From: Alistipes senegalensis
GTDB taxonomy: Bacteria; Bacteroidota; Bacteroidia; Bacteroidales; Rikenellaceae
Length of the DNA stretch: 45,315 nucleotides
Assembly: GCA_023664045.1 (NCBI GenBank)
Contig: JAMPGH010000001.1
Location: 793,072-838,386, forward strand
Reading direction: 5' to 3'
The position numbers and the translations under genes were made by a program. The notes under the pieces are model-generated. The model was not told the origin of the DNA. It ran no database searches and saw nothing but the letters and a program-made list of their open reading frames with translations. Shown here piece by piece: positions 1 to 45,315 of the stretch (position 1 is its first letter; every line of letters starts with the position of its first letter).

Positions 1-105
1 AGGAGTTGTGGAGATCGGGAGAATCCGAAGAGTCGAGACGATGAAGATATCGGGGTAAATGCCGAGGCGGTGCGTGATGCTTTTTTAAAAGGATCTCGTT
101 CCCGA

Positions 106-1044
106 CTACCGTTTGTGGCGGCGCGTGCGGGGAAGTCGTGGGAAGAGTTTGCGGAAATACGTCAGATAGACTCCGATGTTTCCGCCCGCGATCATCAGCG
201 TTACGGCGGAAATGATCAGCACGATTCCGCAACCGATTCGGAGCGTGAGAATTTCTCCGAAAATCAGAACTCCGAAAAATATGGCGGTTACCGGTTCCAG
301 AGCTCCGAGAATTGCCGTGGGTGTCGAGCCGATGTATTGAATGGCGCTCGTCGTACAGAGGAACGAGATTGCTGTGGGGAAAATTGCCAGAGCGACAAGA
401 TTGCCCCACAGATACCATTGGTTCGGCAGAATAAGCGTTCGTCCGAAGTCGACGCGGAAGAGGAAAAGTGCCAACCCGCAAAGCAGCATATAGAAAGTGA
501 TGGCGAGTGTCGGGATCTCCTTGAGTTTCGTTTGCCGGACACCGACAATGTAGATGGCATAGAAAAGTGCCGATACAAAAACCAGCAGCGTGCCCGTCAG
601 GCTTAGGGTGCTTCCGTCTCCGGTCTTGTATAACAGACCGATACCGACTATAGCCAGCAGGATACATAGTCCGGTCAGCAGGGTGCATTTTTCTTTGAAC
701 CCGACGGTCATGATCAGCGCCACAAGAATGGGATAGATGAAGAGCAAGGTCGATGCGATGCCGGCATCCATGTAGTTGTAGCTCAGAAAGAGCGTCAGCG
801 ACGAAATGGCGACCAGCAGTCCCATGATGATGAGTGGTATTATTTCGTCGTGCCGTATTTTGAAACTTCGTCCTCGGGTCCATAACATCGCACCCAGAAT
901 CGGAAGGGCGAACAGGTAACGGAACAGCAGGACCGAATCGGGATCCATGCCGGCGTCGTAGAGCGGCAGAGCGAAAAGCGGGTTCGTGCCGTAGGAGGCC
1001 GCCGCGATGGCGCCCAGCAGGTAGCCTTTGGCTTTCGAATTCAT
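106..1044 (-). CDS. EamA/DMT-family membrane transporter
   Basis: The protein has 312 residues and is almost entirely hydrophobic, with about ten predicted membrane helices. They form two halves of five, as in drug/metabolite transporters built from two EamA repeats (roughly residues 5-135 and 150-285). The family exports or imports small metabolites in the inner membrane; the substrate cannot be read from sequence. An in-frame extension reaches 1098, but a clear promoter (-7 box 1067-1074) lies inside it, so the start must be downstream. I chose the ATG at 1044; the ATG at 1053 is possible but only a few bases from the expected transcription start. The C-terminus is very basic (RLPRTRRHKR). 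I see no operon partner. Bases 1-105 beyond its stop hold nothing I can assign. Confidence 0.88.
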   Translation of the reverse strand: MNSKAKGYLLGAIAAASYGTNPLFALPLYDAGMDPDSVLLFRYLFALPILGAMLWTRGRSFKIRHDEIIPLIIMGLLVAISSLTLFLSYNYMDAGIASTLLFIYPILVALIMTVGFKEKCTLLTGLCILLAIVGIGLLYKTGDGSTLSLTGTLLVFVSALFYAIYIVGVRQTKLKEIPTLAITFYMLLCGLALFLFRVDFGRTLILPNQWYLWGNLVALAIFPTAISFLCTTSAIQYIGSTPTAILGALEPVTAIFFGVLIFGEILTLRIGCGIVLIISAVTLMIAGGNIGVYLTYFRKLFPRLPRTRRHKR

Positions 1045-1066
1045 TGCAGGCATAGTTCGAACGATG

Positions 1067-1099
1067 CAAAGATACGAATAAGCCGAGGGCAATGCCAAA
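1067..1099 (-). promoter_or_regulatory. Bacteroidetes-type promoter for the EamA gene
   Basis: On the minus strand a TTTG (1099-1096) is followed after 21 bases by TATCTTTG (1074-1067), matching the TTTG / TAnnTTTG promoter of Bacteroidetes. It sits 15-25 bases before the candidate start codons. Confidence 0.7.
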
Positions 1100-1168
1100 T
1101 TTATTCGAATCTTGCCGAGGTGTTCCGCATTAGGAGCGGATTCGACCCTTCGAGCGCAGGATTCGACC

Positions 1169-1200
1169 TTGCAACTCTGCTCTATTTTCGGTTATCTTTG
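1169..1200 (+). promoter_or_regulatory. Bacteroidetes-type promoter for the 1261 gene
   Basis: TTG at 1169-1171, a 21-base spacer and TATCTTTG at 1193-1200. Transcription should begin near 1207, leaving a leader of about 50 bases. Confidence 0.65.
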
Positions 1201-1260
1201 CAGAAACCGATCGGGCCTCTCCGATGAAGGTCGGCCGATATTCATTTAAACTTAATCGCC

Positions 1261-1824
1261 ATGAAACGTTTATCTCTTTTTGCCGCTGTCGCCATGTTGA
1301 TTTGCCCGCTCCTTTTTGCGCAGGAAACCGTCCACATCGTTCCGGCACCGCAACGAGTTGCCGTGCCCGAAACGCAGGAAACCGTTCGCCGGGTTCCGAA
1401 CGAAACGGGAAAAAGTCCGAAGCTGAATCCCCATGAAGTAGCGATCCTCGATCGGGAGACGAACGAATGGGTCGTAAAATCCGATTCGTTCCGGCGCGAA
1501 CCCCGCACGCTGGCCCATCTCTACATGGAGGGCGGGTGTTTCTGTATGACGCTTATCACGCTCTGCCTGGTCGCCATGCTGTTTGCCGCTTGGAAAGCGC
1601 CCAACTGGGTGGAGGAGCTCGGAAAACTGGCCCGACTGATCGGATTCTTTTACCTGATGATAGGGATCTATTCTGTCAGCGATCTTGTACAAAGCAGCGG
1701 AATCGGTGTCTCGTTTACGTTATTTTGCGGCGGGCTGAGAGTCGGCATGATCGCTCCAATGTACGGGGCGCTGGTCTATGGCGTCTCGCTTTTGTTGCGG
1801 ATCGCTCTCAAACCTCGGATATAG
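1261..1824 (+). CDS. Small membrane protein with signal peptide, distantly ExbB/MotA-like
   Basis: The protein has 187 residues. It opens with a typical signal peptide (residues 1-20, ending LLFA before QE), then a polar stretch rich in Pro, Val and Arg (20-88), then three to four hydrophobic segments (about 93-112, 122-142 and 150-186). The C-terminal membrane part, with a GG turn before the last helix, recalls the helix arrangement of small MotA/TolQ/ExbB-like proteins of Bacteroidetes, but no diagnostic motif is present, so I treat the function as unknown. A matching promoter precedes it and it appears to be monocistronic. A homology search against ExbB/TolQ profiles would decide the family. 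Confidence 0.7.
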   Translation: MKRLSLFAAVAMLICPLLFAQETVHIVPAPQRVAVPETQETVRRVPNETGKSPKLNPHEVAILDRETNEWVVKSDSFRREPRTLAHLYMEGGCFCMTLITLCLVAMLFAAWKAPNWVEELGKLARLIGFFYLMIGIYSVSDLVQSSGIGVSFTLFCGGLRVGMIAPMYGALVYGVSLLLRIALKPRI

Positions 1825-1897
1825 CAGGCCGGTTTTCATATCTTCGGCTCTACTGAAAATACTGCGCTTCGGCAAAAAAATCGAATGAATTAGTTTT

Positions 1898-1923
1898 TTG
1901 CTCTCGGCTTATTCATATCTTTG
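1898..1923 (+). promoter_or_regulatory. Candidate promoter with no intact downstream gene
   Basis: TATCTTTG at 1916-1923 with a TTG at 1898-1900. The 15-base spacer is shorter than in the other promoters here. It would transcribe the repeat-rich patch and the broken FISUMP fragment, and might read on into the LytTR gene at 2457. Confidence 0.4.
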
Positions 1924-1989
1924 CCGGCGAAAAGCAGCTTCAGGCCCGGAATGTCGGGAGCCACGGTTTCCGCCAGCGCGGCCGCAGAT

Positions 1990-2165
1990 TCCGCAATCCC
2001 CCGCCCCGCTAAGAGCCGGGTTTTAGAGGGAGATAGAGCCGAGCACCTCTGTTCGTCCTCATCTGTCCCCGTCCGCCCCGCTAAGAGCGGGGATTTAAGG
2101 GGAAATAGAGCAGGTCCTTTCTGTCGAACCCGATCTGTCCTCTCACCGTAGGGCGGGTTTTACAT
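1990..2165 (+). repeat. Degenerate tandem repeat with palindromic core (REP-like)
   Basis: Two clear copies and a partial third copy of a unit of roughly 80 bases lie here. Each full copy has a CCCCGC-TAAGA-GC(G/C)GGG hairpin core (about 2003-2019 and 2083-2099), followed by a T/A-rich step, a GGG(G)A run and ATAGAGC. The third copy keeps only GGGCGGGTTTTA near 2152. The whole stretch 1825-2228 contains no convincing gene. Palindromic, GC-rich intergenic units of this sort are usual in repeat families scattered through bacterial genomes. Only a search of the rest of the genome can show whether this unit recurs. Confidence 0.6.
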
Positions 2166-2228
2166 CCCAGTCTGCCGGAAAGCAGCTCTTTCCGTCATTC
2201 ATTCCAGCGATTGCTTTCAGCGCTTGCT

Positions 2229-2441
2229 TCGGGCTACCGCAGCAACACGTCGGGAGCTCTGGGCGGTGTCGGCGCGGAGGGCAGTTCGTGGTCGTCGGCA
2301 CCGAACGACGCGGGTAATAGCAACGCCGGGCGTATTCTTTTTCAAACCAGCGGCGTGAACCCGTTGAACAATACCAACCGATCGTTCGGCTTTCCCGTGC
2401 GCTGCGTCCAGCATCTGCAGGCTGCTTTTATCGGGAAATAA
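2229..2441 (+). pseudogene. 3' fragment of a FISUMP / C-type-lectin-like protein gene
   Basis: The reading frame from 2229 to the TAA at 2439 encodes about 70 residues that match the end of Bacteroidales FISUMP-type proteins: a GYR motif, TSGAL, a SSWSS tryptophan motif, NPLNN and a terminal FGFPVRCVQ. The large N-terminal part (signal peptide, repeats, first half of the lectin domain) is absent; the in-frame sequence before 2229 is unrelated and merges into palindromic repeats. I therefore read this as a gene remnant or a displaced variable cassette, not a working gene. Many codons are AAC or one base away from it at the A positions (AGC, GGC, GAC, ACC, TTC), a pattern discussed in the findings. 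It ends 15 bases before the LytTR gene. Confidence 0.6.
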
Positions 2442-2456
2442 AGACTTTGTAGATCG

Positions 2457-3158
2457 ATGAGATATTGGGTTATCTGCGGTTATTGGATCGGGGCGGTGGT
2501 ACTGCTGGCCTTGTTGCTGGTCAGTTTCGATTACGATTTCGGGCGGGCGCTATTCATCGCTTCGTCGATGTTGCCCGGCATGTTATGTGCGCAGTTTTTC
2601 CTGCCGCGAGCGTTGGCTGCGTCATGTCGCCGGGCCGTGGCCGTGGTGTGCGTGGCGATGGGTGCCGTTGTCGTAGAGTGGATGTCGATGCTGCTGGCTT
2701 ATCGTTATACGCGAGTCGCTGGCGAATTTTACGAAGATTTCCCGACGTTGTTTTCCAATCCGGTCTTTCTGTCGATCCTGCTTGCGGCATTCGTTCTTCC
2801 CGGCGAATTGCTGTCGCGATGGCTTCGGCAGCGACTGCCGCGTCCCGATAGCATTGCGTTCGTTTCCGAGCGACGCAGGGTAATGCTGAAATTCGCAGCG
2901 ATCGTCTATGTCGAGTCGAACGACAGCGAGGTCTTGCTCCATGCGGTCGACGGTGCCGTGTATCGTACGCGGACTCGCATATCCCAGTGGGAGCAGCAGT
3001 TGGATGATCGCTTCGTTCGGGTTCATCGCGCATATATCGTCAATGCCGATCATGCGACGGAGGTCTCGGCACAGTCCGTGGAGGTCGGCGGAATCCGGAT
3101 CGAGTTCTCCCGCAAATATCGCGAATCGGCTGTCGGACGGCTCTCTCGACGGGTATAG
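2457..3158 (+). CDS. Membrane-anchored LytTR-family transcription regulator
   Basis: The protein has 233 residues. Four predicted membrane helices (about 4-23, 31-49, 60-80 and 102-119) are followed by a short basic linker and a LytTR DNA-binding domain (about 132-230), recognised by a VYVES-type strand near 150-154, basic residues at 170-175 and the conserved FVRVHRAYIVN at 187-197. There is no receiver domain and no histidine kinase gene nearby, so this is a one-component regulator in which the membrane part probably senses the signal or anchors the DNA-binding domain; that role is inference. The start is an ATG 15 bases after the FISUMP remnant. The gene converges on the small RNA on the other strand, and the RNA's terminator hairpin would also lie in this gene's 3' region. 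Confidence 0.85.
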   Translation: MRYWVICGYWIGAVVLLALLLVSFDYDFGRALFIASSMLPGMLCAQFFLPRALAASCRRAVAVVCVAMGAVVVEWMSMLLAYRYTRVAGEFYEDFPTLFSNPVFLSILLAAFVLPGELLSRWLRQRLPRPDSIAFVSERRRVMLKFAAIVYVESNDSEVLLHAVDGAVYRTRTRISQWEQQLDDRFVRVHRAYIVNADHATEVSAQSVEVGGIRIEFSRKYRESAVGRLSRRV

Positions 3159-3244
3159 AGCATTGCGGCTGCGGAGGCAGGCAGCGGTTTTTCGAGGAAG
3201 AGCGCCCGTATGCGGATCGGCATCGGTCGATTCCGGAGGGTATG

Positions 3245-3276
3245 AAAAAACACTGTCCGGATCGAAATCCGGACAG
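3245..3276 (-). terminator. Intrinsic terminator of the small RNA
   Basis: Perfect stem CTGTCCGGAT / ATCCGGACAG (3276-3267 with 3262-3253) closed by a TTCG tetraloop and followed on the minus strand by six T residues. Confidence 0.8.
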
Positions 3277-3337
3277 CGCCCCGAAGGGTGTGAGTTGCGT
3301 CATCATCCCAGCTCCGAGCGTCCAGCGTTCGCCCGGA
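3245..3337 (-). ncRNA. Candidate structured small RNA, about 93 nt
   Basis: Read on the minus strand, a promoter (3343-3372) is followed by a compact transcript with three hairpins. SL1 is a seven-base-pair stem CCGGGCG/CGCTCGG (3336-3330 with 3320-3314, one G-U pair) closing a nine-base loop. A single-stranded linker (3313-3289) follows. SL2 is a CCC-TTCG-GGG tetraloop hairpin near 3288-3279. SL3 is a ten-base-pair perfect stem with a TTCG loop (3276-3253), extendable by G-U and C-G pairs, then six T residues (3250-3245): an intrinsic terminator. No protein gene lies downstream on this strand for 2 kb, so it is not a leader. I do not recognise it as 6S, SRP, tmRNA or RNase P RNA. A short ATG frame starts in the linker but runs through the terminator, so I do not call it coding. 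Confidence 0.6.
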
Positions 3338-3342
3338 TAGTG

Positions 3343-3372
3343 CAAAGATACAAAAATTCCCCCCCCCGCAAA
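3343..3372 (-). promoter_or_regulatory. Small-RNA promoter with a nine-G tract in its spacer
   Basis: Minus strand: TTTG (3372-3369), an 18-base spacer made of one C, nine G (3367-3359) and AATTTTTG, then TATCTTTG (3350-3343). The best other promoters in this window have spacers of 19 to 21 bases. Changes in the G tract would change the spacing directly. Confidence 0.6.
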
Positions 3373-3400
3373 TTTTAGACCAAAAGAATAATTAAAAAAT

Positions 3401-3430
3401 CTTTTTGTGTTATAATTATAACATAAAAAG
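3401..3430. repeat. AT-rich inverted repeat, possible operator
   Basis: A perfect 16-base palindrome TGTTATAATTATAACA (3408-3423) is flanked by CTTTTTG and TAAAAAG arms, making a 30-base near-perfect inverted repeat. It stands out from the GC-rich surroundings. It lies about 70 to 90 bases upstream of the small-RNA start and just past the end of the hydrolase operon, so it could be a regulatory site or an AT-rich terminator. Confidence 0.45.
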
Positions 3431-3441
3431 TCGGCTTCGTA

Positions 3442-3467
3442 GGATGCTCGGGCGGGGTCGAGCATCC
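3442..3467 (-). terminator. Hairpin after the dapF-hydrolase operon
   Basis: A nine-base-pair perfect stem (GGATGCTCG with CGAGCATCC) surrounds an eight-base loop, 54 bases past the hydrolase stop. No T run follows it immediately on the minus strand, but one occurs about 12 bases on (3430-3426). It is probably the operon terminator, with moderate certainty. Confidence 0.4.
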
Positions 3468-3520
3468 GAAAAGAAAAAATATTCGATTGCGATTTTTTTT
3501 GCCGTTCGGGCGGCGAATGC

Positions 3521-4339
3521 TCAGATCGGAGTCTTTTCGGAATTTTCGGCTGCGAATTGCAGCAAGGCTTCGGCGACGGCTTGGGGTTCTTCCAGAAAGC
3601 CCATGTGCCCCGAATGTTCGAGCCGGACGACTCGGGCCTGCGGATGGTCGGCGATCATCTTGTCGGCGACCTCGGCGGGGATATATCCGTCGTGCTGCCC
3701 GAGGATGAAAAGTTGCGGCACGGGCGAACGCCGAAGCAGTTCGTTCTGGTCCTTGCGGGCGATCATGCCGTTCAGCAGTGCGACGATTCCCTCCTCTTCG
3801 GTAATGAATACCTGCTCGGTCAGATCGTCGATCGCATCCTGCATCCGCTTGCGGTTCTCGGGGGCGAAACCCGCGGCGGGAGCTACCCGGGCCAGCGTGT
3901 CTTTCTTGCCGGACTGTACGAGGGCTATTTCGCGGCGGCGGTTTTCGGCTTTCTCGGGCGTATCGGCATTGGGTGTCGAACTCAGCAGGACGATGGCGTC
4001 GAGCAAGTCGGGATGGCGTTCGAGCAGCGCCAGCGCCACGTAGCCGCCCATCGAATGTCCGACGATCGTGCAACGGCGGATGCCGAGCGTGCGAAGCGCG
4101 TCGGCTACCGTGTCGGCCAGAAAATCCATCGTGTGCACGGCGCCTTTCACTTCGGAGATGCCGTGTCCGGGCAGATCGAGCGTTACCACGCGTGCTTGTT
4201 TGTAGAGCAGCGGCACGAACTCTTCCCACACCAGCAGCGATTCCAGATAGCCGTGCAGCAGCACGATGCAATGTTCGCCTTGTTCGGAGTCGCAGATGTG
4301 CAGGGCCGTAGATCCGGCCATGATGAATTTTTCGGTCAT
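3521..4339 (-). CDS. Alpha/beta-fold hydrolase
   Basis: The protein has 272 residues and no signal peptide, so it is cytoplasmic. It shows the alpha/beta hydrolase landmarks in order: the oxyanion-hole HGYLES at 29-34, DLPGHG at 55-60, the nucleophile elbow GHSMG at 94-98 (Ser96), an acidic residue in GQHDG (Asp217), and the catalytic His in HSGHMG (His245), with a cap region between about 125 and 200. The closest functional families are small esterases and lipases; the substrate is unknown. It begins three bases after dapF and is surely co-transcribed with it, but its chemistry need not relate to diaminopimelate. The start ATG is the only good one next to the dapF stop. Confidence 0.9.
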
Positions 4340-4342
4340 AGC

Positions 4343-5149
4343 TTATCGGAAATTATCGGTGTCGAACGAACCCTCGAAAACGCGGCGTGCAGGTCCTGTG
4401 AGGCGGATGCCGGTGTAATGCCGGTCGGCCGTGCGCTCGAAGCGTACGCGAAGTTCTCCGCCGGGAACGAAAACCCGGAACGCCTCGACATCGTGTTGGC
4501 GGGCGAAGTTGGCGACGATGGCTGCGGCGGTCGCTCCGGTGCCGCAGGCGAGTGTCTCGTTCTCCACACCTCGCTCGTAGGTCCGAATGCGCAGCTGGCC
4601 GGGGCCTGCGATCTGTACGAAATTGACGTTCGTGCCTTGCGGGAAGCGGGTCGTGTCGCGGCGGATCGTTCGGCCGCGCCCTATGACGTCGACCGCCGCC
4701 GGATCGTCGACGAACTCTACGTAGTGGGGGACCCCCGTATTGAGGAACCACCAGCCGTCGCCGCAGACGATTTCCTGTACGTCGGTCATGCCGAGTTCGA
4801 CGTCGCCGGCAGAATTTTCGGCTCGGAGGATGAGCGCCTTGTGCCGGCCGTCGGCGGCATCGAATGTCTTTTCGCGGCCTCCGATTCCCAGATGCTCGGC
4901 GAAGAGGGCGAAGCAGCGGGCGCCGTTGCCGCACATCTCGCCCTCGGAACCGTCGGCATTGTAGTAGCGCATCGAGCAGTCGGCGCCGGTGCTTCGGGAG
5001 AGCGTCATCAGCCCGTCGGCCCCGATGCCGAAGTGGCGGTCGCACAGTCGGGCGATCTGCTGCGGGTGGGGGCGGAAGCACTCCCGGCGGTCGTCTACGA
5101 GGATGAAATCGTTGCCGGCGCCTTCGTATTTGAAGAAAGGTATGCGCAT
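4343..5149 (-). CDS. dapF: Diaminopimelate epimerase
   Basis: The enzyme (268 residues, normal family length) converts LL-diaminopimelate to the meso form, the precursor of lysine and of the peptidoglycan cross-link. Both active-site cysteines are present: Cys73 in the EMCGNGARC motif and Cys202 in ACGTG, each within one of the two pseudo-symmetric halves. The N-terminal YEGAGNDF (8-15) and the NTGVPH motif near 137-142 complete the substrate pocket. It is cytoplasmic and is the first gene of a two-gene minus-strand operon with the hydrolase. The ATG at 5149 gives the expected MRIPFFKYEGAGNDF beginning, so the start is firm. Confidence 0.96.
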   Translation of the reverse strand: MRIPFFKYEGAGNDFILVDDRRECFRPHPQQIARLCDRHFGIGADGLMTLSRSTGADCSMRYYNADGSEGEMCGNGARCFALFAEHLGIGGREKTFDAADGRHKALILRAENSAGDVELGMTDVQEIVCGDGWWFLNTGVPHYVEFVDDPAAVDVIGRGRTIRRDTTRFPQGTNVNFVQIAGPGQLRIRTYERGVENETLACGTGATAAAIVANFARQHDVEAFRVFVPGGELRVRFERTADRHYTGIRLTGPARRVFEGSFDTDNFR

Positions 5150-5187
5150 CGTTCTGCCGTCTTGGTATGCGGAGGGTTATCTTGAGG

Positions 5188-5225
5188 CAAAAATAATAAA
5201 ACTTCTAAAAGTTTTACTACTTTTG
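5188..5225. promoter_or_regulatory. Divergent -7 boxes between dapF and the nitroreductase gene
   Basis: A minus-strand TATTTTTG (5195-5188) points toward dapF and a plus-strand TACTTTTG (5218-5225) points toward the nitroreductase gene. The -33 elements are weak on both strands. The segment is distinctly AT-rich. Confidence 0.5.
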
Positions 5226-5307
5226 CAAAACATATATCCTCGCCCGGCCGGTCCGGGCGATTGTTTGTACCGTTTTTGCAGAACCGTTTCAAAAGCAGAA
5301 GATACCT

Positions 5308-6054
5308 ATGAAAAACATGCTTTTCAAGCATCGATCGATACGCCGGTTCCGTCCGACGCCCATTCCCGAAGAGGTGTTGCGCGAATGCCTCGAAGCCGCG
5401 ACGCGGGCTTCGACGTGCGGCAACATGCAGCTTTATTCGCTTGTCGTAACGCGCGACAAGGCCCTGCGCGAGCAGCTGGCTCCCTGCCATTTCAACCAGC
5501 CGATGCTTGCCGAGGCGCCTTGCCTGATAACGGTTTGCGCCGACGTGCATCGTTTTACGATGTGGTGCGAGCAGCGCGGCGCCGATCCGGCCTACGACAA
5601 TTTCGCGTGGTTCTTGAATGCTTCGACCGATGCGTTGCTGGCGGCGCAGAACTTCTGCGTGCAGGCCGAAATCCACGGATTGGGCATCTGTTATCTGGGA
5701 ACGACCGTCTATACGGCGGCCGACATCGTTCGGATTCTGAAACTTCCCAAAGGGGTGATTCCCCTGACGACCGTGGCGGTGGGCTATCCCGACGAGACGC
5801 CGGAACTGACCGACCGGCTGCCGCTCGAAGCCGTGGTGCATTACGAGAAGTATACCGATTACACCGCTGCCGAGATCGACGAACTGTGGGCCGAGCGCGA
5901 AGAATCGGAGCTGACGAAGCGGCTTCTGGAAGAGAACGGACTGGAGAATCTGGCGAAGATCTTCACCGAACGCCGCTATGTCCGCCGCGACAATCTGGCC
6001 ATATCGCAGACCTATTTCGCCTTGTTGAAAGAACAGGGATTTTTCAACGACTGA
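5308..6054 (+). CDS. Nitroreductase-family FMN oxidoreductase (NfsA/FRP-like)
   Basis: The protein has 248 residues. The N-terminal HRSIRRF (8-14) contacts the FMN phosphate in this family; ASTCGNMQ at 34-41 and the GLGICYLG region near 124-131 are also typical. The length and the extended C-terminal tail (about 190-248) fit the NfsA/FRP branch, homodimeric flavin enzymes that reduce nitro compounds, quinones or flavin with NAD(P)H in the cytosol. The physiological substrate is not evident. It is followed after five bases by tamL, so the two are probably co-transcribed, though no functional link is obvious. Confidence 0.9.
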   Translation: MKNMLFKHRSIRRFRPTPIPEEVLRECLEAATRASTCGNMQLYSLVVTRDKALREQLAPCHFNQPMLAEAPCLITVCADVHRFTMWCEQRGADPAYDNFAWFLNASTDALLAAQNFCVQAEIHGLGICYLGTTVYTAADIVRILKLPKGVIPLTTVAVGYPDETPELTDRLPLEAVVHYEKYTDYTAAEIDELWAEREESELTKRLLEENGLENLAKIFTERRYVRRDNLAISQTYFALLKEQGFFND

Positions 6055-6059
6055 CGCCG

Positions 6060-8447
6060 GTGCACGGGGCGCGTCGCATATCGGTCGTTGCGGTGCTGAG
6101 CCTGATTTGCTCGGCCTGCAGCGTTACGCGCCATATTCCCGAGGGCGAATATTTTCTGCAGAAGGTAACCGTGGAGGATGACCGGTCGGTACCCCGCAAG
6201 GAGCGGATCGCAGCGGCCGATCTGGAGAAGTATGTGCGTCAGAGTCCCAACAAACGTTTTTTGGGGACCAATTTCTACGTATGGCTCTACGAGCAGGCCG
6301 ATCCGGCGAAGAGCAACAAATGGAACGAGTGGAAACGCAGGATCGGCGAGGAACCGGTGGTGCTGGATATGAATCTCACGCGCAAGAGTACGGAGAATCT
6401 GAAGATCTACATGGATACCAAAGGGTTCTTTTCGTCGCGGGCGTCGTTCGAGGTCGATACGTTGTCGCGCCGGCGGCGGGCGAAAGTTACCTATCGGGTG
6501 CGGCAGGGGGCGCCCTATCTGATCGACACGGTATCCTATGAATTCCGCGACAAGTTTCTCGAACAGATTCTGGCTCCCGATACGGCCAATACGCTGGTGC
6601 GGCCGGGCCGGATCTTCGACATGACGATGCTCGACAGCGAGCGCGAACGCATCACGGCCTACCTCAAGGAGCGGGGATATTATAATTTTACGGTCAACAA
6701 CATCGAGTTCGTGGCCGATACGCTCTCGCGCGACCATCGGGTCGGGGTGCGCATCGTCGTCAAGCAGCATCTGTCGGGTTACGATGAACGCGGGCAGGCC
6801 GTCCGGGACAACAACGCGGTCTACCGTATCGAGCGGATCAATATTTTTCCCGATTACGACCCGATCGCCGTCCGCAGCGATTCGACCCTCTTTTCGCGGC
6901 TCGACACCCTCTATTACCGCGGTCTGAACATCATCTACGAGAAGCGGCCCAACCTGCGGCCTTCGATCCTGCGGCAGGCCGTGCCGCTCTATCCCAACTA
7001 CGTCTATAATTCGGCGCAGGTCGATCGCACCTATACCGACCTGATGGCGATGGGCTATTTCCGCAGCGCCCGCATCGCCTTCGTCGAGCAGCCGCAGACG
7101 GTGGACGTTACCAACTACGTCTCCTACATCGGGGCTGCGGCCGATTCGACCCGGGTGGATTATACGAAAGAGGGCTACCTGACCTGCAATATTCTCTGCA
7201 CACCGATGCTCAAGCAGAGCTTCAAGGCCGAATTGGAGGGCAGTACGACGTCGAGTTTCTACGGGTTGAAAGCGACTTTGGGCTATCAGAACCGCAATAT
7301 TTTCCGGGGAGCCGAATCGTTCGACGTCTCCTTTACGGCCGGCTACGAGTTCATGAAAGCCCGCGACGCGAAGAAGAAGCGGGCCACGGAGTTCGGAGCC
7401 ACGGCCGGTCTTACGTTCCCGCGTTTTCTGGTGCCGTGGCGGACGCGGCGCTACCGCTCGGTCAATCAGCCCAAGACCAAAGTCGAACTTTCGATCAACT
7501 TTCAGGACCGGCCCTATTACCGGCGTACGCTTTCGAGCGCCGGGTTCTCCTATCTGTGGACCAATTCGCGTTACTCGTCGTTCTCGTTGCGGCCGATCGA
7601 CATCAACGTGGTGGACGTAAGTTATCTGGACGATACGTTTCTGGAGAATACCCACAACGACTATCTGATCTACAGCTACGAATCGCAGTTCATTTCGGGA
7701 CTTTCGTTCAGCTACGGCTACAACAACCAGCTCAAGCACTTCGGCGGCAATGCCACGGTGATCCGGTTCAATGCCGAGACGGCGGGCAATCTGGTCGACG
7801 GGCTGGAGCATCTCTTTTCTTCTCCGAAAGCCGGTACGGACTATTATACGATCTTCGGACTGCGCTATGCCCAGTATTTCCGTGCGGATCTGAGCTTGAG
7901 CCGCAAGATCATGCTGGGCGAGAAGTCGGCGTTGGCATGGCGCCTGTACGGCGGTGCGGCGCTCGCCTACGGCAACTCGGAGGTCGTGCCGTTCGACCGT
8001 CTGTTCTATGCCGGCGGCAGCAACAGCATGCGTGGCTGGACTCCCCGTACGCTGGGCCCCGGCTCGGTGCTCATCACCGATCTCCAATATCCGACGCAGT
8101 TGGGCGACATGAAGCTGGAGGCGAACCTTGAATTCCGCTTCCCGATCTGGGGAATCGTCCACGGCGCCGCGTTTCTCGATGCGGGCAATATCTGGAATCT
8201 GAGGAACAAGTCCGAATCCTCCTCCGACGGCGATACGGCCGATGCCGTTTTCCACTTCCGGAATTTCTATCGGCAGCTGGGGTTCGATACGGGCGTGGGT
8301 TTGCGTCTGGATATCAAATTCGCCGTGTTGCGTCTCGACTGGGGTATCCAGCTGCACAATCCCAACAATCCTGCGGGGCAGCGGTGGATCCACAATTTCA
8401 AGTGGAAGAATACGGCGCTCAACTTCGGCGTGGGCTACCCGTTCTGA
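6060..8447 (+). CDS. tamL: TamL-type outer-membrane lipoprotein of the BamA/TamA family
   Basis: The protein has 795 residues from a GTG start at 6060, five bases after the nitroreductase stop. The frame stays open far upstream, but that part overlaps dapF and the nitroreductase gene and is not real. The N-terminus is a lipoprotein signal with Cys20 as the likely lipidation site (VLSLICSACS), followed by the IPEGEYFL motif of Bacteroidetes TamL. Residues about 25-390 hold POTRA-like modules; from about 400 on the protein is rich in alternating aromatic strands and ends in Phe, as a 16-strand barrel of the Omp85 superfamily should. A GGSNSMRGW loop (8011-8037) matches the conserved (V)RGY/F signature of the family. 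With TamB it is thought to carry lipids or proteins to the outer membrane; no tamB lies in this window. Confidence 0.88.
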   Translation: MHGARRISVVAVLSLICSACSVTRHIPEGEYFLQKVTVEDDRSVPRKERIAAADLEKYVRQSPNKRFLGTNFYVWLYEQADPAKSNKWNEWKRRIGEEPVVLDMNLTRKSTENLKIYMDTKGFFSSRASFEVDTLSRRRRAKVTYRVRQGAPYLIDTVSYEFRDKFLEQILAPDTANTLVRPGRIFDMTMLDSERERITAYLKERGYYNFTVNNIEFVADTLSRDHRVGVRIVVKQHLSGYDERGQAVRDNNAVYRIERINIFPDYDPIAVRSDSTLFSRLDTLYYRGLNIIYEKRPNLRPSILRQAVPLYPNYVYNSAQVDRTYTDLMAMGYFRSARIAFVEQPQTVDVTNYVSYIGAAADSTRVDYTKEGYLTCNILCTPMLKQSFKAELEGSTTSSFYGLKATLGYQNRNIFRGAESFDVSFTAGYEFMKARDAKKKRATEFGATAGLTFPRFLVPWRTRRYRSVNQPKTKVELSINFQDRPYYRRTLSSAGFSYLWTNSRYSSFSLRPIDINVVDVSYLDDTFLENTHNDYLIYSYESQFISGLSFSYGYNNQLKHFGGNATVIRFNAETAGNLVDGLEHLFSSPKAGTDYYTIFGLRYAQYFRADLSLSRKIMLGEKSALAWRLYGGAALAYGNSEVVPFDRLFYAGGSNSMRGWTPRTLGPGSVLITDLQYPTQLGDMKLEANLEFRFPIWGIVHGAAFLDAGNIWNLRNKSESSSDGDTADAVFHFRNFYRQLGFDTGVGLRLDIKFAVLRLDWGIQLHNPNNPAGQRWIHNFKWKNTALNFGVGYPF

Positions 8448-8453
8448 GGCGGA

Positions 8454-9476
8454 TCATCCGATTGGGGAACAGGATTTTTCCGAATCCCCGTTCGTCTCTC
8501 GTTTCACCGCGTTCCCATTATCGGAAACATCCGAAAAATACCCCCCCCCTTCGTCGTTCGTGCCGTCGGAGGCCTTGTACTGCGAGGGCGACATGCCCGT
8601 GTGGCGTTTGAAGTAACTGCCGAAAAACGACTGATTGGGGAAGTTGAGCGTATAGGCGATCTCCTGAATGCTCAGGCCCGAGTATTTGAGCAGCATCTTG
8701 GCTTCGAGAACCACATAGATTTCGATCCACTCCGAAACCGACTTGCTGCTGATGCGCTTGACGAGCGTGGTGAGGTATTTGGGCGTGATGCAGAGTTGCC
8801 GGGCGTAGAATCCGACGCTGCGCTCCTCCTTGTAGTGTTCGCTGAGTACCTGCAGAAAGCGTCGGAAGTAGGTCTCGGCCCGGCTGTGGATGCGTTCGTC
8901 GACCTCGGGATGCGCCGTGAGGTAGCGTTGGAGCGTGTTGCCCATCTTGTAGAGGAGTGCCAGAAAAAGTTCGCTGACGACCTGTTCCGAGAAAGGAGCG
9001 GCGTCGGTTCGGCTTTCGGTTTCCATCAGGGCGATGAAAGCGCGGAGTTGCCGGCTCTCTTCGTCGGTTATCTCGATGCTGGGATGGGTGCCGAGTTGCA
9101 GCATGAGCGGCATCAGCTGTTTCGAATCGATGTTGATCCGTTGCAGGAAGCGGCTCGATACGATGATGACGTCGCCTTCGAGCGTTCCGCCGGGAGCCGT
9201 TTGCACGATGCTTTGCGGTCCGATCAGAAAGAGGGTGTTGCGTTGCAGCCGGTATTCGTTCAGATTGATCGACACCTCGGTCCGGCCGGCGGAGCCGATG
9301 CCGATGATGAAGGCGTCGATGCGGCAGGGGAACTGGAAATCTTTCAGATGCGAGGCATCGCTGTGAGCTATGATGAATTCGCGGGCCGGACGGTTGCCGT
9401 TGCCCGACATGCCGATCAGTTCGCTGAGCGAGAAGTTGGTGATGGGAGATGCGGTTTCTTGTTGCCTGAGGTTCAT
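8454..9476 (-). CDS. AraC-family transcription regulator
   Basis: The protein has 340 residues. The N-terminal two-thirds is an all-beta ligand or dimerisation region without a recognised signature. The AraC-type double helix-turn-helix spans about residues 225-300, with LCITPKYLTTLVKR and the second-helix signature LNFPNQSFFGSYFKRHTGMSP. A 35-residue polar tail follows and contains a run of nine G in the coding strand. An in-frame start at 9497 exists, but a -7 box covers 9495-9502, so the ATG at 9476 is used here. The gene faces tamL tail to tail with only six bases between the stops. The target genes are unknown. Confidence 0.88.
   Translation of the reverse strand: MNLRQQETASPITNFSLSELIGMSGNGNRPAREFIIAHSDASHLKDFQFPCRIDAFIIGIGSAGRTEVSINLNEYRLQRNTLFLIGPQSIVQTAPGGTLEGDVIIVSSRFLQRINIDSKQLMPLMLQLGTHPSIEITDEESRQLRAFIALMETESRTDAAPFSEQVVSELFLALLYKMGNTLQRYLTAHPEVDERIHSRAETYFRRFLQVLSEHYKEERSVGFYARQLCITPKYLTTLVKRISSKSVSEWIEIYVVLEAKMLLKYSGLSIQEIAYTLNFPNQSFFGSYFKRHTGMSPSQYKASDGTNDEGGGYFSDVSDNGNAVKRETNGDSEKSCSPIG
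8541..8549. repeat. Nine-base C/G homopolymer inside the AraC-family gene
   Basis: Nine consecutive C residues on the plus strand read as a Gly-Gly-Gly codon stretch in the regulator's C-terminal tail. Slippage would alter only the tail after the DNA-binding domain. Confidence 0.8.
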
Positions 9477-9494
9477 AGTCTCGTGTTTTGCCGA

Positions 9495-9502
9495 CAAAAA
9501 TA
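9495..9502 (-). promoter_or_regulatory. -7 box of the AraC-family gene
   Basis: TATTTTTG on the minus strand, 19 bases before the ATG at 9476. No good TTTG is seen at the expected distance. The remaining intergenic stretch to 9702 shows no gene. Confidence 0.5.
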
Positions 9503-9702
9503 GTAATTTCGGGATATTATGGTCCGAAAAGTCGCGGAATAGGAACTATAGAACAATAAACGGGAATTCGCGGAAAATGTTGCCGCTTTTTCGCGATTTG
9601 CGATGCGGTGGCTGCCGCTCGTGCCGCTTTGCGGCATTCGCATGCTCGTTGTCGAGGGGTTTCGATCCGAGCTTTGCACTCGCCGGAGGTTCGAAGAGAG
9701 TG

Positions 9703-9740
9703 AAAAAAAGAGCACGCCGTAAGAAACGGCGCGCTCTTTT
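9703..9740 (-). terminator. Terminator of the uppS-bamA-skp-skp operon
   Basis: A stem of about 12 base pairs (9709-9720 with 9726-9737, one mismatch) and an AAGAA loop is flanked by T runs on both strands. It lies 20 bases past the last skp stop and can work in either direction. Confidence 0.85.
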
Positions 9741-9758
9741 TTCGGGATTCCGGGCGGA

Positions 9759-10283
9759 TTATTCGGCTGCCGGAGTGTCGGTGATGCCCAGCTCCTGACG
9801 AACCTGCGGTGCAAGGTCGGTCAGCGCGGCGGCATCGTAGGCGGCCAGCGAACCGGTCTCGAAGACGGCCAGATAGCCGTTCTCTTTGGCCACCTTGTCG
9901 ATGGCGTTCTTGGCCTTGTCGATGATCGGCGTCAGCAGCTCCTGCTGTTTTTTCTGATACTCCTGCTGTGCGATCTGCTCGAATTCTTCGCGACGGCTCT
10001 GCAGCTCCTGCAGCTCTTTCTGTTTGAGCTGACGCACTGCGTCCGAGTAGGTGTCGAAATTCTTCTGGAAGTCGAGATACTTCTGGTTGAATTCTACGGT
10101 GATGGTCTCCAGATTGTCCTGCAGGTCCTTGCCGTAGGCCTGCATGTTGGTCTCCATCTCTTTGGTCTCGGGCATCGCCAGCAGGATCTCCTGCGAGTTG
10201 ATACGTCCGAATTTCTGGGCGAAGAGCGACGAGGCGCTCAGCGTGAGAACAACCGCGAGGGTCAGTTTGATAGCCTTTTTCAT
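9759..10283 (-). CDS. skp: OmpH/Skp-family periplasmic chaperone (second copy)
   Basis: The protein has 174 residues with a cleavable signal peptide (1-22, ending LFA before QK). It then shows the Skp pattern: a short beta segment with GRINSQEIL, a long Gln/Glu/Lys-rich coiled coil (about 40-120) that forms the tentacles of the trimer, and a C-terminal AVFETGSL strand. Skp holds unfolded outer-membrane proteins in the periplasm and hands them to BamA. The tandem placement with another skp gene just after bamA is the usual Bacteroidetes arrangement and supports the role. It is the last gene of the operon, followed by a strong terminator. Confidence 0.92.
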   Translation of the reverse strand: MKKAIKLTLAVVLTLSASSLFAQKFGRINSQEILLAMPETKEMETNMQAYGKDLQDNLETITVEFNQKYLDFQKNFDTYSDAVRQLKQKELQELQSRREEFEQIAQQEYQKKQQELLTPIIDKAKNAIDKVAKENGYLAVFETGSLAAYDAAALTDLAPQVRQELGITDTPAAE

Positions 10284-10294
10284 AGTTGAGTTTT

Positions 10295-10333
10295 GATGTT
10301 ATTTTTCGATGTCATTTTTCGATGTCATTTCTT
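10295..10333. repeat. Three tandem 13-base units at the junction of the skp genes
   Basis: Units starting at 10295, 10308 and 10321 (GATGTCATTTTTC, with one or two changes) run from the intergenic gap into the end of the upstream skp gene, covering its stop codon at 10325-10327. They look like a local slippage duplication. Confidence 0.7.
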
Positions 10334-10831
10334 CAGCGTAGCGATCACCTGCTGGGTATGGTCGGCGGCGGGCGCCGTGTAGAGCAGGGTGGGGTTGTTC
10401 GACGAATCGATCACCGCCGCCGCGCCGATCGTTCGGGCGTAGGCTTCGATCGCGGCGAATACCCGCTTCTGGATCGGTTCGATCAGTTCGATGCGTTTTT
10501 TCATCAGGGTGCCGTTCTGTCCGAAGATGCTCTCCTGATACTCGGTCGCCTCCTGTTCGAGGGCCAGAATGGCGTTTTCGCGCGACTGGCGTGCGGAAGC
10601 CGAGAGGGAGGCTTTCTGGGCCATGTAGGTGTTGTAGTAGGTTTCGACCTCCTCGAATCGGGCGTCGACCTGCTGTTGGTATTGTTCGGCGAGCCGGTCG
10701 AGTTCGGCGATGGCCGTGTTGTAGGCATCGACGGATTTGAATACCTTTTCGCTGTTGACGATCACGCAATTCTGAGCCGCGGCGAGGGTTGCCGTCAGCA
10801 CGAATGCCGCAAGAAAGATCAGTCGTTTCAT
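10325..10831 (-). CDS. skp: OmpH/Skp-family periplasmic chaperone (first copy)
   Basis: The protein has 168 residues with a signal peptide (1-19, ending AAA before QN), then the NCVIVNSEKVF strand, a coiled-coil arm rich in Glu and Gln (about 40-115) and a terminal beta segment (AAAVIDSSNNPTLLY). The fold and length match Skp, though identity with its neighbour is low outside the pattern, so the two paralogues have diverged and may favour different clients. It starts 95 bases after the bamA stop, and a -7 box in that gap suggests extra transcription of the chaperone pair. Confidence 0.9.
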   Translation of the reverse strand: MKRLIFLAAFVLTATLAAAQNCVIVNSEKVFKSVDAYNTAIAELDRLAEQYQQQVDARFEEVETYYNTYMAQKASLSASARQSRENAILALEQEATEYQESIFGQNGTLMKKRIELIEPIQKRVFAAIEAYARTIGAAAVIDSSNNPTLLYTAPAADHTQQVIATLKK

Positions 10832-10862
10832 GATTTCCGAACTTTGAGTGTTATACTGCTTT

Positions 10863-10870
10863 CAAATATA
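10863..10870 (-). promoter_or_regulatory. Internal -7 box before the skp pair
   Basis: TATATTTG on the minus strand, about 32 bases before the start codon of the first skp gene. A TTTG lies only 13 bases upstream of it, closer than usual, so promoter strength is uncertain. Confidence 0.45.
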
Positions 10871-10926
10871 ACTCTTTTCTTTCAAATTTATTGCCACGGC
10901 CGCATTTATCGTCGCGGCGTCTTTTA

Positions 10927-13467
10927 TCAGAATTGCTGACCCATGACGAAGTGGAACTGGCTGCCGCTCTTCTTGGTGCTGTTCGCCGGAGGATCGAATC
11001 CGTAACCCCAGTCGATGCCGAGCATGCCGACCACGGGCAGGTAGAGACGCACGCCGAAACCGGCCGAGCGTTTGATCTTGAAAGGCGAGAAGTCGCGCCA
11101 TGAGTCGAAGGCGTTTCCTCCTTCGAGGAATCCCAGCACGTAGATTTGCGACGAGGGTTTGAGGATGACCGGGTAGCGCAGCTCGGCGGTGTACTTGTTG
11201 TAGCCGCACGAATAGTTGTTGCCGGGATCGAGGGCGCCGTCTTCATAACCGCGCATCGAGATGATGTCGATACCGTACATGTTGTAACCCGTCATGCCGT
11301 CGCCGCCGACTTCGAATCGTTCGAAGGGCGAGACTTTGTTTTTGTTGTAGCTGCCCAAATAACCCATCTCGGCACGCAGCATCAGCACGAGGTTCGAGTT
11401 GCGGGTCAGCGCCTGGAACCACTGCGCCTTGAACTGCCATTTGTGGAACTCGATCCAACGGTAGCGATCCTGCTCGCTCATCGACTGGTCGCTGTAGTCG
11501 CGGCCGTCCCAGAGCGAATAGGGAAGCGTGGCCTGCACCGAAGCGCTGAACTCCGAACCGCGGCGCGGATAGATCGGCTGGTCTACCGAATTGCGGGCGA
11601 ATACGAGCTTGAGCGACAAGAGGTTGGAGGCGCCGTTGGTCATGACGAAAGTCCGCCAGTTTTTAAGCGAATAACGTTCGTAGCTCGCTTCGGCGTAGAA
11701 CGTGAAGTAGGGATCGGGCCATGTCAGACGTTTGCCCAGACCGGCAGCGACGCCGTAGGTGCGGAAATAGCGGGTCGCTTTCGAGGTGATGAAGTAGGCG
11801 TCGTTCTGTTCCGAGAAGTGGGCCGAGAAGGTGAACGAGTTGGGTTTGCGTCCGCCCAGCCACGGGTCGGTGAAGCCCAGCGATACGGCTTTGTAATAGG
11901 TGCCGTTGGTCTGCGCCGAGATCTGGAGCCGCTGGTTCTGCCCCATCGGATAGGGGCGCCATGCTCCTTTTTTGAAGAAGTTGCGGATCGAAAGGTTGTT
12001 GAGCGTGATGCCGATCGATCCCACGAACGTTCCCGAGCCCCAGCCGCCGGCGATGTTGAACTGGTCCGAGGCTTGCTCTTCGAGGGCCCAGTTGATGTCG
12101 ACGAGTTCGTTGCTCACGGGGCGGATATCGGGCTGGATGTTCTCGGCATTGAAGTGGCCCATCGATCCTAACATCCGGAGCGTGCGCATCAGCAGCGAAC
12201 GGTCGTACAGCTCGCCCGGGTAGGTGGTCAGCTCGCGACGGATCACCTCGTCGTTGACGCGTTGGTTGCCCGTGATGTCCACCTTGTTGATGGTGAACTG
12301 CTTGCCTTCGAAGACTTTGACTTCGATGTCGATCGAGTCGGGCCCGACGACGGTCTCGGCCGGCTCGACCTGCGACATGAGGTATCCGTTGTTCTGGTAG
12401 AGCGACGAGACGGACATGGCTTCCAGATCGACCTCTTTCTGGATGCCGAGCCGCTTGTGCATGGTCTTCTTGTCGTAGGTGTCGCCCGTCTTGACGCCGA
12501 ACATGCGCTGCAGCTCCTCGGTTTCGTAGACGGAATTGCCGACCCACGAGACGTTGCGGATGTAGTATTTGTTGCCTTCGGAAAGTTCGATGTCGATGCC
12601 CAGCCGCTTTTCGTCGATGGGGTAGATCGAGTCGCGCACGATGGTGGCGTTGCGATAACCGCGGGCGTTGTAGAAGTCGATCAGCAGCTCTTTGTCGTCT
12701 TCGAAATCGCTCTCGTTGAGCTTGGTGCTGCGCAGAAAGTTGATCGATTTCTGGTGGGTTTTCTTGAATGTGCGGCGCAGCCGCTTGTCGGTGAACTGCT
12801 CGTTGCCAGAGAAGTTGATCTTGCCGATCTTGACCTTGTCCTTGCGGTCGATCAGGAACGTAACCTTGACGGCTTGCGGCCGGATCGAATCGTTCTCGAT
12901 GCGTACGTCGACTTCGGCGTTGCGGAATCCTTTTTCGGCCCAGTAGGCCTTGATGAGTTTGATATTTTTGTCGATGACGTAGTCGGAGAGTTCGCTGCCG
13001 CGGCGGAGCTTGAGTTTTTCCAAGAGGTCTTTCTTCTTGCCTTTGGAGATGCCTTCGAAATCCCAATTCAGCACGCGGGGCCGTTCTTTGAGGAAGACCT
13101 GCAGGTCGAGGCTGTCGCCCTCGATTTCGGCGCCGATCTTCACATCGGAGAAGGAGCGCTGGCTCCACAGACGCGAAATGGCGTTGGAGATGAAGTCGCT
13201 GGGCAGGTAGATCGAATCGCCGGCGATCAGGCCGGCCGACGACTTGAGAATTTCAGGGTTGAGGTATTTGACACCGTGGACGTCGATGTTGCGGATATAG
13301 TAGAGCCGCGGCGTACCGTCGGTTTGCAGCATGGGGGCGTCTTCGGGAAAGGCGACCGCCGTTTGGCGGGCGGCCGAATCGGCGGTCGAAGGTTCCTGTG
13401 CGGATGTATCCGGGCAGCTCAGCGTTAAGAGCGCGATCGCCGGAAATACCTTACCGAATTTATTCAT
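10927..13467 (-). CDS. bamA: BamA, outer-membrane protein assembly factor
   Basis: The protein has 846 residues, normal for the family. A signal peptide (1-23) precedes an N-terminal linker, then about five POTRA domains (roughly 55-460) with the typical xxGNxx strand turns (for example INFSGNEQF and VDITGNQRV). A C-terminal beta-barrel (about 470-846) contains the SMRGYEDG lid motif and ends in Phe. BamA is the essential outer-membrane insertase that folds beta-barrel proteins delivered by Skp. It lies 28 bases after uppS and before two skp genes in one minus-strand operon. No other Bam lipoproteins are encoded nearby. The start ATG follows directly on the uppS stop region and gives a good signal peptide. 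Confidence 0.96.
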   Translation of the reverse strand: MNKFGKVFPAIALLTLSCPDTSAQEPSTADSAARQTAVAFPEDAPMLQTDGTPRLYYIRNIDVHGVKYLNPEILKSSAGLIAGDSIYLPSDFISNAISRLWSQRSFSDVKIGAEIEGDSLDLQVFLKERPRVLNWDFEGISKGKKKDLLEKLKLRRGSELSDYVIDKNIKLIKAYWAEKGFRNAEVDVRIENDSIRPQAVKVTFLIDRKDKVKIGKINFSGNEQFTDKRLRRTFKKTHQKSINFLRSTKLNESDFEDDKELLIDFYNARGYRNATIVRDSIYPIDEKRLGIDIELSEGNKYYIRNVSWVGNSVYETEELQRMFGVKTGDTYDKKTMHKRLGIQKEVDLEAMSVSSLYQNNGYLMSQVEPAETVVGPDSIDIEVKVFEGKQFTINKVDITGNQRVNDEVIRRELTTYPGELYDRSLLMRTLRMLGSMGHFNAENIQPDIRPVSNELVDINWALEEQASDQFNIAGGWGSGTFVGSIGITLNNLSIRNFFKKGAWRPYPMGQNQRLQISAQTNGTYYKAVSLGFTDPWLGGRKPNSFTFSAHFSEQNDAYFITSKATRYFRTYGVAAGLGKRLTWPDPYFTFYAEASYERYSLKNWRTFVMTNGASNLLSLKLVFARNSVDQPIYPRRGSEFSASVQATLPYSLWDGRDYSDQSMSEQDRYRWIEFHKWQFKAQWFQALTRNSNLVLMLRAEMGYLGSYNKNKVSPFERFEVGGDGMTGYNMYGIDIISMRGYEDGALDPGNNYSCGYNKYTAELRYPVILKPSSQIYVLGFLEGGNAFDSWRDFSPFKIKRSAGFGVRLYLPVVGMLGIDWGYGFDPPANSTKKSGSQFHFVMGQQF

Positions 13468-13495
13468 CTGTCAGAATTCTAATCTTCAATTTCAT

Positions 13496-14209
13496 TTATC
13501 GGACCAGTCCGAATCTGCGGTCGCGGCGCTCGTACTCCTCCATCGCGCGGTCGAACTCTTCTTCCGTGAAGTCGGGCCACAGCACCTGCGGAAACCAAAG
13601 TTCGGCATAGGATGCCTGCCAGAGCAGGAAGTTGCTCAACCGGCATTCGCCGCTGGTGCGGATCACCAGATCGGGATCGGGGTACGCGGCCGTGTCGAGT
13701 GCGTCGGCGACGATCTTCTCGTCGATGGCCTGAGGCGCAAGTTTGCCGGTGGCGACGTTTTCCGCGATCTTCCGTACGGCTCGCGTGATTTCATCGCGCG
13801 ACGAGTAGTTGAGCGCCAGAATCAGCGTCAGCTTGTCGCCTGCGGCCGTCAGCTCCTCGGCTTGTGCAAGGTGGGCGCGTACTTTCTCGGAAAAGCGGCT
13901 GCGATCGCCGATCGTCCGGATGCGGATGCCTTGTCGCTGCATGTCGGGCGTTTCGTGGATCACGCACTGGCAGAACAGCTCCATCAGGGCGTCGACCTCC
14001 TCGGCGGGACGACCCCAGTTTTCGGTCGAAAAGGCGTAGAGCGTCAGATACCCCACTCCGTGCCGGATGGCGGCGCGCGCCGACGCCCGGATCGGCTCGA
14101 TACCCGCCGCATGGCCTTCGTATCGCTCCTTGCCGCGCTGCTCGGCCCAGCGTCCGTTGCCGTCCATGATGATGGCCACGTGCTGCGGTATGCGTCTCTG
14201 CTCGCTCAT
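13496..14209 (-). CDS. uppS: Isoprenyl transferase (undecaprenyl diphosphate synthase)
   Basis: The enzyme (237 residues) extends farnesyl diphosphate with isopentenyl units in cis to make the C55 lipid carrier of peptidoglycan and O-antigen synthesis. The catalytic motif IMDGNGRWA (Asp16) sits at 14-22. Further landmarks are LTLYAFSTENW, the RTSGECRLSNFL phosphate-binding loop and the SYAELWFPQVLWPDF substrate motif near the C-terminus. A TTG start at 14221 is possible in frame, but it overlaps the -7 box at 14219-14226, so the ATG at 14209 is correct. It is the first gene of the envelope operon uppS-bamA-skp-skp. Confidence 0.96.
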   Translation of the reverse strand: MSEQRRIPQHVAIIMDGNGRWAEQRGKERYEGHAAGIEPIRASARAAIRHGVGYLTLYAFSTENWGRPAEEVDALMELFCQCVIHETPDMQRQGIRIRTIGDRSRFSEKVRAHLAQAEELTAAGDKLTLILALNYSSRDEITRAVRKIAENVATGKLAPQAIDEKIVADALDTAAYPDPDLVIRTSGECRLSNFLLWQASYAELWFPQVLWPDFTEEEFDRAMEEYERRDRRFGLVR

Positions 14210-14218
14210 AATAGGGTG

Positions 14219-14250
14219 CAAATATAGGGAAATTACCGGTTTATTCCAAA
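14219..14250 (-). promoter_or_regulatory. Promoter of the uppS-bamA-skp operon
   Basis: TTTG (14250-14247), a 20-base spacer and TATATTTG (14226-14219) on the minus strand. Transcription should start almost at the ATG, so the leader is very short. Confidence 0.75.
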
Positions 14251-14374
14251 GTGAAATGCGAAAAGTAAAGGAGCGGCGATTTTATTCCGTTCGTCGTTTC
14301 GGGCTCGGACGAGTCCGGCATCGGCCGGGTTCGCTTCATCCGCTACTCCCGTTCGCCCGGAATCACCTCGGAGG

Positions 14375-15274
14375 TCATTCGCAAGGTTCGCCTTTCGCTT
14401 CCCGTAAGTCCACTCCCCACATCATCTTATTCCGTAACGTGTCGTAGAACGATATATTGTGCGGCATGGCCAGAAAAATCTTCTGCTCGGCCCGACGGAT
14501 CGTGAATGCGGCGTCGGGTCCTACGGGGTAGCTGCGGTTGTCGAGCGTAACGAACGAGTCGGAGCGTCGTTCGTGCACGCGCAGGTCGATGCGGCTGGAG
14601 TCGGGAACCACTACGGGCCGCATGGTGAGGTTGTGGGGTGCGAGGGGCGAGATGACCAGGCAGGCGCAGGCCGGAGCTACGACGGGACCGCCGGCGCTGA
14701 GCGAATAGGCCGTGGAGCCGGTCGGCGTGGAGACGATCACGCCGTCTCCGTGGTAGGTGGCGACCATCTGTCCGTCGACATAGGTCTCGACCGAAAGCAT
14801 GTCGGCACCGTGTCGCTGGACGGTAAATTCGTTGAGCGCCAGCCCGCCGTGCGCTTCGTCGCCGAAGTCGCCGCGGACTTCTATCATCGAGCGGGGCTGC
14901 ACGGAGAGCTCTCCGCGGACGATCTGTCCGAAGATCCGTTCGAGCCCTTCGCTCGGCGCGCCGGTCAGAAAACCCAGATGTCCGGCGTTGATTCCCACTA
15001 CGGGAAGCGGCGCGCTGTCCAGTCGGTGAATCCCTTCGAGCAGCGTGCCGTCGCCTCCGTAGCAGACCATCGTCGTGCCTTCGGGTTGCGGTCCGATCCG
15101 CTCGCCGTAGAGCTTGTCGGCCGGAATATTCAGTCCGATCGCGGATCGGATCGTTGCGGCGAACTCCTCGTTGAGGAGGTAGTCGAAGCCGAACGTGTCG
15201 AGCGTGTCGAAGAGCTGGCGGAGTTCTTCGGCGCTGCGGGCGAGCCGGCTGCGGGAAAAAAGTATGATTCTCAT
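14375..15274 (-). CDS. nadK: NAD kinase
   Basis: The enzyme (299 residues from the ATG at 15274) phosphorylates NAD to NADP. The GGDGT ATP/NAD motif is at 73-77, preceded by the usual strand (TTMVCY). The second signature LNEFTVQR and the glycine-rich PTGSTAYSLSAGGP follow in the right order, then the C-terminal beta-sandwich. An open frame extends upstream to 15415, but its translation (very Arg-rich) is not family-like and the start MRIILFSRS is typical, so I use 15274. It stands alone, downstream of a divergently placed pdxJ. Confidence 0.95.
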   Translation of the reverse strand: MRIILFSRSRLARSAEELRQLFDTLDTFGFDYLLNEEFAATIRSAIGLNIPADKLYGERIGPQPEGTTMVCYGGDGTLLEGIHRLDSAPLPVVGINAGHLGFLTGAPSEGLERIFGQIVRGELSVQPRSMIEVRGDFGDEAHGGLALNEFTVQRHGADMLSVETYVDGQMVATYHGDGVIVSTPTGSTAYSLSAGGPVVAPACACLVISPLAPHNLTMRPVVVPDSSRIDLRVHERRSDSFVTLDNRSYPVGPDAAFTIRRAEQKIFLAMPHNISFYDTLRNKMMWGVDLREAKGEPCE

Positions 15275-15412
15275 CGGCGGAGTTTCAAAAAAAGTAAGTA
15301 ACTTTACCACGCCGCGACGGCCTTTTCCGGCGGATGCCGGCAGCGTGTCGGAGGCTTTCCGACGCGGGCGGAAGCGGTCCGCAGTCCGGTTCGGAGCGCG
15401 GCTTCGCAAATG

Positions 15413-15420
15413 CAAATATA
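15413..15420 (-). promoter_or_regulatory. -7 box upstream of nadK
   Basis: TATATTTG on the minus strand in the short pdxJ-nadK divergent gap. Transcription from here would give nadK a leader of about 130 bases. The -33 element is not clear. Confidence 0.4.
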
Positions 15421-15429
15421 GCGAATTTT

Positions 15430-16152
15430 ATGACAAAGTTGAGTGTAAATATCAATAAGATCGCTGTGATTCGCAACTCGCGCGGGGGCGATCTCCCCGA
15501 CGTCGTGCTGGCGGCTTCCCGGATCGAAGGGTTCGGGGCCGACGGAATCACGGTGCATCCCCGTCCCGATGCGCGGCATATCCGTTACGACGACGTGCGC
15601 GCGTTGAGGAAACGACTCGCCACCGAACTCAACATCGAGGGCAATCCGATTCCCGATTTCGTCGATCTGGTGCTGGAGGTCCTGCCGGCGCAGGTAACAC
15701 TCGTGCCCGATGCGCCCGATGCCATTACCTCGAATGCCGGTTGGGACACGGCGGCGCACCGCGATTTCCTGACGGAGGTTACGGCCCGTTTCCGCGAAAA
15801 GGGAATCCGGGTGTCGCTCTTCGTCGATCCCGATCCCCGGATGGTAGCGGGGGCGAAGGCCTGCGGCGCCGATCGGGTGGAGCTCTATACCGAGGCCTAC
15901 GCCCGCGAATATCCGGCCGATCCGGCGCGGGCGATCGCGCCCTATGTCGCGGCCGCCGAGGAGGCGCGCCGGCAAGGATTGGGGCTCAACGCAGGACACG
16001 ATCTGTCGCTGGAGAATCTGCATTATTTCGTGAGCCGCATTCCGTGGACCGACGAGGTGTCGATCGGTCATGCCCTCATCAGCGACGCACTCTACTATGG
16101 ACTGGAAAATACCGTGCAGCTCTATCGTCGCCAACTCAAATCCGCAGAATAA
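15430..16152 (+). CDS. pdxJ: Pyridoxine 5'-phosphate synthase
   Basis: The enzyme (240 residues) closes the pyridine ring of vitamin B6 from 1-deoxyxylulose 5-phosphate and 3-amino-1-hydroxyacetone 1-phosphate in the cytosol. Family landmarks are the N-terminal LSVNINKIAVIRNSRG, the phosphate-binding HPRPDARHI (44-52), GLNAGHDLS and the terminal EVSIGHALISDAL. The frame is open upstream to 15334, but the ATG at 15430 gives the family's usual start. The cca gene follows after four bases, and the two share a transcript that ends at the hairpin near 17600. Confidence 0.95.
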   Translation: MTKLSVNINKIAVIRNSRGGDLPDVVLAASRIEGFGADGITVHPRPDARHIRYDDVRALRKRLATELNIEGNPIPDFVDLVLEVLPAQVTLVPDAPDAITSNAGWDTAAHRDFLTEVTARFREKGIRVSLFVDPDPRMVAGAKACGADRVELYTEAYAREYPADPARAIAPYVAAAEEARRQGLGLNAGHDLSLENLHYFVSRIPWTDEVSIGHALISDALYYGLENTVQLYRRQLKSAE

Positions 16153-16156
16153 CCGC

Positions 16157-17566
16157 GTGCCGCTGTCGAATCCCATATTCCGTCGTATTTCGCGTCTGGC
16201 CGATGCCGAAGGCGTGCAGGCGTTCGTGGTGGGGGGCTACGTCCGCGATCACTACCTGCGCCGTCCCTCGACCGATATCGACGTGGTGGTGGTGGGCAGC
16301 GGCATCGCACTGGCCGAAGCGCTGGGCCGCGAACTGCACACGAAGGTTTCGATATTCAAGACTTTCGGCACGGCGATGCTCCGCGCCGGCGGCGTGGAGG
16401 TCGAGTTCGTGGGGGCCCGGCGGGAGTCCTATACCCATGATTCGCGCAAGCCGCAGGTCGAGGCGGGCACCCTCGAAGACGACCAGCGGCGCCGCGACTT
16501 CACGATCAACGCGCTGGCTTGGTCGCTCAACGGCCCGACGTTCGGCGAGCTGGTCGATCCGTTCGGCGGACTCGACGATCTGGACGCCTGCGTCATCCGC
16601 ACGCCGTGCGATCCCGACGTAACTTTCTCGGACGATCCGCTGCGCATGATGCGGGCCGTGCGTTTCGCCGCGCAGCTGGGCTTCTCGATCGAGGAGGAGA
16701 CTTTCGATGCCATCCGCCGCAATGCCCGCCGCATCCGGATCGTTTCGCGCGAACGCATCGCGACGGAGCTCAACAAGATCGTCCTTTCGCCGGTTCCCTC
16801 GATGGGTTTCGAGCTGCTGGAGCTCACAGGATTGCTGGAACTGATATTCCCGGAGATGCACCGCCTTAAGGGTGTGGAGCATCGGGGCAAGCATGCCCAC
16901 AAGGACAACTTCGTCCATACGCTCAAGGTGCTGGACAACGTGGCCCGTCGCTCGGACGATCTGTGGCTGCGCTGGGCGGCCGTGCTGCACGATATCGCCA
17001 AACCTCAGACCAAAGCCTACGATCCGCGCGTGGGGTGGACTTTCCACGGCCACGAAGTCGCGGGCTCGAAGATGGTGCCGGGGATCTTCCGTCAGCTGAA
17101 ACTGCCGCTCAACGAGCATATGAAGTTCGTGCAGAAAATGGTCTTCCTGCACTTGCGGCCGATCATCCTTTCGGAAGATCTGGTAACCGATTCGGCCGTG
17201 CGGCGTCTGCTTTTCGAGGCGGGCGACGACATCGAAGCGCTGATGACGCTCTGCGAGGCCGACATCACGTCGGGCATCGACGCCAAAGTGAAGCGCTATA
17301 TGGCCAATTTCGAACTGGTGCGGCGCAAGATGAAGGATCTCGAAGAGCGCGACCGCATTCGCAACTTCCAGCCGCCGATCACGGGCGAGATCATCATGAA
17401 AACCTATGACATAGGTCCCTGCCGCATGATCGGCGAGATCAAGGAGGTAATCAAGAACGCCATTCTCGACGGCGAAATCCCCAACGAATACGAGGCCGCC
17501 TACGCCCTGATGCTCCGGCTCGCGGCAGAACGGGGGCTCACGCTTCCTGAGTCCGAGCGGGTGTAG
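16157..17566 (+). CDS. cca: CCA tRNA nucleotidyltransferase with HD domain
   Basis: The protein has 469 residues from a GTG start at 16157, just past the pdxJ stop. An ATG at 16097 is in frame but would overlap pdxJ by 56 bases. The N-terminal class II nucleotidyltransferase head has GGYVRD (26-31) and the metal-binding DID (40-42), followed by the neck with its RRRDFTINAL motif. A C-terminal HD domain carries VLHDIAKP, as in bacterial CCA enzymes with added phosphohydrolase modules. It adds or repairs the CCA end of tRNA in the cytosol. This matters here because the nearby tRNA-Leu gene does not encode CCA, whereas the initiator tRNA does. Confidence 0.93.
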   Translation: MPLSNPIFRRISRLADAEGVQAFVVGGYVRDHYLRRPSTDIDVVVVGSGIALAEALGRELHTKVSIFKTFGTAMLRAGGVEVEFVGARRESYTHDSRKPQVEAGTLEDDQRRRDFTINALAWSLNGPTFGELVDPFGGLDDLDACVIRTPCDPDVTFSDDPLRMMRAVRFAAQLGFSIEEETFDAIRRNARRIRIVSRERIATELNKIVLSPVPSMGFELLELTGLLELIFPEMHRLKGVEHRGKHAHKDNFVHTLKVLDNVARRSDDLWLRWAAVLHDIAKPQTKAYDPRVGWTFHGHEVAGSKMVPGIFRQLKLPLNEHMKFVQKMVFLHLRPIILSEDLVTDSAVRRLLFEAGDDIEALMTLCEADITSGIDAKVKRYMANFELVRRKMKDLEERDRIRNFQPPITGEIIMKTYDIGPCRMIGEIKEVIKNAILDGEIPNEYEAAYALMLRLAAERGLTLPESERV

Positions 17567-17596
17567 GGGGGCCGGTGCGAATGAATACGAAGTAAG

Positions 17597-17624
17597 ACCG
17601 GAGACCTCATACGAGGTCTCCGGT
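17597..17624 (+). terminator. Hairpin after cca
   Basis: A perfect 12-base-pair stem (17597-17608 with 17613-17624) and ATAC loop lie 30 bases past the cca stop. The T run comes only about 20 bases later, so it may be a processing or a weak termination hairpin. Confidence 0.5.
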
Positions 17625-17657
17625 TCGTCTGTCGGGAACATGTTATTTTTTCCGGAT

Positions 17658-17690
17658 AAAAAATAAGAGACCGAATATTGTTCGGTCTCT
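17658..17690 (-). terminator. Terminator of the initiator tRNA gene
   Basis: Stem AGAGACCGAA / TTCGGTCTCT (17666-17675 with 17681-17690) directly after the tRNA 3' end on the minus strand, followed by a T-rich run. Confidence 0.8.
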
Positions 17691-17691
17691 T

Positions 17692-17767
17692 TGGTAGCGG
17701 GAGGAGGACTCGAACCTCCGACCTCCGGGTTATGAGCCCGACGAGCTGCCAACTGCTCTATCCCGCG
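17692..17767 (-). tRNA. Initiator tRNA-fMet (CAT anticodon)
   Basis: A 76-base cloverleaf including an encoded CCA. The anticodon is CAT in the loop CTCATAA. The anticodon stem has the three consecutive G-C pairs (GGG/CCC) and the first acceptor position is unpaired (C1 against T72), both marks of the initiator rather than the elongator methionine tRNA. The T-loop is TTCGAGT. It has its own promoter (17805-17835) and terminator. Confidence 0.93.
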
Positions 17768-17804
17768 ATATATCGTCAGAATGATATCTATCGCTCCGGT
17801 GCTG

Positions 17805-17835
17805 CAAAGGTAATACAAAAAACGAGCTTTCCAAA
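17805..17835 (-). promoter_or_regulatory. Promoter of the initiator tRNA
   Basis: TTTG (17835-17832), a 19-base spacer and TACCTTTG (17812-17805) on the minus strand. It is one of the best promoter matches in the window. Confidence 0.75.
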
Positions 17836-17918
17836 ATAAATTTTCGGAGCAGGAGCCGCATCGCGGTGCATGCGGCTGCCATGCAGGAAGTTAAGTTCCG
17901 AAAATATTTTGCATCGGA

Positions 17919-19703
17919 TTACTGCCGGATATTCGCAGCCACGATTTCCGCAAGATCGCGCACTTCCGTCGTCGCACCTCGGCCGATCGCCTTTTTGCAG
18001 AGAGGGCAGGCGGTAACGATCGTTTCGGCTCCCGTGGCTTCCAGTTCCGAGGCTACCGAACGGGCTATGGCGAGCTGTTGTCCGTCGGAAATGGCCGTAT
18101 TGGCGACCGAAGAACCGCAACAGGGAGCGTTTTCGCGCGTTCGGGCCGGCTCCAGCAGCGTGCCGATCGCCTCGATCACGGCGCGCGGCTGGTCGTAGAT
18201 GCCGCTGCCGCGTCCCAGTTCGCAGGGGTCGTGGTAGGCGAATCGCGTGTCGCCGTGCCGCGCCGTCAGTCGTCCGCTTTGCAGCAGTCGCAGCATGTAT
18301 TCCGAGTGGTGCAGCACCTCGATGCCCTCCAGTTCGTACTCTTCGCGGAAGACCTTGAGGCAGATCGGGCACGAGGTAACCAGTGTCGAAATGCCGTGCT
18401 TGCGGAACAACTCCGTGTTGTAGCGCATCATCTTGCGGGCGGCGTCGGTCTCGCCGGAGAGCTTGAGCGGCCGGCCGCAGCAGACGCCTCCTTCGCGGTC
18501 GGCCCACCATACTTCCTCGCCCGCGGCGGCGAAGATCTGTTCCATCGCGGCCAGTGTACGGGGCGTCAGCAGGGTCATGCACCCGGCGAAGTAGCCCGTG
18601 CGGCCCGTGCCTTGCGAGCGGTCGATCTCCTTCAGGTAGCCGTAGCGGCGTTTGTCGGGCAGGTTGCGTAGCTTGTCGCGCGAGTTGAGGCGCAGGGTGT
18701 TGAGGTCGATGCCGACCGGACACTTCTCCGCGCAGCGGCCGCACATCAGGCAGTTGTCCGCAACTTCGGGCTGCAGCATGCGGTAGCGGCGGTCGCGCAG
18801 AAAATAGACCGACTGTACGTTCCGTATGTCCAGTACGCTTTGCAACTGGCAGGGGTCGATGCAGATGCCGCAGCGCGAGCAGGCTTCGAGCTGGAAGCGG
18901 TCGTACGACGATGCTTTTTCGCTCGACCGCACTCCGTAGCGGCGCAGGAAGATCAACGGAATTTCCGTGAATATGTGCATGTAGCGCGAGAAGGGCATCG
19001 CTGCGAAGAAAATCCCCAGACAGGAGGAGTAGAACCACCAGGCGGCGCTTTCGATGTTCACCAGAGCCAACACGCCGATCCGATCGTGCATCCATGCGCC
19101 GATCGTGCCGGTCAGGAATCCGCCTCCGCCGTAGAGTCCGCAGGTGGCGCTTTCGGCCAGCAGACGGGCCGGGAAGATGAACCACAGGGCCGACAGGGCG
19201 AGCCGGTCGCCCCAGACGTGTTTGGTCGTGCGGCGCATGCCCATCGCTTTGGAATAGAAGCGTTTGCCCCATGCCAGCGTTACGCCCGAGAGGACGAACA
19301 GCAGCAGCAGGTCCATCGTGAAGTCGAAGAATGGCTTGTGCGCAAGCCCCGTCGCGAAGTATTTGAAAAAGACATGTCCCTGCAACGGTACGTAGCGGAA
19401 TCCCAGATGAGCCACGGTTTCGATCCAGCCCGTGGCGATCAGCAGAAACCATCCGAATGCCAGCGACATGTGCATGTAGCCCAACAGCGGGTCGATGCGG
19501 AAGATGCGGCGGTGCAGGAGCGATTCGCTCACCACCTCGCCGATCGCCCCGAACGTGGCCCGTGTGGGCAACCCGCGCAGAATGCGCAGCTTGTCGGCCC
19601 GGGGCAGATGCCAGAGCCAGCAGAGCCACTTGCCCGCCACGACGGCGAACATGAATGCGGCGCCGATGATGAACGGCAGACAGAAAGGTGCGTAGAAAGT
19701 CAT
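17919..19703 (-). CDS. Membrane-bound Hdr-type subunit: cytochrome-b-like, ferredoxin and CCG domains
   Basis: The protein has 594 residues in three parts. Residues 1-255 hold about five to six membrane helices with several His residues (H77, H79, H99, H110, H122), resembling HdrE / nitrate-reductase-gamma cytochrome b. Residues 270-335 carry two 4Fe-4S sites (C275-C278-C281-C285 and C318-C321-C324-C328). Residues 365-590 form two CCG (DUF224) domains with CCG at 408-410, SCPIC at 444-448 and later APCCGSS and ACPLC. This is the HdrE-HdrD layout in one chain. It probably links the membrane quinone pool to a thiol/disulfide or similar two-electron reaction through a CCG-bound cluster; the substrate is unknown. 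It is the last gene of a five-gene operon and overlaps its neighbour by four bases. Confidence 0.85.
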   Translation of the reverse strand: MTFYAPFCLPFIIGAAFMFAVVAGKWLCWLWHLPRADKLRILRGLPTRATFGAIGEVVSESLLHRRIFRIDPLLGYMHMSLAFGWFLLIATGWIETVAHLGFRYVPLQGHVFFKYFATGLAHKPFFDFTMDLLLLFVLSGVTLAWGKRFYSKAMGMRRTTKHVWGDRLALSALWFIFPARLLAESATCGLYGGGGFLTGTIGAWMHDRIGVLALVNIESAAWWFYSSCLGIFFAAMPFSRYMHIFTEIPLIFLRRYGVRSSEKASSYDRFQLEACSRCGICIDPCQLQSVLDIRNVQSVYFLRDRRYRMLQPEVADNCLMCGRCAEKCPVGIDLNTLRLNSRDKLRNLPDKRRYGYLKEIDRSQGTGRTGYFAGCMTLLTPRTLAAMEQIFAAAGEEVWWADREGGVCCGRPLKLSGETDAARKMMRYNTELFRKHGISTLVTSCPICLKVFREEYELEGIEVLHHSEYMLRLLQSGRLTARHGDTRFAYHDPCELGRGSGIYDQPRAVIEAIGTLLEPARTRENAPCCGSSVANTAISDGQQLAIARSVASELEATGAETIVTACPLCKKAIGRGATTEVRDLAEIVAANIRQ

Positions 19704-20041
19704 GGCCGGAAGTCTCCCAGTTTACGTTTGATGAGCAGCACCACGGCGCGCGTGTTGATGCCGCGGGGGCAGACGAGCCGGCATTTGCCGCACAGCATGC
19801 ACTTGTCCATCTCCTCGTAGGCTCCCTGATACTCGCCGCGCCGCACGAGGGTGTGCACCTTGCGGAAGTTGAACTCCGTGAGGTTGCCGGCCGTGCAGAC
19901 GGCCGTACAGCTGCCGCATCCGATGCAGCTCTGCAATTCGGGCATTTCGCGCAGGATTTCGTCGCTGCGGAGCAGATTGTTGCGATCGATGTCGATGCTC
20001 CGAGGTCGGGATATGCCGTAACCGAAATTGATCGTCGCCAT
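19700..20041 (-). CDS. Two-cluster ferredoxin subunit, HdrC-like (C2)
   Basis: The protein has 113 residues with two complete 4Fe-4S motifs, C39-C42-C45-C49 and C81-C84-C87-C91, the second ending in CPRG as in HdrC/QmoC-type proteins. It has no signal peptide or membrane helix. It would pass electrons between the flavin subunit encoded just upstream and the membrane CCG subunit encoded downstream. An open frame runs further upstream but overlaps the flavoprotein gene; the ATG at 20041 comes five bases after that gene's stop. It is a second, shorter paralogue of the first gene of the operon. Confidence 0.85.
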   Translation of the reverse strand: MATINFGYGISRPRSIDIDRNNLLRSDEILREMPELQSCIGCGSCTAVCTAGNLTEFNFRKVHTLVRRGEYQGAYEEMDKCMLCGKCRLVCPRGINTRAVVLLIKRKLGDFRP

Positions 20042-20046
20042 GTTCT

Positions 20047-21051
20047 CTATCGTTTCAGATACTCCTCCACGGCATCGGCCGCGGCGGAGGCTTCGTTGAG
20101 CGTTTCGCCCACGTTCTTGGGCGCGGTGATCGTTCCGGCGTAGAAGATGCCGTCGACGTTGCTGCGGACGTTGCCCAAGAAATGGTCGTGCGGAGCCATG
20201 AAGCCGCTCGGGGTGCGAAGCAGTCCGGCGCCGGCGGCCAGCGCGGCATTGTCGTCGTTGGCGCGCATGCCGACGAGCAGGATCAGCATGTCGACGCTCA
20301 TGCGTAAGGGGCGTCCCGTGAGCGTATCTTCGGCCTTGATCTGGATGCGGCCGTCGATCGTGGGTGCCGCTTCGGAGATGCGGCCGCGGACGAAGTGGAC
20401 GTTGTATTTCTGCTGCGCCTCGCGGTACATCTCTTCGTATCCGGGTCCGAACATGCGGATGTCCATGTAGAAGTTGAAAACGTCGGCCTCGGGGAAGAGA
20501 CGCTTCATCTCCATCGCCTGCTTGACGCCCGTTACGCAGCAGACGCGCGAGCAATGTTGCTGGCACACCTTTTCGTCGCGCGAACCGACGCAGTGGAGGA
20601 AGGCGATGCGCTTGGGTGCCGAACCGTCGGCCCGGGCCACGCGGCCTTCGTTGAGCATGCGTTCGATGTCGGCCGAGGTGAAGACGTTGTCGTAGAGCCC
20701 GTATCCGTATTCCTCCTTGATCGCGGCGTCGAAGAGCGTGAAGCCCGAGGCGACGACTACGGCATCGCAGTCGATCCGCTGTCCGTCGGCGAGCGTTACG
20801 CCCGTCGGCGAGATGTTTTTCGCTTCCGCGTGCGTACGGACTTCGATATTGCGTTCGCGGAGGCGGCGTCGCAGTTCGGACAGCACCTCTTCGGCGGGCG
20901 TGAACGAGGGGAAAAGCGCATGCCAGCCCCGCAGCTTGCCGCCCGGTTCCGCCTCTTTTTCGAGGATCAGCGGCTCGAAGCCCTTGTCGGCCAGACACAG
21001 GGCCGTCTGCATGCCGGCCGCACCGCCGCCTATGATGATTGCCTTTTTCAT
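20047..21051 (-). CDS. FAD-dependent HdrA-like flavoprotein
   Basis: The protein has 334 residues. An N-terminal dinucleotide-binding fold (GGGAAGMQTA at 8-17, then EKEAEPGGK) binds FAD. The HdrA-specific cysteine insert HCVGSRDE...CQQHCSRVCC (C154, C163, C167, C171, C172) follows, and a second flavin-fold segment closes with GIFYAGT. It is much shorter than methanogen HdrA (about 650 residues) and lacks added ferredoxin domains. In length it is like the HdrA of the bacterial sHdr system or QmoA. Such flavins can split or merge electron pairs between partners of different potential, but no electron-bifurcation partner (Mvh, Flx or a similar dehydrogenase) is encoded here. Confidence 0.85.
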   Translation of the reverse strand: MKKAIIIGGGAAGMQTALCLADKGFEPLILEKEAEPGGKLRGWHALFPSFTPAEEVLSELRRRLRERNIEVRTHAEAKNISPTGVTLADGQRIDCDAVVVASGFTLFDAAIKEEYGYGLYDNVFTSADIERMLNEGRVARADGSAPKRIAFLHCVGSRDEKVCQQHCSRVCCVTGVKQAMEMKRLFPEADVFNFYMDIRMFGPGYEEMYREAQQKYNVHFVRGRISEAAPTIDGRIQIKAEDTLTGRPLRMSVDMLILLVGMRANDDNAALAAGAGLLRTPSGFMAPHDHFLGNVRSNVDGIFYAGTITAPKNVGETLNEASAAADAVEEYLKR

Positions 21052-21067
21052 AAATCGGGATCTTCTT

Positions 21068-22156
21068 TTATTCGCGTATGCCGTAGAGGGTCGCCGGAGG
21101 ACATCCGTTGACTACGGCCGAATCGGGCTTGCCGATGTATTTGCCGTTGCGTCCCAGATATTTGGCCGCCGGGTCGTACTCGATGCCCATCTTGTCCAAG
21201 AGGGGTTCGACGTCGACTTGGTGCATCTGCATGCCTAAGGCCCACGGATCGTAGCCCAAGACCAGCCCGGCCATCTCTTCGTAGGTCAGCACCGGAATGC
21301 CGTGGCCGTTCTCGCCGTAGGTCGTGCCCTCCATCTCGGCGATGGCGTACTGCCACTTGTCGAGGAACATGGCGCAGCCCGGGCAGTTGGCGACGATGAA
21401 GTCGGGTTTGTAGGGAGCCATGCTCTCCAGCTTCTTGTGCGAGTTGGCGATCGAGTAGCCGCGGTTGGCCTGCACCAAGTAGTTGCGGAATCCGAAGCCG
21501 CAGCAGTGGCGACGCTCGGGGTAGTCGACGCACTCGCCGCCCCACGACTCGATCATGCCGGCCAGCACGTAGGGGAATTCCGAACCGCCGATGCCCGATT
21601 TGGGGAAGATCTTGGCGTAGTGGCAGCCGATGTGTTCCACCACATGCAGGGGTTCGCCCGTGAGGGTGTTCACCAGCTTGTGTTTCGCCTTTCGGGCGAT
21701 CTCTTCGCGGAAGTGGAACATCACGTCGGAGGTGTGGGCCAGACTCGTCGGCTTGCGGAACTCGCGGCCCGTGGCTTTCCGAAGGTTCTCGCGGGTCTTT
21801 TCCTCCAGCTCGGGGAACTCCTCCCACGTGGCCAGAATCTCGGTGTAGACGCCGAACGAGGTGATGCACGAAGCGACGAAGTGTTCGTAGCCCGCTTCGG
21901 TCATCAGGGCGAACTGCCGTGCCACGACGGTCATGATCGTCTCCAGCGGCACGATGTCGGAATGGTAGCCGATGCCCGTGCACGACGAGTGCTTGGGGTC
22001 GTCCAGCAGGTCGCGCCCCAAGTCATTCCGCAGAATGTCGATGAAGGCTTTTTCGCTGCCGGGGAAGAAGTTCTGGCGGATGCAGCTGCGCGCGTAATAA
22101 TAGCGGTCGTCGGCGATCTGTTTCTGGTACTCTTTCCAGCTGTTGCGTCGTATCAT
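21068..22156 (-). CDS. HdrB-like CCG-domain subunit (B1)
   Basis: The protein has 362 residues and no membrane helix. Cysteine-rich CCG (DUF224) features are an SSCTGIGYH segment near 58-66, EHIGC near 176, RHCCGFGF near 217-224 and NCPGC near 257. In HdrB these hold unusual 4Fe-4S clusters that cleave heterodisulfides. The first repeat departs from the textbook CCG pattern, having one cysteine in place of a CC pair. It sits between the genes for a ferredoxin subunit and the flavoprotein, the expected partners in an HdrABC-like complex. The substrate is unknown; no coenzyme M or B pathway is to be expected in this organism. Confidence 0.82.
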   Translation of the reverse strand: MIRRNSWKEYQKQIADDRYYYARSCIRQNFFPGSEKAFIDILRNDLGRDLLDDPKHSSCTGIGYHSDIVPLETIMTVVARQFALMTEAGYEHFVASCITSFGVYTEILATWEEFPELEEKTRENLRKATGREFRKPTSLAHTSDVMFHFREEIARKAKHKLVNTLTGEPLHVVEHIGCHYAKIFPKSGIGGSEFPYVLAGMIESWGGECVDYPERRHCCGFGFRNYLVQANRGYSIANSHKKLESMAPYKPDFIVANCPGCAMFLDKWQYAIAEMEGTTYGENGHGIPVLTYEEMAGLVLGYDPWALGMQMHQVDVEPLLDKMGIEYDPAAKYLGRNGKYIGKPDSAVVNGCPPATLYGIRE

Positions 22157-22160
22157 AAGG

Positions 22161-22859
22161 TCAGTAATGCTCGTTGCTGTTGTTCGTGAAGACGTCCATC
22201 ATATACTCTTGGGTCGCGCCTTCGGCGTAGCCCAATTCGCGGGCCTTGCGGTCGGAGTGCTTCTCGATGGCATCGAACATCTCCTTGCCGCCGCTCACCT
22301 CGAAAATGCGGCTGATTTCATCGAGCGACTCTTCGTCCAGACGGCGCAGTGCTCCGGCGCCGTGGCGCATGTAGACCGGGGTGAATTGCGCGAAGATCTC
22401 CTTGTCGTGGTCGAAGATCCACTTCCACACGGTGCCCTGCTCGGGATGCAGCTCGGGTTTGACCAGCCGCGGCACGATGCAGTAGCCCGTGCGCAGGATG
22501 TTGTCGCCGATGATGCGCTTGAGGGCCAGTTGCTGGCGTCCTTTTTCGCTCTCGGCGAAGAATCCCAGCTTCTGCGACAGCGTGCGCAGGGCCTGAATCA
22601 CATAACCCGGCGTGTTGCCGCGCGGGCAGCGGGGACGGCAGGACATGCACTCGCCGCAGTACCAGATCGTATCGCTCTTCAGCAGCCGTTCGATCGCCTC
22701 CTCGTCGCGCGTCTGGACGATCGAGACGATTTGCCGCGGATCGTAGTTGTAGAACTCCGCGGCGGGACATACGCCCGTGCAGACGCCGCAGTTCATGCAG
22801 GAGTTGAGCCCCTCGCGGAACCGCACGTCCTCCATCAGCATGTCGAAGTATTTGCCCAT
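22161..22859 (-). CDS. Ferredoxin-type HdrC-like subunit (C1)
   Basis: The protein has 232 residues. Two 4Fe-4S motifs lie near the N-terminus (C21-C24-C27-C31 and C68-C71-C74-C78, the latter followed by PRG), then a helical C-terminal region of about 150 residues without recognised motifs. A TTG at 22886 is in frame, but the -7 box at 22884-22891 overlaps it, so the ATG at 22859 is the start. It opens the operon: the order in transcription is C1, B1, flavoprotein, C2, membrane B2. It should connect the B1 disulfide-reductase subunit to the flavoprotein. Confidence 0.85.
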   Translation of the reverse strand: MGKYFDMLMEDVRFREGLNSCMNCGVCTGVCPAAEFYNYDPRQIVSIVQTRDEEAIERLLKSDTIWYCGECMSCRPRCPRGNTPGYVIQALRTLSQKLGFFAESEKGRQQLALKRIIGDNILRTGYCIVPRLVKPELHPEQGTVWKWIFDHDKEIFAQFTPVYMRHGAGALRRLDEESLDEISRIFEVSGGKEMFDAIEKHSDRKARELGYAEGATQEYMMDVFTNNSNEHY

Positions 22860-22883
22860 AAATGCGAAAAACCTTTGCTCGGG

Positions 22884-22891
22884 CAAAGGTA
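22884..22891 (-). promoter_or_regulatory. -7 box of the Hdr-like operon
   Basis: TACCTTTG on the minus strand, 24 bases before the ATG at 22859. No good TTTG is found upstream, so another factor may help transcription. Confidence 0.5.
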
Positions 22892-22938
22892 CGGATTCCC
22901 CGCGGGCCGCGAGGTGGTATAAATGCGTAATTTCGGCT

Positions 22939-23418
22939 TTACGGCCGCTCGTAAGTCTCGAACGTGAACGGGTAAGGATAGTCGGCGCCGCAGGGGAACG
23001 ATTCGGACGAGACGAGCCGCCAAGCGTCGGGATCCCACTCCGGGAAGCGGGTGTCGCCCTCGTAGGGGCGTTCCACGCGCGTGAGGTAGAACCGGTCGGC
23101 GCGGGGAAGCGCTTCGGCGTAAATCTGAGCCCCGCCGATGACGAAGATCTCTTCGTCGGCTCCGAAGAGGGCCAGCGCCTCGTCGAGCGAGTGGACCACC
23201 TCGCAGCCGGCGATCTCGCGCTTCTGACGCGAGATCACGATGTTGCGGCGGTTGGGCAGCGGCCGCCCGAGCGATTCGCAGGTTTTGCGGCCCATGACGA
23301 CGGGGTGGCCCGTCGTCAGCGCCTTGAAGTGCTGCAGATCTTCGCGGATATGCCACAGCAGCGCATTCTTGTCGCCTATCACGCCGTTTTCGGCTACGGC
23401 TACTATGATCGAGATCAT
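22939..23418 (-). CDS. folA: Dihydrofolate reductase
   Basis: The enzyme (159 residues, normal length) reduces dihydrofolate to tetrahydrofolate with NADPH. Landmarks are the N-terminal ISIIVAVAENGVIG, the active-site LLWHIREDL with Asp27, the NADPH-binding GRKTCESLGRPLPNRRNIV and the glycine pair in FVIGGAQIY. It lies 12 bases after thyA, whose reaction produces dihydrofolate, so the pair regenerates the cofactor for dTMP synthesis. It is the last gene of the lpxH-thyA-folA stretch. The start ATG is firm. Confidence 0.96.
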   Translation of the reverse strand: MISIIVAVAENGVIGDKNALLWHIREDLQHFKALTTGHPVVMGRKTCESLGRPLPNRRNIVISRQKREIAGCEVVHSLDEALALFGADEEIFVIGGAQIYAEALPRADRFYLTRVERPYEGDTRFPEWDPDAWRLVSSESFPCGADYPYPFTFETYERP

Positions 23419-23430
23419 CGGTTGCTGGTT

Positions 23431-24324
23431 TTAGAACGACATGGGGGCTTTGATCGCGGGCCACGGATCGTAGCTTTCGAGGGTGAAGTCGCCGTACCGG
23501 AAGTCGAAGATCGACTTCACGTCGGGATTGAGCCGCATGCGGGGCAGAGGGCGCGGCGTGCGTGCGAGTTGCTCTGCAGCCTGCTCCAGGTGGTCGAGAT
23601 AGAGGTGCGTGTCGCCCAAAGTGTGGATGAACTCGCCGGGCTGCAAGCCGCATACCTGCGCCATCATCATCGTGAGCAGGGCGTAGGAGGCGATGTTGAA
23701 CGGTACGCCGAGGAACGTGTCGGCGCTTCGCTGGTAGAGCTGGCACGAGAGTTTTCCGTCGGCGACGTAGAATTGGAACAGCACATGGCAGGGCGGCAGC
23801 GCCATATCCTCCACCTCGGCGACGTTCCATGCCGATACGATGATCCGGCGCGATTCGGGATTGCGGCGGATCAGCTCCGCGGCCTGCGCGATCTGGTCGA
23901 TCGTTCCGCCGTCGGGGCGCGGCCACGAACGCCATTGGTAGCCGTACACGTGATTCAGGTCGCCGTAGCGGTATCCCTCGATCGGGGAGGCATTGCCGGC
24001 CGAAGCCAGAAACGTTTCCCGCTCCAGCGGCTGCAGGCCGCGGGCGGCGCACAGTTCGCCGTAGTAGCGGTAGGCGTCGTTGTCCCAGATATGCACGCCG
24101 TTTTCGACCAAGTAGGCGATGTTGGTGTCGCCTTGCAGGAACCACAGCAACTCGTGGATCACTCCCTTGAGGAAGACTTTTTTGGTGGTCAGTAGCGGAA
24201 ATCCCTTCGCGAGGTCGAAGCGCATCTGGTGGCCGAAGACGCTTTTCGTGCCCGTGCCCGTGCGGTCGCCCCGCACGACGCCTTCGGATCGGATGCGGCG
24301 CAGCAGATCGAGATACTGTTTCAT
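23431..24324 (-). CDS. thyA: Thymidylate synthase
   Basis: The enzyme (297 residues) methylates dUMP to dTMP using methylenetetrahydrofolate. The catalytic cysteine is Cys179 in ALPPCH. The dUMP-binding RRIIVSAWN (159-167) and [18 protein letters not shown] (198-215) and the folate-binding C-terminus ending in Val-free KAPMSF are visible. A small insertion after position 88 (about 91-115) is common in this branch. Its ATG overlaps the lpxH stop (ATGA), showing translational coupling, and folA follows closely. Upstream in-frame sequence belongs to the lpxH region in another frame and is not coding. Confidence 0.96.
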
Positions 24325-25073
24325 GACACGAATTTTTTGAGAGTCAGTTCGCCCGCCTCGTCGAGGACGGCATAGGTCGGGTTCTCCTCCCAGCAGCCCA
24401 GATGGACGGTGTGCAACCCTGCCTCCCGGTAGTCGCGGGCGAAGTGCATGTGCCCGAAAAGAAAGTGGTCGATGGGCGGGTCGGGATGCGCGGCGGCATA
24501 GTTGCGGGCGTATTCGATCAGCGGCTCGGTCATCGATGCGTCGGGTGCACCTTCTGTGCGGTGCGACTTTCGCGAGCGGCCGCTCCACCAGCGGCCGAAA
24601 CGCATGGCCAGATCGGGATGCAGACCCCATGAAAAGAGCCGTCGCAGGATCCGCGAGCGGAAAATGCGGTTGAGGAGTTTGAGCATCGGTTGTCCGTCGA
24701 TCTGCATGTTGTCGCCGTGGGCGATGAAGATGCGCCGGCCGCCGATCGTTTCGACGCGGGGTGCCGCAGCGATTTCGATGCCGCATTCGCGCGTGAAGTA
24801 ATCGCCGGTCCACATGTCGTGGTTGCCCGGAAAGAAAATCACCCGGATGCCCCGGTCGGTCAGTTCGGCCAGCTTGCCCAGTACTCTTACGAATCCCGCG
24901 GGTACTACCCGGCGGTATTCGAACCAGAAATCGAAGATGTCGCCGACCAGATAGATCGCATCGGCATCCTGCGCCGCGGCGTCGAGCCACGCCGCGAATC
25001 GGCGTTCGACGAGGCGGGCTGTCGCCGCATCGCCGCCGCCGAGATGGACGTCGGATGCGAAGTAAACGGGCAT
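24321..25073 (-). CDS. lpxH: UDP-2,3-diacylglucosamine diphosphatase
   Basis: The protein has 250 residues and is a calcineurin-type metallophosphoesterase. It cleaves UDP-2,3-diacylglucosamine to lipid X at the inner membrane during lipid A synthesis. Metal ligands appear in the proper order: Asp8 and His10 in SDVHLGG, Asp45 in GDIFDFW, Asn84-His85 in GNHDMW, His119 in AHGDN and the GHMH motif near 210-213. It starts eight bases after the TlpA-fold lipoprotein stop and is coupled to thyA by an ATGA overlap. Other calcineurin-type phosphatases are possible, but FDFWFEYRR is strongly LpxH-like. Confidence 0.9.
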
Positions 25074-25080
25074 GGGGCTT

Positions 25081-26223
25081 CTACTTCGTCAGGACATCGA
25101 GTTTCTGTTCGAGGCTCTTGCCGTAGATGTCTTTGGCCACGATCGACCCCTCCTTGTCGATCAGGAAGTTGGCGGGGAGTTTGCGGATGTTGTACATGCC
25201 TACGGCCGGCGAGGTGCGTCCGCGCAGGTCGCTGACCGAAATCCACGGCAGCTGCTGCTCCTGCACGGTGGTGATCCAGAGTGCTTTCGACGTATCGAGC
25301 GCCACTTGATAGACTTCGAACGAGGTAGGAGAGTCCGCGTATTTGCGGTAGATCTCTTTCAGCTCGGCGTTGAGCGTGTTGCTGTTGCCCGCTTCGGCCG
25401 ACCAGAAGTCCAGCAGGACGACCTTGCCCATGAGCGACGACAGGCGGATCTTCTTGCCGTAGATGTCGCTGAGCTCCAGATCGGGATATCCCGTTTCGGA
25501 GACCTGCGACGTGAGGCTGATGCGGGCGTCCATGCGGGCGATCTCGCCTAAGAGCGGTTGCAGGTAGGGCGACTCGGGGTAGCGCTTCTCGATGGCCTCG
25601 GCCACCGTGCGGAAGTAGACCACGTCGCTGTCGCCGTTGAAGAGGTAGGCATCGCCCGGCAGCCGCTGGTAGAGCGCATAGACGGCGGCCAGCGACGACT
25701 TGTTCTCGATGATGAATCGCAGCTGCTCGCGGCGGATGCGGAAGTATTCGGCTGTGTACTCCTTGCCCAGCGCCTTGCGCTCTTCTTCCGTAAGGCCGGT
25801 TCGGGCGAACTGCGACGCGATCTCGTCGAGTTTCTGTGCTCCGGCGACGTATGCCTGATAGAAACGGCGCAGCAGCTCCGACTCTTCGGAGCCTCCGACC
25901 GTATAGTTCCGCACGACGCTGCCCACGGCATCCACCGCGATGCGATCGCCGCCGCCGATCAGCAGCGGAATCCGCTGGCCGTTATATATAAGGTTATAGA
26001 GCGTAGGCGTGGGTGCCACGTCGGTGAGCCGGAACCGATAGCCGCCCTCTTTGTCCAGTACGGCGGAGTCGATGAGGACGGAGGCCAGCGGCGAAACCTG
26101 CTCTAAATAGACGTTGCCGGCTTCGTTGCCGGCGAGGCGGCCCGAAACGGTCGCTTTCGAGGAGCGGCAGCCGCTCAGAAGAAAAGCTGCGCCGAGGAGC
26201 GCGCAGAGCGTAACTCTTTTCAT
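25081..26223 (-). CDS. TlpA-fold lipoprotein (DUF4369 type) lacking the CxxC motif
   Basis: The protein has 380 residues from the ATG at 26223, chosen because upstream in-frame ATGs lie at or before the promoter. A lipoprotein signal ends in LLSGC (Cys19). Residues about 25-125 resemble DUF4369, a beta-rich domain that often precedes thioredoxin folds in Bacteroidetes. A helical middle (125-230) and a C-terminal thioredoxin-like domain (about 250-380) follow, with VVLLDFWSAEAGNSN and LPANFLIDKEG. In the usual TlpA/ResA sequence the FW is followed by a CxxC; here that segment has no cysteine, so it cannot act as a dithiol oxidoreductase. A binding or structural role is possible. It probably faces the periplasm. 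Confidence 0.82.
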   Translation of the reverse strand: MKRVTLCALLGAAFLLSGCRSSKATVSGRLAGNEAGNVYLEQVSPLASVLIDSAVLDKEGGYRFRLTDVAPTPTLYNLIYNGQRIPLLIGGGDRIAVDAVGSVVRNYTVGGSEESELLRRFYQAYVAGAQKLDEIASQFARTGLTEEERKALGKEYTAEYFRIRREQLRFIIENKSSLAAVYALYQRLPGDAYLFNGDSDVVYFRTVAEAIEKRYPESPYLQPLLGEIARMDARISLTSQVSETGYPDLELSDIYGKKIRLSSLMGKVVLLDFWSAEAGNSNTLNAELKEIYRKYADSPTSFEVYQVALDTSKALWITTVQEQQLPWISVSDLRGRTSPAVGMYNIRKLPANFLIDKEGSIVAKDIYGKSLEQKLDVLTK

Positions 26224-26252
26224 ATGGATGGGTTTTCGCATGATCCGAAATT

Positions 26253-26283
26253 CAAATATACGGAAATCCGCGACAGAAAACAA
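26253..26283 (-). promoter_or_regulatory. Promoter of the TlpA-fold/lpxH/thyA/folA stretch
   Basis: TTG (26283-26281), a 20-base spacer and TATATTTG (26260-26253) on the minus strand, starting just after the DUF4290 stop. Confidence 0.72.
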
Positions 26284-26285
26284 CT

Positions 26286-26975
26286 TTATTTTTGGGAATT
26301 GCGGTGGGCGCCGCCGTTTTTCTGGAAATTGCGGTTTCCGTGCTGCTGGCCGCGATTGCGCTGGGCGCGCTGTTGTTGGCGTTGCTGGCCCCCTTTTTGG
26401 GGACGTGCCGAAAAGTGCTGTTTGTAGTCGCTTCGGAGATTATTCAGGGCCGTTTCGTCGACTTGGACGACACCTCCGGACATCTGTTTGATGTCCTTTA
26501 TGATCACTTCGTTGTTGGGGTGTTCCTGATTGTATTCGTAACTCTTGGTGCGCATGTAGCGGGCCAGGTTGTCGACCGTATGCGCCACGACCTGCGGATT
26601 CGTTTCGTCGGCCAGCCTGCGCAGCATCTGTCCTACGTATTTGCCGTAATGTTTGTGGGTGAGGCGGCTCTGCGTGTAGGGCATGCGGCGGGGCGCTGCG
26701 GTGAGTTCCTGTCGCGACGGCTGCGGGTAGGGAGAGTCCACATCCAGCTGGAAATCAGACATGATGAACATGTGGTCCCAGAGCTTGTGGGTGTAGTCCG
26801 CCGTGTCGCGCAGCAGCGGGAAGAGGTTGCCCATCACGGCGATGACGGCCCTTGCCTGCCGGTTGCGTTCGTTGCGGTCTTCGATCAGCGAGAGCGAGTC
26901 GATCATCTCCTGAATATGGCGCCCGTATTCGGGCAGATACAATTTGCGTCGTGTGTAATTGTAGTTTTTTTTCAT
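26286..26975 (-). CDS. DUF4290-family protein with Gln/Arg/Asn-rich tail
   Basis: The protein has 229 residues and matches the Bacteroidetes DUF4290 family: a globular part (1-180) beginning MKKNYNYTRRKLYLPEYGRHIQ, with a DFQLDVDSPYP segment and NNEVIIKDIKQMSGG. A low-complexity tail (about 190-229) rich in Gln, Arg, Gly, His and Asn follows, of the kind that often binds RNA or is disordered. The family's function is unknown. No membrane or signal segment is present. The start is the ATG at the beginning of the family-like sequence. No TAnnTTTG box is visible in the upstream GC-rich gap. The next gene downstream has its own promoter. Confidence 0.88.
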   Translation of the reverse strand: MKKNYNYTRRKLYLPEYGRHIQEMIDSLSLIEDRNERNRQARAVIAVMGNLFPLLRDTADYTHKLWDHMFIMSDFQLDVDSPYPQPSRQELTAAPRRMPYTQSRLTHKHYGKYVGQMLRRLADETNPQVVAHTVDNLARYMRTKSYEYNQEHPNNEVIIKDIKQMSGGVVQVDETALNNLRSDYKQHFSARPQKGGQQRQQQRAQRNRGQQHGNRNFQKNGGAHRNSQK

Positions 26976-27100
26976 GGTCGTCGTTGCGGCCGCGGCCGCT
27001 GTTTCTCCCGGTCCGGCGGAGTGTCCGGCCGGGCTTTCGTCGTAGTGCGATTCGGAATCTTTTTCCGGCTTTTTTTCTGCGGGCCGGAATCCGCCCGGAA

Positions 27101-27132
27101 TTGGTTTTACGCGGCGGAAAGCCCTAACTTTG
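27101..27132 (+). promoter_or_regulatory. Promoter upstream of the sigma-54 activator gene
   Basis: TTG at 27101-27103, a 21-base spacer and TAACTTTG at 27125-27132. It implies a leader of about 130 bases. The gap 26976-27271 shows no gene of its own. Confidence 0.5.
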
Positions 27133-27271
27133 GGTCGGAAGCGGGGCCGAGCGATGCGGTCCGTCGCTTCTGCGAATGCCGTCTTGGCGGAGGTGTCCGC
27201 GCCGGAGATGTCCCTTGCGGGACCGGATCCGGCATCGGCAAAAGTAGGTAAAATTTCAGAAAAAACAAGTT

Positions 27272-28398
<1,127 letters not shown>

Positions 28399-28402
<4 letters not shown>

Positions 28403-29049
28403 AGCAGCGCAAGAAGTTCTTCGGCCCGGTCGACGATCCTGTCGGCTCGGGCCTGCTCCAGTTCGCTGCGGCTGCGGAATCCCCACGAAACGCCCGCCGA
28501 GCGTACGCCGGCCGCCCGGGCGGTTTCGATGTCGATGCCCGAATCGCCGACGTAGAGAATCTTTTCGCGTGCGACGCCCGTTCGCCGGATGATCTCTTCG
28601 ACGACCGCCGGGTCGGGCTTGAGAGGCACTCCGTCGCGTTGCCCGAATATCGGATCGAACGGAATGTCCGGGAAGAAAAGCCGCACGAGTTTTTCGGTTC
28701 CGGTCTGAAACTTGTTGGAGGCCACGGCTACCCGTACGCCCCGACGCACGAGCTCGGCCAGCAGTTCCGGAATCCCCTCGTACGCGCGCGTATGGGCGTC
28801 GATATGCTCCGTATAGTAGCGTACGAAATCGGCCCGCATGAGAGCCGCGTTTTCGGGTGTGCGCAACGGCTCGGGCAGTGCCCGTTCCACCAAGCGCATG
28901 ATGCCGTTGCCCACGAATCCGCAATATTCCTCGTAGGAGTGTTGGGGGAGTCCGCGCAGCGCCAGTGCCGCGTTGCAGGCGACGGCCAGATCGCCGATCG
29001 TGTCGAGCAGCGTGCCGTCGAGATCGAAAATCACCAGTTCGGTATTCAT
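28399..29049 (-). CDS. gph: HAD-superfamily phosphatase, phosphoglycolate-phosphatase-like
   Basis: The protein has 216 residues. HAD motif I is FDLDGT (8-13) with two catalytic Asp residues; motif II is VAVASNK; motif III is the Lys of PLKPDP; motif IV is VGDSGIDIETA. The cap between motifs I and II is the small helical type (about 15-85) with the GFVGNGIMRLVERAL segment typical of Gph. It removes phosphate from 2-phosphoglycolate or similar small phosphates in the cytosol. It is translationally coupled to nhaC by an ATGA overlap and converges with the sigma-54 activator gene, overlapping its stop by four bases. The exact substrate is not certain. Confidence 0.88.
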
Positions 29050-30485
29050 GATTTCTTGCGGATATGCCACCCCGCGGCCGCTACGAGGAGCGACATCAGC
29101 GGGCTGACCAGATTGAAGATGCAGTAGGGCATGTAGACGAAGGTCGAGACGCCCAGTACGGTAGCCTGCGTCATGCCGCACGAGTTCCACGGAATGAGTA
29201 CCGAGCAGACCGTGGCCGAATCTTCGACCGAACGGCTCAGCAACCGCGCTTCGAGTCCCCGTCGGGCATAGAGATCGCGGAACAGGCGTCCCGAGAGGAT
29301 GATCGAGATGTATTGGTCGGCGGTGCAAAGGTTGAAGAAGATGCCGGCTCCGACGGTCGAGGCCACGGCCGAGAAGGTGCGGCGTACGATGCGCAGGAAG
29401 ATGCCCGTAAGCGAGCGGAGCATGCCGCTGCCGGTCATCACGCCGCCGAAGCACATGGCGCAGAGGATCAGCCACACGGTGTTGAGCATGCCGGCCATGC
29501 CGCGCGTGGAGACCAGTTCGTTGAGCTGCGGATTGCCCGTATCGAGGGCCGTAGGTCCGAAGCAGGTCATCAGTACGCCCTTGAACCCGGCCAGAAAGTC
29601 GGGTTCTTCGACTCCGGCGACTTCGGCTACCAGAGCAGGTTGTGCCACGAGCATCGCCGCGCAGGCGAAAACCGCGGCTGCGAAGAGGGTTACCAGTGCC
29701 GGGAGCTTGCGGGCGATCAGCACGCCGGTGGCGAGCGGCACCAGCAGCAGCCACGGGGTGATGCGGAACGACGATCGCAGCGCCTCGGCATAGAGCGCTA
29801 CGTGCGTTCCGGGCTGGTGGTCGAGCGAAAGGCCGGCGACGGTGAAGACGACCAGCGCGATGGCCATCGACGGCACGGTCGTGTAGAGCATGTAGCGGAT
29901 GTGGACGAAGACTTCGACGCCGACGGTCGAAGACGCGAGCACCGTGGTGTCGGAGAGCAGCGAGAGTTTGTCGCCGAAGTAGGCGCCCGAAATGATCGCT
30001 CCGGCGATCCACCCTTCGGGAAATCCCATCGCCTCGCCGATGCCCATCAGGGCGACGCCGATGGTGGCGATCGTCGTCCACGAGCTGCCGGTCATCAGCG
30101 ATACGCCGGCGCAGATCAGGCAGGTGGCGACCAGAAAGAACGACGGGTGGAGGATCTTCAGTCCATAATAGATCATCGTGGGAACCACGCCGCTGACCAT
30201 CCACGATCCGGCGATCGCACCGATGAGCAGCAGGATGATGATCGCCGAGGCCGAGGCGCGGATGTTGTCGACGATGGCCTCCTCCAGCACGGCCCACCGG
30301 CAGCGGTAGATTCCGATCGAGAGCATGACGCAGACCGAGGCGGCCGAGAGCAGGGCGATCTGGCTGCCGCCGTCGATGGCTCCGCCGCCGAAGCAGCGGA
30401 TGACGACATAGAGCAACAGCGTAAGTACGGCCAGCGGAATGGCCGAGATCCACGGAGCGGGCGATTTCGGGTTTTCGTTTCTCAT
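29046..30485 (-). CDS. nhaC: NhaC-family Na+/H+ antiporter
   Basis: The protein has 479 residues with about eleven membrane helices. Family features include MTGSSWTTIATIGVALMG and GAIISGAYFGDKLSLLSDTTVLAS, which carry the polar residues of the ion path, and SVLIPWNSCGMTQATVLGV near the C-terminus. NhaC-type carriers exchange Na+ for H+, or in some members charged amino acids or malate/lactate, across the inner membrane. The long upstream open frame is not translated: a promoter box lies at 30511-30518, so the ATG at 30485 is the start. It forms a two-gene operon with the HAD phosphatase. Confidence 0.9.
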   Translation of the reverse strand: MRNENPKSPAPWISAIPLAVLTLLLYVVIRCFGGGAIDGGSQIALLSAASVCVMLSIGIYRCRWAVLEEAIVDNIRASASAIIILLLIGAIAGSWMVSGVVPTMIYYGLKILHPSFFLVATCLICAGVSLMTGSSWTTIATIGVALMGIGEAMGFPEGWIAGAIISGAYFGDKLSLLSDTTVLASSTVGVEVFVHIRYMLYTTVPSMAIALVVFTVAGLSLDHQPGTHVALYAEALRSSFRITPWLLLVPLATGVLIARKLPALVTLFAAAVFACAAMLVAQPALVAEVAGVEEPDFLAGFKGVLMTCFGPTALDTGNPQLNELVSTRGMAGMLNTVWLILCAMCFGGVMTGSGMLRSLTGIFLRIVRRTFSAVASTVGAGIFFNLCTADQYISIILSGRLFRDLYARRGLEARLLSRSVEDSATVCSVLIPWNSCGMTQATVLGVSTFVYMPYCIFNLVSPLMSLLVAAAGWHIRKKS

Positions 30486-30510
30486 GTTGCCTGACTTGAC
30501 TAACCGGAGG

Positions 30511-30518
30511 CAAAGATA
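30511..30518 (-). promoter_or_regulatory. -7 box of the nhaC-gph operon
   Basis: TATCTTTG on the minus strand, 25 bases before the nhaC start. A TTTG lies 15 bases further up, a little close. Confidence 0.55.
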
Positions 30519-30610
30519 GGAATAAGCCGAATACAAAACGAAACTTGTTCGGATTTTGTTGAGGCGAAGTCTCTTCGATGAAGTCGAATTATATAGTTTA
30601 GGCGGGATTG

Positions 30611-30642
30611 AAAAAAGCGACCCGATAATCGGATCGCTTTTT
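30611..30642 (-). terminator. Terminator after the Mn catalase gene
   Basis: AAAAAAGCGA and TCGCTTTTT arms enclose a CCGAT/ATCGG inner stem, giving T runs on both strands. It lies about 80 bases beyond the catalase stop. Confidence 0.75.
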
Positions 30643-30720
30643 CGAGGTCGGCATGATCCTCTGCTCGGATCGCTTGTGTCCGGTCGGTCCGCTAAGCAGG
30701 TCGTGCCGCTTTGCGACAAG

Positions 30721-31713
30721 TTACTCCTGCTCGACCGGTTGACGTCGGGAACGAGCTGCCGGCCCTTTTTTCTTGTTGTCGGCAGAGGAATAAGTGCACC
30801 ACTCCATGTCGTTTTCGGGCGTGGCACGGCGAATTTCGCGACTGCGCTCCTTGCTCAGTTTGCGGTCATCGCTGCGCACGGAGGCTTCGGTCCGCGACGT
30901 GCCCTGAGGTTCGAGTCGGGTAAGTCCGTCGGTTTCCTGCACCTGACGGCAGGGATCTTCGACATAGATCCACTCCTCGTCGAGACCCGTGCTGCGGCCT
31001 TCGTTCCACGGGCCCCGCGCATCGTCGCCCATCGAATGGTTGGAGTAGAGATTGCTGTAACGGGGATCGCTCTGGAGTACGCCCGGCGGGAAGTTGGGAC
31101 GGATGGTGTCGAGCGCCGCCTCGAACTGCTGGAAATGCGCCACTTCGCGCGTGAGCAGGAAGTTGAGCGTGGCCAACACATCCTTGTCGTCGGTGAACTG
31201 CATGAGGTACTCGTAAACGATTTTGGCGCGCGATTCGGCGGCGATGTTCGATCGCAGATCGACCGTCAGGTCGCTGTTGGCATTGACGTAGGAGCCTTGC
31301 CAGGGTACGCCGTTGCTGTCGGTGAGGCGGGGACCGCCGCCCGTGAGCACCCCGAACTGAGGATTGATCGAAAAAGCCGCATGGATGAAGTCGTTTTTCG
31401 AAAAGCCGTTGTCGCCGAAAACCTCATTCTGCTCGGCTGCGTCCTTGAGGTTGCCGTTGACGCCCGCGAGCAGCATTTGGATCGTCGCACCGACGATCTC
31501 CAGATGGCCCAACTCTTCGGTGGCGATGTCCATCAGCAGGTCATATTTGTCGGGATAAGGATTGTGGCAGGCGAACGCCTGTACGAAGTACTGCATGGCA
31601 GCTTTCAATTCGCCGTTGCCGCCGCCGAACTGTTCGAGCAGCAGTCGAGCGAACCGGGGATCGGGCTTCGAAACCCGGGCTTTGAACTGGAGTTCTTTGG
31701 AATGGTAAAACAT
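30721..31713 (-). CDS. Manganese catalase
   Basis: The protein has 330 residues. It is a ferritin-like four-helix bundle holding two Mn ions that break down hydrogen peroxide in the cytosol. The ligands line up with known Mn catalases: Glu35 in GELKAAMQY, Glu67 and His70 in TEELGHLEIV, Glu160 in IAAESRA and His193 in REVAHFQQF. After about residue 280 the tail becomes strongly charged and repetitive in Arg, Ser and Lys, longer than the catalytic core needs. No TAnnTTTG promoter is visible upstream, so control by another sigma factor or a stress regulator is possible. It has its own terminator. Confidence 0.93.
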   Translation of the reverse strand: MFYHSKELQFKARVSKPDPRFARLLLEQFGGGNGELKAAMQYFVQAFACHNPYPDKYDLLMDIATEELGHLEIVGATIQMLLAGVNGNLKDAAEQNEVFGDNGFSKNDFIHAAFSINPQFGVLTGGGPRLTDSNGVPWQGSYVNANSDLTVDLRSNIAAESRAKIVYEYLMQFTDDKDVLATLNFLLTREVAHFQQFEAALDTIRPNFPPGVLQSDPRYSNLYSNHSMGDDARGPWNEGRSTGLDEEWIYVEDPCRQVQETDGLTRLEPQGTSRTEASVRSDDRKLSKERSREIRRATPENDMEWCTYSSADNKKKGPAARSRRQPVEQE

Positions 31714-31937
31714 ACGCTTGTCTTTTTGTTGATTCCTAACGGGCCGTCGCGGATTCCGGGCCGGAGCCTATTCCGAAAAAGACCGTTTTATATTCCGCAG
31801 CGTGCAAAAGCATTGCCAAAAAAGACGGAAATCGCCTCCCGAAAGGGGCACAGCTCTTCCCCGTCCGCAGGCATTCGCAGCTCGGAAATGCGGATACGGA
31901 AATATGACGACAATAAAACAAGGAGTTTCCAAATAAA

Positions 31938-31995
31938 AAAGCGACCGAAAATTTCGGTCGCCTGCGCAGAAACAGTGCGGATAAAGGGACTCGAA
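31938..31995. repeat. 58-base direct repeat, distal copy of the tRNA-Leu 3' end and terminator
   Basis: It is identical over 58 bases to 32156-32213. It contains the last 20 bases of tRNA-Leu, the short spacer and the tRNA terminator hairpin. Beyond it, the rest of the tRNA is missing. The wider gap 31714-32193 has no gene. It holds this copy, a GCCGAATC/GATTCGGC inverted repeat (32009-32016 and 32040-32047) and the hairpin at 32101-32155. Confidence 0.9.
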
Positions 31996-32100
31996 AGGCG
32001 GAGCCTTCGCCGAATCACCATTGAAAATAATACACGATCGATTCGGCAACCCCCGGCCCATTTTCATTTATCGCATATGCGCAGGTCGCCGACAGGCGGT

Positions 32101-32155
32101 TTTTCAGCCCGGAGGTTCGCAAGTTTCATTTGCAAGAACTTCCGGGTTGAAAAAC
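32101..32155. terminator. Long bidirectional hairpin between the direct repeats
   Basis: The arms TTTTTCA-CCCGGA-GTTC and its complement pair over about 22-25 positions with G-U steps, leaving a small loop near 32126. T runs occur at both outer ends, so it can terminate transcription from either side. Confidence 0.7.
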
Positions 32156-32213
32156 AAAGCGACCGAAAATTTCGGTCGCCTGCGCAGAAACAGTGCGGAT
32201 AAAGGGACTCGAA
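32156..32213. repeat. 58-base direct repeat, proximal copy overlapping tRNA-Leu
   Basis: It pairs with 31938-31995, 218 bases away. This copy includes the functional tRNA 3' end (from 32194) and its terminator stem (32159-32179). Its T run is broken by a G, unlike the distal copy. Confidence 0.9.
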
Positions 32214-32275
32214 CCCCCACGCCGTAAGGCATCAGATCCTAAGTCTGACGTGGCTACCAATTACACCATATCCGC
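32194..32275 (-). tRNA. tRNA-Leu (TAG anticodon)
   Basis: An 82-base tRNA with a class II variable arm (TGCCTTACGGCGT). The acceptor stem GCGGATA/TATCCGC is perfect, the anticodon stem is TCAGA/TCTGA, the loop CTTAGGA gives anticodon TAG, and the T-loop is TTCGAGT. The CCA end is not encoded, since CTG follows A73, so Cca must add it. The promoter is at 32285-32315. Confidence 0.92.
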
Positions 32276-32284
32276 ATCCGAGGA

Positions 32285-32315
32285 CAAAGATAGGACAAAA
32301 AAACGCAAATCCCAA
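32285..32315 (-). promoter_or_regulatory. Promoter of tRNA-Leu
   Basis: TTG (32315-32313), a 20-base spacer and TATCTTTG (32292-32285) on the minus strand. Confidence 0.72.
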
Positions 32316-32347
32316 CCCCGATCGTACGGAATATCCGGTTTTTTGCT

Positions 32348-32355
32348 TATTTTTG
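32348..32355 (+). promoter_or_regulatory. -7 box upstream of the coiled-coil membrane protein operon
   Basis: TATTTTTG on the plus strand. It implies a leader of about 185 bases before the ATG at 32547, unless translation starts earlier. The -33 element is unclear. Confidence 0.45.
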
Positions 32356-32546
32356 CAAGGATAAACTTTTGCGGGCAAGCACGTCTCCGTGCGGAAATTC
32401 CGGAATCGGCCCCCGATTTGCGGGGCGGAAGAGCAGGTGCGACACGACATCGGCAATCCATGAACGGGCCGGCGATCGGAGGTGCTGCCGCGAAAAAGGA
32501 TTCGACATTAGAAATTCAAGAAAAACAGTATTCAATACAAGCGATC

Positions 32547-33485
32547 ATGAACGAGAACAGAATGGAATACGATCCCTCGGATTTCGAGGAGGAAGACTAT
32601 CGGACTTCGGAACCCGAAGCCGACAAATCGATCCGCGGTTACCGCATCGTCATCATCATCCTTTCGGTGATTCTGGTGGCCCTGTCCGCGCTTTATTTCA
32701 GCATCCACCGGCAGCAGCAGCTCGACTACCGGTTGCTGCAGATCGACCGCGACTCGCTCCAGAGCGACCTCGGGCAGCTGATGACCGACTTCGACAACCT
32801 GCAAATCACCAACGACACCATTTCGGCCAACCTCAATTTCGAGCGCGAGCGCGCCGATTCGCTGATGGACCGGCTCAAGAAAGAACGCTCGTGGAGCCTC
32901 GCCAAGATCAAGCAGTATGAGAAGGAGGTCGGTACGCTGCGCAGCGTGATGTACGGATATATCAAGCAGATCGACTCGCTCAATACGCTCAACAAGAAGC
33001 TCATTCAGGAGAACGTCTCCTATCGCAAGGAGATCTCTTCGGCCCAGTTACGGGCCGACATGGCCGAAGAGAAGGCCGCCGAGCTGGACAATAAAGTCCG
33101 CGTCGGATCGGTGATCCGGGCCCGCGACATCCGCATGGCGGCTCTCAACGACAAGAGCAAGCCGGTGTCGCGCATCAAGAACGCGTCGCGTCTGCGCGTC
33201 GACTTCATCCTTTCGGCCAACGATCTGGCTTCTCCGGGTGAAAAAGCCGTCTATGTCCGCATCACTTCGCCCGACGGATATGTCCTGACGACCGATGCGA
33301 CGCCGACATTCGAATTCGAAGGCGGCCGTCTGCCTTACTCGGCCATGCGGGAAGTCGACTACCAGAATCAGGATCTCGAAGTAGGCATCTTCTTCAACAG
33401 CTCCGGATTTACGGCCGGCACCTACGGCATTCAGCTCTACTGCGAAGGCCGGATGATCGGAAGCACCGAAGTCGTGATGAAATAA
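32547..33485 (+). CDS. Inner-membrane coiled-coil protein of unknown function
   Basis: The protein has 312 residues from the ATG at 32547; an ATG at 32461 is in frame but gives a less typical beginning. The N-terminal 30 residues are acidic (DPSDFEEEDY). One membrane helix (about 35-53, IVIIILSVILVALSALYF) follows, then a long coiled coil (about 55-185) rich in Leu, Asp, Lys and Glu. A C-terminal beta-rich domain (about 200-312) contains an RVDFILSANDLASPGEKAVYVRI segment. The single helix and the length of the coil suggest a protein anchored in the inner membrane with its domain in the periplasm, but I do not recognise the family. It leads a four-gene run with VOC, Sua5 and thioesterase genes. 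Confidence 0.8.
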   Translation: MNENRMEYDPSDFEEEDYRTSEPEADKSIRGYRIVIIILSVILVALSALYFSIHRQQQLDYRLLQIDRDSLQSDLGQLMTDFDNLQITNDTISANLNFERERADSLMDRLKKERSWSLAKIKQYEKEVGTLRSVMYGYIKQIDSLNTLNKKLIQENVSYRKEISSAQLRADMAEEKAAELDNKVRVGSVIRARDIRMAALNDKSKPVSRIKNASRLRVDFILSANDLASPGEKAVYVRITSPDGYVLTTDATPTFEFEGGRLPYSAMREVDYQNQDLEVGIFFNSSGFTAGTYGIQLYCEGRMIGSTEVVMK

Positions 33486-33509
33486 CTTCGAAGAGCGGAG
33501 GCGTAAATT

Positions 33510-33887
33510 ATGGAGATCAAAAGCCGCTTCGACCACTTCAATATCAACGTCGCCGATCTGGACCGAAGTCTGGCGTTCTACGACAAGGCACTGGGACTGA
33601 AAGAGATCGGTCGCAAGGAGGCTGCCGACGGAAGTTTCGTGCTGGTCTATCTCGGCGACGGCGAAACCGGGTTCCGGCTCGAACTGACGTGGCTCCGGGA
33701 GCATGCGGGGGCCTATGAACTGGGCGAAAACGAAAGCCACCTCTGCATGCGGGTCGCCGGCGACTACGATGCCGTACGCGCCTGCCACCGCGAAATGGGG
33801 TGCATCTGCTACGAGAACCACGAAATGGGGCTCTACTTCATCGCCGATCCGGACGACTACTGGATCGAAATCTTACCGTTGAAATAA
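33510..33887 (+). CDS. VOC/glyoxalase-family protein
   Basis: The protein has 125 residues with the two beta-alpha-beta-beta-beta modules of the vicinal oxygen chelate fold. His9 in FDHFNINV and Glu121 in YWIEIL match metal ligands of glyoxalase I, and the module start LDRSLAFYDKALGLKE is typical. It is shorter than many lactoylglutathione lyases but within the range of single-domain members that work as dimers. It might detoxify methylglyoxal with a thiol other than glutathione; the substrate is uncertain. It lies between the coiled-coil protein and the Sua5-family gene with gaps of 24 and 2 bases. Confidence 0.86.
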   Translation: MEIKSRFDHFNINVADLDRSLAFYDKALGLKEIGRKEAADGSFVLVYLGDGETGFRLELTWLREHAGAYELGENESHLCMRVAGDYDAVRACHREMGCICYENHEMGLYFIADPDDYWIEILPLK

Positions 33888-33889
33888 CC

Positions 33890-34471
33890 ATGCAGCAACA
33901 AAACGCCATGCAGGAGGAGGTCGCGCAGGCCGTCGAAGTCCTGCGCCGGGGCGGCATCATCCTCTACCCGACGGACACGGTCTGGGGACTGGGGTGCGAT
34001 GCCACGAATCCCGAAGCCGTGGCGAAAATCTACCGGCTCAAGCAGAGCGAGAACAAAAAATCGATGCTGGTACTCTGCGCCTCGGCGGACATGGTCGTGC
34101 GTTATGTCGACCGTGCTCCCGGCATCGCATTCGAAGTGATGGAGCTGGCGACCAAGCCGCTGACTCTGATTCTGCCCGGAGCCGTGGGGGTCGCCGAAAA
34201 TCTCATCCCCGACGAGGGTACGCTCGGCGTGCGGGTTCCCGACCATGCTTTCTGCCTCCGGCTGCTCCGTGCGCTGGGCCGGCCGCTGGTCTCCACGTCG
34301 GCCAATATCTCGGGCGAGGAGACGCCCGCAGGGCTGCAGGACGTAGCCCGGGAGATCGTCGAGGGCGCAGACTTCGTAGTCAATCCCCGTTTCGAAGGCA
34401 AACCTACCCGCAAGGCGTCGTCGATCATCGCGTTCGGCGAAGGCGGCGAGGTGAAAATCATCCGCGACTGA
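33890..34471 (+). CDS. Sua5/YciO/YrdC-family L-threonylcarbamoyladenylate synthase
   Basis: The protein has 193 residues. The YrdC fold is recognised by YPTDTVWGLGCDA, KIYRLKQSENKKSM, the LTLILPG motif, LGVRVPDH and PLVSTSANISGE in order. It makes threonylcarbamoyl-AMP from threonine, bicarbonate and ATP, the first step of the t6A modification of ANN-decoding tRNAs. It has no C-terminal Sua5 domain, so it is the short bacterial type. The ATG at 33890 comes two bases after the VOC stop; a second ATG at 33908 is possible. The next gene starts in its stop codon. Confidence 0.93.
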   Translation: MQQQNAMQEEVAQAVEVLRRGGIILYPTDTVWGLGCDATNPEAVAKIYRLKQSENKKSMLVLCASADMVVRYVDRAPGIAFEVMELATKPLTLILPGAVGVAENLIPDEGTLGVRVPDHAFCLRLLRALGRPLVSTSANISGEETPAGLQDVAREIVEGADFVVNPRFEGKPTRKASSIIAFGEGGEVKIIRD

Positions 34472-34866
34472 TGGCCCGCCCGCTCATAACGCCTATTCAG
34501 AAACGTTTTGCGGACGTCGATGCGTTCCAGCATGTCAACAACGTCGCGCAACAGAACTATTTCGACATCGGCAAGGTGGACTATTACGAAAAGGTGCTGG
34601 GCGCCGAAGTGCTGTTGGGCGACCTGCGTATCCTTACCGCGTCGACCTCGACCTCCTACATGGGACAGATCCGTTTCTACGACGAAGTTCGCGTAACGAC
34701 CCTCTGCGAGAAAGTCGGCAACAAGAGCATCACCCTCCTGCAGCGGCTTCTCGTCGGCGACGAAGTGCGCTCGGAAAGCCGCTCCGTCATGGTCGTTTTC
34801 AACTTCGCGACGCAGCTCAGCGAACCCGTGCCCGAGGCGTGGCGCCGGCGGTTGCTGGCGGAATAA
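34471..34866 (+). CDS. Acyl-CoA thioesterase, hotdog fold (4HBT family)
   Basis: The protein has 131 residues. The 4-hydroxybenzoyl-CoA thioesterase motif DVDAFQHVNNVAQQNYF (15-31) contains the catalytic Asp17, followed by the long hotdog helix and the strands of one hotdog domain. It hydrolyses acyl-CoA or acyl-ACP thioesters in the cytosol; the natural acyl group is unknown. The ATG overlaps the TGA of the Sua5-family gene (TGATG), so the two are coupled. No strong terminator is visible between its stop and the proS promoter. Confidence 0.92.
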   Translation: MARPLITPIQKRFADVDAFQHVNNVAQQNYFDIGKVDYYEKVLGAEVLLGDLRILTASTSTSYMGQIRFYDEVRVTTLCEKVGNKSITLLQRLLVGDEVRSESRSVMVVFNFATQLSEPVPEAWRRRLLAE

Positions 34867-34949
34867 TCTTTTCGGGGCTCCGGGCCGTGCGTAATTCGGA
34901 GAATCGCCACTTTTTCTGCGCCGGGCTCTGAATTATGGATTATATTTTC

Positions 34950-34957
34950 TATTTTTG
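34950..34957 (+). promoter_or_regulatory. -7 box of proS
   Basis: TATTTTTG in an AT-rich stretch, 35 bases before the proS ATG. The -33 element is weak. Confidence 0.5.
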
Positions 34958-34992
34958 CGGCACGAAATCGCAAATACGGAAAAAATAGAGCT

Positions 34993-36477
34993 ATGGCAAA
35001 GGAACTCAAAGACCTGACCAAATCGGACGACAACTATTCGCAGTGGTACAACGATTTGGTAGTCAAGGCGGGACTGGCCGAGAACTCGGCCGTGCGCGGC
35101 TGCATGGTAATCAAACCCTACGGCTACGCCATCTGGGAGAAGATGCACGATGCACTGGACAAGATGTTCAAGGAGACGGGACACCAGAACGCTTATTTCC
35201 CGTTGTTCATTCCCAAATCGTTCTTCTCCAAAGAGGCCCATCATGTCGAAGGTTTCGCCAAAGAGTGCGCCGTCGTAACGCACTATCGGCTCAAGAACGA
35301 TCCCGAAGGCAAGGGTGTCGTCGTCGATCCCGATGCCAAGCTCGAAGAGGAGCTGATCGTGCGCCCCACCTCGGAGACCATCATCTGGAATACTTATAAG
35401 AATTGGATCCAGTCGTACCGCGACCTGCCGATTCTCTGCAATCAATGGGCCAACGTCGTACGCTGGGAGATGCGCACGCGGCTCTTTCTCCGCACGGCCG
35501 AATTCCTCTGGCAGGAGGGCCACACGGCCCATGCTACGCGCGAGGAGGCGATCGAGGAGGCTACGAAGATGATCCATGTCTACGAGCGTTTCGCTCAGGA
35601 GTGGATGGCCGTTCCGGTAGTCGTGGGACACAAGTCGCCCAACGAGCGCTTCGCCGGTGCCGAAGATACGCTCACTATCGAAGCGCTGATGCAGGACGGC
35701 AAGGCGCTGCAGAGCGGCACGTCGCACTTTCTGGGACAGAACTTCGCCAAAGCGTTCGACGTGCAGTATGTCAACAAGGAGGGCAAGCTCGAATACGTAT
35801 GGGCCACGTCGTGGGGCGTATCGACCCGCCTGATGGGCGCTCTGATTATGGCTCACTCGGATAACAACGGGCTCGTGCTGCCGCCGAAGCTGGCGCCGAT
35901 TCAGGTAGTCATGGTGCCGATCTACAAAACCGCCGAGCAGTTGTCCGAGATCGTGGCCCGCTTCGAGAAGATCGCCGCCGAGCTGCGAGCCAAAGGCATC
36001 AGCGTGAAGATCGACGACCGCGACAACGTGCGTCCCGGCTTCAAGTTCGCGGAATACGAACTCAAGGGCGTGCCCGTGCGCTTGGCCATGGGCGGCCGCG
36101 ACATGGAGAACGGCACCGTAGAACTCGTCCGCCGCGATACGCTCGAAAAGGAGACGCTCCCGCAGGAGGGGCTCGCAGAACGCATCGAGGGTCTGATGAC
36201 GGCTATTCAGGAAAACATCTTCCGCAAGGCGCTCGATTTCCGCAATTCGATGATTACGCGTGTCGATACGTGGGAAGAGTTCAAGCGTGTTCTCGACGAG
36301 AAGGGCGGCTTCATCTCGGCGCACTGGGACGGCACGGTCGAAACCGAGGTCGCCATCAAGGAGGCTACCAAAGCGACGATCCGCTGCATTCCGGTCGATG
36401 CCGAGGACGAAGAGGGCGCCTGCGTATTCTCCGGAAAGCCTTCGCATCGCCGCGTGCTTTTCGCCCGAAGCTATTGA
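34993..36477 (+). CDS. proS: Prolyl-tRNA synthetase, archaeal/eukaryotic type
   Basis: The enzyme (494 residues) charges tRNA-Pro with proline. The length and sequence fit the short type without the editing insertion of the common bacterial form (about 570 residues): [22 protein letters not shown] at the start, class II motif 2 in [24 protein letters not shown], motif 3 around [20 protein letters not shown], an anticodon-binding domain (about 300-400) and a C-terminal domain ending in RSY. The [14 protein letters not shown] proline pocket is intact. Bacteroidetes commonly carry this type. It stands alone with its own promoter. Confidence 0.95.
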
Positions 36478-36578
36478 TGCGATGCCGAGACGGCGGAGCG
36501 GAAACAACATACGGAAGTAGCCGAAAATCCAGTAACAGAGTAGGCACTCAACAAATTATTAACTCAAAAGGTTCTGTT

Positions 36579-36923
36579 ATGAATTGGTATTTGACAGTCA
36601 TCAAGGAACATTATGCGGACTTCAAGAGCCGTGCTCGTCGCAAGGAGTTCTGGATGTTCATGCTGATCAACTGGGTGATCGCCGTCGTTTTGGGCATCAT
36701 CGGCAGCCTGATCCACTTCGGGCTGCTCTCGTCGATCTACGGCCTCGCCGTGCTGGTTCCCTCCCTGAGCGTCGGCGTTCGCCGTCTGCACGACATGGGC
36801 AAGAGCGGCTGGTGGTACCTGATCTGCTTGGTTCCCGTGCTGGGCGCTATCTACCTGATCTACCTTTGGTGTCAGGACAGCCAGGCCGAAACCAACGAAT
36901 GGGGTGCCAATCCCAAAGCCTGA
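36579..36923 (+). CDS. DUF805 small inner-membrane protein
   Basis: The protein has 114 residues. The beginning (WYLTVIKEHYADFKSRARRKEFW) is the DUF805 signature, in which an aromatic, basic N-terminal stretch lies before three to four membrane helices (about 24-44, 50-66 and 80-98). VRRLHDMGKSGWWYL is the most conserved family motif and is complete here. The family is widespread in the inner membrane and its role is unknown. It sits 101 bases after proS and is followed by a strong terminator. Confidence 0.9.
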   Translation: MNWYLTVIKEHYADFKSRARRKEFWMFMLINWVIAVVLGIIGSLIHFGLLSSIYGLAVLVPSLSVGVRRLHDMGKSGWWYLICLVPVLGAIYLIYLWCQDSQAETNEWGANPKA

Positions 36924-36964
36924 TCCCGCTGTATCCGCGCCCGGCGCGGACAGAAAAAGTCGAA

Positions 36965-36997
36965 GAGTTCCGGCCATCGGGCCGGAACTCTTTTTTT
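36965..36997 (+). terminator. Strong intrinsic terminator after the DUF805 gene
   Basis: A ten-base-pair GC-rich stem (36965-36974 with 36981-36990), extendable inward, followed by seven T residues. The following gap up to 37352 has no gene; it holds the sigma-factor promoter described next. Confidence 0.88.
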
Positions 36998-37190
36998 CAA
37001 GGAACGGGGACTGCGGCAAGCCCCTCCCCAACGATTTTCCGGTTCATCCGCCGATCGGGTCGTTTCACCGCCGCTCCGACGATCGGTATCGCCGATGAAA
37101 ATTCCGCTGCCGACGCATTCTCGGCATGTTATTTGCTCCTCAGGCGAGCGGGAAAAGGAGTCCGGACGGATTCGAACGGAGTAGAAGCGA

Positions 37191-37222
37191 TTTGGTTTTC
37201 TCGGAAAAAGTGTTTATCTTGC
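37191..37222 (+). promoter_or_regulatory. Candidate promoter of the ECF sigma-factor gene
   Basis: TTTG at 37191-37194, a 20-base spacer and TATCTTGC at 37215-37222, one base off the consensus. The leader would be about 125 bases. A Shine-Dalgarno-like AAGGAGAAG lies at 37341-37349, unusual for this phylum. Confidence 0.5.
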
Positions 37223-37352
37223 CAACGCAGAAGTGCTCCGGATAGGGTATCCGAAGCCTCCGGCGCTGCTTTTCAACGACATTTTTCACCTCTAAAACGG
37301 ATTGCCTATCGGAACGGAATTCTACTCTTTGTAACCAATTAAGGAGAAGAGT

Positions 37353-37934
37353 ATGAACGTGCAGTCAAACGACCGGGCATTGCTCGACCGCTATCTTTCG
37401 GGGGACCGGAACGCCATTTCGCAACTCATCGAACGCCACAGCCGGCGTGTGCGCGATTACATCCGCATGATGGTCAAGGACCGCGACGCGGCCGAAGATA
37501 TTTTTCAGGAGACATTCATCAAAGCCGTGCGCGTCATCGACGAAGGCCGCTATACCGACAACGGGAAGTTCCTCTCGTGGATTCTGCGCATCGCCCACAA
37601 TCAGGTGATCGACTACTTTCGGGCGCGGCGACAGGAGAAAGCTGTCAACGAGGCCGACTCGGGTTACGATGTTTTCGGCACCCTCCGGCTCGCGGAGAAG
37701 ACCATCGAGGACGATCTGGTCGCCGACCAGACCTGTCGGGAAATTCGGGCGCTGGTGGAGATGCTGCCCGCCGAACAGCGCGAAGTCGTCATGATGCGCT
37801 ACTTCTCGGGACTGAGTTTCAAGGAAATCGCCGAACAAACGGGGGTCAGCATCAACACGGCGTTGGGACGCATGCGTTACGCCCTGATCAACATGCGGCG
37901 GATGATAAAAGAAAAAAACATGATATTGTGCTGA
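37353..37934 (+). CDS. ECF-type RNA polymerase sigma factor
   Basis: The protein has 193 residues. Sigma region 2 spans about residues 12-90, with DAAEDIFQETFIKAV for core binding and the promoter-melting WILRIAHNQVIDYFRARRQ. Region 4 spans about 130-185, with LPAEQREVVMMRYFSGLSFKEIAEQTGVSINTALGRMRYA as the helix-turn-helix. The acidic linker lies between. It directs RNA polymerase to a set of promoters I cannot identify. No classical anti-sigma factor with a membrane helix is adjacent; instead a 49-residue acidic protein follows 64 bases later. Confidence 0.93.
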   Translation: MNVQSNDRALLDRYLSGDRNAISQLIERHSRRVRDYIRMMVKDRDAAEDIFQETFIKAVRVIDEGRYTDNGKFLSWILRIAHNQVIDYFRARRQEKAVNEADSGYDVFGTLRLAEKTIEDDLVADQTCREIRALVEMLPAEQREVVMMRYFSGLSFKEIAEQTGVSINTALGRMRYALINMRRMIKEKNMILC

Positions 37935-37998
37935 GTTCTGCACAATATTCGCGCAGTTCGCTGCGTTATTCGGATAACAACATAAACAAGGAACGCCT

Positions 37999-38148
37999 AT
38001 GGAGGATCTTGACAAAACCGAAATCTCCGACAGTGCCATTTCCGAGGACGACGAACTGATGATGAAAGAGGTGATTCAGGGCGATGCGGATCTCTATTTT
38101 CTGCACCACTATCTTTCGGACGTGCTTCGACCCGGAGATGATTTCTAA
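37999..38148 (+). CDS. Small acidic protein of 49 residues next to the sigma factor
   Basis: An ATG at 37999 opens a 50-codon frame ending in TAA at 38146. The product is strongly acidic in its first half (MEDLDKTEISDSAISEDDEL), then MMKEVIQGDADLYFLHHYLSD and a short end. It has no membrane helix or cysteine motif. Codon use fits the neighbours and the frame begins soon after the sigma gene on the same strand, so co-expression is likely. It could be a soluble anti-sigma or accessory peptide, but I do not recognise it and this is inference. Confidence 0.65.
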   Translation: MEDLDKTEISDSAISEDDELMMKEVIQGDADLYFLHHYLSDVLRPGDDF

Positions 38149-38245
38149 AGTGCGATCCGATGATTCCCGGTTGCCGAACGGAGAGCGGCAGCCTGTTTCG
38201 GGAGGAGATCGCGATTGCCTTTTTCAGGGTTAATTTTTGATGGAG

Positions 38246-38271
38246 AAAGGAACCGGATGACCGGTTCCTTT
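38246..38271 (+). terminator. Terminator after the sigma-factor/small-protein unit
   Basis: A perfect 11-base-pair stem AAAGGAACCGG / CCGGTTCCTTT with ATGA loop. The tail after it has few T residues, but the T-rich end of the stem helps. Confidence 0.65.
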
Positions 38272-38297
38272 CGTTTCGGGACGACACGTCGGACCGT

Positions 38298-38327
38298 AAA
38301 AAAGCGGGAGAGGAACACCTCTCCCGC
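38298..38327 (-). terminator. Terminator after the HdeD-like gene
   Basis: A perfect ten-base-pair stem (38304-38313 with 38318-38327) followed on the minus strand by six T residues, 20 bases past the gene's stop. Confidence 0.85.
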
Positions 38328-38347
38328 CTGCGTTTTAGCCGCGGCCG

Positions 38348-38938
38348 TCAACAGCCGCCCTTCGTCAGACAGCGATGCGAATCTTTCAGTTGGAAGGCCA
38401 GCGACAGGGCCGCCGCACCGCCGAAAAGCAATCCGACGCCGACCCATGCGACCACGACCGCCGTGCCGAATACCAACGGCCGGAACAACACCCAGAGCGC
38501 ACACAGCAGCAACAGCACGCCGCAGGCGATCGTCCAACCCGAGCCGGAGACTTCCAGCGCCCGCATGTCGCCGCCCAGACCGATGGTGCTGAACGCGCGG
38601 AACAGCAGCCAAAATCCCAGCACGACCGGCAGAATCGCGGCCGACAACGCCACATTGAAGATCAGAATCAGACCCAGAATGATCTGGATGACACCGCCGG
38701 CCAGCATCCAGCCGCGTCCCGTGATAAAATGGTCGTTCGTCGCCGAGATCACCACCTCCAGTATGCCGGAAGCCAGAATCACCCAGCCGAAGATCACCGC
38801 CATGCTCGTGTAACTCTGAGCAGGATAGGCGAATACGAGAATGCCGAGCACAACCAGCGCGATGCCGATCAGAAGCATCAGCCACCAATAACGCACGGTC
38901 TGTTTCGATCGTTCGATCAATACGTTGACATTTTTCAT
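38348..38938 (-). CDS. HdeD/DUF308-family membrane protein
   Basis: The protein has 196 residues with six predicted membrane helices in three pairs, and YWWLMLLIGIALVVLGILVFAYP at the start is characteristic. The repeating G-x-x-x-ILGLILIF pattern of the family is present in the second and third pairs. HdeD in enteric bacteria is tied to acid resistance; in other groups the role is unknown. The C-terminus is short and cytosolic with a terminal KGGC. The upstream in-frame extension to 38989 is Arg- and Cys-rich and unlikely. No TAnnTTTG box is seen before it. Confidence 0.88.
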   Translation of the reverse strand: MKNVNVLIERSKQTVRYWWLMLLIGIALVVLGILVFAYPAQSYTSMAVIFGWVILASGILEVVISATNDHFITGRGWMLAGGVIQIILGLILIFNVALSAAILPVVLGFWLLFRAFSTIGLGGDMRALEVSGSGWTIACGVLLLLCALWVLFRPLVFGTAVVVAWVGVGLLFGGAAALSLAFQLKDSHRCLTKGGC

Positions 38939-39074
38939 AACGAGTTTTTTACATGGTTTCCGTCCTCTCCGGCAATTCGCGTGCCGCATATCTTCCGGGC
39001 GGCATTCCGAGGCCGGACCGAGGCTTTTGCGGGAGGTTCCGAACGGAGAATGGCCGGAATTGCGAAAAATTTGT

Positions 39075-39082
39075 TACTTTTG
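39075..39082 (+). promoter_or_regulatory. -7 box of fabI
   Basis: TACTTTTG on the plus strand, 25 bases before the fabI ATG. The only TTG nearby is too close to be a normal -33 element. Confidence 0.5.
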
Positions 39083-39106
39083 TCCCCGATTCAAAACGGA
39101 AAAACT

Positions 39107-39976
39107 ATGGCATCACAACTACTCAAAGGAAAGAAAGGTCTGATTTTCGGAGCGCTCAACGAACACTCCATCGCATGGAAGGTCGCAGAACGGGCCGTCG
39201 AAGAGGGCGCCGAAATCGTACTCACCAATACTGCCGTTTCGATCCGCATGGGCACTATCGGCGAGCTGGCCAAAAAGTGCAATACCGTGGTCATCCCGGC
39301 CGACGCCACCAGCGTCGAAGATCTGGAAACGCTCATCGACAAGACGATGGAGCACTTCGGAGGCCGTTTCGACTTCATGCTCCACTCGATCGGCATGTCG
39401 CCCAACGTCCGCAAAGGCCGCACCTACGACGATCTCGATTACGACTACCTCTCCAAGACGCTCGACATTTCGGCGATCTCGTTCCACAAGGCCATTCAGG
39501 TAGCGCGCAAGAAGGACGCTATCAACGAGTGGGGCTCGATCGTGGCTCTCAGCTACATCGCTGCGCAGCGCACCCTCTACGGCTACAACGACATGGCCGA
39601 TGCGAAAGCCCTGCTGGAGTCGATCGCCCGCAGCTTCGGCTACATCTACGGCCGCGAGAAGCATGTGCGCATCAATACCGTATCGCAGTCGCCGACGCAG
39701 ACCACGGCCGGCAGCGGCGTGTTGGGGCTGGGCGATCTGATGTCGTTCGCCGAAAGCATGTCGCCGCTGGGCAACGCCACGGCCGAAGACTGCGCCGACT
39801 ATGTGCTGACGCTCTTTTCCGACTTCACGCGCAAGGTTACCATGCAGAACCTCTTCCATGACGGCGGCTTTTCGTCGATGGGCATGTCGCGCCGTGCCAT
39901 GCGGACCTACGAAAAGGGCATGCGTTTCGACGACGTGCATCAGAACCAGTATCCTTTCGGACAGAAAGAGGAGTAA
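39107..39976 (+). CDS. fabI: Enoyl-[acyl-carrier-protein] reductase (FabI type)
   Basis: The enzyme (289 residues) performs the last reduction in each round of fatty-acid elongation with NADH. It is a short-chain dehydrogenase with GKKGLIFGALNEHSIAWKVA binding the cofactor, SIGMSPN at the start of the active site, and the FabI-type catalytic pair Tyr160-x6-Lys167 in YNDMADAKA, preceded by Tyr150. The substrate loop SQSPTQTTAGSGV follows. The C-terminus is some 25 residues longer than E. coli FabI and ends in a polar tail. The start ATG gives the usual family beginning; the long upstream open frame covers the HdeD-like gene on the other strand and is not coding. Confidence 0.95.
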   Translation: MASQLLKGKKGLIFGALNEHSIAWKVAERAVEEGAEIVLTNTAVSIRMGTIGELAKKCNTVVIPADATSVEDLETLIDKTMEHFGGRFDFMLHSIGMSPNVRKGRTYDDLDYDYLSKTLDISAISFHKAIQVARKKDAINEWGSIVALSYIAAQRTLYGYNDMADAKALLESIARSFGYIYGREKHVRINTVSQSPTQTTAGSGVLGLGDLMSFAESMSPLGNATAEDCADYVLTLFSDFTRKVTMQNLFHDGGFSSMGMSRRAMRTYEKGMRFDDVHQNQYPFGQKEE

Positions 39977-40000
39977 TCCTCGACCGGAGAGAGATAAGCA

Positions 40001-40034
40001 AAGAGGCGGGACCTTTCAAGGTTCCGCCTCTTTT
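40001..40034 (+). terminator. Terminator of fabI
   Basis: A stem of about 13 base pairs with one mismatch (AAGAGGCGG...CCGCCTCTT) followed by a short T run, 25 bases past the fabI stop. Confidence 0.8.
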
Positions 40035-40073
40035 CGATAAATAGTGAAAAATGAATAATTTTTCATTTTTAAT

Positions 40074-41225
40074 TCAATATTGGTGTCCTCCTTCCTTCAG
40101 CTCCTCCTTTGTCAGAGGACGGCGGTTGATCGCCCGCCAAGCATACCAGATATAGGCCGCCACGAAAGGTATCAACAACGATACATAGGCCATCGCCCGC
40201 AGCGTGAAGAGGCTCGACGACGAGTTGCGAATCGTCAGCGAGGATTGCATGTCGGCCAGCGAGGGATAGTAAGCCGTATTGTTCCAACCCGCGCAAAGCA
40301 GCAGCGCCAGTACGGCCAGCACCGTACCGATGCCGCCCGGCCAGATCGCCCGGCGGTTTCCGCACCAGCCCAGCCATATGCTCCACAGCACCGATACGAC
40401 TCCGAGCAGCAGCACGACCGTTACATAGGGCATCTCCAGCAGGTTGTGCAGATACTTGTAGGGTTCCGCCGCGATCGTCCCCGTGGTCGGGTCGGCCGCA
40501 TAACCCGTAGCGAAGAGCAGCCGTACCAGCCATGCCACGAAGCAGACCACGAATCCGACGGCGAAGAGCAGCATCCGTTTGCGGGCCCGCTCGACGAAGA
40601 GTTCATCGTCGACGCTGTTCATGAAATACTGGCACGCCAGCATCATCGCCAGCAGCGTTACGGCAATGCCCAATACGAGGTTCCAGCCGTTGGCCAGCGC
40701 ATCGAGACCGTGCCACGGCGTCGCCCACTGCGAAATCACGACGCTGCCGTTTGCGGCCGCATGGGCCAGATTGAGCCGGTCGACCGTAAAGGGCGCTCCC
40801 GTAAAGAGGGTCGAGACGGCCGTACCCAAAAGCAGCGGACCCAAGATGCCGTTGATGAGCAGAAAGGCGTTGAACGTCTTTTCGCCCAACAGGTTCGCGG
40901 GTTTGCGGCGATATTCATAAGCTACGGCCTGCAGTACGAAGCAGAGCAGGATAGCCATCCATACGTAGAACGCTCCGCCGAACGAGGTGGAATAGAAGAA
41001 CGGGAACGACGCGAAGAACGCCCCACCGAACGTTACGAGCGTGGTGAAGGTAAATTCCCACTTGCGGCCCATTGCGTTGATGACCAGATTGCGTTCCTCG
41101 TCGCTGCGGCCGAGTACGTACAGCAATGCCTGTCCTCCCTGCACGAAGAGCAGGAAAACCAGCAGCGCCCCCAGCAGGGCGATCAGAAACCACCAGTAAT
41201 TCTGTAAGAAAGTCAGCGTATCCAT
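40074..41225 (-). CDS. cydB: Cytochrome bd ubiquinol oxidase subunit II
   Basis: The protein has 383 residues and about eight to nine membrane helices. The N-terminal YWWFLIALLGALLVFLLFVQGGQALL is characteristic of CydB, and LGRSDEERNLVINAMGRKWE shows the conserved loop after helix 1. It pairs with CydA to form the bd quinol oxidase that reduces oxygen with high affinity and without pumping protons. In Bacteroidales this lets the cell remove or use traces of oxygen. The start follows the cydA stop by five bases. An AT-rich hairpin just beyond its stop (40048-40072) may end the transcript. Confidence 0.94.
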   Translation of the reverse strand: MDTLTFLQNYWWFLIALLGALLVFLLFVQGGQALLYVLGRSDEERNLVINAMGRKWEFTFTTLVTFGGAFFASFPFFYSTSFGGAFYVWMAILLCFVLQAVAYEYRRKPANLLGEKTFNAFLLINGILGPLLLGTAVSTLFTGAPFTVDRLNLAHAAANGSVVISQWATPWHGLDALANGWNLVLGIAVTLLAMMLACQYFMNSVDDELFVERARKRMLLFAVGFVVCFVAWLVRLLFATGYAADPTTGTIAAEPYKYLHNLLEMPYVTVVLLLGVVSVLWSIWLGWCGNRRAIWPGGIGTVLAVLALLLCAGWNNTAYYPSLADMQSSLTIRNSSSSLFTLRAMAYVSLLIPFVAAYIWYAWRAINRRPLTKEELKEGGHQY

Positions 41226-41230
41226 AAGTC

Positions 41231-42817
41231 TTAGAGTTTTTCGGGACCGGAATCTTCGGAGGCCTCGGGACCTGCCTTGATCTGCCGCAGCATGATGCTC
41301 ACCTCGGTCGCCAGAAGCGCGGTGAAGAGCGCCAGAAAGAGGAAGAACGTAACGCTCACCGAGCCGCTCGGGATCTTCGAAGCCGCCACGCCCACGGGCA
41401 TCAGGTTCTGAATGGCCCACGGCTGGCGCCCGACTTCGGCCAATGCCCAGCCTGCCTGCGAGGCGATGTAGGCGACCGGAATCATCCACACGCAGATCCA
41501 TAGGAGCCAACGTTTCTCCGCCAGCCGGTCGCGGCGGTTGAACCACCAAACGACGGCCAGCAGCAGAATGAAGAGAGTGCCGGCTCCGACCATCACGCGG
41601 AACGAATAGAAAAGCAGCGGCACATGGGGTACCGTCTGTTCGGGCGTTTCGAGGTAGCCGTAGCCGAAATAAGCGAAGTATTCGCGCAGGAACTCTTCGC
41701 CCTCGGGAGTCGCAGGATCGAACTTGCGTTCGATTTCGGTCATCGTCTCGCGATCGCCGGCTTCCTTTGCGGCCCGATAACGGCCCAGCTCTTCGATGAC
41801 CGCGCGTCCGCGTTCCATCTTTTCGGCGGTCGGCATGATGCCGTGCTCCTCATTGCCGTAGAGCAGATCGCGGATGCCAGGCACATAAGCATTCATGTCG
41901 CGGAAGCTCATCAGCGACAGCATCTTGGGAATGTCGATCTTGTAGCGGACCAGTTCTCCGTTGACGGGACGGCCGTTCGGTTGCACCAGTCCGACGACCG
42001 TGAGCGGCGCACCTTCCTCGCCTTCGTAGAGCGCTTCCATCGCCGCCAGCTTCATGGGCTGCACCCGCGCGACGACGGCACCCGACCGATCGCCCGTCGC
42101 CGCGGTGATTACCGCGAAGACGAAGCCGAAAGCCGAGGCGATGGCAATGCTCTTGCGGGCCATCTTCTCCTCGCGCCGACGCAGCAGATACCATGCGCTC
42201 ACCCCTACGACGAAGAGCGCCGCTAAGGTAAACGACGAGGTTACCGTGTGAAAGAACTTGTTGGTGGCCACGGGTGAAAGCGCGACGTCCCAGAACGAGG
42301 TCATCTCGTTGCGGACGGTCTCCAGATTGAACGTGCAGCCTACGGGATACTGCATCCATGCGTTGGCGACCAGAATCCACAGCGCCGAGAGATTGGCGCC
42401 GATGGCCGTCAGCCACGTCGAAGCGAGGTGGAATCCGCGGCTCACCTTGTTCCATCCGAAAAACATCACGGCGATGAACGTGCTCTCCATAAAGAAAGCC
42501 ATGATCCCCTCGACGGCCAGCGGCGCCCCGAAAATGTCGCCCACGAAATGGGAATAGTTGGACCAGTTGGTGCCGAACTCGAATTCGAGGATGATGCCCG
42601 TGGCCACGCCGATGGCGAAGTTGATGCCGAACAGACGCATCCAGAATTTCGTCGTCCGGCGCCAGAATTCATCGCCGGTGCGATAATAGAGGGTCTCCAT
42701 GACGGCGACCAGCACGCTCAAGCCGAGCGTCAGCGGCACGAAAAGCCAGTGGTAGATGGCCGTCATGGCGAACTGCGCCCGCGACCAGTCTACTGTCTGC
42801 AGATAATCCGAAACCAT
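41231..42817 (-). CDS. cydA: Cytochrome bd ubiquinol oxidase subunit I
   Basis: The protein has 528 residues. It carries the heme and quinol sites: His23 in YHWLFVP and His190 in NKFFHTV match the heme b595 and b558 ligands, and Glu103 and Glu111 in VEGIMAFFMEST match the conserved proton-path residues. The Met of FRVMVGAG fits the other b558 ligand, and VGRQPW lies near the quinol site. The loop carrying the quinol site (about 255-385) is of intermediate length with a Glu-rich part. It is encoded between a DUF4492 gene and cydB, the normal Bacteroidetes order. Confidence 0.95.
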   Translation of the reverse strand: MVSDYLQTVDWSRAQFAMTAIYHWLFVPLTLGLSVLVAVMETLYYRTGDEFWRRTTKFWMRLFGINFAIGVATGIILEFEFGTNWSNYSHFVGDIFGAPLAVEGIMAFFMESTFIAVMFFGWNKVSRGFHLASTWLTAIGANLSALWILVANAWMQYPVGCTFNLETVRNEMTSFWDVALSPVATNKFFHTVTSSFTLAALFVVGVSAWYLLRRREEKMARKSIAIASAFGFVFAVITAATGDRSGAVVARVQPMKLAAMEALYEGEEGAPLTVVGLVQPNGRPVNGELVRYKIDIPKMLSLMSFRDMNAYVPGIRDLLYGNEEHGIMPTAEKMERGRAVIEELGRYRAAKEAGDRETMTEIERKFDPATPEGEEFLREYFAYFGYGYLETPEQTVPHVPLLFYSFRVMVGAGTLFILLLAVVWWFNRRDRLAEKRWLLWICVWMIPVAYIASQAGWALAEVGRQPWAIQNLMPVGVAASKIPSGSVSVTFFLFLALFTALLATEVSIMLRQIKAGPEASEDSGPEKL

Positions 42818-42898
42818 TTTATTCAGGTGAGTGGTGAAATATTAAAAGTCGAAAGCTCCGAGCGAAAAGGGAAACCAAGATTGCGAACCTTTCGGTTT

Positions 42899-43114
42899 TC
42901 ATCTTTCATATATTACCAGTTCTTCCAGTACGCATGCGGCTCGTTGTTCCTCGTTTTTTCCGGCCAACAGATCGGGAAAGAAGAAAAGTTTGAGTACGGC
43001 GAAAATAAGGAACAGCTTGATCAGAATGATGGTCCACAGCGTCCGGCCCACGGTCATGCTGCGAAACCCCTCCGCATAAAACCGGACGATCCGCCCCGGC
43101 ATCGTTCTCTTCAT
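42899..43114 (-). CDS. DUF4492 small membrane protein upstream of cydAB
   Basis: The protein has 71 residues from the ATG at 43114. The in-frame extension to 43210 runs through the promoter (43136-43167), so it cannot be used; an ATG at 43129 would leave almost no leader. The sequence shows FYAEGFRSMTVGRTLW followed by one membrane helix (IILIKLFLIFAVLKLFFFP), the DUF4492 pattern. Members are consistently encoded just before cydA in Bacteroidetes, which suggests a small accessory or assembly subunit of the bd oxidase similar in idea to CydX; that is inference. It leads the operon DUF4492-cydA-cydB. Confidence 0.88.
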   Translation of the reverse strand: MKRTMPGRIVRFYAEGFRSMTVGRTLWTIILIKLFLIFAVLKLFFFPDLLAGKNEEQRAACVLEELVIYER

Positions 43115-43135
43115 CGTTTCCGTTCGCATCCTTTT

Positions 43136-43167
43136 CAAAGTTAAGCATTTTTTCGGAAAAGGACAAA
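43136..43167 (-). promoter_or_regulatory. Promoter of the DUF4492-cydAB operon
   Basis: TTTG (43167-43164), a 20-base spacer and TAACTTTG (43143-43136) on the minus strand, an almost ideal match. Confidence 0.78.
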
Positions 43168-43281
43168 TCATTTTTTTTGCCCGCCGTCTTCCGAACGGCA
43201 ATCGGAACAACGATTTCCCGTCTTCCCCGTTTTCGGTCGTCGCCCCGGACCCGGATACCTCGACATAAAGGGGACGGTCGC

Positions 43282-43312
43282 TTGTTTCAGCGCTCGACTT
43301 GTCGTATCTTTA
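43282..43312 (+). promoter_or_regulatory. Promoter of the TPR/HTH lipoprotein gene
   Basis: TTG at 43282-43284, a 20-base spacer and TATCTTTA at 43305-43312, one base off the consensus. Transcription should start about ten bases before the ATG. Confidence 0.55.
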
Positions 43313-43329
43313 CCAGACTAAATTCCCGC

Positions 43330-45060
43330 ATGATGAAGAAATTCGGTTGCTTGTGCCTCTGCCTGATTCTGGCGGCCGGTTGTCGCGACGCCGCAGATTC
43401 CGTCCGGTTGCTCGACGAGGCGGAGCGTCGGATGTCCGATCGTCCCGACAGTGCCAGATCGTCGCTCGAATCCATTTCCCGCAGCTCCTTGCGAAGCCGG
43501 AAAGCCCGGGCGAAATTCGCGTTGCTCTATTCGCAGGCGCTGGATAAGAATTATATCGATGTCGACGTGGATTCTTTGGCCTGCGTCGCCACGGATTATT
43601 ATGGGAGCCGGGGCAGCCGGAACGAAAAAGCGCTCGCTTTCTATTACAGAGGCCGAGTGTACGAAAACGCCCGTAAGCCCGATTCTGCGATCGTTTTTTA
43701 CAATCAGGCGGAACAATACGTCGAGAAGACGCGGAACGAGTATTTGAAAGGCTTGATCGCCAACGCGCTGGCCGGCATGTATTCTTCCCAGAATTTCCAC
43801 ATGCTCGCCAAAGAGAAGTACCTCGAAGCCGCGGCCCGTTTCGAACGTATCGGTCATAAAAGAAACACTTTGATGAACTATGCAGGAGTTATCGGAATCT
43901 TTTCGATCTTCAAGGATTATGATCGGATGGAACACTATCTGGACCTCGCCGAACCCCTTGCACTCGAATTGCAGGACCAATCCAAACTCTTGTATTTCTC
44001 TTGGGTCCGGGCTAACCTGATCATCTCCCGGGACCGAGACTACGAGGAGGCGCTGCCTATCCTGCGAAGGGCCGTGGAGCAATATGCGGACGGGCGGATT
44101 CCGGACTCGTATTATCCCTGTTTCTGCATCTTGCATCTGGAGCAGGGGCAGGTCGATTCCGCGCTTTTTTATTTGAATAAGGGGCGCGATCGGATCGAGG
44201 AGGAGTCTCCGCGCGGGCGGATGGAGATTCTCTACCTGCAAAGCAAAATATGGAAATCGCAGGGGAATTACAGGCAGGCGCACGATTGCTGCGAGCAGGC
44301 ACTCCGTATTTGCGATTCGCTCTATTTCGGAGAGAAAAATTTCGGGATTCCCGAACTGAAGGAAAAATATCGCAGCGAACAGCTGCTCCTGCAGAATCGC
44401 TATCTGAAAAAGATCGGCTTTTATCAGATTCTCGTCGCTATGGCCGTTCTGGTGGCGATCTTGTTCGGGGCTTTCTCCTTGATAAGCAGACGTCAACGGA
44501 AAATTTTACAACAGAGACAAGAAATCGCAGAGTATGCGGATGCTATGTCGCAGCTCAAAAAAGAGTACGAAGCTCTGCAGACGATCCATCAGGGCGGCAG
44601 ACGGCGGGAGTCGGGCATAGACGAAGCGGTATTGGGCCGGCGTATCGCATTCTTGAAACAGTTGCTCGACATCGCTTCCAGCTTCAAGGACGACAAGGAG
44701 GCCTTCCACGCGAAGATCGAGGCGTTGCTTACGAAAAATAAGTCCGGACAGACGAAAAAAGGGACCGATGAAATCTTCCTGATGTTTCAGGACTTGATGG
44801 AGATGCGCCTTCCCGGCATCATCGGATTCATCTCCGATAAATATCCGCTCATTACCGATCAGGAACTTGCCTTATATTGCATGATCTGTATGGGGGTCTC
44901 GAAATCGGCCGCCTGCATGGTGCTGGGACATAAGGAGAAGACGTATTATAATTGCCGGAACCTGTTGCGAAGTAAGTTGAATATTATCAACGGCGAAATG
45001 ACAATTCCGGAGCATTTCCGGTCGATGTGCTCGGAATATCGCTGCAACCGGGAGATCTGA
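43330..45060 (+). CDS. Membrane-tethered TPR lipoprotein with C-terminal helix-turn-helix
   Basis: The protein has 576 residues (a second ATG lies one codon on). A lipoprotein-like signal (LILAAGC, Cys18) precedes a large region of tetratricopeptide-like helical repeats (about 25-350). One membrane helix follows (about 360-383, FYQILVAMAVLVAILFGAFSLI), then a coiled coil (385-420) and a C-terminal domain. There LITDQELALYCMICMGVSKSAACMVLGH with KTYYNCRNLLRSKL resembles the LuxR/SusR-type helix-turn-helix of Bacteroidetes. The layout puts the repeats in the periplasm and a putative DNA-binding domain in the cytosol: a one-component membrane regulator. Its target may be the gene driven by the strong promoter 190 bases downstream, outside this window. 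Confidence 0.82.
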   Translation: MMKKFGCLCLCLILAAGCRDAADSVRLLDEAERRMSDRPDSARSSLESISRSSLRSRKARAKFALLYSQALDKNYIDVDVDSLACVATDYYGSRGSRNEKALAFYYRGRVYENARKPDSAIVFYNQAEQYVEKTRNEYLKGLIANALAGMYSSQNFHMLAKEKYLEAAARFERIGHKRNTLMNYAGVIGIFSIFKDYDRMEHYLDLAEPLALELQDQSKLLYFSWVRANLIISRDRDYEEALPILRRAVEQYADGRIPDSYYPCFCILHLEQGQVDSALFYLNKGRDRIEEESPRGRMEILYLQSKIWKSQGNYRQAHDCCEQALRICDSLYFGEKNFGIPELKEKYRSEQLLLQNRYLKKIGFYQILVAMAVLVAILFGAFSLISRRQRKILQQRQEIAEYADAMSQLKKEYEALQTIHQGGRRRESGIDEAVLGRRIAFLKQLLDIASSFKDDKEAFHAKIEALLTKNKSGQTKKGTDEIFLMFQDLMEMRLPGIIGFISDKYPLITDQELALYCMICMGVSKSAACMVLGHKEKTYYNCRNLLRSKLNIINGEMTIPEHFRSMCSEYRCNREI

Positions 45061-45118
45061 AATCCCGGAGGGAATTTTACTCATTTCTTTTCAAACCTTG
45101 TTATGCCGACGGACGAGT

Positions 45119-45136
45119 CGATATCGATCGATATCG
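45119..45136. repeat. Perfect 18-base palindrome upstream of a strong promoter
   Basis: CGATATCGATCGATATCG is its own complement. It has no room for a hairpin loop in the centre, so it looks more like a protein-binding site than a terminator. The gap 45061-45315 otherwise shows only the promoter at 45248. Confidence 0.55.
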
Positions 45137-45247
45137 TCGGCGGGTACTCCCTATTCGTTGTGGCGTTGCACCGCAATCACGATACCTGCCGACAGACGCA
45201 TATGTAGTAATATTTCGCCATCTCAGAATATAGCTTCAAACTTTTTA

Positions 45248-45279
45248 TTTGTGAAATATTGTATTTCTGACTACCTTTG
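45248..45279 (+). promoter_or_regulatory. Strong promoter reading out of the window
   Basis: TTTG at 45248-45251, a 20-base spacer and TACCTTTG at 45272-45279. The gene it drives begins beyond 45315. Confidence 0.75.
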
Positions 45280-45315
45280 AAAAACGAAACTCAACAACCG
45301 ATAACTAAAGATTAT

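Follow-up and report, generated by a model that had tools for sequence, protein, structure and literature searches.

A small RNA gene, here called RNA-1, lies on the minus strand at 3342-3245 of the 45,315-nt stretch of Alistipes senegalensis DNA that was analysed (the window). Its promoter is of the Bacteroidota type, in line with the B. fragilis consensus of TAnnTTTG (-7) and TTTG (-33) given in the accessible text of PMC7366714. The start site is probably the first base after TATCTTTG, 3342; the start at 3337 in a preliminary description of this DNA is also possible. That description had named a minus-strand promoter and three hairpins, two with UUCG loops and the last a ten-pair terminator stem with U6, and all of these were found (Table 1). 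Hairpin 1 has 8 pairs, one of them G-U. The terminator stem and its UUCG loop occupy 3276-3253 and are followed by UG and by six U at 3250-3245. A generic scan, with rules unfit for Bacteroidota promoters and for the RNA-1 tail, called neither a sigma-70 promoter nor the RNA-1 terminator. Runs similar to the nine G between the -33 and -7 boxes (window 3359-3367) were seen before apparent protein genes in two relatives, G018 and G011; such runs could vary in length and so switch promoters.

No same-strand gene follows for 2 kb, as had been stated: lytTR (2457-3158) and 1261-1824 are plus-strand, and the next accepted minus-strand gene is EamA (106-1098). The lack of a known RNA family was likewise upheld, Rfam at threshold giving three matches in the window and none at RNA-1. 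An azaaromatic (yjdF) riboswitch was rejected at 27.9 bits against a gathering threshold of 45, on the strand opposite to RNA-1. Elsewhere in the window, a DUF805b RNA (RF02914, 36511-36546) upstream of a DUF805 gene (36579-36923) is an ordinary known element.

Table 1. Positions of RNA-1, its parts and its neighbours (window coordinates), and of RNA-2 in the same genome
Feature	Position	Strand	Basis
LytTR-domain gene (lytTR), convergent neighbour, outside the RNA-1 gene	2457..3158	+	PF04397
RNA-1, inferred transcript, at most 98 nt	3245..3342	-	window sequence, fold, homologues
RNA-1 promoter: TTTG 3372-3369, nine-G spacer 3367-3359, TATCTTTG 3350-3343	3343..3372	-	window sequence, homologue alignment
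Hairpin 1, loop with GCUGGA	3313..3337	-	both-sided changes in 3 of 7 modelled pairs
Linker segment UGACGCAACUCACAC, complementary to the RNA-2 loop	3288..3302	-	duplex and accessibility scoring, paired-base scan
CCC-UUCG-GGG hairpin	3279..3288	-	window sequence; 12 of 14 copies with a stem like it
Intrinsic terminator, perfect ten-pair stem with U6	3245..3276	-	both-sided changes in 5 of 14 modelled pairs
Dyad TGTTATAATTATAACA, possible regulator site, centre some 74 bp upstream of the base that follows TATCTTTG	3408..3423		window sequence, alignment
RNA-2, own genome	C1:651,300-651,345 and upstream	minus	pattern search, alignment

Distribution and fold of the RNA-1 family

BLAST of 61 genomes yielded a second copy in the window's own genome, two copies each in G007 and G012, and one in G009. 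Of 180 genomes of the genus, 8 matched a strict pattern, with 14 copies among them. A model built from these 14 copies matched 13 of the 180 at E ≤ 0.01, and nine genomes were accepted. The genome gained by the model, G069, has three RNA-1 places, two of them truncated at contig ends. G181, G061 and G175 were dropped as weak, the alignments shown being hairpins without the linker core; G030, also weak, was dropped on its sequence. The family then counted 17 copies or fragments in 9 of the 180 genomes, two of them in the own genome. An order-wide sample of 393 genomes gave four model matches at E ≤ 0.01, the own genome and three from one other genus; outside the own genome no convincing RNA-1 was found in this sample, the alignments from the other genus resting mainly on the strong terminator hairpin. 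Among named genome contigs the RNA-1 core was present in 12 stretches, nine from Alistipes sp. and three from 'Bacteroidales bacterium isolate C35'. A CsrB/RsmZ-type decoy of CsrA was rejected, with no PF02599 (CsrA) match in the own assembly (86% complete) and 3 of 14 genomes positive in the control.

Single-sequence folding of a 101-nt piece gave a z of -3.98, with 0 of 200 shuffles as low; its minimum free energy structure is a rod with the 5' end paired to the 3' end. Hairpin 1 and the terminator both form in the 98-nt RNA (start after TTTG), where the linker is paired in place of the UUCG hairpin. The homologues favour the fold with hairpin 1 and the terminator. In the alignment of 14 sequences 98.7% of cells pair (26-47% in slid controls), and 35 cells are changed on both sides; the figure for shuffles is 12.3, and none of 500 comes up to 35. 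Changes on both sides affect 8 of 27 pairs, three in hairpin 1 and five in the terminator; 20 of 500 shuffles attain this number of pairs. The count of pair types showed no excess over shuffles (492 of 500). The case for the UUCG hairpin is weaker: 12 of 14 copies have 3-4 pairs there in a CCC/GGG-like stem, and at its place G169 has G-U pairs only and G189a no pairs. Compensatory change, proposed earlier as a check on all three stems, was thus found in hairpin 1 and the terminator and not established for the UUCG stem in these 14 sequences. The conserved structure of a free-standing small RNA gene is present in hairpin 1 and the terminator, and is not established for the linker and UUCG stems.

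Invariant columns make up 20 of 24 in the linker, 10 of 35 in the terminator and 8 of 27 in the hairpin 1 region. The strict search pattern fixed 15 linker bases, so that linker invariance is partly ascertained; the model search, free of this constraint, added G069 only, with one inserted linker base. The modelled linker pairs are invariant and hence give no covariation signal. The linker also holds GGAG and ATG (ATG ATG ACG CAA CTC), as might be expected of a leader, an attenuator or a small peptide gene, and one ATG is kept in the strict-pattern copies (GATG is within the pattern). However, the frames downstream differ among copies and no consistent same-strand gene follows RNA-1, and a leader or peptide gene is hardly credible.

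Genomic sites and neighbours

RNA-1 sites were assigned from codon-scored gene calls, shared protein families and tblastn, with family names from Pfam. Site 1, downstream of dapF and an alpha/beta hydrolase gene, holds six copies (window, G009, G076, G007a, G189a and G069 C7). Site 2, near an acetyl-CoA hydrolase-type gene, an EamA gene or both, also holds six: the second copy of the own genome, G169, G170b, G189b, G069 C13 and G012b, the last assigned via downstream genes shared with G170b. Site 3, upstream of a divergent suf operon, holds two (G012a and G170a), and three copies are single or unplaced (G007b, G170c and G069 C8). RNA-1 has its own promoter and terminator and no single downstream gene is tied to it; because its copies lie at four or more sites, the gene is free-standing. 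The self-contained gene of the preliminary description is therefore supported by a covarying family in which the promoter region and terminator are kept.

An EamA gene precedes an RNA-1 copy in G169, G170, G189 and G069. In the own genome, the 20-kb locus of the copy at the corresponding site (G000:C1 near 1,348,000) gave no EamA match; an EamA gene (window 106-1098) is found instead some 2.2 kb past the window copy, which looks like a sign of rearrangement.

Antisense or 3'-end effects on lytTR had been suggested from its convergent position. RNA-1 ends about 85 nt past the lytTR stop and does not overlap it. A lytTR match was obtained at 3 of the 17 RNA-1 loci: in the window, at G007 copy a (73.6% identity) and, in part, at G170 copy c (a 71-residue match). 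It was not matched at the other 14, among them the 20-kb locus of the own second copy; some of the 17 loci are short or break off close to the gene. A cis-antisense RNA of lytTR was rejected on the missing overlap and the unconserved neighbourhood, and control of lytTR by antisense or 3'-end action, for which the convergent gene at those three loci speaks, is highly improbable.

The unit copied with RNA-1 includes upstream DNA, which in most copies holds a dyad, GTTATNNNNATAAC; the dyad is unrecognisable at the copies in G076, G189a and G189b. Distinct dyad sites lie at RNA-1 copies in 9 of 13 cases (six genomes; overlapping matches merged). A similar dyad is found at window 37963-37978, right after an ECF sigma factor gene (37353-37934), and a dyad beside this gene is also kept in G012 and G170.

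This copied upstream region, the two to three copies in several genomes and the contig breaks at RNA-1 in G012 and G069 would suit a repeat-like or mobile element that spreads without function. Against this, positions are syntenic across species, the stems covary, and the promoter and terminator are kept. No adjoining transposase was noticed, the strict core was absent from viral contigs and the whole gene was without a match in a plasmid collection; carriage by phage and by plasmids was rejected on these searches. A functionless element is very unlikely.

A larger repeated intergenic element of about 400 bases was met at six loci (L187, L189, L190, L191, L192 and L195; G170, G012, G069 and G076). 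It has TCTGGTA...TTTACCAGA-type pairings and a terminator-like hairpin (GCAGCGGCAG/CTGCCGCTGC) holding (G)AGTTGCGTC. BLAST matched it in 4 of 12 genomes tried, the own genome being without it, and it gave no Rfam match above the gathering score.

RNA-2 and its complementarity to the RNA-1 linker

A second conserved small RNA-like gene, RNA-2, was found in 8 of the 9 RNA-1 genomes; it was not found in the G189 assembly (72% complete). Its discovery was not independent of RNA-1: the search was for the linker complement, GTTGCGTC, followed by five T within 8-38 bases. This gave 45 matches in the nine RNA-1 genomes, several of which are repeats of a single place where the T run is longer; the reversed control gave 10. 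The RNA-2 gene has TA(T/C)CTTTG and, upstream, a long stretch that is conserved; its 5' part is conserved poorly, and its terminator hairpin has the loop GUGUGAAGUUGCGUCACU(G/A)AA...GAAUUCUUC, in which the GUGUGAAGUUGCGUCACU segment is invariant. In an alignment of eight sequences (the G170 row, there identical to G012, omitted and a G032 row included) pairing in the terminator stem is complete (100%), and three of its pairs show changes on both sides; 15 of 500 shuffles had as many.

A convergent patatin-type gene follows RNA-2 in 9 of 9 loci read (eight genomes and the G032 homologue, L173). A DUF5723-type gene or fragment precedes it in 8 of 9, L173 starting too near a contig end; the Pfam names of these neighbours were assigned at the own locus. 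The RNA-1 model finds nothing in G032. Because RNA-2 also occurs there without RNA-1, its distribution looks broader, and RNA-1 looks like a multiplied, lineage-specific addition. Rfam at threshold gave no match in the six RNA-2 loci scanned. A 17-mer of RNA-2 was absent from viral contigs, and a looser motif pair gave 24 viral stretches, by eye apparently unrelated. A further RNA-2-type small RNA-like gene, with GAGUUGCGUCAC...GAAUUCUUC in its terminator hairpin, was seen at L168, L169, L170 and L171 (G023, G070, G072 and G032), adjoining and divergent from a small helix-turn-helix protein gene (HTH_3 in the two tested).

The RNA-2 terminator loop GUGUGAAGUUGCGUCA can pair with the RNA-1 linker UGACGCAACUCACAC over 14-15 bp with one bulge or mismatch in 8 of 8 genomes, RNA-1 UGACGCAACU/CACAC facing RNA-2 GUGUG/A/AGUUGCGUCA. 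Conserved complementarity to another small RNA, as in small RNA sponges or anti-sRNAs, is thus present in every genome where both were found. The linker had earlier been described as free to pair with targets; it is the most conserved part of RNA-1 (in part through the search pattern) and is complementary to the conserved RNA-2. The base inserted in the G069 linker stands opposite the bulged A of RNA-2. Opening both sites costs 5-12 kcal/mol and leaves a net energy of -9.5 to -16.9 kcal/mol (12 rows, 8 genomes). For the window copy this site pair was the best of 9,324, at -13.8 kcal/mol with accessibility counted. The best of 51 shuffled RNA-2 sequences, sampled at every second position, reached -5.3 against -11.4 for the true pair at the sampled positions. 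A paired-base scan with one bulge allowed gave 15 paired bases for RNA-2 and 12 for the next non-self place. The scan took in 12 pieces of the own genome on both strands, 191,010 bases in all or about 1/20 of the genome, with some of the pieces chosen for the linker decamer.

Raw scores did not set this pairing apart. Scored over their whole length, RNA-1/RNA-2 duplexes outdid every one of 300 shuffles in just 3 of 12 rows. In a raw duplex scan of 23,022 own-genome windows, 15 non-self windows among those listed fell below the RNA-2 loop value of -27.1, all within coding DNA or close to it. At the interface the 8 genomes show no compensatory change from one species to another, and copies of G012, G169 and G170 have A for U at one end of it, with one pair lost.

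Direct control of mRNAs in trans by the linker, with the RNA-2 match secondary or RNA-2 one target among several, is fairly unlikely. Multicopy base-pairing small RNAs are known in the phylum, FopS repressing susC-type mRNAs (PMC11697453, in excerpt), the linker is the part of RNA-1 most conserved, and the decamer complement is present in other hairpin elements too. In the own genome, however, the three exact non-self complements of the decamer all seem by eye to lie in coding DNA. Some coding sites of this kind recur, by eye, in the same gene of two genomes (L118/L138 and L121/L126); the comparison between loci covered those with the match on the locus plus strand.

The GA-N6-UC motif and its reverse complement could also be two orientations of one ancestral hairpin or protein-binding element with no mutual action, both orientations being present in several unrelated hairpin elements (L119, L122, L124, L131, L140 and L142). 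This is decidedly unlikely: the complementarity continues past the core, GUGUG facing CACAC, in 8 of 8 genomes with both RNAs, and an RNA of G195 also carries the complement of the second loop motif. That RNA, present in two copies with the same promoter type, holds GAAGAAUUC and GUGACGCAAC, which are complementary to the two conserved RNA-2 loop motifs and stand in antisense order.

A candidate decoy and known systems

RNA-1 is best read as a free-standing, multicopy, trans-acting small RNA that would pair with the RNA-2 loop, most likely as a decoy, with a probability of about 0.45. Hairpin 1 and the terminator, which covary, stand on either side of the nearly invariant linker, and UGACGCAACUCACAC would base-pair with the loop inside the terminator hairpin of the syntenic RNA-2. 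RNA-1 would then act as a 'sponge' that masks or removes RNA-2, and a regulator at the upstream dyad perhaps governs RNA-1. We infer from sequence that both RNAs are transcribed and bind in the cell, and likewise the direction of control between them.

A wider scheme is somewhat unlikely as a whole: a dedicated two-RNA circuit of Alistipes in which the older, syntenic RNA-2 has its terminator loop as active site, RNA-1 is a younger, duplicating and separately regulated antagonist that recognises this loop, and the G195 RNA is a second antagonist, on another scaffold, covering both loop motifs. If true, it would mean control by a free-standing RNA aimed at a terminator loop. Bacteroides has no obvious Hfq or ProQ homologue, and trans-encoded small RNA regulation there had barely been addressed, according to excerpts of PMC7366714. 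Within the portions available of a literature mostly outside subscription journals, no Alistipes small RNA study and no recognisable sponge-type small RNA of the Bacteroidota were found. The present analysis yields a new small RNA family together with a conserved candidate partner for it, and predicts their contact precisely, at 15 pairs.

Small RNA sponges, or anti-sRNAs, are a class of small RNAs complementary to the active region of another small RNA. RNA-1 resembles them in its complementarity to an active-looking region of a conserved small RNA, its titration of the partner being predicted only, and differs in that the predicted contact is in the loop of the partner's terminator hairpin. 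RNA I/RNA II is a loop-contact antisense system encoded on opposite strands of one gene. RNA-1 and RNA-2 may share with it a loop-loop contact (CGCAAC with GUUGCG, GA/UC closing both sides), but would act in trans from unrelated loci.

The sponge concept is named in the available part of PMC7366714. In what could be consulted of PMC11697453 and PMC7366714, FopS and GibS of Bacteroides are like RNA-1 in forming a paralogous Bacteroidales small RNA family with own promoters, an intrinsic terminator and an unpaired conserved seed. FopS has been deposited in Rfam (PMC11697453, in part); RNA-1 gave no FopS match there at threshold and none at relaxed settings, if the library copy includes the FopS model. 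On the same partial source, FopS has its seed at the 5' end and 14 copies, whereas in RNA-1, of which there are 2-3 copies, a hairpin stands at the 5' end and the seed is internal; and FopS targets susC-type mRNAs, whereas the candidate partner of RNA-1 is another small RNA.
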